Assembly: GCA_019112945.1 (NCBI GenBank)
Contig: DXIJ01000034.1
Location: 1-39,223 of the forward strand
Origin: Candidatus Monoglobus merdigallinarum
Lineage (GTDB): Bacteria; Bacillota; Clostridia; Monoglobales; Monoglobaceae
Direction of reading: 5' to 3'
Length of the DNA: 39,223 nucleotides
This document shows positions 1 to 39,223 of this stretch, one piece after another (the stretch's first letter is position 1; each line of letters opens with the position of its first letter). The notes beneath the pieces were generated by a model that did no database searches, had not been told where the DNA came from, and saw nothing but the letters and a program-made list of their open reading frames with translations. The position numbers were made by a program, and so were the translations under genes.

Positions 1-58
1 TCGGAGCTGCGGGGAAAAGCGTGGTTTTAAAAGACAAAAATATTGCGGGGTGTTTTGA

Positions 59-2179
59 ATGATAAAAATAATCAAGAAAGACGGCACAAAGGAGGACTAT
101 AACGTCCAAAAAGTTGTCACAGCCGTTAAGAAATCAGCAAACCGCGCACTTATAACCTTCACTGAAGAAGATCTTAAAAATATCTGCGCCTTTGTTGACA
201 ACCGGGTCTTTAATATGGGTAAAAACGAGATCCATATTTCCGAAATGCACAATATTGTTGAGGGTGCGCTCGATATGGTAAATCCTATCGTTGCCAAGAG
301 CTACAGGGACTACAGAAACTACAAGCAGGATTTTGTGCATATGCTGGACGAGGTGTATCAAAAGAGCCAGGCCATTATGTACATAGGCGACAAGGAGAAT
401 TCAAACTCCGATTCCGCACTGGTCTCGACCAAGCGTTCGCTGATATTCAACCAGCTCAACAAGGAGCTCTATCAAAAATTCTTTATGACGGTCGAGGAGC
501 TTCAGGCCTGCCGCGACGGCTACATATACGTACACGATATGTCTGCCAGACGCGACACTATGAACTGCTGCCTGTTTGACGTAAAGACGGTTTTGAGCGG
601 CGGCTTTGAGATGGGCAATCTGTGGTACAACGAGCCAAAGACACTGGCTGTTGCCTTTGACGTTATAGGCGACATAGTGCTCTCGGCGGCAAGCCAGCAG
701 TACGGCGGATTTACGGTGCCGGAGGTCGACAAGCTGCTTGCGCCCTATGCCGAAAAGACCTACAATGCAAACAAAGAGCGGTATCTGAGCCTCGGCCTCA
801 GCGAAGAAGCGGCGGAGCGCGAGACGATGAAAGACGTACAGCGTGATTTTGACCAGGGCTTTCAGGGCTGGGAATACAAGTTCAACACCGTAGCCTCAAG
901 CCGCGGCGACTATCCCTTTATAACGGTGACCGCCGGCCTCGGTACAAGCAAGTTTGAAAAAATGGGCACGATATCGCTGCTCAATGTCCACAAGAACGGT
1001 CAGGGTAAAAAGGGCTGCAAGAAGCCTGTGCTGTTCCCTAAGATAGTATTTTTGTATGATGAAAATCTGCACGGCCCCGGCAAGGAGCTTGAGGACGTAT
1101 TCCGTGCCGGCGTAGAGTGTTCGGCAAAGACGATGTATCCCGATTGGCTGTCGCTGACCGGCGAGGGCTATGTAGCGGGTATATACAAAAAATATAAAAA
1201 GGTAATATCTCCGATGGGCTGCCGCGCGTTCCTGTCTCCGTGGTTCGAGAGGGGCGGCATGACGCCTGCCGACGACGATGATACTCCGGTATTTGTCGGC
1301 CGCTTCAATATCGGCGCAGTCAGCCTGAACCTGCCGATGATCTATGCCAAGGCTCAAAAGGAGAGCCGTGACTTTTATGAAGTTCTCGACTACTATCTTG
1401 AGCTTATCCGCAAGCTGCATATCAGGACGTATGAATATTTAGGCGAGATGAGAGCCTCAACAAATCCGCTTGCATACTGCGAGGGCGGCTTCTTGGGCGG
1501 ACACCTCGGCATACACGACAAGATAAAGCCGCTGCTTAAATCCGCGACCGCCTCATTCGGCATTACCGCGCTCAACGAGCTTCAGCAGCTGCACAACAAG
1601 ACCTCGCTGGTCGAGGACGGACAGTTTGCGATAGAGGTCATGGAATACATCAACAAAAAGGTCGCACAGTTTAAAGAAGAGGACGGCAACCTCTACGCGC
1701 TCTACGGAACCCCGGCGGAAAACCTCTGCGGGCTGCAAGTCAAGCAGTTCAGAAAGAAGTACGGGATTGTGGAAAACGTCTCTGACAGAGAATATGTCAG
1801 CAACAGCTTCCACTGCCATGTTTCCGAGGATATCTCTCCGATAACCAAGCAAAATCTCGAAAAGAGGTTCTGGGATCTTATGAACGGCGGAAAAATACAG
1901 TACGTAAAGTATCCTATCGACTATAACAAAAAGGCTGTCGAAACGCTTATCCACCGCGCTATGGATATGGGCTTTTATGAGGGCGTAAACCTCTCGCTCG
2001 CATACTGCGATGACTGCGGACACCAGGAGCTTGAAATGGACGTATGTCCCAAATGCGGCAGCCGCAATCTCACAAAGATTGACAGAATGAACGGTTATCT
2101 TTCATATTCCAGGGTCAAGGGCGACACAAGGCTCAACGATGCAAAAATGGCCGAGATCAAGGACAGGAGAAGTATGTAA
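59..2179 (+). CDS. nrdD: Anaerobic (class III) ribonucleoside-triphosphate reductase
   Basis: 706 aa; N-terminal ATP-cone-like region, C-terminal CxxC...CxxC zinc motif (YCDDCGHQ..DVCPKCGS) followed by glycyl-radical-like RMNGYLS; followed by nrdG. Confidence 0.97.
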   Translation: MIKIIKKDGTKEDYNVQKVVTAVKKSANRALITFTEEDLKNICAFVDNRVFNMGKNEIHISEMHNIVEGALDMVNPIVAKSYRDYRNYKQDFVHMLDEVYQKSQAIMYIGDKENSNSDSALVSTKRSLIFNQLNKELYQKFFMTVEELQACRDGYIYVHDMSARRDTMNCCLFDVKTVLSGGFEMGNLWYNEPKTLAVAFDVIGDIVLSAASQQYGGFTVPEVDKLLAPYAEKTYNANKERYLSLGLSEEAAERETMKDVQRDFDQGFQGWEYKFNTVASSRGDYPFITVTAGLGTSKFEKMGTISLLNVHKNGQGKKGCKKPVLFPKIVFLYDENLHGPGKELEDVFRAGVECSAKTMYPDWLSLTGEGYVAGIYKKYKKVISPMGCRAFLSPWFERGGMTPADDDDTPVFVGRFNIGAVSLNLPMIYAKAQKESRDFYEVLDYYLELIRKLHIRTYEYLGEMRASTNPLAYCEGGFLGGHLGIHDKIKPLLKSATASFGITALNELQQLHNKTSLVEDGQFAIEVMEYINKKVAQFKEEDGNLYALYGTPAENLCGLQVKQFRKKYGIVENVSDREYVSNSFHCHVSEDISPITKQNLEKRFWDLMNGGKIQYVKYPIDYNKKAVETLIHRAMDMGFYEGVNLSLAYCDDCGHQELEMDVCPKCGSRNLTKIDRMNGYLSYSRVKGDTRLNDAKMAEIKDRRSM

Positions 2180-2180
2180 G

Positions 2181-2675
2181 ATGCGCTATCACAACATTAC
2201 AAAGGACGATATGCTAAACGGCGAAGGTCTGCGTGTCGTCCTGTGGACGGCGGGCTGTCCGCATAAATGCCCGGGATGCCACAATCCTGTGACCTGGGAC
2301 GAAAACGGCGGACTGCCCTTTGGCGAATCCGAAAGGCAGGAGATATTCGATGAGCTCAGTCACAGCTATATCTCCGGAATAACGTTCAGCGGCGGCGATC
2401 CTCTGCATAAGACAAATATAGACGGTGTGACAGAGCTTGCCAAAGAGATACGCGCTAAATTTCCGGATAAGACGATTTGGCTTTATACCGGGTTTGAGTG
2501 GGAGCAGATATGTAATCTGCCGGTCGTCAAATATCTGGACGTTGTAATTGACGGCAGATTCGTTAAGGAAAAACTTGACAACAAGCTGCACTGGCGCGGA
2601 AGCTCGAACCAGAGGGTTATTGACGTCAAGGCGTCGCTGAAGCGCGGCAGCGCAGTACTATACGACAACAAATAA
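2181..2675 (+). CDS. nrdG: Anaerobic ribonucleotide reductase activating protein (radical SAM)
   Basis: MRYHNITKDDMLNGEGLRVVLWTAGCPHKCPGCHNPVTWD; radical-SAM CxxxCxxC; start set at ATG 2181 just after the nrdD stop rather than ORF-track start 2139. Confidence 0.95.
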   Translation: MRYHNITKDDMLNGEGLRVVLWTAGCPHKCPGCHNPVTWDENGGLPFGESERQEIFDELSHSYISGITFSGGDPLHKTNIDGVTELAKEIRAKFPDKTIWLYTGFEWEQICNLPVVKYLDVVIDGRFVKEKLDNKLHWRGSSNQRVIDVKASLKRGSAVLYDNK

Positions 2676-2690
2676 TAATAGGAGAACACA

Positions 2691-3221
2691 ATGTCAGGTA
2701 TAGCTAAGTTTGAAAAAGTCAGTCCTGCGCAGTTTGCCGCGGGCATGAAGAATAATTTTGAAAATATGAGCGATGCGGAAATAAGCTCTGCATATTCCGC
2801 GATAAAGCTTCCAAAGCGCGCCACCTCAGGCAGCGCGGGCTATGATTTTTACTCAGTGCTCGATTTTGAGCTGAGCCCCGGCGAGACGATAAATATTCCC
2901 ACCGGCATAAGGGTGAAAATGGAGCCTATGTGGGCGCTGCTTATTTATCCGCGCAGCGGACTGGGCTTTAAGTACCGCCTGCAGCTCAACAACACCGTAG
3001 GCGTTATCGACAGTGATTATTACTATTCCGATAACGAGGGGCATATCTTTATAAAAATAACAAACGACAGCAGAGAAAATAAAACCGTTGCGCTGAAGCA
3101 GGGCGACGGCTTTGCGCAGGGTATATTCACCCGCTTCGGCATGACGGTGGACGATGACGCAGATGAGATAAGGAACGGCGGATTTGGCAGCACAAGCAAA
3201 GGCGGCCGCAGAGATGGATAA
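2691..3221 (+). CDS. dut: dUTP diphosphatase, trimeric dUTPase family
   Basis: KRATSGSAGYDFYS, PRSGLGFKYRLQLNNTVGVIDSDYY and C-terminal RNGGFGSTSKGG motifs. Confidence 0.88.
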   Translation: MSGIAKFEKVSPAQFAAGMKNNFENMSDAEISSAYSAIKLPKRATSGSAGYDFYSVLDFELSPGETINIPTGIRVKMEPMWALLIYPRSGLGFKYRLQLNNTVGVIDSDYYYSDNEGHIFIKITNDSRENKTVALKQGDGFAQGIFTRFGMTVDDDADEIRNGGFGSTSKGGRRDG

Positions 3222-3951
3222 AAGCGCTGCAGAAAACAGATATCTTAATGGATTAAGAGACGGAATACCGATAGGTCTTGGTTACCTGTCGGTATCCTTT
3301 ACGTTTGGTATAATGGCGGTCTCGGGAGGACTGCCGGTTCTGGCGGCGCTCCTGATCTCTATGACCAACCTCACCTCCGCCGGGCAGCTGGCCGGGCTTT
3401 CGCTCATACTCAGCGGAGCGTCATATTTTGAAATGGCCGCGGCGCAGCTGATAATCAACATCAGATACTCGCTGATGTCCGTTTCTGTCTCACAAAAGCT
3501 CGGCAGCACAGGGACGCTTAACCGAATGGGGATAGCCTTTGGCATAACCGATGAGATATTTGCCGTCTCGGTCACAAACCCGAAACAGCTCGGCGCGCGG
3601 TATATGTACGGGCTGATGTGCCTGCCGTATATCGGCTGGGCTCTCGGCACTCTGCTCGGCGCGGCCGCCGGAATGCTGCTTCCGGAATCTATAAGGAGCG
3701 CTCTCGGCATTGCGATTTATGCCATGTTCATCGCGATAGTGATACCTCCCGCCAAGGACAGCCGCCCGATACTGTTTGTCCTGCTGGGTGCGGTATTTTT
3801 AAGCTCCTGCTTTGCATGGCTGCCGGGTCTTAACAGAATATCCGGCGGCTTTGCGATAATCATCTGCGCAGTAGTATGCGCCGCAGCAGGCGCAGCCATT
3901 GCTCCCATAGACCAAGATGACGACAGCACGGAGGCGCCGTATGGAACATAG
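3214..3951 (+). CDS. azlC: AzlC family branched-chain amino-acid exporter subunit
   Basis: GLRDGIPIGLGYLSVSFTFGIMA; multi-TM; overlaps the dut stop by 8 nt; followed by AzlD-like protein. Confidence 0.88.
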   Translation: MDKSAAENRYLNGLRDGIPIGLGYLSVSFTFGIMAVSGGLPVLAALLISMTNLTSAGQLAGLSLILSGASYFEMAAAQLIINIRYSLMSVSVSQKLGSTGTLNRMGIAFGITDEIFAVSVTNPKQLGARYMYGLMCLPYIGWALGTLLGAAAGMLLPESIRSALGIAIYAMFIAIVIPPAKDSRPILFVLLGAVFLSSCFAWLPGLNRISGGFAIIICAVVCAAAGAAIAPIDQDDDSTEAPYGT

Positions 3952-4261
3952 CTTGCTTATATATATCGCCGTAATGGCCGGCACTACCTACCTTATTAGA
4001 ATGCTGCCGCTGACGCTTATCCGCAGAAAGATAAAAAACAGATTTATCCTCTCCTTCCTGCATTATATGCCGTATGCGGTGCTCGGGGCAATGACCTTTC
4101 CGTCCATCTTATATTCAACATCAAGCGTCATATCCGCAGCTGCCGGAATGATTACCGCGTGCGCGCTTGCGTATATGCAAAAGAGCCTGCTGACGGTAGC
4201 CGTTTTCGCTGCCGCAGCCGTGTTTTTAACGGAGCTTGTAATTTGCAGCGGCCTGTTTTAG
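3941..4261 (+). CDS. azlD: AzlD family transporter subunit
   Basis: small multi-TM protein TTYLIRMLPLTLIRRKIKNRFILSFLHYMPYAVLGAMTFP; start at ATG 3941. Confidence 0.88.
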   Translation: MEHSLLIYIAVMAGTTYLIRMLPLTLIRRKIKNRFILSFLHYMPYAVLGAMTFPSILYSTSSVISAAAGMITACALAYMQKSLLTVAVFAAAAVFLTELVICSGLF

Positions 4262-4273
4262 GCAGCGCGGCAA

Positions 4274-4303
4274 AAGGCCGGGGGAACCGCTTCCCCCGGC
4301 CTT
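4274..4303 (+). terminator. Intrinsic terminator after azlD
   Basis: AAGGCCGGGGG-AACCGCTT-CCCCCGGCCTT perfect 11-bp stem. Confidence 0.75.
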
Positions 4304-4314
4304 AAATTATCAAC

Positions 4315-4523
4315 TCATGCCTCTGACATCGTCTTTATATCATCGATATCACTTAAAAACCGTGTCTGCTCCGCAATATCTGCATTATTAAAAAAACTGC
4401 AATATCATAGTCACTTGCGGGAGCACAATCACCTCTTGCCCGCGAGCCGAACAAAATAATTTTTCTAATGCCTCCTTATGCCGGCGACGCCTTTCGTATT
4501 TGTTCAATCACATAATTTCCCAT
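4315..4523 (-). pseudogene. Decayed MNT-type minimal nucleotidyltransferase (HEPN/MNT antitoxin-like)
   Basis: Minus-strand reading MGNYVIEQIRKASPA*GGIRKIILFGSRARGDCAPASDYDIAVF / (frameshift at A7 4390-4396) NNADIAEQTRFLSDIDDIKTMSEA*; GSRARGx(6)SDYDIAV is the classical MNT signature; in-frame TAA at 4476-4478. Confidence 0.82.
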
Positions 4524-4553
4524 AACTTCACGCCTTTGCTTTACTTAAGTACT

Positions 4554-4582
4554 AATATATCATGCCGGGCCGGTTATGTCAA
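4554..4582 (-). promoter_or_regulatory. Sigma-A-like promoter for the MNT pseudogene
   Basis: minus strand TTGACA(4582-4577)-N17-TATATT(4559-4554). Confidence 0.65.
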
Positions 4583-4665
4583 CATCTCCCGGGCTTTGGT
4601 AAAATGATTTTTAATCCGGCGCACAAAATCAGCAGCGGCTCATATTATATAGTGAGGTGTTTGAG

Positions 4666-5556
4666 ATGAGCAAGTATAAAACTTTAGGATTTATCGGCGG
4701 CGACAGGAGACAGCTCTATGTTATTTCGGGGCTGGCTGAGGACGGCTACAATATCAGCGTTTTCGGTATTGACGAGGGGCTCGGGGCAACAGATAAAATA
4801 CGGCTGTGCTCCGACGTTTGCGATGTGGTTTCATCATCTGACGCAATCGTGCTTCCGGTACCGTATTCCTCGGTTCTGTGCGGCGATAATATAAACACTC
4901 CGCTCAGCCGCGGCGAGATACGCTTTGCCGAGCTGTCCTCCGCCATTGACACATACGGCACCGGGCTGATCCTGGCGGGCAGAGCGGATGAACGGCTGCG
5001 CGCGCTTGAATGCTGCGGAGCCTTAAAGGTTATCGACTATATGGAGCGCGAAGAGCTTGCCGTCTTAAACGCCATTCCCACAGCCGAGGGTGCGATAAAG
5101 CTTGCTATGAACGAGCTTCCCGTCACCATTCACGGCTCCGAATGTCTGGTGACAGGCTTCGGGCGGGTCAGCAAGATCCTGTGCCGGGCGCTTTACGGGC
5201 TCGGTGCAAAGGTCACCGTGTCGGTAAGGAAAAAGGGCGATCTGGCATACATAAAGGCGTTTGGCTACGAGGGAGCAGACATCACAAAGCCCCTTGAGGC
5301 GCCCAAGCGGTACGATATAATCTTTAACACCGTTCCGCATTTGATAATAGACCGCGGTATGCTCGGTGCGCTCCGAAGCGACACGCTTGTGATAGATCTT
5401 GCCTCAAAACCCGGAGGCGTGGATTTCGAGGCAGCCAAAGAGCTTGGCAGAAACGTTATCTGGGCGCTGTCGCTGCCCGGAAAGACGGCTCCAATGACTG
5501 CCGGCAATATTATTCGAGACACTATTAACAATATTCTATCAGAGCAGGAGAGGTGA
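4666..5556 (+). CDS. dpaA: Dipicolinate synthase subunit A
   Basis: MSKYKTLGFIGGDRRQLYVISGLAEDGYNISVFG; NAD-binding region VTGFGRVSKILCRALYGLGAKVTVSVR; followed by flavoprotein subunit; ATG 4666 has RBS GAGGTG (GTG 4657 is the ORF-track alternative). Confidence 0.93.
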   Translation: MSKYKTLGFIGGDRRQLYVISGLAEDGYNISVFGIDEGLGATDKIRLCSDVCDVVSSSDAIVLPVPYSSVLCGDNINTPLSRGEIRFAELSSAIDTYGTGLILAGRADERLRALECCGALKVIDYMEREELAVLNAIPTAEGAIKLAMNELPVTIHGSECLVTGFGRVSKILCRALYGLGAKVTVSVRKKGDLAYIKAFGYEGADITKPLEAPKRYDIIFNTVPHLIIDRGMLGALRSDTLVIDLASKPGGVDFEAAKELGRNVIWALSLPGKTAPMTAGNIIRDTINNILSEQER

Positions 5557-5560
5557 TAGT

Positions 5561-6145
5561 ATGGACAATGCCTTAGACGGGCTGAAAATCGGATTCGGCG
5601 TGACCGGTTCGTTTTGTACAATATTTAAAATTATTCCGGTCATACGCAGGCTGCGCGGCTGCGGCGCGGCTGTGTTCCCGATTCTTTCCGAGAACACCTC
5701 GGCCACCGATACAAGATTCGGCAGCTCCGCAGACTTTACAGCTCAAATCACAGAGGCCTCCGGAAGCACGCCGATGACCTCAATAACACAGGTAGAGCCG
5801 ATCGGACCCAAACAGCTGTTTGATGTTCTCGTAGTAGCACCGTGCACCGGTAATTCTATCGCCAAGATAGCAAACGGCATTTCGGACACAACAGTAACTC
5901 TGGCGGTCAAGTCGCACCTGCGCAACAACCGTCCGGTCGTTATCGCAGTCTCAACAAACGACGGACTAAGCGGCAATGCAAAAAACATAGGCGTCTTGCT
6001 TTCAAGAAAAAACATATACCTGGTTCCGCTCGGACAGGACGACTTCATGGATAAGGAAAATTCACTTGTATCGGATTTTGACCGCGTGGAGGATACCGTA
6101 ATTTCAGCGCTAAACGGCAGACAAATCCAACCCATTCTTATTTAA
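5561..6145 (+). CDS. dpaB: Dipicolinate synthase subunit B (flavoprotein family)
   Basis: LKIGFGVTGSFCTIFKIIPVIRRL...VVAPCTGNSIAKIANGISDTTVTLAVKSHLRN. Confidence 0.93.
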   Translation: MDNALDGLKIGFGVTGSFCTIFKIIPVIRRLRGCGAAVFPILSENTSATDTRFGSSADFTAQITEASGSTPMTSITQVEPIGPKQLFDVLVVAPCTGNSIAKIANGISDTTVTLAVKSHLRNNRPVVIAVSTNDGLSGNAKNIGVLLSRKNIYLVPLGQDDFMDKENSLVSDFDRVEDTVISALNGRQIQPILI

Positions 6146-6157
6146 CACATATTAAAG

Positions 6158-6186
6158 GACGCCCTGCCATGCCGCGGGCGTCTTTT
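6158..6186 (+). terminator. Intrinsic terminator after dpaB
   Basis: GACGCCC-tgccatgccgc-GGGCGTC followed by TTTT. Confidence 0.75.
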
Positions 6187-6362
6187 GCTTTACACACATC
6201 AGGGTTATGTAAATCATTTAAATACTTTTGATGTGCACAAGGATTATTGTGTAAAAATTAACAAATTAAAATCTTATCCCACCAAAATGCAACTTTTTTA
6301 TAAAAGCCTCGTCTAACGATATGTAAGCAAATCAATCATATACTTATTTATAGGAGGATATT

Positions 6363-7607
6363 ATGAAAAGAACTATTGATATGAAAAGGATAATTGCTTC
6401 GCTGACAGCAGCAGGACTTCTGACAACCGGAGCCTCCTGTGTGTTTGCCGACAGCGCCGCTGAGGACATAACCGCAGCGCAGGACAGCATTGTAGCAGAG
6501 GACAGCGTTTCATACAACGGCTCTTCTATTATACTGCAATCCGCAGAGATCAACGGACAAGCCTATGTTCCGCTCAGACAAGCTATGGAAGCATTAGGAT
6601 ATACTGTTACATGGAATGCGGAAACACAAAATGTGGTCTGCCGCAGGGGCGCAGTGGAACTCGGACTCACGGTCGGTCAGGATCTCTATTACTTCTCAAA
6701 GACCGCACCCGCTCCGATAGGTGCCGCACCCGTCCTTTATAATGACGAGGTAACATATGTACCGGTACAGTTCCTGACGGAGGTTGCCGGAGCAGCTGTT
6801 TACTACGGCGAAGAGAACGGAATAACAGTCGTTGAGCCTGCCTCTGTGACTGTAAACTCTGTCTCTGAGGACGCAAACGGCAACGTCACCCTCTCGGTTC
6901 AGGACGCTTTAAGGGGCGAGGTCATTGTCAGAATAAGCGAGGATACCGAAGTCTCTCAGGGACTTGACATTCAGTCGCTTGAAAGCGGCAGCGAGCTGCT
7001 CATAGGCTATGGCGTTGCCATGACGATGAGCATCCCGCCTCAGACAACCGCTATCTCTGTTGCTTTAGTGCAAGCGGACGCTCAGAGCAGCACATCGGCT
7101 GTTACTGTAAAGTCAGTAGAAGATGATGAGTTCGGCGGCTTTTTAATGGTTGAAGATGAAAACCTCGGCGAGGTCAAAGTCAGAGTCGGAGACGATACTC
7201 TCATAAACGGAGTAAAGAGTACAGATCTGAGCGGGATATCAGCAGGTCAGACAATTGAGATAGTATACAGCGACGCCATGACAATGAGCATTCCGCCTCA
7301 GACGACCGCAGTATCTATCAACACATCAAGCACTGACCGTGCCGGCGAAAACACCGCAATCGAGAACGCTGCGTTTGAGGGCGTGATCGTATCCGTAAGT
7401 GAAAACTCGATCGTCATTGACGAAAACGGCTCCGAGCGCGCTCTCAATATCACGGACGAGACAAGAATTTTTCACGGAAACGACAAGAGAATCTACGGCA
7501 TTGACGACTTGACAGAGGGTGTTAAGGTCAGGGGCGAGAGAGAGGCTGTTGAGACAAGGAGCATCCCCCCGATCTCCAACGCAGTTTCAGTTGAGATCGT
7601 TGACTAA
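6363..7607 (+). CDS. Secreted copper-amine-oxidase N-terminal-like domain protein with three repeated C-terminal modules
   Basis: RBS AGGAGG; signal peptide; CuAO-N-like NGQAYVPLRQAMEALGYTVTWNAETQNVV; repeated ...MTMSIPPQTTAxSV... Confidence 0.8.
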   Translation: MKRTIDMKRIIASLTAAGLLTTGASCVFADSAAEDITAAQDSIVAEDSVSYNGSSIILQSAEINGQAYVPLRQAMEALGYTVTWNAETQNVVCRRGAVELGLTVGQDLYYFSKTAPAPIGAAPVLYNDEVTYVPVQFLTEVAGAAVYYGEENGITVVEPASVTVNSVSEDANGNVTLSVQDALRGEVIVRISEDTEVSQGLDIQSLESGSELLIGYGVAMTMSIPPQTTAISVALVQADAQSSTSAVTVKSVEDDEFGGFLMVEDENLGEVKVRVGDDTLINGVKSTDLSGISAGQTIEIVYSDAMTMSIPPQTTAVSINTSSTDRAGENTAIENAAFEGVIVSVSENSIVIDENGSERALNITDETRIFHGNDKRIYGIDDLTEGVKVRGEREAVETRSIPPISNAVSVEIVD

Positions 7608-7667
7608 TCAATAAATACCGCAAAAAAATTAATTTCCTATTATGATATACAGGCGTTAATTTTTTAG

Positions 7668-7695
7668 AAAAGGCCACCGGTTGGGTGGCTTTTTC
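7668..7695 (+). terminator. Intrinsic terminator
   Basis: AAAAGGCCACC-ggttg-GGTGGCTTTTT. Confidence 0.8.
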
Positions 7696-7703
7696 TATGC
7701 CTC

Positions 7704-7732
7704 TTGACAGCACAGACAATTTAAAGTATAAT
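7704..7732 (+). promoter_or_regulatory. Consensus sigma-A-like promoter for PP2C/FHA pair
   Basis: TTGACA-N17-TATAAT, exact match to consensus. Confidence 0.8.
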
Positions 7733-7829
7733 AAATTTAAGCAATGGGCTGCGTTTTTTGTTAATTCGCCCGGCGGAACAAGCATCTGCGCTTTGCTGCC
7801 GGGACACGCACGCCGGAATGGAGACAGTT

Positions 7830-8540
7830 ATGGATATTTCATCGGCCCGAAACGCGGGCGAGGCGGAGATAAACCGCGATTATATAGGTATGCTTGAAGA
7901 CAGGGGCTGCGGCTGCTTTGCGGTCTGTGACGGGTCTCCGAGCAGCTTTGCGGCAAGCAACGCCTCCGAAATAGTTATTGACTCGGTCTTAAGTGATTTT
8001 AAAAAGACCTCGGATGTCAGCCGCGAAACCATTGTAAATTATTTTAAAAATGCCGATGAAAAACTGTGGTCGCTCACCCGCGAATCGGGCGGCGGGCTTG
8101 AATACAAGACCTCCGCTGCGGTGCTGCTGACAGACGGCAGCTGTGTTATCTGCGGGCATCTCGGGAACTGCCGCATGTACTATATCGGCGAGAAATATCT
8201 TCAATATATCACTCCCGACCACACACTGGCATACCGCGCGCACTCTGACGGCAAATTCCGCTTCCCCGGCATCAGAAAAAGCCCTGACCGCAGGAAGCTT
8301 ACCGCATACATAGGCGCTGACCCAATGTGTGAGGCGGAAATAATCACTCCTATAGCGGTAAAGGGCGGCGACGGCATTTTACTTTGTACCGATGGATTTT
8401 GGGAAAATATTACCGAAAGACAAGTTGAGAGGACGCTCAGGCATTCAAAGTCCTCCTCGGAGTGGCTCAGAAAAATGCTGAAAATTGTCAGAAAGAACGG
8501 GCCCAAAGACAATTACAGCGCGATAACCATTATTTTTTAA
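7830..8540 (+). CDS. PP2C-family serine/threonine phosphatase-like protein
   Basis: EINRDYIG, FAVCDGS, TSAAVLL, LLCTDGFWE, PKDNYSAI motifs; ATG 7830 has upstream GGAGA. Confidence 0.82.
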   Translation: MDISSARNAGEAEINRDYIGMLEDRGCGCFAVCDGSPSSFAASNASEIVIDSVLSDFKKTSDVSRETIVNYFKNADEKLWSLTRESGGGLEYKTSAAVLLTDGSCVICGHLGNCRMYYIGEKYLQYITPDHTLAYRAHSDGKFRFPGIRKSPDRRKLTAYIGADPMCEAEIITPIAVKGGDGILLCTDGFWENITERQVERTLRHSKSSSEWLRKMLKIVRKNGPKDNYSAITIIF

Positions 8541-8552
8541 AGGAGACCTGCT

Positions 8553-9173
8553 ATGAATATATTAAATAATGTGCTGCTTGTCGCTGCAGCATTATTTGTA
8601 ATCTCAATGATCTTTATCTGCCTGGGACTGTTTCTGAATCCTAAGCAAAAGACAAAGGCCGCCGAACCTGCCGATACATTTGACGGCTATGATACTGCCG
8701 CGCCGGAACCGCCGTCTGCAGAAGATGAAACCGCCGAGGACGAGACCGCCGAGGACGAAACCGCCGAGGATATTGACGATACCCAAGACGATAATGACAT
8801 AGAGCCGGACGGCGAGGCGGACGAAAACGGCGAGGACAGCGGGGCAGACGATGAGCCGGAAAAAGAACCGGAAAAGCACAGCGGTATAGATGCCGTTATC
8901 ACTATCATTGAAACAGACGAGTCTCTCAGCGTAAATGTTGAGGATGAGATCCTCATTGGGCGCAACCCGCAGTGCGATATCGTTATAAGCCGGCCGATGG
9001 TTTCATCCGTACACTGTGTACTGATGCGCGAGGGTAAAAAGCTTATGGTCGAGGATAACAACTCAACCAACGGCACACTGCTCAACGGTAAGCCGCTGAA
9101 GCATATTATTGAATTAAAAAACAACGATGTGCTGACGCTGGGCGAACCGATGATAAAAATCAACTTCAATTAA
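8553..9173 (+). CDS. Membrane-anchored FHA-domain protein
   Basis: N-terminal TM, acidic linker, then FHA core EILIGRNPQCDIVISRPMVSSVHCVLMREGKKLMVEDNNSTNGTLLNGKPL. Confidence 0.9.
   Translation: MNILNNVLLVAAALFVISMIFICLGLFLNPKQKTKAAEPADTFDGYDTAAPEPPSAEDETAEDETAEDETAEDIDDTQDDNDIEPDGEADENGEDSGADDEPEKEPEKHSGIDAVITIIETDESLSVNVEDEILIGRNPQCDIVISRPMVSSVHCVLMREGKKLMVEDNNSTNGTLLNGKPLKHIIELKNNDVLTLGEPMIKINFN
8724..8768 (+). repeat. 15-bp tandem repeat x3 (DETAE) in FHA protein linker
   Basis: gatgaaaccgccgag gacgagaccgccgag gacgaaaccgccgag. Confidence 0.9.
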
Positions 9174-9188
9174 ACAAATAAAAATATA

Positions 9189-9215
9189 CAATAGCCGTCT
9201 AAAGTGCGGCTATTG
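9189..9215 (+). terminator. Probable weak intrinsic terminator
   Basis: CAATAGCCG-tctaaagtg-CGGCTATTG 9-bp stem, poor T-tract. Confidence 0.5.
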
Positions 9216-9246
9216 TTATCTAATAGACCTTGAAAGGAGTTTTTTT

Positions 9247-10680
9247 ATGGCTAAAGCACTGACTAACGACATGACCGCAGGAAATCCGGTCAGACATATA
9301 ATCAAATTTACTGTCCCTCTGCTTATAGGTAATATTTTCCAGGTACTGTATAACATGGTCGATACTATTATAGTCGGAAGAACCATAAGCGTGGAAGCTC
9401 TGGCGGCGGTCGGAGCCGCGGGCGCGATAATGTTTTTGATTGTAGGCTTTGCTCAGGGGTTTACAAACGGACTGTCTATCATTGTCGCGCAGAGATTCGG
9501 TGCAAACGATATGCCCGGAGTGCGCAGGAGCGTTGGCATGGGAATATATCTGTCTGTTGCGGCATCTATAGTCCTGACGCTCATCAGTATGCTCTCAGCA
9601 CGCACCCTGCTTGAACTTATGAGTACTCCAGATAACATAATCGACGATGCTTACAGCTACATAATCGTAATTTACGCAGGCATTGTGTTCCAGATATTTT
9701 ACAACTACATCTCATGCGTTATACGTGCGCTCGGCGACAGCAAAACGCCGCTTTATTTTCTGCTGATATCGTGTGTAATCAATATAGTGCTTGATCTTGT
9801 GTTCATCATCAACTTCCATATGGGCGTTGCCGGCGCAGGTCTTGCGACAATTATCGCACAGGCGGTCTCGGGAATTCTGTGCCTTTTGTATGTCGCAAAA
9901 AAGTTCCCCCAGCTTCATCTTAAAAAAGAAGATTTCAAGTGGGAGAATAAGTTTGCGCTCAAGCATCTCGGGCTTGCAGTGCCGATGGCTTTCCAAATGT
10001 CCGTTACCGCTATCGGCGTTATGGTAGTGCAGGCGGTGCTCAACTCGTTTGGCTCAACCGTTATAGCCGGTTACACTGCCGCCAACAAGATTGAACAGCT
10101 GATATCGCAGCCTCAGATCTCATTCGGGATGGCCATGGCGACATATGTCGGACAGAATTATGGAGCAATGAACGAAAAACGCATCAAAGAGGGCGTGAGC
10201 AAATGTGCACTGATAGTACTGGGACTGACGCTGGTTATTGTCCTGATAGTTCTGATATTTTCAAGGCCTATAGCAAGCGTATTTCTGGACGCCGGGACCG
10301 ATCCGGCGCTCAGGGACAACGTTATATTCTACACATCCACATACTTTAAGGCCGCTGCCGTTTTCTACTTTGCGCTTGCTCTTTTGTTCGTATACCGAAA
10401 CAGCCTGCAGGACATGGGCAACTCAGGAATAGTTCTGTGCGGAAGCGCAGCAGAGCTTATCGCACGAATTGTGCTGTCTCTGCTCATGGCTCGGACACTG
10501 ACCTACAACTATGGTGAGTTCTACGGATACTTGGGGGTATGTATCGCCGGACCGATCGCATGGCTGTCAGCCTGCACGCTGTTTATGGTTTCATACTTCA
10601 AAAACGTGCACAAGCTGCCCGAAATATTTAAAAAACGCAGTGAATTTAAAGAGCTGGACGCTCGGGCAAGCATAGAATAA
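9247..10680 (+). CDS. MATE family efflux transporter
   Basis: 477 aa; [34 protein letters not shown]; repeated MATE halves. Confidence 0.95.
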
Positions 10681-10703
10681 AACGTTTTAAAGGAGAGGGT
10701 TTT

Positions 10704-11735
10704 ATGAACAAAATCAAAGAGTTACTGCCGGGGCTTATGCTCTGCATCGTCATAGCGGTTCCCTCATACCTGCTGGGAACGCTTCTGCCGGTAATAGGCG
10801 GCCCGGTATTCGGAATAATTATCGGAATGGTGATTGCCTTATTCTATAAAAACAAGGTAAAAACCCAGCCGGGCATTACATACACCTCAAAGAAGATACT
10901 TCAGTATGCCGTAATACTGCTGGGCTTTGGGATGAACCTCAGCAGTATATTAAAAACCGGCGCACAGTCGCTGCCGATTATCGTCTCGACAATATCGATC
11001 GCGCTGATCGTTGCATTCGTGCTGTATAAGCTCATCAAAATCAAGCCGAAGATCGCTGTGCTTATCGGCGTCGGCTCGTCTATATGCGGAGGCTCGGCAA
11101 TAGCCGCGACAGCTCCGGTCGTGGACGCTGAGGACGATGAGATAGCGCAGTCTATCTCTGTAATATTCCTCTTCAATGTGATAGCGGCGCTGATCTTTCC
11201 GACGCTCGGCTCTGCCATAGGACTGTCTAACAATGGTTTTGGTCTGTTTGCCGGAACTGCAATAAACGACACCTCATCAGTCACCGCAGCAGCTGCAGCC
11301 TGGGACGGAATACACGGCAGCAACACGCTTGACACCGCCACTATCGTAAAGCTTACCCGTACGCTTGCCATAATCCCGATCACGCTCGTGCTTGCGCTCT
11401 ACAGAGCCAGAAAGGAAAAGAGCAAGACCAATGTCAGTATAAAAAAGATTTTCCCGTTTTTCGTGCTGTACTTCGTGCTGGCTTCAGTTATAACGACTGT
11501 GTTTTATGCACTGTTCCCCGACGGCTCGGTTCACGCTGCCGGAGAGGGCGTTTTCGCAGCGCTCAAATGGCTCAGCAAGTTCTTTATAATTATGGCAATG
11601 AGCGCTATCGGACTTAACACCGATATTGTCAGGCTTGTAAAATCCGGCGGCAAGCCTATTTTCCTCGGATTGTGCTGCTGGATATCGATCATAGCAGTCA
11701 GCCTTATCATGCAGCGACTTATAGGAATAGTATAA
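10704..11735 (+). CDS. YeiH/UPF0324 family putative sulfate exporter
   Basis: 343 aa multi-[62 protein letters not shown]. Confidence 0.92.
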
Positions 11736-11852
11736 TCATTCATATAATACTTAAGGCGTATTTTTGACCCAACAATGATTTAACAGCCGGACAGGGCTGT
11801 ATCCTTTTGAAACAATTATAATAAATGATTTTTATCTTAAGTTTTATATTGA

Positions 11853-12029
11853 TATCTAAATCTATACTTACAACACTTTGTTAAAGATGTTAATCCAAAC
11901 CTCACCAGGCTTGTGAGCCGCAAAAAGAACAGCTTTACACAGACCGACGTTGAAGCGGATGAATATATGGAAGAGCTGAAAATAATAGTTGACTTTAAAG
12001 AGAAATTAAGATATAATAAAAGCAGATAA
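11853..12029 (+). pseudogene. Possible C-terminal remnant of an unidentified protein (open frame without a start codon)
   Basis: YLNLYLQHFVKDVNPNLTRLVSRKKNSFTQTDVEADEYMEELKIIVDFKEKLRYNKSR*; coding-like composition; preceded by TGA at 11850-11852. Confidence 0.35.
11989..12017 (+). promoter_or_regulatory. Sigma-A-like promoter reading toward the small hydrophobic ORF (candidate antitoxin RNA promoter)
   Basis: TTGACT(11989-11994)-N17-TATAAT(12012-12017). Confidence 0.7.
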
Positions 12030-12118
12030 AAGGTAACCCGAATTATCGGTTATAGCCAAAGAATGAAAATATTTTAATATAGCCGTTGCTTTGACCGAGA
12101 GACGGCTATATTGCTTTT
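12024..12118 (+). ncRNA. Predicted ~95-nt antisense/antitoxin RNA
   Basis: Begins about 7 nt after the 12012-12017 -10 box; 5' hairpin TAACCCGA-atta-TCGGTTA region; ends at palindrome 12076-12112 followed by TTGCTTTT. Ends are predicted, not observed. Confidence 0.5.
12076..12112. terminator. Palindrome shared by the two convergent transcripts
   Basis: AATATAGCCGT-ttgctttgaccgaga-region-ACGGCTATATT, perfect 11-bp stem; TTGCTTTT follows on +; weaker U-tract on -. Confidence 0.6.
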
Positions 12119-12180
12119 ATGGATACTATTATGAAGAAAATCACAATAGCAACAATTACTTTAAGTATTGTATTCCACAT
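12106..12180 (-). CDS. 24-aa hydrophobic peptide, candidate type I toxin or small membrane protein
   Basis: MWNTILKVIVAIVIFFIIVSIKAI*; SD AAGGAGG at 12194-12188, 7 nt from ATG; upstream TTGACT-N17-TATAAT promoter; single TM-like segment. Confidence 0.6.
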   Translation of the reverse strand: MWNTILKVIVAIVIFFIIVSIKAI

Positions 12181-12264
12181 AGGCAATCCTCCTTATCCAT
12201 ATAAGCATTCACCTATATACAGGAGGCTAACCGTCCTTCAATTACCTGTTTATCTGCTTAGATA

Positions 12265-12293
12265 ATTATATATTATTCGATGACTTTAGTCAA
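12265..12293 (-). promoter_or_regulatory. Sigma-A-like promoter for the 24-aa ORF
   Basis: minus strand TTGACT(12293-12288)-N17-TATAAT(12270-12265). Confidence 0.75.
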
Positions 12294-12401
12294 TTTACAA
12301 TTCTCTTACAACGTAGGAACGTAGGGATTAGGGAATAGGAATTAGGACGTGGTGTGTTAGTTCCCGACTATCTTTTTATCACAGCATTGGAACAATCGCA
12401 A

Positions 12402-12427
12402 AAAGGCACGCTGCGCAGCGTGCCTTT
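12402..12427 (-). terminator. Intrinsic terminator downstream of radC
   Basis: perfect palindrome AAAGGCACGCTGCGCAGCGTGCCTTT followed by TTT on the minus strand. Confidence 0.8.
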
Positions 12428-12496
12428 GTTTAGTTAGGTATACGCAAACCTGCCGATGTTTGGGGCAAGGCCATTACTCAAGGCGTTATATGTAAA

Positions 12497-13183
12497 TCAC
12501 AGGCAATTGCGCTCACGGAAGCTGTAATACCTATCGCCGCTGATTATGATATGGTCAAGAAGCTCGACTCCTAAAAGCTCAAGCGATTCTTTCACTTCTC
12601 TGGTCGCAGTCATATCTACCGCGCTTGGCGATGCGGTCCCACTCGGGTGATTATGTGTCAGCACTACAAACGCCGCATTGTTTATCACAGCACTGCGGGC
12701 AATTCTTACAACATCAATATACGCATCCTCGATAGTTCCCTCGCCGACCTTTTCAAATCTTATCACCTGAAGCTTTCTGTTCAGAAACAGAACATATACG
12801 CGCTCGCTTATGCTGTCGGCAAATAATGAAAACAGATAGGTTTTAAGCGCTTCGATATTTTCCAGTCCGCCGCCGGTTTCGTACATGATTTTGGAGCGCA
12901 TGACAACACCGAGTACAGCCGGGAGACTGTGCAAAAATTCCGCAACCCGCTTGCCGACGCCCTCCACCTCTGTCAGGGTATCAACATCGGCAGTCAGAAC
13001 TCCGTAGATAGAACCGTGTTTCTGAAGCAGCCGGTGAGCGATCTCGTTGGTGTTGCCTCTGTGGATAACTGAAAACAGTATCACCTCAAGCTGTTCGTGC
13101 TCCGGCAGTGCATCAAACGAGCTTTCCTCGATCTTGCGGCGCATTCTGCTCCTATGCCCCTCATGAGTATTCTCACGGCTCAT
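12497..13183 (-). CDS. radC: RadC family (JAB/MPN-like) protein
   Basis: HxHPSG...D metal motif LTHNHPSGTASPSAVDMTATREVKESLELLGVELLDHIIISGDRYYSF; N-terminal HhH-like region. Confidence 0.92.
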   Translation of the reverse strand: MSRENTHEGHRSRMRRKIEESSFDALPEHEQLEVILFSVIHRGNTNEIAHRLLQKHGSIYGVLTADVDTLTEVEGVGKRVAEFLHSLPAVLGVVMRSKIMYETGGGLENIEALKTYLFSLFADSISERVYVLFLNRKLQVIRFEKVGEGTIEDAYIDVVRIARSAVINNAAFVVLTHNHPSGTASPSAVDMTATREVKESLELLGVELLDHIIISGDRYYSFRERNCL

Positions 13184-13184
13184 G

Positions 13185-13760
13185 CTATTTTATCTTACGG
13201 CTGCCGGGCTTTACAAGCGGCAAACCTGTTTTGCATATCGGGCATTTGTCAGGCTCATACGAAGCGATATCCATTGAAAACGCACTCTTGTACGGAACGC
13301 CAAAGTCTATCTTTCCGCCGGTTCTGTCCACGATAGAACCGATACCGGCTATCTCACCGCCGGCCTCCTTGACGAGTTCCATGACCTCGCGCACGCTTCC
13401 GCCTGTGGTAACAACATCTTCAACTATAAGCACGCGCTGACCCTTTTCTATCTCAAAGCCTCTCCTAAGCGTCATCTTGCCGTTCTCGCGCTCGGCAAAG
13501 ATATTTTTGACGCCAAGCTGCTTTCCGACCTCGTAAGCCATTTGGATAGCACCTATTGCAGGGCCTATGACTAATTCTATATTATCGTCCCTATACTGCG
13601 CCACAAGCTCTCCGCACAGCGGCTCGCTGTATTTTGCGTACTGGAAAATCTTTGCGCACTGCATATATCTGTCACTGTGTCTGCCGGACGTCAGCAGAAA
13701 ATGCCCCTCCAGCAGCACTCCGGCTTCTTTCAGCATATCGATGATCTGTTCATTTGTCAT
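13185..13760 (-). CDS. pyrE: Orotate phosphoribosyltransferase
   Basis: LLTSGRHSDRYMQCAKI; PRPP motif VLIVEDVVTTGGS. Confidence 0.95.
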   Translation of the reverse strand: MTNEQIIDMLKEAGVLLEGHFLLTSGRHSDRYMQCAKIFQYAKYSEPLCGELVAQYRDDNIELVIGPAIGAIQMAYEVGKQLGVKNIFAERENGKMTLRRGFEIEKGQRVLIVEDVVTTGGSVREVMELVKEAGGEIAGIGSIVDRTGGKIDFGVPYKSAFSMDIASYEPDKCPICKTGLPLVKPGSRKIK

Positions 13761-13791
13761 TTACATTGTCCTCCTCTGGTTATTTTTATTT

Positions 13792-14703
13792 TCAGCCGTT
13801 TAACTCGACTTTTCCGACTATATCCCTGATCGATTTATAACCCTCTTTGTCAAGGTATTCGTTTATTTCGTTTCTGACTCTGATCCAAGCGTAGGGGTCA
13901 ACGATGCCCGCTGTGCCCACCGCCACGGCATCCGCACCGGCAAGGAAAAATTCAATAGCGTCCGCACCGTTCGTTATTCCGCCCATGCCTATTATCGGCA
14001 GCTTTACGGCATTGCGAACCTGGTACACCATTCTGACCGCCACCGGCTTTACGCACGGACCCGAAAGGCCGCCCATGTTGTTATACAGCACAGGTCTTTT
14101 TGTGTGTATATCTATCTTCATACCAAGCAAAGTGTTTATCAGTGAGAGCGCGTCTGCTCCGCCTGCCTCAGCCGCCCTTGCCATCTCGGTTATATCCGTG
14201 ACATTCGGGGACAGTTTGACGATAAGCGGCGCCTTTGCTGCACTTTTAACACGGGATGTTATTTCTTCCACCATTTTGGTATTTGTACCGAACGCCATTC
14301 CGCCCTCCTTTACATTCGGGCAGGATATATTGAGCTCAAACATATCAATCTTATCGCCTAAAATTTCGGCGACCTCGACATAATCATCTATCGTTGAGCC
14401 GCACAGGTTTGCTATGAGCTTTACATCAAACTTTCTGAGCCACGGCAGCTCGTTTTCGATAAAATATTCTGCGCCCGGATTCTGGAGCCCGACGCTGTTT
14501 AAAATTCCTTTTTCGGTCTCCGCTATCCTCGGGGATCTGTTGCCGAGCCGCGGCTTTGCGGACAACGCCTTGAGGCAAACGGCGCCGAGATTTGAGAGGT
14601 CAAAGAACTCTGCATACTCCCTGCCAAAACCGAACGTTCCGGAACCGGTAGTCACCGGATTTTTCCATTCGACACCGGCGATATTTACACTTAAATCAGC
14701 CAT
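13792..14703 (-). CDS. pyrD: Dihydroorotate dehydrogenase B, catalytic subunit
   Basis: NPVTTGSGTFGFG, ELNISCPNVKEGG, KLSPNVTDI; start set at ATG 14703 (MADLSVNIAG). Confidence 0.95.
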   Translation of the reverse strand: MADLSVNIAGVEWKNPVTTGSGTFGFGREYAEFFDLSNLGAVCLKALSAKPRLGNRSPRIAETEKGILNSVGLQNPGAEYFIENELPWLRKFDVKLIANLCGSTIDDYVEVAEILGDKIDMFELNISCPNVKEGGMAFGTNTKMVEEITSRVKSAAKAPLIVKLSPNVTDITEMARAAEAGGADALSLINTLLGMKIDIHTKRPVLYNNMGGLSGPCVKPVAVRMVYQVRNAVKLPIIGMGGITNGADAIEFFLAGADAVAVGTAGIVDPYAWIRVRNEINEYLDKEGYKSIRDIVGKVELNG

Positions 14704-15475
14704 CAAAATCCACCTCCAACGCATTAAATACCGGGCCGTCCTTGCACACGCGCTTTCTGCTGCCGTCTGTCATCGTACAGGTGCAGGTAACGCACGCGCC
14801 CACGCCGCAGCCCATTCTCTCCTCAAGCGAGGCTTCGCACGCGATATTGTTCTCGCGGGCGATCTCCGCAACCGCTTTCATCATGGGTTTGGGGCCGCAG
14901 GTATAGATTTTTGATATCTTGCTGCCCATTGACAACGAGTGCTTCAGAATATCCGTAACATTACCCTCAACACCTACGCTTCCGTCATCGCTCGACACAT
15001 ACAGCGAACGCGCCACAACTGAAAACTCACCGGTCAGCAGCATTGAATCTGTATTCCTAAAGCCAAGCATTACAACAGGCTTATCTTTCATTCTTCTTGC
15101 CAGCCCAAGCAGCGGGTATATACCTATCCCACCGCCTATCAGCACGCAGTCTCCCTCCTGCTCCGCTTTTTGCTGATAATCAAAGCCGTTTCCGAGCGGC
15201 CCGAGCACATCCAGCCTTTCGCCGACCTTTGCGCGGGACAGGGCCTTTGTGCCCTCACCCTTTACCTGAAAAATAAAGCGTATCAGGCGGTTATCGATTA
15301 CATCGCAAATACTTATCGGACGTCTTAAATATGAATCTCCTCCGCACAGTATATGCAGAAACTGACCGGGCTTTGCCTTAATCGCCATTTGATGACATTC
15401 TATTGTGTAGTCAAAAACACCCTCTGACGGCTGAGCCTTGCTGATTAACTCACATAACATAAGCAAATTCTCCAA
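14696..15475 (-). CDS. pyrK: Dihydroorotate dehydrogenase B, electron transfer subunit
   Basis: FAD/NAD-binding LRRPISICD, GGGIGIYPLLGLA; 2Fe-2S MGCGVGACVTCTC. Confidence 0.94.
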   Translation of the reverse strand: MENLLMLCELISKAQPSEGVFDYTIECHQMAIKAKPGQFLHILCGGDSYLRRPISICDVIDNRLIRFIFQVKGEGTKALSRAKVGERLDVLGPLGNGFDYQQKAEQEGDCVLIGGGIGIYPLLGLARRMKDKPVVMLGFRNTDSMLLTGEFSVVARSLYVSSDDGSVGVEGNVTDILKHSLSMGSKISKIYTCGPKPMMKAVAEIARENNIACEASLEERMGCGVGACVTCTCTMTDGSRKRVCKDGPVFNALEVDFDG

Positions 15476-15487
15476 TCCATTTATTAT

Positions 15488-16393
15488 TTATTTTATAACC
15501 GATACTATATCATCGCGCATCCTTATCGCCTCAGCCCGCGCCGCCTCGCCGACGCTGCCGCCGTTTTTCTTGTATGCGCACATGATAGAACGCGACGCAT
15601 TGACTATCGCTCCGAGGCCGTCGCCGTTAAACGAAGCGGCTACATCCTCCGCCTTTCCGCCCTGCGCTCCGTAGCCCGGAACCAAAAAGTAGGTATGCGG
15701 CATCTGCTTTCTGAGCTGCTGCGCCTGCTGCGGGTATGTTGCACCCACGACCGCGCCGACCTGCGAATATCCATACTTTCCTATATTATCTATCCCCCAC
15801 TGCTTGACAAGCGCCGCTACATGCTCATATATAGGCTTGCCGCCGCTTATAAGATCCTGAAGCTCACCCGAGGACGGGTTTGAGGTCTTGACAAGTGCAA
15901 AGATAGCTTTGCCGTTGTTTTGGCACTGCTTGACAAACGGCTGTGCACAGTCTGTGCCGAGATACGGATTTACAGTCAGACAGTCGGCATTAAACGCAGC
16001 CGTGCGCTTTTCGCCTATCTGCGTCTTGCCGAGATATGCCACAGCATACGCCTCGCTGGTCGAACCGATATCTCCCCTCTTTGCATCAAGAATGACATAC
16101 ATGCCCCTATCGCGCGCGTAGTCTATCGTCCGCTTAAGGCAAGTGACGCCGGGTATGCCGTACATTTCGTAATATGCAGACTGCGGCTTGACCGCCGGGA
16201 CTATGTCGCACAGAGCGTCGATAAGCTCCTTGTTAAACTCAAATATTGCGTCGGCCGCCCCCTCAAAGGTCTCGCCGTACTCGGCAAACGACTTCTTCAC
16301 CGTCTCCTCCGGGATATAGTCAAGTTTAGGGTCAAGACCGGCAACCGTCGGGTTCTGCTTCTCTTTTATTTTTTCTATCAATACATCTATCAT
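15488..16393 (-). CDS. pyrF: Orotidine 5'-phosphate decarboxylase (group 2)
   Basis: VAGLDPKLDYIPEE, VILDAKRGDIGSTSEAYA, LTVNPYLGTD. Confidence 0.95.
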   Translation of the reverse strand: MIDVLIEKIKEKQNPTVAGLDPKLDYIPEETVKKSFAEYGETFEGAADAIFEFNKELIDALCDIVPAVKPQSAYYEMYGIPGVTCLKRTIDYARDRGMYVILDAKRGDIGSTSEAYAVAYLGKTQIGEKRTAAFNADCLTVNPYLGTDCAQPFVKQCQNNGKAIFALVKTSNPSSGELQDLISGGKPIYEHVAALVKQWGIDNIGKYGYSQVGAVVGATYPQQAQQLRKQMPHTYFLVPGYGAQGGKAEDVAASFNGDGLGAIVNASRSIMCAYKKNGGSVGEAARAEAIRMRDDIVSVIK

Positions 16394-16414
16394 GCTTTAA
16401 ATACCTCCATGCAC

Positions 16415-17692
16415 TTATCTTTGGTAGACTATTTTTCCGCCCAATATTGTAGTATTAACACGGCCGCGGAGCTTCATACCATCATACGGGCAGTTACTGT
16501 TTTTAGAAGCAAACTCGTCCGTATTGACAGTGAACTCGTTTTCGGTTTCAAATATCACAATATCAGCCGCCTTGCCTACGCCGAGCGTACCCTTGTCGAT
16601 ATTGATGATACGCGCCGGATTGAGCGACATTTTTTCAATGAGCTGCGGAAGAGTAAGAACTCCGCTCATCACAAGATTTGTGTAGCTCAGAGCCAGCGAT
16701 GTTTCAAGGCCGACTATTCCGTTTGGCGCAAGTGCAAATTCTATCTCTTTCTCATCACGGTCGTGCGGTGCGTGGTCTGTGGCTATTGCGTCTATCGTAC
16801 CGTCGCGCAGTCCCTCCTTGACCGCCTCGGCGTCACTTTCGTCTCTGAGCGGCGGGTTCATCTTAGCGTTTGTATTAAAGCCGTCCACCGCTTTTTCTGT
16901 AAGTGAGAAATAGTGCGGTGCGGTCTCGCAGGTAATCCTTGCGCCGCGCTGCTTTGCTCTTCTGACCGCATCAATAGAGCCCGCTGTGCTGACATGGCAG
17001 ACATGCAGAATGCCGCCGCACTCCTCTGCGATCAAGACATCTCTTGCGACCGCCGCGCTCTCGGCACACTTGGGTATGCCTTTAAGACCCAAATACGTTG
17101 ACATATAGCCGTCGTTCATAGCTCCGCCGTCAACCAGGTCGAGATCCTCGCTGTGAGACATGACCGGGATACCAAACATCTTGGAATACTCCAGCGCACG
17201 CAGCATGAGCGATGAGCTTATGACCGGCCGTCCGTCATCGGATATGCCCGCCGCACCGGCCTCGCACAGCTCGCCTATCTCAGACAGCTCTTTCCCCTGC
17301 TGTCCCTTGGTTATACAGCCGCAGGTCAGCACGTTCGTAAGTCCTGCCTCTTTGCCTCTGTTCATAACATACTCAACGAGCGCACGGCTGTCTATCGGCG
17401 GATTGGTGTTCGGCATACACACCACAGTGGTAACGCCGCCGCGCGCTGCCGCACGGCTGCCGCTCTCTATATCCTCCTTGTATTCGTATCCGGGCTCGCG
17501 GAAATGCACATGCAGGTCTATAAGACCCGGGGCGACCGTCAATCCGCCTGCGTCAATGACCTCGTCGGCCGCCTCCGCTATGTTCTCGCCGACAGCGCAT
17601 ATCACTCCGTCCTTTACAAACACATCAAGAGTTTTATCAATATTATTTGCCGGGTCAACAACGTGACCGCCTTTTATCAAAATACTGCTCAA
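16415..17692 (-). CDS. pyrC: Dihydroorotase
   Basis: LIDLHVHFREPGYEYKEDIESG; IATDHAPHDRDEK; apparent TTG start with AGGAGA 7 nt upstream. Confidence 0.95.
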   Translation of the reverse strand: MSSILIKGGHVVDPANNIDKTLDVFVKDGVICAVGENIAEAADEVIDAGGLTVAPGLIDLHVHFREPGYEYKEDIESGSRAAARGGVTTVVCMPNTNPPIDSRALVEYVMNRGKEAGLTNVLTCGCITKGQQGKELSEIGELCEAGAAGISDDGRPVISSSLMLRALEYSKMFGIPVMSHSEDLDLVDGGAMNDGYMSTYLGLKGIPKCAESAAVARDVLIAEECGGILHVCHVSTAGSIDAVRRAKQRGARITCETAPHYFSLTEKAVDGFNTNAKMNPPLRDESDAEAVKEGLRDGTIDAIATDHAPHDRDEKEIEFALAPNGIVGLETSLALSYTNLVMSGVLTLPQLIEKMSLNPARIINIDKGTLGVGKAADIVIFETENEFTVNTDEFASKNSNCPYDGMKLRGRVNTTILGGKIVYQR

Positions 17693-17720
17693 TTCATATT
17701 CTCCTGTTCTCTATATGGAT

Positions 17721-18641
17721 TTATGCTCTCTTTCCCGCAGCAAGCATATTAAGCGCCGCCATACGCACGCACACTCCGTTTGTGACCTGTTCGTTTATAA
17801 CGCTCTGCTCCCCGTCAACGATATCCGCGGAAAGCTCTACGCCCCTGTTTACGGGGCCCGGGTGCATAAGTATCGCATCGGGCTTTGCAAGCCTGAGGCG
17901 CTGTTTATTAACGCCGAAGCATTTATGGTATTCCCTGACCGACGGGAACAGACCTTTTTTCTGTCTCTCAAGCTGGATCCTCAGGCCCATTACCACGTCT
18001 GCGCCCTCTATGGCTTTTTCAACATCGTAATACGCCTTTACGCCAAGACCCTCTATCCCTTTAGGCATCAGCGTGCTGGGACCTGCCACCGCGACCTCTG
18101 CGCCAAGTTTTGAAAGCCCGTAAATATTGCTCCTCGCCACGCGGCTGTGCTTGACATCGCCCACTATCGCGACCTTTAAGCCCTTTATGCCGCCTTTCTT
18201 TTCTCTTATAGTCATCATATCAAGCAGCGCTTGGGTAGGATGCTCATTCATTCCGTCGCCGGCATTTACGATCTTGGATTCGGTATGCTTGGCGACCAGA
18301 TGCGGAGCTCCAGACGCGCTGTGGCGGATTATTATCACATCGGCCGCCATCGCCTCCAGCGTCTTTATCGTGTCGATCAAAGACTCGCCCTTTGTTATGC
18401 TGCTGCCGCCTGCGGAAATGTTGGCAGCCGCCGCACCGAGATATTTTGAAGCAAGCTCAAAGGATACCCTTGTCCGTGTGCTGTTTTCAAAAAACAGTGT
18501 TATTATGCTTCTGCCCTTTAGAGCGTCCGACTTCTTTATGTCTTTTTGCAGCACCTCTTTTTTGAATTTTTCCGCATCGTCCAAAATGGCGGTAATATCG
18601 TCCGCCGATGTCTCCTTTAGACCCAGTAAATTATTAAGCAT
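17721..18641 (-). CDS. pyrB: Aspartate carbamoyltransferase catalytic subunit
   Basis: FFENSTRTRVSFELA; HPTQALLDMMTI; LMHPGPVNRGVE. Confidence 0.96.
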   Translation of the reverse strand: MLNNLLGLKETSADDITAILDDAEKFKKEVLQKDIKKSDALKGRSIITLFFENSTRTRVSFELASKYLGAAAANISAGGSSITKGESLIDTIKTLEAMAADVIIIRHSASGAPHLVAKHTESKIVNAGDGMNEHPTQALLDMMTIREKKGGIKGLKVAIVGDVKHSRVARSNIYGLSKLGAEVAVAGPSTLMPKGIEGLGVKAYYDVEKAIEGADVVMGLRIQLERQKKGLFPSVREYHKCFGVNKQRLRLAKPDAILMHPGPVNRGVELSADIVDGEQSVINEQVTNGVCVRMAALNMLAAGKRA

Positions 18642-18688
18642 TTTTCTTCCCCTATAATTGTATATTTTATGTTCTTGTCTGTTGTGAT

Positions 18689-19252
18689 TTACGCTTTCCC
18701 CTTATACACTGCGGGCGCGCTGCGCTTTTCTATCAGCACGCAGCTTTCGCCGTCGACCGTCTCGACATGCAGAGCCACGCGCTCCAGCCCGGAGCTCGGC
18801 ACTCTCACGCCGACATAGTCCGCACTTATCGGGAACGACCTCCTGCCCCTGTCTACAAAGCATGCCAGCTGCACCTCTGCCGGAGAGCCTATCTTCAGCA
18901 AGGCTTCTATTGCAGTGTGTATGGTCTTTCCCGTATACAATATATCATCGACCAGCACCACAACTCTGTCATCTATCGGGAATGGGATGTTTGTATCATT
19001 TAGGACCGGATACAGGGCTATGAGGTTATGGTCTGCACCGTAGAGCGTGATATCCAGGCTCCCGACGTCCACCCGCATTTCACTCTTTTCTTCGATATAC
19101 CCGGCAAGCTGCTCGGCAACATTAACGCCGCGCCTTACAATACCGATAAGGCAGATATCATTGAGCCCGATATTGCGCTCAATGATTTCATCAGCTATTC
19201 TTTTGAGCTTCTTCTCAATATCATCTTTTTCCAGAATAACGTTTACCTTCAC
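18689..19252 (-). CDS. pyrR: PyrR bifunctional regulator / uracil phosphoribosyltransferase
   Basis: VVVLVDDILYTGKTIHTAIEAL PRPP motif; first gene of pyr cluster; GTG start with AGGAGG. Confidence 0.95.
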   Translation of the reverse strand: MKVNVILEKDDIEKKLKRIADEIIERNIGLNDICLIGIVRRGVNVAEQLAGYIEEKSEMRVDVGSLDITLYGADHNLIALYPVLNDTNIPFPIDDRVVVLVDDILYTGKTIHTAIEALLKIGSPAEVQLACFVDRGRRSFPISADYVGVRVPSSGLERVALHVETVDGESCVLIEKRSAPAVYKGKA

Positions 19253-19331
19253 GCCTCAAGACCTCCTCTATTTTATTGCTTATCCGCCGTGCGGCGCACT
19301 GCGCAGCCGCTTACCCGGCGAATAATAAAAC

Positions 19332-19367
19332 AGCAAGTCCGCTCTTTAACAAAAGAACATTCTTGCT
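19332..19367 (-). promoter_or_regulatory. Leader hairpin of the pyr operon
   Basis: minus AGCAAG-aat-GTTCTTT-tgtt-AAAGAGC-gga-CTTGCT followed by GTTTTATTATT. Confidence 0.45.
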
Positions 19368-19370
19368 ATT

Positions 19371-19399
19371 ATTATATCCTAATTGATTATCTTTGTCTA
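19371..19399 (-). promoter_or_regulatory. Sigma-A-like promoter of the pyr operon
   Basis: minus TAGACA-N17-TATAAT. Confidence 0.7.
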
Positions 19400-19430
19400 C
19401 TAATTTTTCTGCGTTTTTGCCCAAAATATT

Positions 19431-20384
19431 CTATTTTTCTATCGCACCGCGCCTTAACCTTAGGCTTTTGAGGACATTTTTAAAATATTCAGGGGGCTCA
19501 CTTAAAAACTCCATATATTTCTTCGTCTCCGGATGGATAAAGCCTATCTTGTAAGCGTGCAGCAGCTGACCTTTTAAGCTGAACTCCTCCTTTTTTACGC
19601 CGTAAGTCTTATCACCGACTATCGGGTGCCCGTTTTTTGACATATGAACGCGTATCTGATGAGTGCGTCCGGTCTTTAGTACGCACTCGACAAGCGTGTA
19701 TTTTAAAAACCTATCAAGCACTCTGTAGTCAGTCACCGCCTCTCTGGAGTTTTTCTCGGTGATCGTCATCTTTTTTCTGTCGGTCGGGTGCCTGCCGATA
19801 GGCGCGTCTATCCTGCCCGCGTCGCGCTTTATGTTGCCGTGGACAAGCGCAATGTACGCCCGCGTCAGGCTGTGCTCCTTTATCTGCTCGGACAGCGCCC
19901 TGTGTGCGCTGTCGGTCTTGGCGACCATAAGCAGTCCGCTTGTATCCTTATCTATGCGGTGCAGTATCCCGGGGCGCTTTTTTCCGTTTATCCCCGACAG
20001 CTCAGAGCCGCAGTGGTAAAGCAGCGCATTTACAAGCGTGCCGGTATAGTTCCCGGGCGCAGGGTGAACGACCATGCCCTGTGGCTTATTTACCACCAGC
20101 ATACAATCGTCCTCATAGACGATATCAAGCGGTATATCCTCCGGCACGGCCTCTATCTCCTCAGCCTCGGGCACTGTGCATTCTATCACATCGCCCGGCT
20201 TTACTTTTTGGTTGGCCTTAACGTTTTTTTGATTGACCTTGACGGCTGCGTCCTCCGTAATAAGTTTCTTGATATGCGATCTTGTTATATCAGGCAGCTT
20301 TTCTGCCAGGAACTTATCCAGTCTGCCGCCCTCGCCGTCAGATACAACGATCACTGTTTTATCTGTTTTTTTCACCTGCACCAT
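19431..20384 (-). CDS. rluD: RluD-type ribosomal large subunit pseudouridine synthase
   Basis: S4 domain then GILHRIDKDTSGLLMVAKTD; LKTGRTHQIRVHM; ATG 20384 has RBS GGAGGAAAGG. Confidence 0.92.
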   Translation of the reverse strand: MVQVKKTDKTVIVVSDGEGGRLDKFLAEKLPDITRSHIKKLITEDAAVKVNQKNVKANQKVKPGDVIECTVPEAEEIEAVPEDIPLDIVYEDDCMLVVNKPQGMVVHPAPGNYTGTLVNALLYHCGSELSGINGKKRPGILHRIDKDTSGLLMVAKTDSAHRALSEQIKEHSLTRAYIALVHGNIKRDAGRIDAPIGRHPTDRKKMTITEKNSREAVTDYRVLDRFLKYTLVECVLKTGRTHQIRVHMSKNGHPIVGDKTYGVKKEEFSLKGQLLHAYKIGFIHPETKKYMEFLSEPPEYFKNVLKSLRLRRGAIEK

Positions 20385-20829
20385 CCTTTCCTCCGTCAAG
20401 AAGCAGGAAGTGTATTACCAGCGCAGCGGCGCCGGTGCACACCGCTATGTCGGCTATGTTGAATACCGGAAAGTTTACAAGCCTGAAGTCCAGGAAGTCG
20501 ACCACATATCCCTTAAATATCCTCTCTATCAGGTTCCCGGCCGAGCCGCACAGTATCAGCGAGGTCCCCAGCTTCAGCCAGGTGCTCTTTTCGTTTGTCC
20601 TTATGTAGTACACAAGCAGCACGGCAATTATTAGAACCGACAGAGTAATGAACACCGCCCGCATGTTGGGCAGAAGCCCGAACGCAACGCCCGGGTTTTC
20701 GACATATGTAAAGTGAAACACTCTGTCTATCAGCGCAATGCCGGAGGTGCCCTTCAGGACAGTCTCTGCCCAGTATTTTGTTATTATATCAAGTATCAGT
20801 ACAAAAACACCCAGTATTATATATATCAT
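20359..20829 (-). CDS. lspA: Lipoprotein signal peptidase
   Basis: GTSLILCGSAGNLIERIFKGYVVDFLDF and FPVFNIADIAVCTGA catalytic Asp motifs. Confidence 0.95.
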   Translation of the reverse strand: MIYIILGVFVLILDIITKYWAETVLKGTSGIALIDRVFHFTYVENPGVAFGLLPNMRAVFITLSVLIIAVLLVYYIRTNEKSTWLKLGTSLILCGSAGNLIERIFKGYVVDFLDFRLVNFPVFNIADIAVCTGAAALVIHFLLLDGGKDGAGEKNR

Positions 20830-20920
20830 TTACGCAGTCCTTTCAATATTCTTAAACAATAATTATGCTAAGGACTGCCCCGAAATTACAGGGCAGCCCA
20901 AAACCATAGATATTAAAATT

Positions 20921-21565
20921 TTATTCATCGACAGAAACATATTCACCGTTCTCATTAAGTCTGATTTTCGGAAGCTCCTGCGTAACCTTTTCAAGCTGCG
21001 CAACCAGGCTCATGTCACTGCCCGGCACATCGTCCGGCATATCGGGGATATCGTTTATCTCATTTTTGATAACCTCGACGGCCTCAGCGCCGGAGCGTAT
21101 CTGCTTGTCGGTTTCTTTGTTTATGTCGGAATAGTCCTTTATTATTTCAAGCTGAGAGTTTAAAAGGGTAACAACCTTTGTCTTAAACACCTCAACGCTT
21201 CTTTTCATTTCCTCGTATCTGTAGTTTATGTCGGCGACCTCCTTGGCCGCACGGTTGATTATCTCACCCGCCTTGGCCTCGGCGTCCTTTATTATCACCT
21301 GCGCCTGACCGTGCGCGTTTGTCTTGATATCATCACCCGCGCCCTTTGCGACAGACAATGCGTTTTTAAGAGTATCCTCCATCGACTTGTACTGTCTGAC
21401 CGCGTCTGTCAGCATTCCTATCCTGTCCATTGCGCCAAGATTTTCTCTGTATATTTTCTCGTAGCTCGCTGCCACCTCTTTCATGAAGTTATTGACCTCG
21501 GATATGCTGTATCCGCGCATTTCCTTTTTAAACTCCTTGTTCTCTATATCTTCCGGCGTGAGCAT
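20921..21565 (-). CDS. divIVA: DivIVA domain protein
   Basis: MLTPEDIENKEFKKEMRGYSISEVNNFMKEVAASYEKI; coiled coil. Confidence 0.94.
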   Translation of the reverse strand: MLTPEDIENKEFKKEMRGYSISEVNNFMKEVAASYEKIYRENLGAMDRIGMLTDAVRQYKSMEDTLKNALSVAKGAGDDIKTNAHGQAQVIIKDAEAKAGEIINRAAKEVADINYRYEEMKRSVEVFKTKVVTLLNSQLEIIKDYSDINKETDKQIRSGAEAVEVIKNEINDIPDMPDDVPGSDMSLVAQLEKVTQELPKIRLNENGEYVSVDE

Positions 21566-21595
21566 ATTCTATCCCCCCAAAGCTTTAAGTTTGTT

Positions 21596-22345
21596 TTAAA
21601 TATATTTCTCGATTATAACGCTTATCCTGCCTTTTCTCGTCCTGCCCTTTATCTCTGCGAGCCTGAACCTGCCGTGCTTTCTTACCGAGATAACGTCCCC
21701 GCTCTCGACCGCTTTAGACACCGACAGCGCCGGCTCAAAGTTGAGGCTGACGCTTTCAGCCTTAATGAGCTCCGCCGCCCTGCTCCTTGACATATTGACG
21801 GCCGCCGCCACAATGCAGTCAAGCCTTAGCGACGAAACAGAGGCCGCCTTGCTCTTTGTCTCCCTCTTCGGCAAACTTATGCCTCCGAGGCCGCAGACTT
21901 TGGCGTTTATACCGCACCTGCCTATCTTGGTGAGGTTCAGCGTAAGATATTCCGCCATTTTGGGCTTTAAAAAAATTAAACACTCGTCCCCGCACGGTAC
22001 GATATCTCCTACGTTTTCGCGCTTGATGCCAAGTCCCATAAGGCTGCCGAGAAAATCCCTGTGGCTGAGCGAGCTTATATCGCGCCCCGTCAGGCGTACC
22101 GCTGTGATAAACTCGCCAAAGTCGGGCTCTGAAAATACCGGGTAGCTGAAAAACATCCGTCTTTCAGCCTCCTCGTATCCGCCGAAAAATTCACACCGTA
22201 CATCGGGCGTGCCGTGCACCTCTCTTTTTATCAGCGCAGCCTCGTGAGGGTTTAAAAAGCCAACGGCGTTTAAGTTATAAAACCTCCCGCTGCGCTCTAA
22301 AGCGTCGGCGGCTCTGGCAATAAGCAGCTTTTCCTGCGGCTCCAA
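21596..22345 (-). CDS. ylmH: YlmH family S4-domain RNA-binding protein
   Basis: C-terminal S4 domain SLRLDCIVAAAVNMSRSRAAELIKAESVSLNFEP; between divIVA and sepF. Confidence 0.9.
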   Translation of the reverse strand: MEPQEKLLIARAADALERSGRFYNLNAVGFLNPHEAALIKREVHGTPDVRCEFFGGYEEAERRMFFSYPVFSEPDFGEFITAVRLTGRDISSLSHRDFLGSLMGLGIKRENVGDIVPCGDECLIFLKPKMAEYLTLNLTKIGRCGINAKVCGLGGISLPKRETKSKAASVSSLRLDCIVAAAVNMSRSRAAELIKAESVSLNFEPALSVSKAVESGDVISVRKHGRFRLAEIKGRTRKGRISVIIEKYI

Positions 22346-22348
22346 GAC

Positions 22349-22804
22349 CTACTCCCAATTATCGGAATATGCACTCTCGTCGTCCATAACTCCGACATTG
22401 CACGGTACGATCAAAAATATCCCGTTTGAGACTTTTTTGATATCTCCGTCCAGCGCGTACACCGCGCCGCTCAAAAAGTCAACTATCCGCCTGCTGGTCG
22501 CATTGTCGACAGACTCAAGGTTTACAACGATAGGCTTTCTCTCTTTTAAGTGATTTGCAATATCTCTCGATTCCTCAAAGCTTATCGGCTGCATTATTAC
22601 CAGTTTCATCTGAGGCGCGTCGCCAAAGCGGTTCACTCTTGAGTTGCTTCTGGAAGAGCTGCGGCGGCTTGGCATATATCCCTCGTTCGGATCCGGTTCT
22701 TCGTAACTGTCTCTCGTATAATCCTCGTAAATCTGTTCTTCTTCATATGTATCGCCGACGTCAACGCCCATTATACTGTAGACCTTATCCATAAAGCTTC
22801 CCAT
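22349..22804 (-). CDS. sepF: Cell division protein SepF
   Basis: MKLVIMQPISFEESRDIANHLKERKPIVVNLESVDNATSRRIVDFLSGAVYALDGDIKKV. Confidence 0.95.
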   Translation of the reverse strand: MGSFMDKVYSIMGVDVGDTYEEEQIYEDYTRDSYEEPDPNEGYMPSRRSSSRSNSRVNRFGDAPQMKLVIMQPISFEESRDIANHLKERKPIVVNLESVDNATSRRIVDFLSGAVYALDGDIKKVSNGIFLIVPCNVGVMDDESAYSDNWE

Positions 22805-22850
22805 AGTATTTCCTCCTGTTTTATGTTTTATCTATATTTTGGATTAATAT

Positions 22851-23537
22851 TTAACGTTTGTTTTGATAATCTCTCTCCCCGAAGATTGCAGTGCCGACCC
22901 GTATCATAGTTGCGCCGCACTCTATAGCCTCTTTAAAATCATGCGTCATCCCCATTGACAGCTCATGAAGCCCTTGCCTTACCGCCAGAGCCTTAAGCGT
23001 TTTAAACACTTCGGCGTTCTGCTGCGGCGTATAGCCCGGGGCGGAGATAGTCATAAGCCCCTCAAGCCTTATATTGCCGAGCGGTCTGACGCCCTCTATC
23101 AGCCCCTCAAGCTCCCCGGGGCTTACTCCGAACTTTGTCTCCTCGCCGGTGATATTGACCTGGAGCAGTATTTTCTGCAAAACGCCCAGGGAAGCCGCCC
23201 TTTTATTTATCAGCGAGGCAAGCTCTAAACTGTCAACCGAATGTATAAACTCCGCTTTGCCGACAACCAGCTTTACCTTATTCTTTTGCAGGTGCCCTAT
23301 CTGATGCCATCTAAGCTCCGGCCGCTGCTCCTGCTTAACCGCAAGTTCCTGCGGTCTGTTTTCCCCAAAGTCGACCGCACCTGCCAAAGCCGCCTCCTCT
23401 ACCAGCTCCAACGGCTTTGTCTTGGATACGGCGATAAGCCTTATATCCTCAGGATCCCTGCCGCAGTCCTCTGCGATACTTCGTGCAGTTCTTAATACAT
23501 CAAGATAATTCTGTTTAACATCCGGCATTAAATTCAT
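22851..23537 (-). CDS. yggS: YggS family PLP homeostasis protein
   Basis: IRLIAVSKTKPLELVEEA, DFGENRPQELAVK, LRWHQIGHLQKNKVK, LSMGMTHDFKEAIECGATMIRVGTAIFGER. Confidence 0.95.
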   Translation of the reverse strand: MNLMPDVKQNYLDVLRTARSIAEDCGRDPEDIRLIAVSKTKPLELVEEAALAGAVDFGENRPQELAVKQEQRPELRWHQIGHLQKNKVKLVVGKAEFIHSVDSLELASLINKRAASLGVLQKILLQVNITGEETKFGVSPGELEGLIEGVRPLGNIRLEGLMTISAPGYTPQQNAEVFKTLKALAVRQGLHELSMGMTHDFKEAIECGATMIRVGTAIFGERDYQNKR

Positions 23538-24832
23538 TGTCTCACTACCTTACCATCTTCTATACCCTTGGTGTTTATTATTACCTCATCGTATATTTCC
23601 AGTTCCTCCGGGTAGCCCGATTCCGATGACTTTACAGAGCTGATAATCGCCCATTCCTTGTTGTTGTAGAGCAGGTTTACAGGCACAAACCGCGCCACGC
23701 CCAGACGTACGACATACACGCCCTGCCGGCCGTCAATGACCCTCAGCGACTCTGACGGAACCTTTATCCCCTCTGCACTCTCTGTAAATATCTCAGCCGA
23801 GACCTTGCTGGTCGTATAGATAGAGCTCACGTATTTGGTCGAGTGCACAGTCACAGCGACCCTGCCGCCCTCCGGCCTTGAAATCCCGGTTATCTCGCCG
23901 CTCACCGTGGTGTCCGACAAATCATAAAACTTTATGCTTATCTCGCGTCCGACCTCAAAGTTTTCGGCTTCGTCCTCAGGTATCATCCCCACAAAATACC
24001 AGTCGTAATTATCGACGATCTTGCACACCTCTTCGCCTGTGCTTACGGTGTCGCCGTAGGTCTTGTCCTCCCTTTTTATATCCCTCAGATACTTGGGAGT
24101 GGCGTCGCCCATCTTGTCGATATTGAGTGCCTCCTCATAGCCGTCGATCTTCGACGAAAAAACGCCTGAACGCACGGCATACACCCATTCTTTCTCCGAA
24201 GCCGCTCCGCTCTGAAGCTCATCAAGACGCGACTTTAACGCCTCCAGACGCTGCTCCTTTGTCTGGCCGCCCTCGGAAGAATATTGCTTTTGGTTTATAT
24301 AATCATCAAATATTTTTTTATATTCACTGATGTGGCTGAAGCTGCTGTTGTCCTTTACCTGGGTGAGCTGCTGCGCCTCGTCCGATATGCTGAGCTCGAT
24401 CCTTACCGCGCTGCCGGAATACATATCTGTTGTCATGTCATCGGTTTCAAGCTCTAAGATCTCCTCTTCAAGCTCTGATATCTCTTCCGTCACCGCCGGA
24501 TCTACCCGGTTTTTGTATATGACCGCGACAGTGTCACCCTCTTTTACACGCTCGCCCTCATCGACAATACATTCAAAATAGCCGTCAGACGGAGCCGTTA
24601 TCATTTCCTGATCTCTGAAAACATATCCGTCCGCCAGCACGTATTCGACTATGCTGCCGTTTACCGCGGTGTAAGTCTGAACGCTGTCTCCCGACCTGAA
24701 AAGTATGCTTATCAGCAGAAAGACCAGCACAAATATAAATAACAGCTTGGGTATTAAAAAGAGACGTTTTTTTATGTCTCTTTCCCGTCTTTTTTTTAGT
24801 ATTTTATCTGAATTGTCAGTAGTATTTGCCAC
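23534..24832 (-). CDS. HlyD-like membrane fusion / periplasmic adaptor domain protein
   Basis: single N-terminal TM; SPSDGYFECIVDEGERVKEGDTVAVI biotinyl-lipoyl-like half; DTVSTGEEVCKIVDNYDWYFVGMI; likely GTG start (VANTTDN) with GGAGG 7 nt upstream. Confidence 0.75.
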   Translation of the reverse strand: MANTTDNSDKILKKRRERDIKKRLFLIPKLLFIFVLVFLLISILFRSGDSVQTYTAVNGSIVEYVLADGYVFRDQEMITAPSDGYFECIVDEGERVKEGDTVAVIYKNRVDPAVTEEISELEEEILELETDDMTTDMYSGSAVRIELSISDEAQQLTQVKDNSSFSHISEYKKIFDDYINQKQYSSEGGQTKEQRLEALKSRLDELQSGAASEKEWVYAVRSGVFSSKIDGYEEALNIDKMGDATPKYLRDIKREDKTYGDTVSTGEEVCKIVDNYDWYFVGMIPEDEAENFEVGREISIKFYDLSDTTVSGEITGISRPEGGRVAVTVHSTKYVSSIYTTSKVSAEIFTESAEGIKVPSESLRVIDGRQGVYVVRLGVARFVPVNLLYNNKEWAIISSVKSSESGYPEELEIYDEVIINTKGIEDGKVVRQ

Positions 24833-24908
24833 AAGACTACCTCCAATCATTTTAAGCATTTCAGAAAAAAGCTGTATCAACAATTAAGGTCAAAAGACCC
24901 ATGCATAA

Positions 24909-24937
24909 ATTATAATACCCGCCGCAGGCTATGTAAA
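24909..24937 (-). promoter_or_regulatory. Sigma-A-like promoter upstream of the HlyD-like/yggS/sepF cluster
   Basis: minus TTTACA-N17-TATAAT. Confidence 0.7.
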
Positions 24938-25020
24938 CAAAAACACACAAGTTGTTGAAGAACTGTAACTCAATTGTAAAATAACTCCTGCGCAGCCTTA
25001 CCGCTATGCCTTGTTCAGAT

Positions 25021-25056
25021 AAAAAAACAGCCGGATATCTCATCAGATATCCAGCC
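25021..25056 (-). terminator. Intrinsic terminator overlapping the 3' end of miaA
   Basis: minus GGCTGGATATC-tgatga-GATATCCGGCTGTTTTTTT. Confidence 0.8.
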
Positions 25057-25915
25057 AGATTATATTCTTGTTTTTCTTAAACCAGGTTAATTGACGCTTT
25101 GCGTATCTTCGCGTCTCAGTCTTGATTTTTTCGACCGCCTCGTCAAACCGGATCTCTCCGCCTATATACGCGGCAAGCTCCTTGTAGCCTATCGCCTGCA
25201 TCGCGGTAGAGTTTATCGGGACGCCCATATCAAGCAGCTTCTTTACCTCATCAAGCAGCCCGCGCCGCAGCATTATATCCACACGCCTGTTTATCCTGCT
25301 GTACAGCTCGCTGCGGCTGCGGTTCATGCCGTAAACTTCAGCATCGTAGATACTCTCGCCCCGCTGCTCTCTGTCAAGCTCGGTCTTTGTCCTGCCGGTC
25401 TGCTTGTATATCTCAAGCGCCCTTATCACCCTCTTTAAATTGTTGGGGTGAATGCTTTCGGCAGCTTTTGGGTCTGCCTCTCTAAGCAGCGCATGGACAC
25501 GCTCGTTCCCCTCCTCTGCGGCAAGCCGCGAAAGGTTCTTTCGCAGCTCCAAATCGGCGGCTATTTCTTTAAACTCGATATTGTTTACCGTGCTGTCAAA
25601 ATACAGCCCCGTGCCGCCGCAGAGTATGGGCACGCGTCCGCGCGAGAGTATGTCGTCGATACACCGCCTTGCCATCTCCGCATAACGGGCGACGCTGAAA
25701 TCTTCGTACGGCTCTAAAATGTCTATCATATGATGCGCAACGCCTTGCATCTCCTCAGGCGTAGGCTTGGCAGTGCCTATATCCATGTGCCGGTACACCT
25801 GCATGGAATCGCACGACACCACCTCGCCGCCTACCCTCAGCGCAAGGCTTATTGCATAATCCGTTTTGCCGGAGGCCGTCGGCCCCACAACTCCGATGAT
25901 TTTCGGCTTACTCAC
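25043..25915 (-). CDS. miaA: tRNA dimethylallyltransferase
   Basis: IIGVVGPTASGKTDYAISLA; SCDSMQVYRHMDIGTAKPT; KRQLTWFKKN. Confidence 0.96.
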   Translation of the reverse strand: MSKPKIIGVVGPTASGKTDYAISLALRVGGEVVSCDSMQVYRHMDIGTAKPTPEEMQGVAHHMIDILEPYEDFSVARYAEMARRCIDDILSRGRVPILCGGTGLYFDSTVNNIEFKEIAADLELRKNLSRLAAEEGNERVHALLREADPKAAESIHPNNLKRVIRALEIYKQTGRTKTELDREQRGESIYDAEVYGMNRSRSELYSRINRRVDIMLRRGLLDEVKKLLDMGVPINSTAMQAIGYKELAAYIGGEIRFDEAVEKIKTETRRYAKRQLTWFKKNKNIIWLDI

Positions 25916-25937
25916 TTTAAAAACTCCGTTTCATTTA

Positions 25938-27944
25938 TCATACTATCCTCTTAAACATTTTTTCTATATCACGCCGCGAAAGCTCAACCATAATAGGCCT
26001 GCCGTGAGGACAGGTCTCTATCCCCTCAGCCTTAAGAGCCGACACCATTTTTACCACCTCGGTCATCTCACTGAGGCTCAGCCTGTCGTTTCCCTTAACG
26101 GCTTTCTTGCAGGAAATCATGTCAAGCGCCTTTTCCTCAAAATCCGCGACCGGGTGCTTTATGTTATCCATCATAGCGCTGAGTATCTCGCAGAACAGCT
26201 CCTTAATGCCCGCACTGTCGGTAATCACAGGAGTTTCGTTTATTATGACCGCATTTGTCCCGAACTCCTCAACCTTAAAGCCAAAGCCCTCAAACACACT
26301 CAAGCCGGACATCACAGCGTCAAACTCCGGCGCTGTAAGCTCTACCGCGACCGGAGACAGCAGCAGCTGCGACATTCTCCGGTGACTGAAATAATCCCGC
26401 TTCAGATCCTCAAAGCCCCGGCGTTCATGCGCGGCGTGCTGGTCTATCATATAAAGATGCGTGTCGTCCTCAATTAGGATATAGGTATTAAACAGCTGCC
26501 CTATAATTTTACAGCTGCTTAGTATATCCGTTTTATCATCAAATATACCGGCTCCGGTATCAAGCGGCACAGCCGTCTGTTCCTCTGTTTTCTCCTGCGG
26601 CGCTTTCGTTGGTTCCTCTGTTTTCTCCTGCGGCGCTTTCGTTGGTTCCTCTATTTTCTCCTGCGGTGCGGCGGGCGCTTCCTCTGCTTTTTCATCTTGG
26701 GTACTGATGCTGAAAAAGTCATTCATTATCTTGCTTAGGCCGTCATTTACGGACGGCTTAAGCTCCTCTTCATCAATATACGGCTCCCGCGGACGGACAT
26801 CGGGCGTAGTCGCCTTTAGGTACTCGCGCACAACGCTTCTGCTCACCCTCCCGGAATCACTGAGCCTTGTGACCGCCTCCTTACGCGGTGCGTTCACGCT
26901 GTCTGACTGCGGGGCGGGCGCAGACGGGCTGTCGCCAGACTCCTCCTCAGTTCTTTTTTGGTATATCGCGTTTTTGACCGCATGATAGACCGTGTCATAA
27001 ACCTGCTTCTCGTTTGCGAACTTGACCTCGGTCTTGGCCGGGTGCACATTTACGTCCACCGCCTCGGGCGGCATACTTATGCTTAACACAAAGAACGGGA
27101 ACTTTCCGGTCATCACAACGTTGCGGAATGCCTCCTCGACCACCTTTGAGATTATATGGTTCTTGATGTAGCGGCCGTTTACAAACACCGTCTGGCGGCT
27201 GCGGTTGCCCGCTGCAAGCTCTCCGCCTCCCACGGCGCCGGTTATATTTATGCCGTCCTCGGTATAGCTTACCTGTCTTGCACCCTTGGCATACTTAAGT
27301 CCGTACACCTTTAGTATCACGTTTAAAATATCCCCGTCGCCTGTCGTGCGGAACACTCTCTTGCCGTCGCACACGTACTCAAACGAGATATCGGGGCGCG
27401 ACAGCGCCAGCCTGAGAGCCAAGTCCGAAACATATCCGGCCTCGGTGCTGTTTCTCTTTAAGAACTTCATTCTGGCGGGCACGTTTTTGAACAAGTCTCT
27501 GACCGTCATAACAGAGCCGCACGCGCACATGATCTCGTCAGGCTCTCCGCAGACTCCGTGGTCTACCGTATACTGAACTCCGATCTCATCCTCCGGCGTT
27601 CTCGTTATCACCTCAACAGAGGCGACGGCGCAGATACTGGAGAGCGCCTCGCCCCTAAAGCCCATCGTTTCTATTGCATACAGGCCGTCCTCAGAACGGA
27701 GCTTGCTGGTCGCATGGCGCAGAAAGGCGGTCGGCACCTGCTCACGCGGTATGCCGCTGCCGTTATCGGATATCCTGATAAGCGTTATCCCGCCGTTTTC
27801 TATCTCTATTCTAATCGTATCCGCTCCCGCGTCTATCGAGTTCTCTACAAGCTCCTTGACTACCGACGCAGGCCTTTCGACCACCTCGCCGGCAGCGATC
27901 TTGTCGGCAAGCTCAGGCGTTAGCACCTTTATTTCGTGTTTCAC
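25938..27944 (-). CDS. mutL: DNA mismatch repair protein MutL (endonuclease type)
   Basis: IAAGEVVERPASVVKELVENSIDAGA; DNGSGI; GFRGEALSSI; C-terminal DQHAAHERRGFE (DQHA(x)2E(x)4E) and CPHGRP. Confidence 0.97.
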   Translation of the reverse strand: MKHEIKVLTPELADKIAAGEVVERPASVVKELVENSIDAGADTIRIEIENGGITLIRISDNGSGIPREQVPTAFLRHATSKLRSEDGLYAIETMGFRGEALSSICAVASVEVITRTPEDEIGVQYTVDHGVCGEPDEIMCACGSVMTVRDLFKNVPARMKFLKRNSTEAGYVSDLALRLALSRPDISFEYVCDGKRVFRTTGDGDILNVILKVYGLKYAKGARQVSYTEDGINITGAVGGGELAAGNRSRQTVFVNGRYIKNHIISKVVEEAFRNVVMTGKFPFFVLSISMPPEAVDVNVHPAKTEVKFANEKQVYDTVYHAVKNAIYQKRTEEESGDSPSAPAPQSDSVNAPRKEAVTRLSDSGRVSRSVVREYLKATTPDVRPREPYIDEEELKPSVNDGLSKIMNDFFSISTQDEKAEEAPAAPQEKIEEPTKAPQEKTEEPTKAPQEKTEEQTAVPLDTGAGIFDDKTDILSSCKIIGQLFNTYILIEDDTHLYMIDQHAAHERRGFEDLKRDYFSHRRMSQLLLSPVAVELTAPEFDAVMSGLSVFEGFGFKVEEFGTNAVIINETPVITDSAGIKELFCEILSAMMDNIKHPVADFEEKALDMISCKKAVKGNDRLSLSEMTEVVKMVSALKAEGIETCPHGRPIMVELSRRDIEKMFKRIV
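26581..26670 (-). repeat. 33-bp tandem repeat (two identical units plus a partial third) in the mutL linker
   Basis: 26581-26613 identical to 26614-26646; 26647-26670 a degenerate partial copy; encodes (KAPQEKTEEPT)n. Confidence 0.95.
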
Positions 27945-27977
27945 AGCAAATCACATCCAATTTTAAACTAAAAACTT

Positions 27978-30623
27978 TTACAGCTTCTTTGCCTTGGCCT
28001 GGAGGTCATAGAGCTTTGTCAGCGCCTCCATAGGCGTTACTGCATTCAGGTCTATCTCAAGAAGCTGCTTTATAACCGGGTTGTCGGTCTCGGCAAAGAA
28101 ATCCATCTGTGCATCGGCAAACGGCGGCTTTTTGGCATTTCTTCTGCCGGTCTTGATCTTCACCGGGCTGACGCTTTTATCATCTCTCTGTTCAAGCTCT
28201 GCGGCTATCTCCTTTGCACGCCTGATTACCGACTTCTTTACACCGGCCAGAGCGGCGACCTCAACGCCGTAGCTCTCATCGGCCCCGCCCCTTATTATCT
28301 TGCGCAGGAACGTTATGTCATCGCCCTTTTTCTTAACGGCAATACAGTAGTTCTTGACATTGTCTATAGTTTCCTCCAGCTCGGTCAGCTCATGATAATG
28401 CGTCGCAAACAGCGTCTTGGCGCCGCACTTTTTTATGTCGGCTATATGCTCCACAACAGCCCAGGCAATACTGAGCCCGTCGTAGGTGCTCGTCCCTCTG
28501 CCTATCTCATCGAGGATTATCAGGCTTTTGCGCGTCGCGTTGTCGAGTATGTAGGCAACCTCTTTCATCTCGACCATAAAAGTACTGTCGCCGGAGCTTA
28601 AGTCATCGCTCGCACCGACGCGGGTAAATATCCTGTCCACCACCCCTATGCTTGCAGAGGACGCGGGCACAAAGCTGCCCATCTGCGCCATCAGCGTTAT
28701 AACGGCTATCTGCCTCATATAGGTAGACTTGCCGGCCATGTTCGGCCCTGTTATTATCGCTATCTGGTTCTCGCCGCAATCGAGCGCCGCATCGTTTGGT
28801 ATAAACATTATAGAGCGGTCGATCGATTCAACGACCGGGTGCCGTCCGTCCTTTATCTCTATCCGGTCGGAGTTGTCAACACTCGGCATTACATAATCAT
28901 TAGCCTCGGCAACCGCTGCCAGCGAACACAGCACATCGACCTCAGCGATTATCTCCGCCGCTTTCCTGATACGCTCATAGTTTGCGCCGACAGCGTCGCG
29001 CACCTTGCAGAACAGCTCAAATTCAAGGTCTGTCACCTTGGCGTCTGCGTTTAATATGCTTTCCTCAAGCTCCTTGATCTCAGGAGTTATATATCTTTCG
29101 GCATTCACAAGCGTCTGCTTTCTGATAAAATAGTCGGGTACGTTCTCGGCGCTGCCGCGGCTGACCTCAATATAATAGCCAAAGACCTTGTTATACCCGA
29201 GCTTCATTGTCTTTATCCCGCTCTTTTCCTTTTCCTTATCGACCAAGTCTATGAGCCACTGCCTGCCGTTTTCCAAAATATCCCTTGTTTTGTCAAGCTC
29301 CTCGTTTGCGCCCTTTTTTATCATCTTGCCGTTTCTTAAGGTGACCGGCGCCTCCTCGTCTATTGTACCGTCTATCAGGCGGTACAGGTCTGTGAGCGCA
29401 TCAAAGCGCGCGGCCTTTGAGGACAGCAGCTTGCTTTCGCATCGGCTCAGCAGCTCTTTAAACTGCGTAAGATTCATAAACGACTTTTTAAGATTAAGCA
29501 GGTCATGGCAGTTTGCGGTCTTGTATGCGACCCTGGTCGCCAGACGTTCGATATCGGATATCCCCTTTAAGATATCGATAAACTCTTCACGCAGCAGCTG
29601 CCCCGAAAACAGCTCGGACACCGCATACAGCCTGTCGCGTATCGCCACGACGTTCGTCAGCGGAGCCGTTATCATCTTTCGCATCAGCCTGCCGCCCATT
29701 GCTGTCTTGGTCTTGTTAAGCACATGAAGCAGGCTGCCGCGCGCGCTCCTGTCTCTTATCGTCTCAACTATCTCGAGGTTTCGCATGCTGTAGGCGTCTA
29801 TCTGCATCGTCCCCTGCTGCGTCAGAGCCTCAACCGTCTTTATATTGCTGAGCTCTGTCTTTTGCGTCTCCTTTAAAAACTCAACCGCTCCGCTGAGCGC
29901 GCAGGCAGCCAGCCCGGTTTCAAACCCAAGCTCCTGAGGGCTTCCCGCCCCGAACGTCTCCGATATATTCTCTGCGGCTCTCTGCTCCGAAAACGCCCAG
30001 TCATAGTAATTCCTTACAAAGCTGCCGCACCTGTTTTTGATATAATCAACAAGCCGGCTGTCCTCATATGCCATCAGGTTCATGACCGTCTCCTTTGGCA
30101 TGAACCTTACCAGCGCGTCGACAACCATATTTGACGATTCATCGCCAATATACTCCCCGGCATAGATCTCCCCGGTCGTTATATCCGCAAACGCAAGACC
30201 GATACCCGCGCCGCTTTTGTAAACCGAACATAAATAGTTGTTTTTAAGCTCGTCAAGCGCCTCTGAGTTCATTATCGTACCCGGAGTGACGATGCGCACG
30301 ACCTCGCGGCTTACTATCCCCTTGGCAGCCGACGGGTCCTCCGTCTGCTCGCATATCGCAACACTGTAGCCCGCCTCGACCAGCTTTACAACATAGCTGT
30401 CCACAGAATGAAACGGAACGCCGCACATAGGCGCACGCTCCGGAAGCCCGCACGACCTGCCTGTCAGCGCGATCTCAAGCACCTTTGAGGCTGTCAGAGC
30501 GTCCTCGAAAAACATCTCATAAAAATCGCCCAGCCTGTACATCAGTATGCAGTCGCTGTACTTATCCTTAACGCTGAAATACTGTGTCATCATCGGCGTC
30601 AGCTTGTTTCTGTCAATTACCAT
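27978..30623 (-). CDS. mutS: DNA mismatch repair protein MutS
   Basis: TPMMTQYFSVKDKYSDCILMYRLGDFYEMFFEDA; ITGPNMAGKSTYMRQIAVI; LIILDEIGRGTSTYDGLSIAWAV; FATHYHELTELE. Confidence 0.98.
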   Translation of the reverse strand: MVIDRNKLTPMMTQYFSVKDKYSDCILMYRLGDFYEMFFEDALTASKVLEIALTGRSCGLPERAPMCGVPFHSVDSYVVKLVEAGYSVAICEQTEDPSAAKGIVSREVVRIVTPGTIMNSEALDELKNNYLCSVYKSGAGIGLAFADITTGEIYAGEYIGDESSNMVVDALVRFMPKETVMNLMAYEDSRLVDYIKNRCGSFVRNYYDWAFSEQRAAENISETFGAGSPQELGFETGLAACALSGAVEFLKETQKTELSNIKTVEALTQQGTMQIDAYSMRNLEIVETIRDRSARGSLLHVLNKTKTAMGGRLMRKMITAPLTNVVAIRDRLYAVSELFSGQLLREEFIDILKGISDIERLATRVAYKTANCHDLLNLKKSFMNLTQFKELLSRCESKLLSSKAARFDALTDLYRLIDGTIDEEAPVTLRNGKMIKKGANEELDKTRDILENGRQWLIDLVDKEKEKSGIKTMKLGYNKVFGYYIEVSRGSAENVPDYFIRKQTLVNAERYITPEIKELEESILNADAKVTDLEFELFCKVRDAVGANYERIRKAAEIIAEVDVLCSLAAVAEANDYVMPSVDNSDRIEIKDGRHPVVESIDRSIMFIPNDAALDCGENQIAIITGPNMAGKSTYMRQIAVITLMAQMGSFVPASSASIGVVDRIFTRVGASDDLSSGDSTFMVEMKEVAYILDNATRKSLIILDEIGRGTSTYDGLSIAWAVVEHIADIKKCGAKTLFATHYHELTELEETIDNVKNYCIAVKKKGDDITFLRKIIRGGADESYGVEVAALAGVKKSVIRRAKEIAAELEQRDDKSVSPVKIKTGRRNAKKPPFADAQMDFFAETDNPVIKQLLEIDLNAVTPMEALTKLYDLQAKAKKL

Positions 30624-30653
30624 TTCCTCACCGCCGCAAAAATAATTATTTTA

Positions 30654-30707
30654 ATAAAAAGCAATACCCGACCGTCCGCCGCAAAAAGACGGCATAAGGT
30701 CGGATAC
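30654..30707 (-). terminator. Intrinsic terminator between the ricA/ylbF-like gene and mutS
   Basis: minus GTATCCGACC...GGTCGGGTAT (10 bp incl. G-U) enclosing GCCGTC/GGACGG, then TGCTTTTTATT. Confidence 0.7.
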
Positions 30708-30713
30708 GAGGTA

Positions 30714-31109
30714 CTACCGGCAGCCCGAGCAGCCCTCGCAGCTTCCGCTGCAGCCCTGCTCCTGCTCACCGACTATAAAATGCTTTAAAATGCTGTCCAT
30801 CTGCGAAAGCAGCATCTCATACTCTCTTGCGGCCTCCAGATAGTCTTTTATAACCGGATTACCCGCAATCTTTTCAAACTCTGCCTGGATGTACTCGTTT
30901 GCATTCTTTGCATCTTCGGGCGTCGGCTGTCCTTTTGTAAGCTCCTCATACTTCTGTTCTCTGATACTGTTATATCTGTCAATCAGCGCGCTCGCCTCTT
31001 TGTCTGCGGCAAGCCTTTCGCTTGTCTCCTCCGCTCTTTTCTTGGCCTCGCTGTTTTTTATCAGCTCGCCCAGCTCTCTCGCCTTGTCAAATATTTCACT
31101 GTTTTTCAT
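30714..31109 (-). CDS. YlbF/YmcA (RicA/RicF) family protein with Cys-rich tail
   Basis: KARELGELIKNSEAKKRAEETSERLAADKEASALIDRYN; C-terminal GCSGSCEGCSGCR; directly downstream of miaB. Confidence 0.8.
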   Translation of the reverse strand: MKNSEIFDKARELGELIKNSEAKKRAEETSERLAADKEASALIDRYNSIREQKYEELTKGQPTPEDAKNANEYIQAEFEKIAGNPVIKDYLEAAREYEMLLSQMDSILKHFIVGEQEQGCSGSCEGCSGCR

Positions 31110-31126
31110 TTGTTTCTCCTCTTTGT

Positions 31127-32560
31127 CTATGCTTTTAATCTACCGAACAGCGACCATGTCTGCGCGTCCGTTATCTCAATATCGAGCAGCTCGCCCACAA
31201 GGCTGCCTCTTCCCTCGGGACAGCTGAAGTTTACGACCTTGCCGCCCTCGGTTCTTCCGGTCAGGGTATTAATGCTCGTTTTGCTTACGCCCTCAACAAG
31301 CACGCGCTGAACCGTCCCTAAGTACCGTTCATTCAGTCGCTTTGATATCTCATTCTGAACTTTAAGCATTCTGTCAAAGTTTGCGTGCTTTTCCTCATCT
31401 GTCAGACAGTCGGGCATTTCCGCTGCCGGCGTGCCGACTCTCTTTGAATATATGAATGAAAATATCATGTCAAACTCTACTTCTTTAAGCAGACTGAGCG
31501 TCTGCTCAAAGTCCTCGTTGGTCTCACCCGGGAAGCCTACGATAACATCTGTCGTCAGGACAATATCCGGGATCGCAGCTCTGACCTTTCTGATTATTTC
31601 AAGGTACGAAGCGCGGGTGTATCGCCTGTTCATCATTTCAAGCACCCTGTCGGAGCCCGACTGTATCGGAAGATGCAGCTGATTGCAGACCTTTTTTTCT
31701 CTTGCCATGACCTCTATAAGCCTGTCTGAGATATCCTTTGGGTGGCTTGTCATGAACCGTATCCGCTCAATGCCGTCAATGCGGCAGACCTGCTCTAAAA
31801 GCTCGCTGAAGCTCAGTCCTGCGCCGAGGTCATTGCCGTAAGAATTAACGTTCTGCCCAAGCAGCATTACTTCCTTATAGCCTTTTTCCGCCGTCTCGCG
31901 GCACTCATTTAAAATATCCTCCGCACTGCGGCTGCGCTCGCGGCCTCTGACATACGGCACTATACAATATGTACAAAAATTATTGCAGCCGTACGTTACC
32001 GAGACCTTTGCAAGCGGCGGCGGATCGCGCCTTATCGGAATGCCCTCCGTGATTGTTCCCGCCTCGTCCGCTGTATCAAACACTCTTGTCTTACCGAGTG
32101 CGCAAAAGAGTATCTCCGGAAAGCGCCTCAGCGCATGGGTTCCGAAAACCATATCCACATGCTTGTATTTTGACTTGATAGTCTTTGCGATATGCTCCTG
32201 CTGCATCATACAGCCGCAAACACCTATCAGCATGTCCGGCTTTTTGGCCTTTTTATGCTTTAATGCGCCTATGTTTCCGAAAACCCGAAGCTCCGCGTTT
32301 TCTCTTACGGCGCAGGTGTTATAAAGAACCAGGTCGGCTGACTTTATATCGCCGCTCATCTCATAGCCCATATCGCACAGCATACCCTTTAGCCTCTCGG
32401 AATCGGCCGAGTTCTGCTGGCAGCCGTAGGTCTCCACATACGCCTTTGGTCTCGCGGGCATAGCTTCGATTATTGTCCTGACACGCGCGATATAGTCCTG
32501 CTGCCGCATTTGCTCCGCGTCAGCAGCGCGTGTAATATTTGACTTATTGCTTTCCGTCAT
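31127..32560 (-). CDS. miaB: tRNA (N6-isopentenyl adenosine(37)-C2)-methylthiotransferase
   Basis: YVETYGCQQNSADSERLKGMLCDMGY; radical SAM YGCNNFCTYCIVPYVRGRERSR; TRAM; start set at ATG 32560. Confidence 0.95.
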   Translation of the reverse strand: MTESNKSNITRAADAEQMRQQDYIARVRTIIEAMPARPKAYVETYGCQQNSADSERLKGMLCDMGYEMSGDIKSADLVLYNTCAVRENAELRVFGNIGALKHKKAKKPDMLIGVCGCMMQQEHIAKTIKSKYKHVDMVFGTHALRRFPEILFCALGKTRVFDTADEAGTITEGIPIRRDPPPLAKVSVTYGCNNFCTYCIVPYVRGRERSRSAEDILNECRETAEKGYKEVMLLGQNVNSYGNDLGAGLSFSELLEQVCRIDGIERIRFMTSHPKDISDRLIEVMAREKKVCNQLHLPIQSGSDRVLEMMNRRYTRASYLEIIRKVRAAIPDIVLTTDVIVGFPGETNEDFEQTLSLLKEVEFDMIFSFIYSKRVGTPAAEMPDCLTDEEKHANFDRMLKVQNEISKRLNERYLGTVQRVLVEGVSKTSINTLTGRTEGGKVVNFSCPEGRGSLVGELLDIEITDAQTWSLFGRLKA

Positions 32561-32564
32561 ATTG

Positions 32565-33704
32565 TCATTTTCTCTTTCCTTTATATTTATCAAGTATTTT
32601 GTTTATCCTGTCCATGGGCGTAAGCAGCTCGCTTATAGACTTGTCGCCGTTGATCTCCCGAATGATAAGCCCTATAAACTTTGACATATCCACCTCGTGA
32701 TACCACTTGCAGTCCTTGAGCTCCGGCCGTCTGTAGACCATATTGGTGGTAAACACCGCGTCAATGAGCTCGTTTTCATAGGCCTCGTTGAATTTGTCAA
32801 CACCCTCGGTAAACAGTCCGAACGACGAGAAAACTATAACCCTTTTTGCATTCCTGCCCTTGAGCTCCCTCGCTACATCAAGCATGGATTCTCCCGACGC
32901 TATCATGTCGTCAACAACAATAACATTCTTGCCGGATATGTCCTTACCTAAAAATTCATGAGCAACTATGGGATTTTTTCCGTTCACAATCTTTGAATAA
33001 TCCCTGCGTTTATAGAACATTCCAAGATCCATGCCGAGAACCGATGAATAATACATACATCTGCCCATCGCACCCTCATCGGGAGATACAATAAGTGTGT
33101 TATTCGGGTCCAGGATAATCTCCGGCTTATATTTAAGACACGCCTTTATCATCTGATATGTCGGACGCACGTTTTCAAAGCCTTTAAGCGGTATCGCATT
33201 CTGTACTCTTGAATCGTGAGCGTCAAACGTAATGAAATTATCAACGCCCATATTTGACAGCTCCTGCAGCATCATAGCGCAGTCAAGCGACTCGCGGGCA
33301 ACCCTTTTGTGCTGTCTGCCCTCATACATCATCGGCATTATCACGGTTATACGCTTAGCCTTTCCGCCGAGCGCTGATATTACCCTTTTCAGATCCTGAT
33401 AGTGATCGTCCGGGCTCATTGCCTGGTCTCTGCCGTACATCTTATAGGTCACTCCGTAGTTGAACGGATCGCATATAATATAAATATCATACGTCCTGAC
33501 AGAGTGCATCACCACAGCTTTCGCCTCGCCCGTGCCAAACCTTGGGCAGTTCACCGGGATCAGAAAGCTGCCGACTCCTGCCTCACTGTTTGCGCTGAAC
33601 TTCCTCAAATGAGCATCTATTTTTTGAGCAAGCTCCTCGCAGCCTTTCATACCTATAATTCCCAGCTTTTCTAAATTATAAACCTGAACCGGATTTTCTC
33701 GCAT
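32565..33704 (-). CDS. prs: Divergent ribose-phosphate diphosphokinase (PRPP synthetase) family protein
   Basis: VITVIMPMMYEGRQHKR-like core (TVIMPMMYEGRQHKRVARESLDCAMM), ISGKNVIVVDDMIASGESM PRPP motif; long divergent N-terminus. Confidence 0.82.
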   Translation of the reverse strand: MRENPVQVYNLEKLGIIGMKGCEELAQKIDAHLRKFSANSEAGVGSFLIPVNCPRFGTGEAKAVVMHSVRTYDIYIICDPFNYGVTYKMYGRDQAMSPDDHYQDLKRVISALGGKAKRITVIMPMMYEGRQHKRVARESLDCAMMLQELSNMGVDNFITFDAHDSRVQNAIPLKGFENVRPTYQMIKACLKYKPEIILDPNNTLIVSPDEGAMGRCMYYSSVLGMDLGMFYKRRDYSKIVNGKNPIVAHEFLGKDISGKNVIVVDDMIASGESMLDVARELKGRNAKRVIVFSSFGLFTEGVDKFNEAYENELIDAVFTTNMVYRRPELKDCKWYHEVDMSKFIGLIIREINGDKSISELLTPMDRINKILDKYKGKRK

Positions 33705-33741
33705 GAATATTCTCCTCTTTTTAATATTTTAAACTAATTTA

Positions 33742-35172
33742 CTAAACGTTATAAGACTTCAGCAGGTCGTATCTGATATCCCAGAGCTTCTGTGACATGT
33801 CAACATAATAGCTGTGCGGATTCTCAAACCTCTTGACCTCGTCCCAGATAAGCGCAAGCTCTGACGCCGAATATTCGCGAATCTGCTCAAGATCCGGAGA
33901 CTTATATACAAGCTCGCCCTTTTTAAATATCGGTACCTGCAGCTCCACCGCCTTAAAGTCTGTCACCACCTTGCGCTTCCAGGTGTTTTGCGGGTCGAAT
34001 ATCTCATAAGGCTTTGAGTCGTCGATAACCTCATCGTAAGTCGTCAGAACATCGGCTATAGCCATTCCTGTCTCCCTTGAATACAGCCTGATGACCTTTT
34101 TAAAATACGGCGTTGTTATTTTCTGGACGTTTTCGCTTATCTTTATTTTGGGAATGATGCTTCCCTCATCCTCAACAGCGACCAGCTTATAAACGCCGCC
34201 GAAAACCGGCTCCGACTTTGATGTAATAAGCCTCTCGCCCACACCGAACGAATCAATCTTCGCGCCCTGCTGCAGAATGTCCCTGATTATATACTCATCA
34301 AGCGAATTGGACACACACACCTGCGCCTCAGTCCAGCCCGCATCGTCAAGCATCTTTCTCGCCTTTTTGGAGAGATATGTTATGTCGCCGCTGTCGATCC
34401 TTACGCCGCATTTTTTTATGCCCCGCGGCTTTAAGACCTCGTTAAACACACGTATGGCGTTGGGGATACCGCTTTTTAAAACATTGTAGGTATCCACAAG
34501 CAGCGTGCAGTTTTCCGGATAGCACTCGGCATATACCTTAAACGCCTCGTACTCGGTCGTAAAGCTCTGGATCCAGCTGTGCGCCATTGTGCCGAGAGCG
34601 GGCACTCCGAACATCTGGTCTGAAATAGTGCACGCCGTACCCTCAACTCCGCCGATATATGCAGCTCTGGCTCCGTATATCGCTCCGTCATATCCCTGAG
34701 CGCGCCGTGAGCCGAACTCCATAACGGGGATACCTCCGGCAGCCCTGACTATGCGGTTGCTCTTGGTTGCAATAAGGCTCTGATGATTTATGGTAAGCAA
34801 TATCATAGTCTCCACAAACTGTGCCTGGATTATTGGGCCTCTGACCGTGACTATCGGTTCGTTCGGGAAGATGGGCGTACCCTCGGGTATACTCCATACA
34901 TCGCACTCAAACTTAAAGGTTTTAAGATATTCCAAAAACTCATCGCAAAACAGCTGCTTCTGCCGCAGAAACTCTATGTCATCCTCCGAAAACCTGAGCT
35001 GTGACAGGTATTCAATCAGCTGCTTAACCCCTGCCATGATCGCAAAGCCCGCTCCGTCGGGAGCCTGCCTGAAATACATATCAAAATATGCTATCCTGTC
35101 TTTCATTCCGCCCTTTAAATATCCGTTGGACATCGTAATCTCGTAAAAATCCGTAAGCATTGTATAATTCAT
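33742..35172 (-). CDS. pncB: Nicotinate phosphoribosyltransferase
   Basis: MLTDFYEITMSNGYLKGGMKDRIAYFDMYFRQAPDGAGFAIMAG; EFGSRRAQGYDGAIYGARAAYIGGVEGT; GVRIDSGDITYLSKKAR. Confidence 0.95.
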   Translation of the reverse strand: MNYTMLTDFYEITMSNGYLKGGMKDRIAYFDMYFRQAPDGAGFAIMAGVKQLIEYLSQLRFSEDDIEFLRQKQLFCDEFLEYLKTFKFECDVWSIPEGTPIFPNEPIVTVRGPIIQAQFVETMILLTINHQSLIATKSNRIVRAAGGIPVMEFGSRRAQGYDGAIYGARAAYIGGVEGTACTISDQMFGVPALGTMAHSWIQSFTTEYEAFKVYAECYPENCTLLVDTYNVLKSGIPNAIRVFNEVLKPRGIKKCGVRIDSGDITYLSKKARKMLDDAGWTEAQVCVSNSLDEYIIRDILQQGAKIDSFGVGERLITSKSEPVFGGVYKLVAVEDEGSIIPKIKISENVQKITTPYFKKVIRLYSRETGMAIADVLTTYDEVIDDSKPYEIFDPQNTWKRKVVTDFKAVELQVPIFKKGELVYKSPDLEQIREYSASELALIWDEVKRFENPHSYYVDMSQKLWDIRYDLLKSYNV

Positions 35173-35259
35173 AAGCTTCTCTCACCCCAAACGCGTATGT
35201 ATGTATATATAATCTTTGACAATCAGCCTTTCGCTTTTACATACTCTTTACCAAATAAC

Positions 35260-35288
35260 AGTATAACATTTACGACAGATTTAGACAA
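35260..35288 (-). promoter_or_regulatory. Sigma-A-like promoter upstream of pncB
   Basis: minus TTGTCT-N17-TATACT. Confidence 0.5.
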
Positions 35289-35340
35289 TAGCTAATTTAA
35301 CAGAAATTTGACAAAAGATTATTATACCCCAAACAAAAAC

Positions 35341-35369
35341 TTGACAAAAACGTCTAAAAACAATAGAAT
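35341..35369 (+). promoter_or_regulatory. Sigma-A-like promoter upstream of NusG-II gene
   Basis: TTGACA-N17-TAGAAT. Confidence 0.7.
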
Positions 35370-35415
35370 AATAGCAAAAAGCACCGCATAGGCCGCCAAG
35401 TACAGGAGCTTTGCC

Positions 35416-35796
35416 ATGAAGAACAGGATTTTAATTATAATTTGCATTTTTGCGGTCGCCGCTTCCGCCGCAGTCATTCTGCTCTCACGCAGAGACGGAG
35501 CAGAACAGGCGGCCGCCGAGATATTAAGGGACGGCGAAGTCCTGCAGAAAATAGATCTATCCTCGGTCAGTGAAAGCTATGACGTCACCGTAGAGGCGGA
35601 CGGCGGCGGCTATAACACCGTGCACATAACCCGAAACGGCGTTTCGGTCTCGGACGCCGACTGCCCCGACAAGCTCTGCGTTAATATGGGTGAGATAAGC
35701 GGCAGCGCCTATCCCATCGTATGCCTGCCGCACAGATTGGTGGTTCGGATTGTTTCGGGAAGCGGCGGCACGGTAGATGCGGTAACGGGACGGTAA
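35416..35796 (+). CDS. NusG domain II-like extracytoplasmic protein
   Basis: N-terminal TM; YNTVHITRNGVSVSDADCPDKLCVNMGEISGSAYPIVCLPHRLVVRI. Confidence 0.85.
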   Translation: MKNRILIIICIFAVAASAAVILLSRRDGAEQAAAEILRDGEVLQKIDLSSVSESYDVTVEADGGGYNTVHITRNGVSVSDADCPDKLCVNMGEISGSAYPIVCLPHRLVVRIVSGSGGTVDAVTGR

Positions 35797-35801
35797 AGGC
35801 A

Positions 35802-36323
35802 ATGAACAACTCGCGTAAGATCAAACACACAGTGCTGCTTGGGGTTTTAACGGCGGCCGCGCTGACTGTTTTTGTGCTTGAAGCACAGTTCCCTCCCCTG
35901 ACGTCTATCCCCGGCATAAAGCCCGGATTTTCAAACTTGATAACCCTCTTCTGTCTCGCTGCCCTCAGCCCCAAAGACGCGCTCACAGTACTTGTGCTGC
36001 GCATAGTACTCGGCGGTATATACGCAGGCAGCCCTATGATGCTCGCCTACAGCCTGTGCGGCGGGCTGTGCTGTCTGCTGTGCGAGACGCTGCTGATGCG
36101 GCTGCTGCCGAAAAACAGCCTGTGGGCTGTGAGCGTTGCAGGCGCGGTCGTCCACAACCTTGCGCAGCTCACGCTTGCAGTTATAATAACCAAGACCCCC
36201 GCGGTATTCTGGTATGCGCCGTATCTCATTATCGCCGGTGTGATAACCGGCGCATTCAACGGTCTTGCCGTTTGGTACACCCTGAAAAAGGCCTCCGGCA
36301 TTATCAAAAAGCTGAAAAAGTAA
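35802..36323 (+). CDS. Gx transporter family protein (heptaprenyl diphosphate synthase component I-like)
   Basis: LEAQFPPLTSIPGIKPGFSNLITLFCLAALSPKDALTVLVLRIVLGGIYAGSPMMLAYSLCGG; start at ATG 35802. Confidence 0.88.
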   Translation: MNNSRKIKHTVLLGVLTAAALTVFVLEAQFPPLTSIPGIKPGFSNLITLFCLAALSPKDALTVLVLRIVLGGIYAGSPMMLAYSLCGGLCCLLCETLLMRLLPKNSLWAVSVAGAVVHNLAQLTLAVIITKTPAVFWYAPYLIIAGVITGAFNGLAVWYTLKKASGIIKKLKK

Positions 36324-36325
36324 AA

Positions 36326-36357
36326 TCCCGCAAACCCTTAGGCTTGCGGGAACTTTT
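36326..36357. terminator. Bidirectional terminator between Gx transporter and EF-G paralogue
   Basis: TCCCGCAA-acccttaggc-TTGCGGGA then ACTTTTAT. Confidence 0.75.
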
Positions 36358-36362
36358 ATGTG

Positions 36363-38426
36363 CTATTTCTGAGCCTCTGCAATTATCTTCTCGATAACGT
36401 TCTGAGGCGCCTCCTGATATCTTTCAAACTCAAACTCAAACTCGCCTCTCGCCTGTGTCATTGAGCGCAAATCTGAGGAATACGAGTGCATTTCCGCCAT
36501 CGGGACCTCGCCCTCTATCATCGTTACGCCGTCTCCGACAGGCTCCATGCCAAGCATCTGGCCGCGCCTCTTGTTGATATCGCCGATAATATCACCGGTA
36601 TAGCTGTCGGGCGCATAGACCTTGAGGTGTCCGATAGGCTCCAAAATCACGGGTGACGCCTGAGGCATACCTGCCTTGTAAGCAAGAGACGCCGCCATCT
36701 TAAACGCCATCTCGGACGAGTCAACATCGTGATACGAACCATCGACCAGCGTAGCTTTCAGGCCTACCATCGGATATCCTGCCAGAACGCCGTGCTCCAT
36801 GGCCTCCTGCAAGCCCTTTTCAACAGCAGGAAAGTAACCCTTGGGAACGCTTCCGCCGAATATCTTCTCCTCAAACACCAGTCCCTCTTGGTCGGACGGC
36901 TCAAACTCTATCCATACATGACCGTACTGGCCGTGTCCGCCGGACTGTTTCTTGTGCTTACCCTCGACCTTGACCTTTTTCTTTATCGTCTCGCGGTACG
37001 GCACCTTTGGCTGTTCGAATGATATCTCAACGCCGAACTTGTTTTTAAGCTTCGAAACGATAACGTCTATATGCTGGTCACCGAGACCCTTTAAGAGCTG
37101 CTGTCTCGTCTCCTTGTTGATCTCAAACGCAAACGTCTTATCCTCATCCATCAGCTTGAGCAGGCCTTGAGCTATCTTCTCATCATCGCCCTTTTTCTTT
37201 GCGACAACGGCAAGCTCCATATTCGGCTTTGCAAAATCTATGCCCTCTAAGCGGCAGGGGTTGTTCTGCCTGCTGAGAGTATCGCCCGTCTTGGTCTTTG
37301 ACAGCTTTGTGACGGTTCCGATATCGCCGGCGTTGAGCTGCTTTACCTCGACCTGCTTCTTGCCTAGCATTGTGTATATCTTTCCTATCTTCTCGTTGCA
37401 GTCGCTGTTTAGGTTATAAACCGTTGTATCGGGTGTCATAACGCCCGAAAATACCTTAAAGTACGACAGTTTTCCGACATACGGGTCCGCGACCGTTTTA
37501 AATACCAGCGCGCTGAGCGTGTCGCCGGTATCGACCTTGCGGCTCGTCTCGCTTCCGTCTGACGCATAAGCCTTGATAAGCTCATCCTTTGCGTTCGGAG
37601 CCGGGAAGTATGCGTTGATAGCGTTAAGCAGCGAGGACATACCCAAAATATGGTATGCGCTGCCGCACAGCACCGGAACGATGTCGCCCTCTGCCACACC
37701 ATTTCTGAGCGCTGCGTACATCTCGGGCAGCGTGAACGGCTCTCCCGAAAAATACTTATCCATCAGCTCCTCGGACTGCTCCGCAACCGCCTCGTTTATC
37801 ATCTCGGTAAGCGGCTCGAGCTCATCCTCTATTCCCTCCGGCATCTCGCCTGTTATCGTGCGGTTGCCGTCAAATATTCTCGCTTCTTTTTCAACAACAT
37901 TGATAAAGCCGGTGATCTTATCTCCCTCTCTGAGCGGCAGCTGGAACGGCGCGATCTTCTTGCCGTATTTTTCTTTAAGCTGGTTTAAAACCTTTTGATA
38001 ATCGACCCTGTCGTCGTCAACCTTATTGATAAATATCATCTTGGGAATACCGCGCTCCTCGCAGTACTTCCACGCCTTTTCCGCGCCGACCGTAAGTCCC
38101 GACTTTCCCGACAGCACTATTATAGCTGCGTCCGCAACTCTCAGTACCTGCTGCACCTCGCCGACAAAATCAAAATATCCGGGCGTGTCGAGTATATTAA
38201 ACTTAGTTCCGTTCCACTCGCATGAAGCCAAAGCGGCAGAAATTGAAAACTTACGCTTTACCTCCTCCGGGTCAAAGTCCATGACGCTGGTTCCGTCCTG
38301 CGTTCTGCCCACTCTGTCAATGCTTCCGGCTGTGTAGAGCATAGCCTCAGCAAGACTGGTCTTTCCCGAGTTACCATGACCCAATAAACAGAAATTTTTG
38401 ATTTTTGATGTCTCGTAAACTTTCAA
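36363..38426 (-). CDS. Elongation factor G-like protein (EF-G paralogue)
   Basis: 687 aa; LGHGNSGKTSLAEAMLYTAGSIDRVG, LDTPGYFDFVGEV, INKVDDDR; EF-G domain IV region GGHGQYGHVWIEFEPSDQEGLVFEEKIFGGSVPKGYFPAVEKGLQEAM. Confidence 0.92.
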   Translation of the reverse strand: MKVYETSKIKNFCLLGHGNSGKTSLAEAMLYTAGSIDRVGRTQDGTSVMDFDPEEVKRKFSISAALASCEWNGTKFNILDTPGYFDFVGEVQQVLRVADAAIIVLSGKSGLTVGAEKAWKYCEERGIPKMIFINKVDDDRVDYQKVLNQLKEKYGKKIAPFQLPLREGDKITGFINVVEKEARIFDGNRTITGEMPEGIEDELEPLTEMINEAVAEQSEELMDKYFSGEPFTLPEMYAALRNGVAEGDIVPVLCGSAYHILGMSSLLNAINAYFPAPNAKDELIKAYASDGSETSRKVDTGDTLSALVFKTVADPYVGKLSYFKVFSGVMTPDTTVYNLNSDCNEKIGKIYTMLGKKQVEVKQLNAGDIGTVTKLSKTKTGDTLSRQNNPCRLEGIDFAKPNMELAVVAKKKGDDEKIAQGLLKLMDEDKTFAFEINKETRQQLLKGLGDQHIDVIVSKLKNKFGVEISFEQPKVPYRETIKKKVKVEGKHKKQSGGHGQYGHVWIEFEPSDQEGLVFEEKIFGGSVPKGYFPAVEKGLQEAMEHGVLAGYPMVGLKATLVDGSYHDVDSSEMAFKMAASLAYKAGMPQASPVILEPIGHLKVYAPDSYTGDIIGDINKRRGQMLGMEPVGDGVTMIEGEVPMAEMHSYSSDLRSMTQARGEFEFEFERYQEAPQNVIEKIIAEAQK

Positions 38427-38521
38427 AATTCAACCCTCCAATGTAATTGTAATTATTAATAAATGTATTAGCACAGACAAAAAATATTTATGTATTGTTC
38501 CTAAAACAACCTATCTTCTTA

Positions 38522-38550
38522 ATTTTAACCTATTACGGCAAAATAATCAA
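38522..38550 (-). promoter_or_regulatory. Candidate promoter of EF-G paralogue overlapping operator-like repeat
   Basis: minus TTGATT-N17-TAAAAT; -10 abuts AACCTATT (38527-38534). Confidence 0.5.
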
Positions 38551-38708
38551 CCGAATAATGTACAATGTTTTAAAAATTTTTTGTGCATTTTCAACAAAAT
38601 ATTGCAGGGTATTACATCAGCCTTTCCACTCCGCACAGCAAAATGCCGGACAAGATGAGCCTTTGACCGTATTGCTTCATTAATATAGCCGCTTCACGAA
38701 CAACAATA

Positions 38709-39023
38709 TCATTTCTCAGCGTTTCCGTTTTTGAGGCTGTCAAAGCAGTCGATGATATTGAGCACCGCCGAAATCTCTCTGTCTGTCAGATTGTCGGTCT
38801 TTATCGTCATACCGTCAAGCCCTAAGAGATAATCCGAGGTCACATGAAACAGTCTGGAGAGCTCGACAATAAACGGCGTTGACGGCGCGGACAGCCCCAT
38901 CTCCCACGAATTAACGCTTGCACGTGAAAGACACAGCCGCCGCGCAAGCTCCGCCTGAGTAAGCCCTGCCTTTTCCCGCAAATATTTGACCCTGTCTGCG
39001 AAACCATATAAATTTTTGTCCAT
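38709..39023 (-). CDS. XRE-family HTH transcriptional regulator
   Basis: RVKYLREKAGLTQAELARRLCLSRASVNSWEMGLSAPSTPFIVELSRLFHVTSDYLLGL. Confidence 0.92.
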   Translation of the reverse strand: MDKNLYGFADRVKYLREKAGLTQAELARRLCLSRASVNSWEMGLSAPSTPFIVELSRLFHVTSDYLLGLDGMTIKTDNLTDREISAVLNIIDCFDSLKNGNAEK

Positions 39024-39046
39024 ATAATCACCTCAATGTAATTTTT

Positions 39047-39093
39047 ACCTATTAATAATGATAATAACCTATCAAAAATAATAACTACTTATC
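39047..39093. repeat. Three ACYTATY operator-like repeats with 20-bp periodicity
   Basis: ACCTATT 39047, ACCTATC 39067, ACTTATC 39087. Confidence 0.6.
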
Positions 39094-39110
39094 AAAATTG
39101 ATGATTATAT

Positions 39111-39139
39111 TTGACAAAGACCTAAATTTATGATATAGT
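39111..39139 (+). promoter_or_regulatory. Sigma-A-like promoter facing the right edge
   Basis: TTGACA-N17-TATAGT. Confidence 0.7.
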
Positions 39140-39187
39140 AAATTTAAAGAAATAATATATACTTATTAGTATATTTTTATTAAATTT

Positions 39188-39223
39188 ATGATTGGAGGCA
39201 GGATACAAAAAAATAAGAAGAGC
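39188..39223 (+). CDS. Start of an ORF truncated by the window edge (possible HTH protein)
   Basis: ATG ATT GGA GGC AGG ATA CAA AAA AAT AAG AAG AGC = MIGGRIQKNKKS..., which resembles XRE N-termini; only 12 codons visible and no clear SD before this ATG. Confidence 0.3.
   Translation, partial: MIGGRIQKNKKS

Follow-up and report, generated by a model that had tools for sequence, protein, structure and literature searches.

To our knowledge, most type I toxin-antitoxin modules described so far in Clostridia come from C. difficile. The closest described systems are BsrG/SR4, TxpA/RatA and BsrE/SR5, which are Bacillus prophage modules linked to the Hol_Tox family (PF16935). In bsrG/SR4, the terminator loop of SR4 makes the first contact with a hairpin of bsrG, after which pairing extends into helix P1 (3' part); RNase III cuts behind the stop codon, and the antitoxin promoter is 6-10 fold stronger (PMC7430163, PMC6562991). 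A U-turn-assisted loop contact and an inactive mRNA pool have been described for par of pAD1 (PMC7472228), and the full-length toxin mRNAs of hok/Sok and aapA/IsoA are closed by a 5'-3' long-distance interaction (PMC6733600). The C. difficile modules (CD2517.1-RCd8, CD0956.2-RCd10 and others) encode toxins of 34-59 amino acids (aa) with lysine-rich tails, and have SigB promoters and a CRISPR association (PMC6563280).

We analysed a window of 39,223 nt from Candidatus Monoglobus merdigallinarum, in which a preliminary description had proposed a toxin mRNA on the - strand, an antisense RNA on the + strand overlapping its 3' end, and a short membrane peptide. Comparison with paralogues and relatives supported this layout, and the locus is likely (probability about 0.8) to be a type I toxin-antitoxin module that resembles BsrG/SR4 in its mode of action. 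Beyond the preliminary description, we report below a 5'-3' clamp in the mRNA, a distribution across the class, a BsrG/SR4-like architecture and a probable prophage origin. With these Bacillus modules the locus shares convergent, 3'-overlapping genes, a hidden Shine-Dalgarno sequence, a 5'-3' helix in the mRNA (computed for bsrG), prophage association, a stronger antitoxin promoter at the family level and an antitoxin terminator loop as the probable point of first contact. In the control bsrG, which was taken from phage SPbeta and whose peptide matches Hol_Tox, we found the same 5'-3' clamp in the mRNA (-53.1 kcal/mol, z = -6.1), and counterpart RNA elements for each described bsrG/SR4 contact were present in the family studied here. 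In contrast, the peptides have 19-27 aa here and 30-59 aa in the BsrG group, the antitoxin has about 95 nt instead of 163-220 nt, and the family was found mostly in Clostridia. Hol_Tox did not match the window peptide or ten family peptides, while the BsrG control matched it at 1.8e-8, and the covariance model R2 (see below) had no match in the SPbeta bsrG locus (SR4; L218); R2 did match one Hol_Tox locus (L207). With no match of the peptide to any proven toxin profile and none of R2 to SR4, the locus is tied to BsrG by its architecture; it appears to work like BsrG/SR4 but, judged by the sequences of peptide and antitoxin, falls outside that family.

Convergent promoters, a shared terminator hairpin, a Shine-Dalgarno hairpin, a U-turn-type loop and a predicted pool of inactive mRNA also link the locus to Fst/par of pAD1. 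However, the direct repeats of par give RNA I and RNA II complementary 5' parts, whereas the repeats are inverted here, so that the two 5' ends are alike and each mRNA would pair with itself; in addition, the PXXXG(C) motif of Fst is absent from the window peptide and YUNR is enriched on the antitoxin side here. The C. difficile modules resemble the locus in their class, their convergent overlapping genes, a short membrane peptide and their association with prophages, but their toxins, set apart here by their description, differ from the window peptide with its 24 aa and one lysine near the end. The 5'-3' closure of the toxin mRNA is shared with hok/Sok and aapA/IsoA. In aapA, the clamp hides the Shine-Dalgarno sequence and 3' trimming activates the mRNA, whereas a local hairpin is predicted to hide it here, and the antitoxin, unlike those of hok and aapA, would target the 3' end of the mRNA.

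Elements of the window locus

The elements are listed below with their window positions and the evidence for each. A1 denotes an alignment of 35 promoter-plus-antitoxin sequences, the source of covariance model R1, and A2 a class-wide alignment of 52 sequences, the source of the wider model R2.

12265-12293, - strand: putative toxin promoter, TTGACT (12293-12288), 17-nt spacer, TATAAT (12270-12265); promoter-like site, with TTGACA-N17-TATAAT at the same place in the paralogues
12025-12258, - strand: predicted mRNA of the toxin, with approximate ends; deduced from the promoter and from the second hairpin, which CCTTTTATCTGCTTTT follows; z = -6.8 for the fold
12225-12257, - strand: GCAGATAAACAGGTAATTGAAGGACGGTTAGCC, 5' strand of the clamp; paired in the fold with the 3' end of the mRNA (z about -6), with covariation across the family
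12221-12226, - strand: anti-Shine-Dalgarno CCTCCT; pairs with 12188-12194 in the predicted fold
12188-12194, - strand: Shine-Dalgarno AAGGAGG; 7 nt before ATG, kept in homologues
12106-12180, - strand: putative toxin ORF, 24-aa hydrophobic peptide MWNTILKVIVAIVIFFIIVSIKAI; ORF call and type-A coding constraint
12076-12112, both strands: shared hairpin, predicted antitoxin terminator (+) and post-ORF recognition hairpin of the mRNA (-); compensatory changes, YUNR loop
12032-12057, both strands: second hairpin, predicted toxin mRNA terminator (-) and antitoxin 5' hairpin (+), including the 3' strand of clamp segment b; predicted folds, kept in A1 and A2
12022-12033, both strands: GCAGATAAAAGG, near the antitoxin 5' end (+) and, as the mRNA 3' end, pairing with 12257-12246 (-); inverted repeat I2, folds
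12024-12118, + strand: predicted antitoxin RNA of about 95 nt, ends approximate; R2 covariance match at 11989-12115, 88.4 bits
11989-12017, + strand: putative antitoxin promoter, TTGACT-N17-TATAAT; promoter-like site kept in relatives
11922-11981, + strand: decayed 3' end of an SPP1-type phage holin, KKNSFTQTDVEADEYMEELK; adjoins the antitoxin promoter, resembles a holin in the same genome

Both promoters, the Shine-Dalgarno sequence, the 24-codon ORF and the palindrome were found, exact to the base, where the preliminary description had placed them. The two promoters scored 11/12, and five other promoter-like sites of the region scored 9-10. The palindrome arms, AATATAGCCGT (12076-12086) and ACGGCTATATT (12102-12112), match perfectly over 11 bp, with the stop codon inside. 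When compared with dinucleotide shuffles, the RNA folds of the window copy had z-scores of -6.8 on the toxin strand and -3.9 on the + strand; in the predicted mRNA fold the Shine-Dalgarno sequence paired with the upstream CCTCCT and the 5' end paired with the 3' end. These z-scores, together with conservation in two paralogues and in relatives, confirmed that the window elements exceed chance. The most likely end of the toxin mRNA is the second hairpin (12032-12057), not the palindrome.

The locus had been described as hidden in an ORF-less gap. The locus proved to be real, but the gap was not featureless, as it contained the decayed holin end and, at about 12309-12427, an interspersed repeat (GTAGGAACGTAGGGATTAGGGAATAGG...). 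Dozens of partial copies of this repeat were present in the same genome, and in the C80 and C135 paralogues, too, it lies directly next to the toxin promoter. The possibility that the + promoter was an accident of a coding remnant was considered, the flanking ORF being the decayed end of the holin; it was rejected because the promoter is kept in relatives beside other flanks.

The window peptide, with 24 aa and one hydrophobic stretch, probably spans the membrane; it has a single lysine near its end and no P or G. The peptides of the 85 catalogued modules of the family had 19-27 aa and one hydrophobic span, usually ending near K, with a mean hydropathy of 1.2-2.4 (modules were selected above 1.2). 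Variability in 23 type-A ORFs was 0.235, 0.092 and 0.315 at codon positions 1, 2 and 3, and their pN/pS was 0.50, as would be expected for a constrained hydrophobic peptide. The preliminary description had recognised no named toxin family, in agreement with our searches of Pfam, NCBIfam and PHROGs, where no family matched the window peptide above cut-off; weak matches to DUF6486 (0.014), smalltalk (0.017), DUF2973 and PsbI were below the curated cut-offs and were taken as chance. Rfam gave no match for the module in the window or in 12 loci. The toxin and antitoxin families are absent from these four collections, and we found no description of this module family in the literature (T1TAdb was outside the search).

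Relatives, prophage context and distribution

Two full paralogues were found in the same genome (C80:264-559 and C135:21933-22239), with 71-72% DNA identity, as well as further copies that include a partial one (C135:21065-21186). Both full copies had TTGACA-N17-TATAAT on both sides, an ORF with 67% identity, a Shine-Dalgarno hairpin with different stem letters and a post-ORF hairpin with compensating changes. The preliminary description had named a lack of conservation of the peptide, promoters and palindrome as evidence against a toxin-antitoxin locus; all of them were kept in the paralogues and relatives, and so was the Shine-Dalgarno hairpin. The peptide and covariance searches that it had proposed both recovered relatives. 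With the 24-aa peptide as query these were found in 12 of 38 genomes of the taxonomic family, including 11 of the 12 genomes of the genus Monoglobus (source genome counted), and a pattern scan of named genomes assigned the group to Monoglobus and to Candidatus Roslinia caecavium. Loci recovered through their ends alone contained the peptides MKYALRVLLLTIIFLIVFTMKAI, MQTEYIISFMILLLLIIVTIKK and MEYVYIIIFMIVFITLIESIKK between the same RNA elements; the MQTEYIISFMILLLLIIVTIKK locus adjoins integrase-like genes, and that of MEYVYIIIFMIVFITLIESIKK is a tandem array in the complete genome G004, which we take to be M. pectinilyticus.

Because of their shortness and variability, type I toxins escape protein searches; R1 and R2 avoid this difficulty by finding modules through their RNA. 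Both models gave rough E-values and include the promoter, so that promoter conservation among their matches is partly ascertained; with this in mind, R1 matched 29 of the 38 family genomes (up to 19 matches per genome) and 82 of 391 sampled Clostridia genomes, and R2 matched 116 of the 391 (about 30%), in 70 of 222 genera, and 36 of 398 genomes in a sample of the phylum. Some of the phylum-level R2 matches, near E 1e-4, had no clear peptide (e.g. L205 and L210) and were left out of the module count. Where public records were examined, no annotated gene lay under a match. A compact and fully recognisable frame is present in about 30% of the sampled Clostridia genomes, with up to 19 copies each, in prophages and beside integrase-like genes.

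The holin remnant of the window (11922-11981) resembled another holin frame of the source genome, with 56% identity (E 2e-4). In a Monoglobus prophage with tail and baseplate genes (L074), the module adjoins an intact SPP1-type holin (PF04688, 6.6e-29), whose end is positioned like that of the window remnant with respect to the antitoxin promoter (72 vs 61 nt from the shared codon); an amidase-like gene, named from a reading of its sequence with no profile match, lies on the other side of the module. Because the holin remnant lies by the antitoxin promoter and the same order is found in an intact prophage, the window module is probably the remains of a prophage. Further copies were found on prophage and viral contigs (IMG/VR) and beside integrase-like genes; the IMG/VR pattern scan recovered modules, but several of its 16 matches were unrelated chance matches. 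INPHARED phage DNA, searched with two modules, gave no match. The same Monoglobus prophage (L074) also carried, at 10397-10658, a second toxin-antitoxin-like unit of different sequence (MAEVIVVFYIMLLTVIILKK...).

The tandem array of M. pectinilyticus (L078, G004:C1:2361700-2364200) consisted of five modules with nearly identical peptides; in some of them, a repeat of about 65 bp (TCAGCAAGCTTGCTTGCGG...) separates the promoter from the start of the RNA. A sequence labelled as an M. pectinilyticus plasmid (NZ_OY725742.1, 150935-157103; L188) had no genes annotated under its modules. Its array is also found on the M. pectinilyticus chromosome, near 2.36 Mb; the plasmid label, which may be wrong, was not relied on.

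The RNA frame and the mRNA clamp

Throughout the 85 modules the peptide varied and the RNA frame was constant, with convergent promoters, a Shine-Dalgarno hairpin, a post-ORF hairpin that coincides with the antitoxin terminator, and 5'-3' pairing. TTGAC and TATAATA were invariant in the 35 sequences of A1, in which 9 of 13 predicted pairs (5' hairpin included) had changes on both sides, and in A2 all pairs (10/10) were compensatory. The antitoxin promoter had the full 12/12 consensus in nearly all of the 85 modules; the toxin promoter varied and was often weaker, both being 11/12 in the window copy. The Shine-Dalgarno sequence was hidden across the family, with an unpaired value of 0.19 vs 0.36 with shuffled leaders. 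The YUNR motif was present in 80 of 84 antitoxin terminator loops, against 55.7 expected from shuffles, and the U-turn was not enriched on the toxin strand (45 vs 43.6).

In 84 modules, the duplex between the 5' and 3' ends of the mRNA had a mean energy of -39.4 kcal/mol, compared with -28.7 kcal/mol for all swapped partners, and a z-score of -4.4 against shuffled 3' ends. At least 10 expected clamp pairs were found in 63 of the 64 modules that were folded whole. The clamp sequences differed widely between clades (GGTTAGCC/GGCTAACC, GGTTGTCA/TGACAACC, GGTTATGCC/GGCATAACC and GGCTCGCC/GGCGAGCC), and exchanging the partners between two peptide types of M. pectinilyticus had a cost of about 10 kcal/mol (native clamp -47.0, swapped -36.7 kcal/mol). 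The two ends were about 63% identical in RNA nt 1-15, and 26-32% identical, which is the chance level, in the promoter spacer and -35 region. All of these tests treated the sequences as unrelated. The clamp covaries and is confined to transcribed sequence. As the antitoxin spans the 3' end of the mRNA, its 5' end resembles the 5' end of the mRNA.

The clamp was also considered as the cause of Shine-Dalgarno occlusion, which folding did not support: the predicted occlusion was the same with or without the clamp, a local hairpin hiding the Shine-Dalgarno sequence in every predicted form, so that folding alone does not account for an effect of the clamp on translation. In several Monoglobus relatives (L049-L055, L059, L060 and L062) the antitoxin had an extra 5' hairpin and the mRNA had two successive Shine-Dalgarno-like hairpins, of which only the second adjoins the ORF; the doubled hairpin is possibly a decoy or a ribosome standby site.

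Proposed mode of action and alternative explanations

Transcription, toxicity and silencing, as we infer them, and RNase III cutting, taken by analogy, would combine as follows. The - strand mRNA would be translated into a 24-aa, single-span membrane peptide, an excess of which is expected to depolarise or disrupt the membrane. Translation would be held back twice, by the local hairpin that hides the Shine-Dalgarno sequence and by closure of the finished mRNA through 5'-3' pairing. The + promoter, which equals the toxin promoter in strength in the window copy and usually exceeds it in the family, would produce the antisense RNA of about 95 nt. The loop of its terminator, with the U-turn motif, would first touch the matching hairpin downstream of the toxin ORF, after which pairing would extend to the clamp's 3' strand. 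There the 5' end of the antitoxin, as a near copy, would displace the mRNA's own 5' end, and the resulting duplex is expected to be cut by RNase III.

More tentatively, one RNA chassis with exchangeable toxin cassettes might be shared by Clostridia and other Bacillota, perhaps also by the BsrG group; its antitoxin would be a copy of the mRNA 5' end and would silence by strand exchange on the clamp. In such a scheme, the mRNA would keep itself inert and then be handed to the antitoxin, a mode of control of which the literature covered gives no explicit account for any type I system. Our findings also make it testable whether modules with a common mRNA clamp and antitoxin form a single superfamily with exchangeable toxins.

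Several genomes carry many copies of the module, which would also suit a regulated, non-toxic small membrane protein (e.g. one acting in membrane stress or modulating a transporter) whose level is only tuned by the antisense RNA. We consider this improbable, because modules exchange peptide sequences freely but retain the silencing frame, because the prophage and integrase contexts, the tandem arrays and the loss or decay of copies fit addiction modules better, and because the same architecture controls a lytic toxin in bsrG. A role as a phage lysis accessory, in which a holin-like peptide under antisense control would time lysis instead of forming an addiction module, seems slightly less probable still. 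Several observations agree with such a role: holin and amidase genes flank the module in the Monoglobus prophage, a holin remnant flanks the window copy, and the related Pfam family is named holin-like toxin. Against it, most of the copies examined adjoin no recognised lysis genes, genomes have up to 19 copies and tandem arrays, and the prophage already has a holin and an amidase.

The two ends of the module form an inverted repeat, and its copies are numerous and lie at scattered sites, as they would if the module were a small, non-autonomous mobile element, with terminal inverted repeats as the source of the matching ends and with an incidental peptide. However, the repeat stops at the transcription starts, the 26-32% identity of the -35 region and spacer being that of chance, the ORF is under coding constraint and the post-ORF hairpin covaries, all of which makes this explanation very improbable. 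Matching confined to the transcribed part argues against transposon ends, and terminal repeats of the transposon type were rejected for this reason.

For the type I module, the most speculative step is its role, which may be to stabilise mobile elements, with copies later persisting as chromosomal relics. The clamp of the window copy was weaker than those of its paralogues (16.5 vs about 29 expected pairs), and for this reason the copy may be eroding and the module in the window decaying. Broken or recombined copies, in which only the peptide end and the terminator were left, were observed in L072 (5962 and 6672, - strand) and in L077, which suggests frequent decay of these modules.
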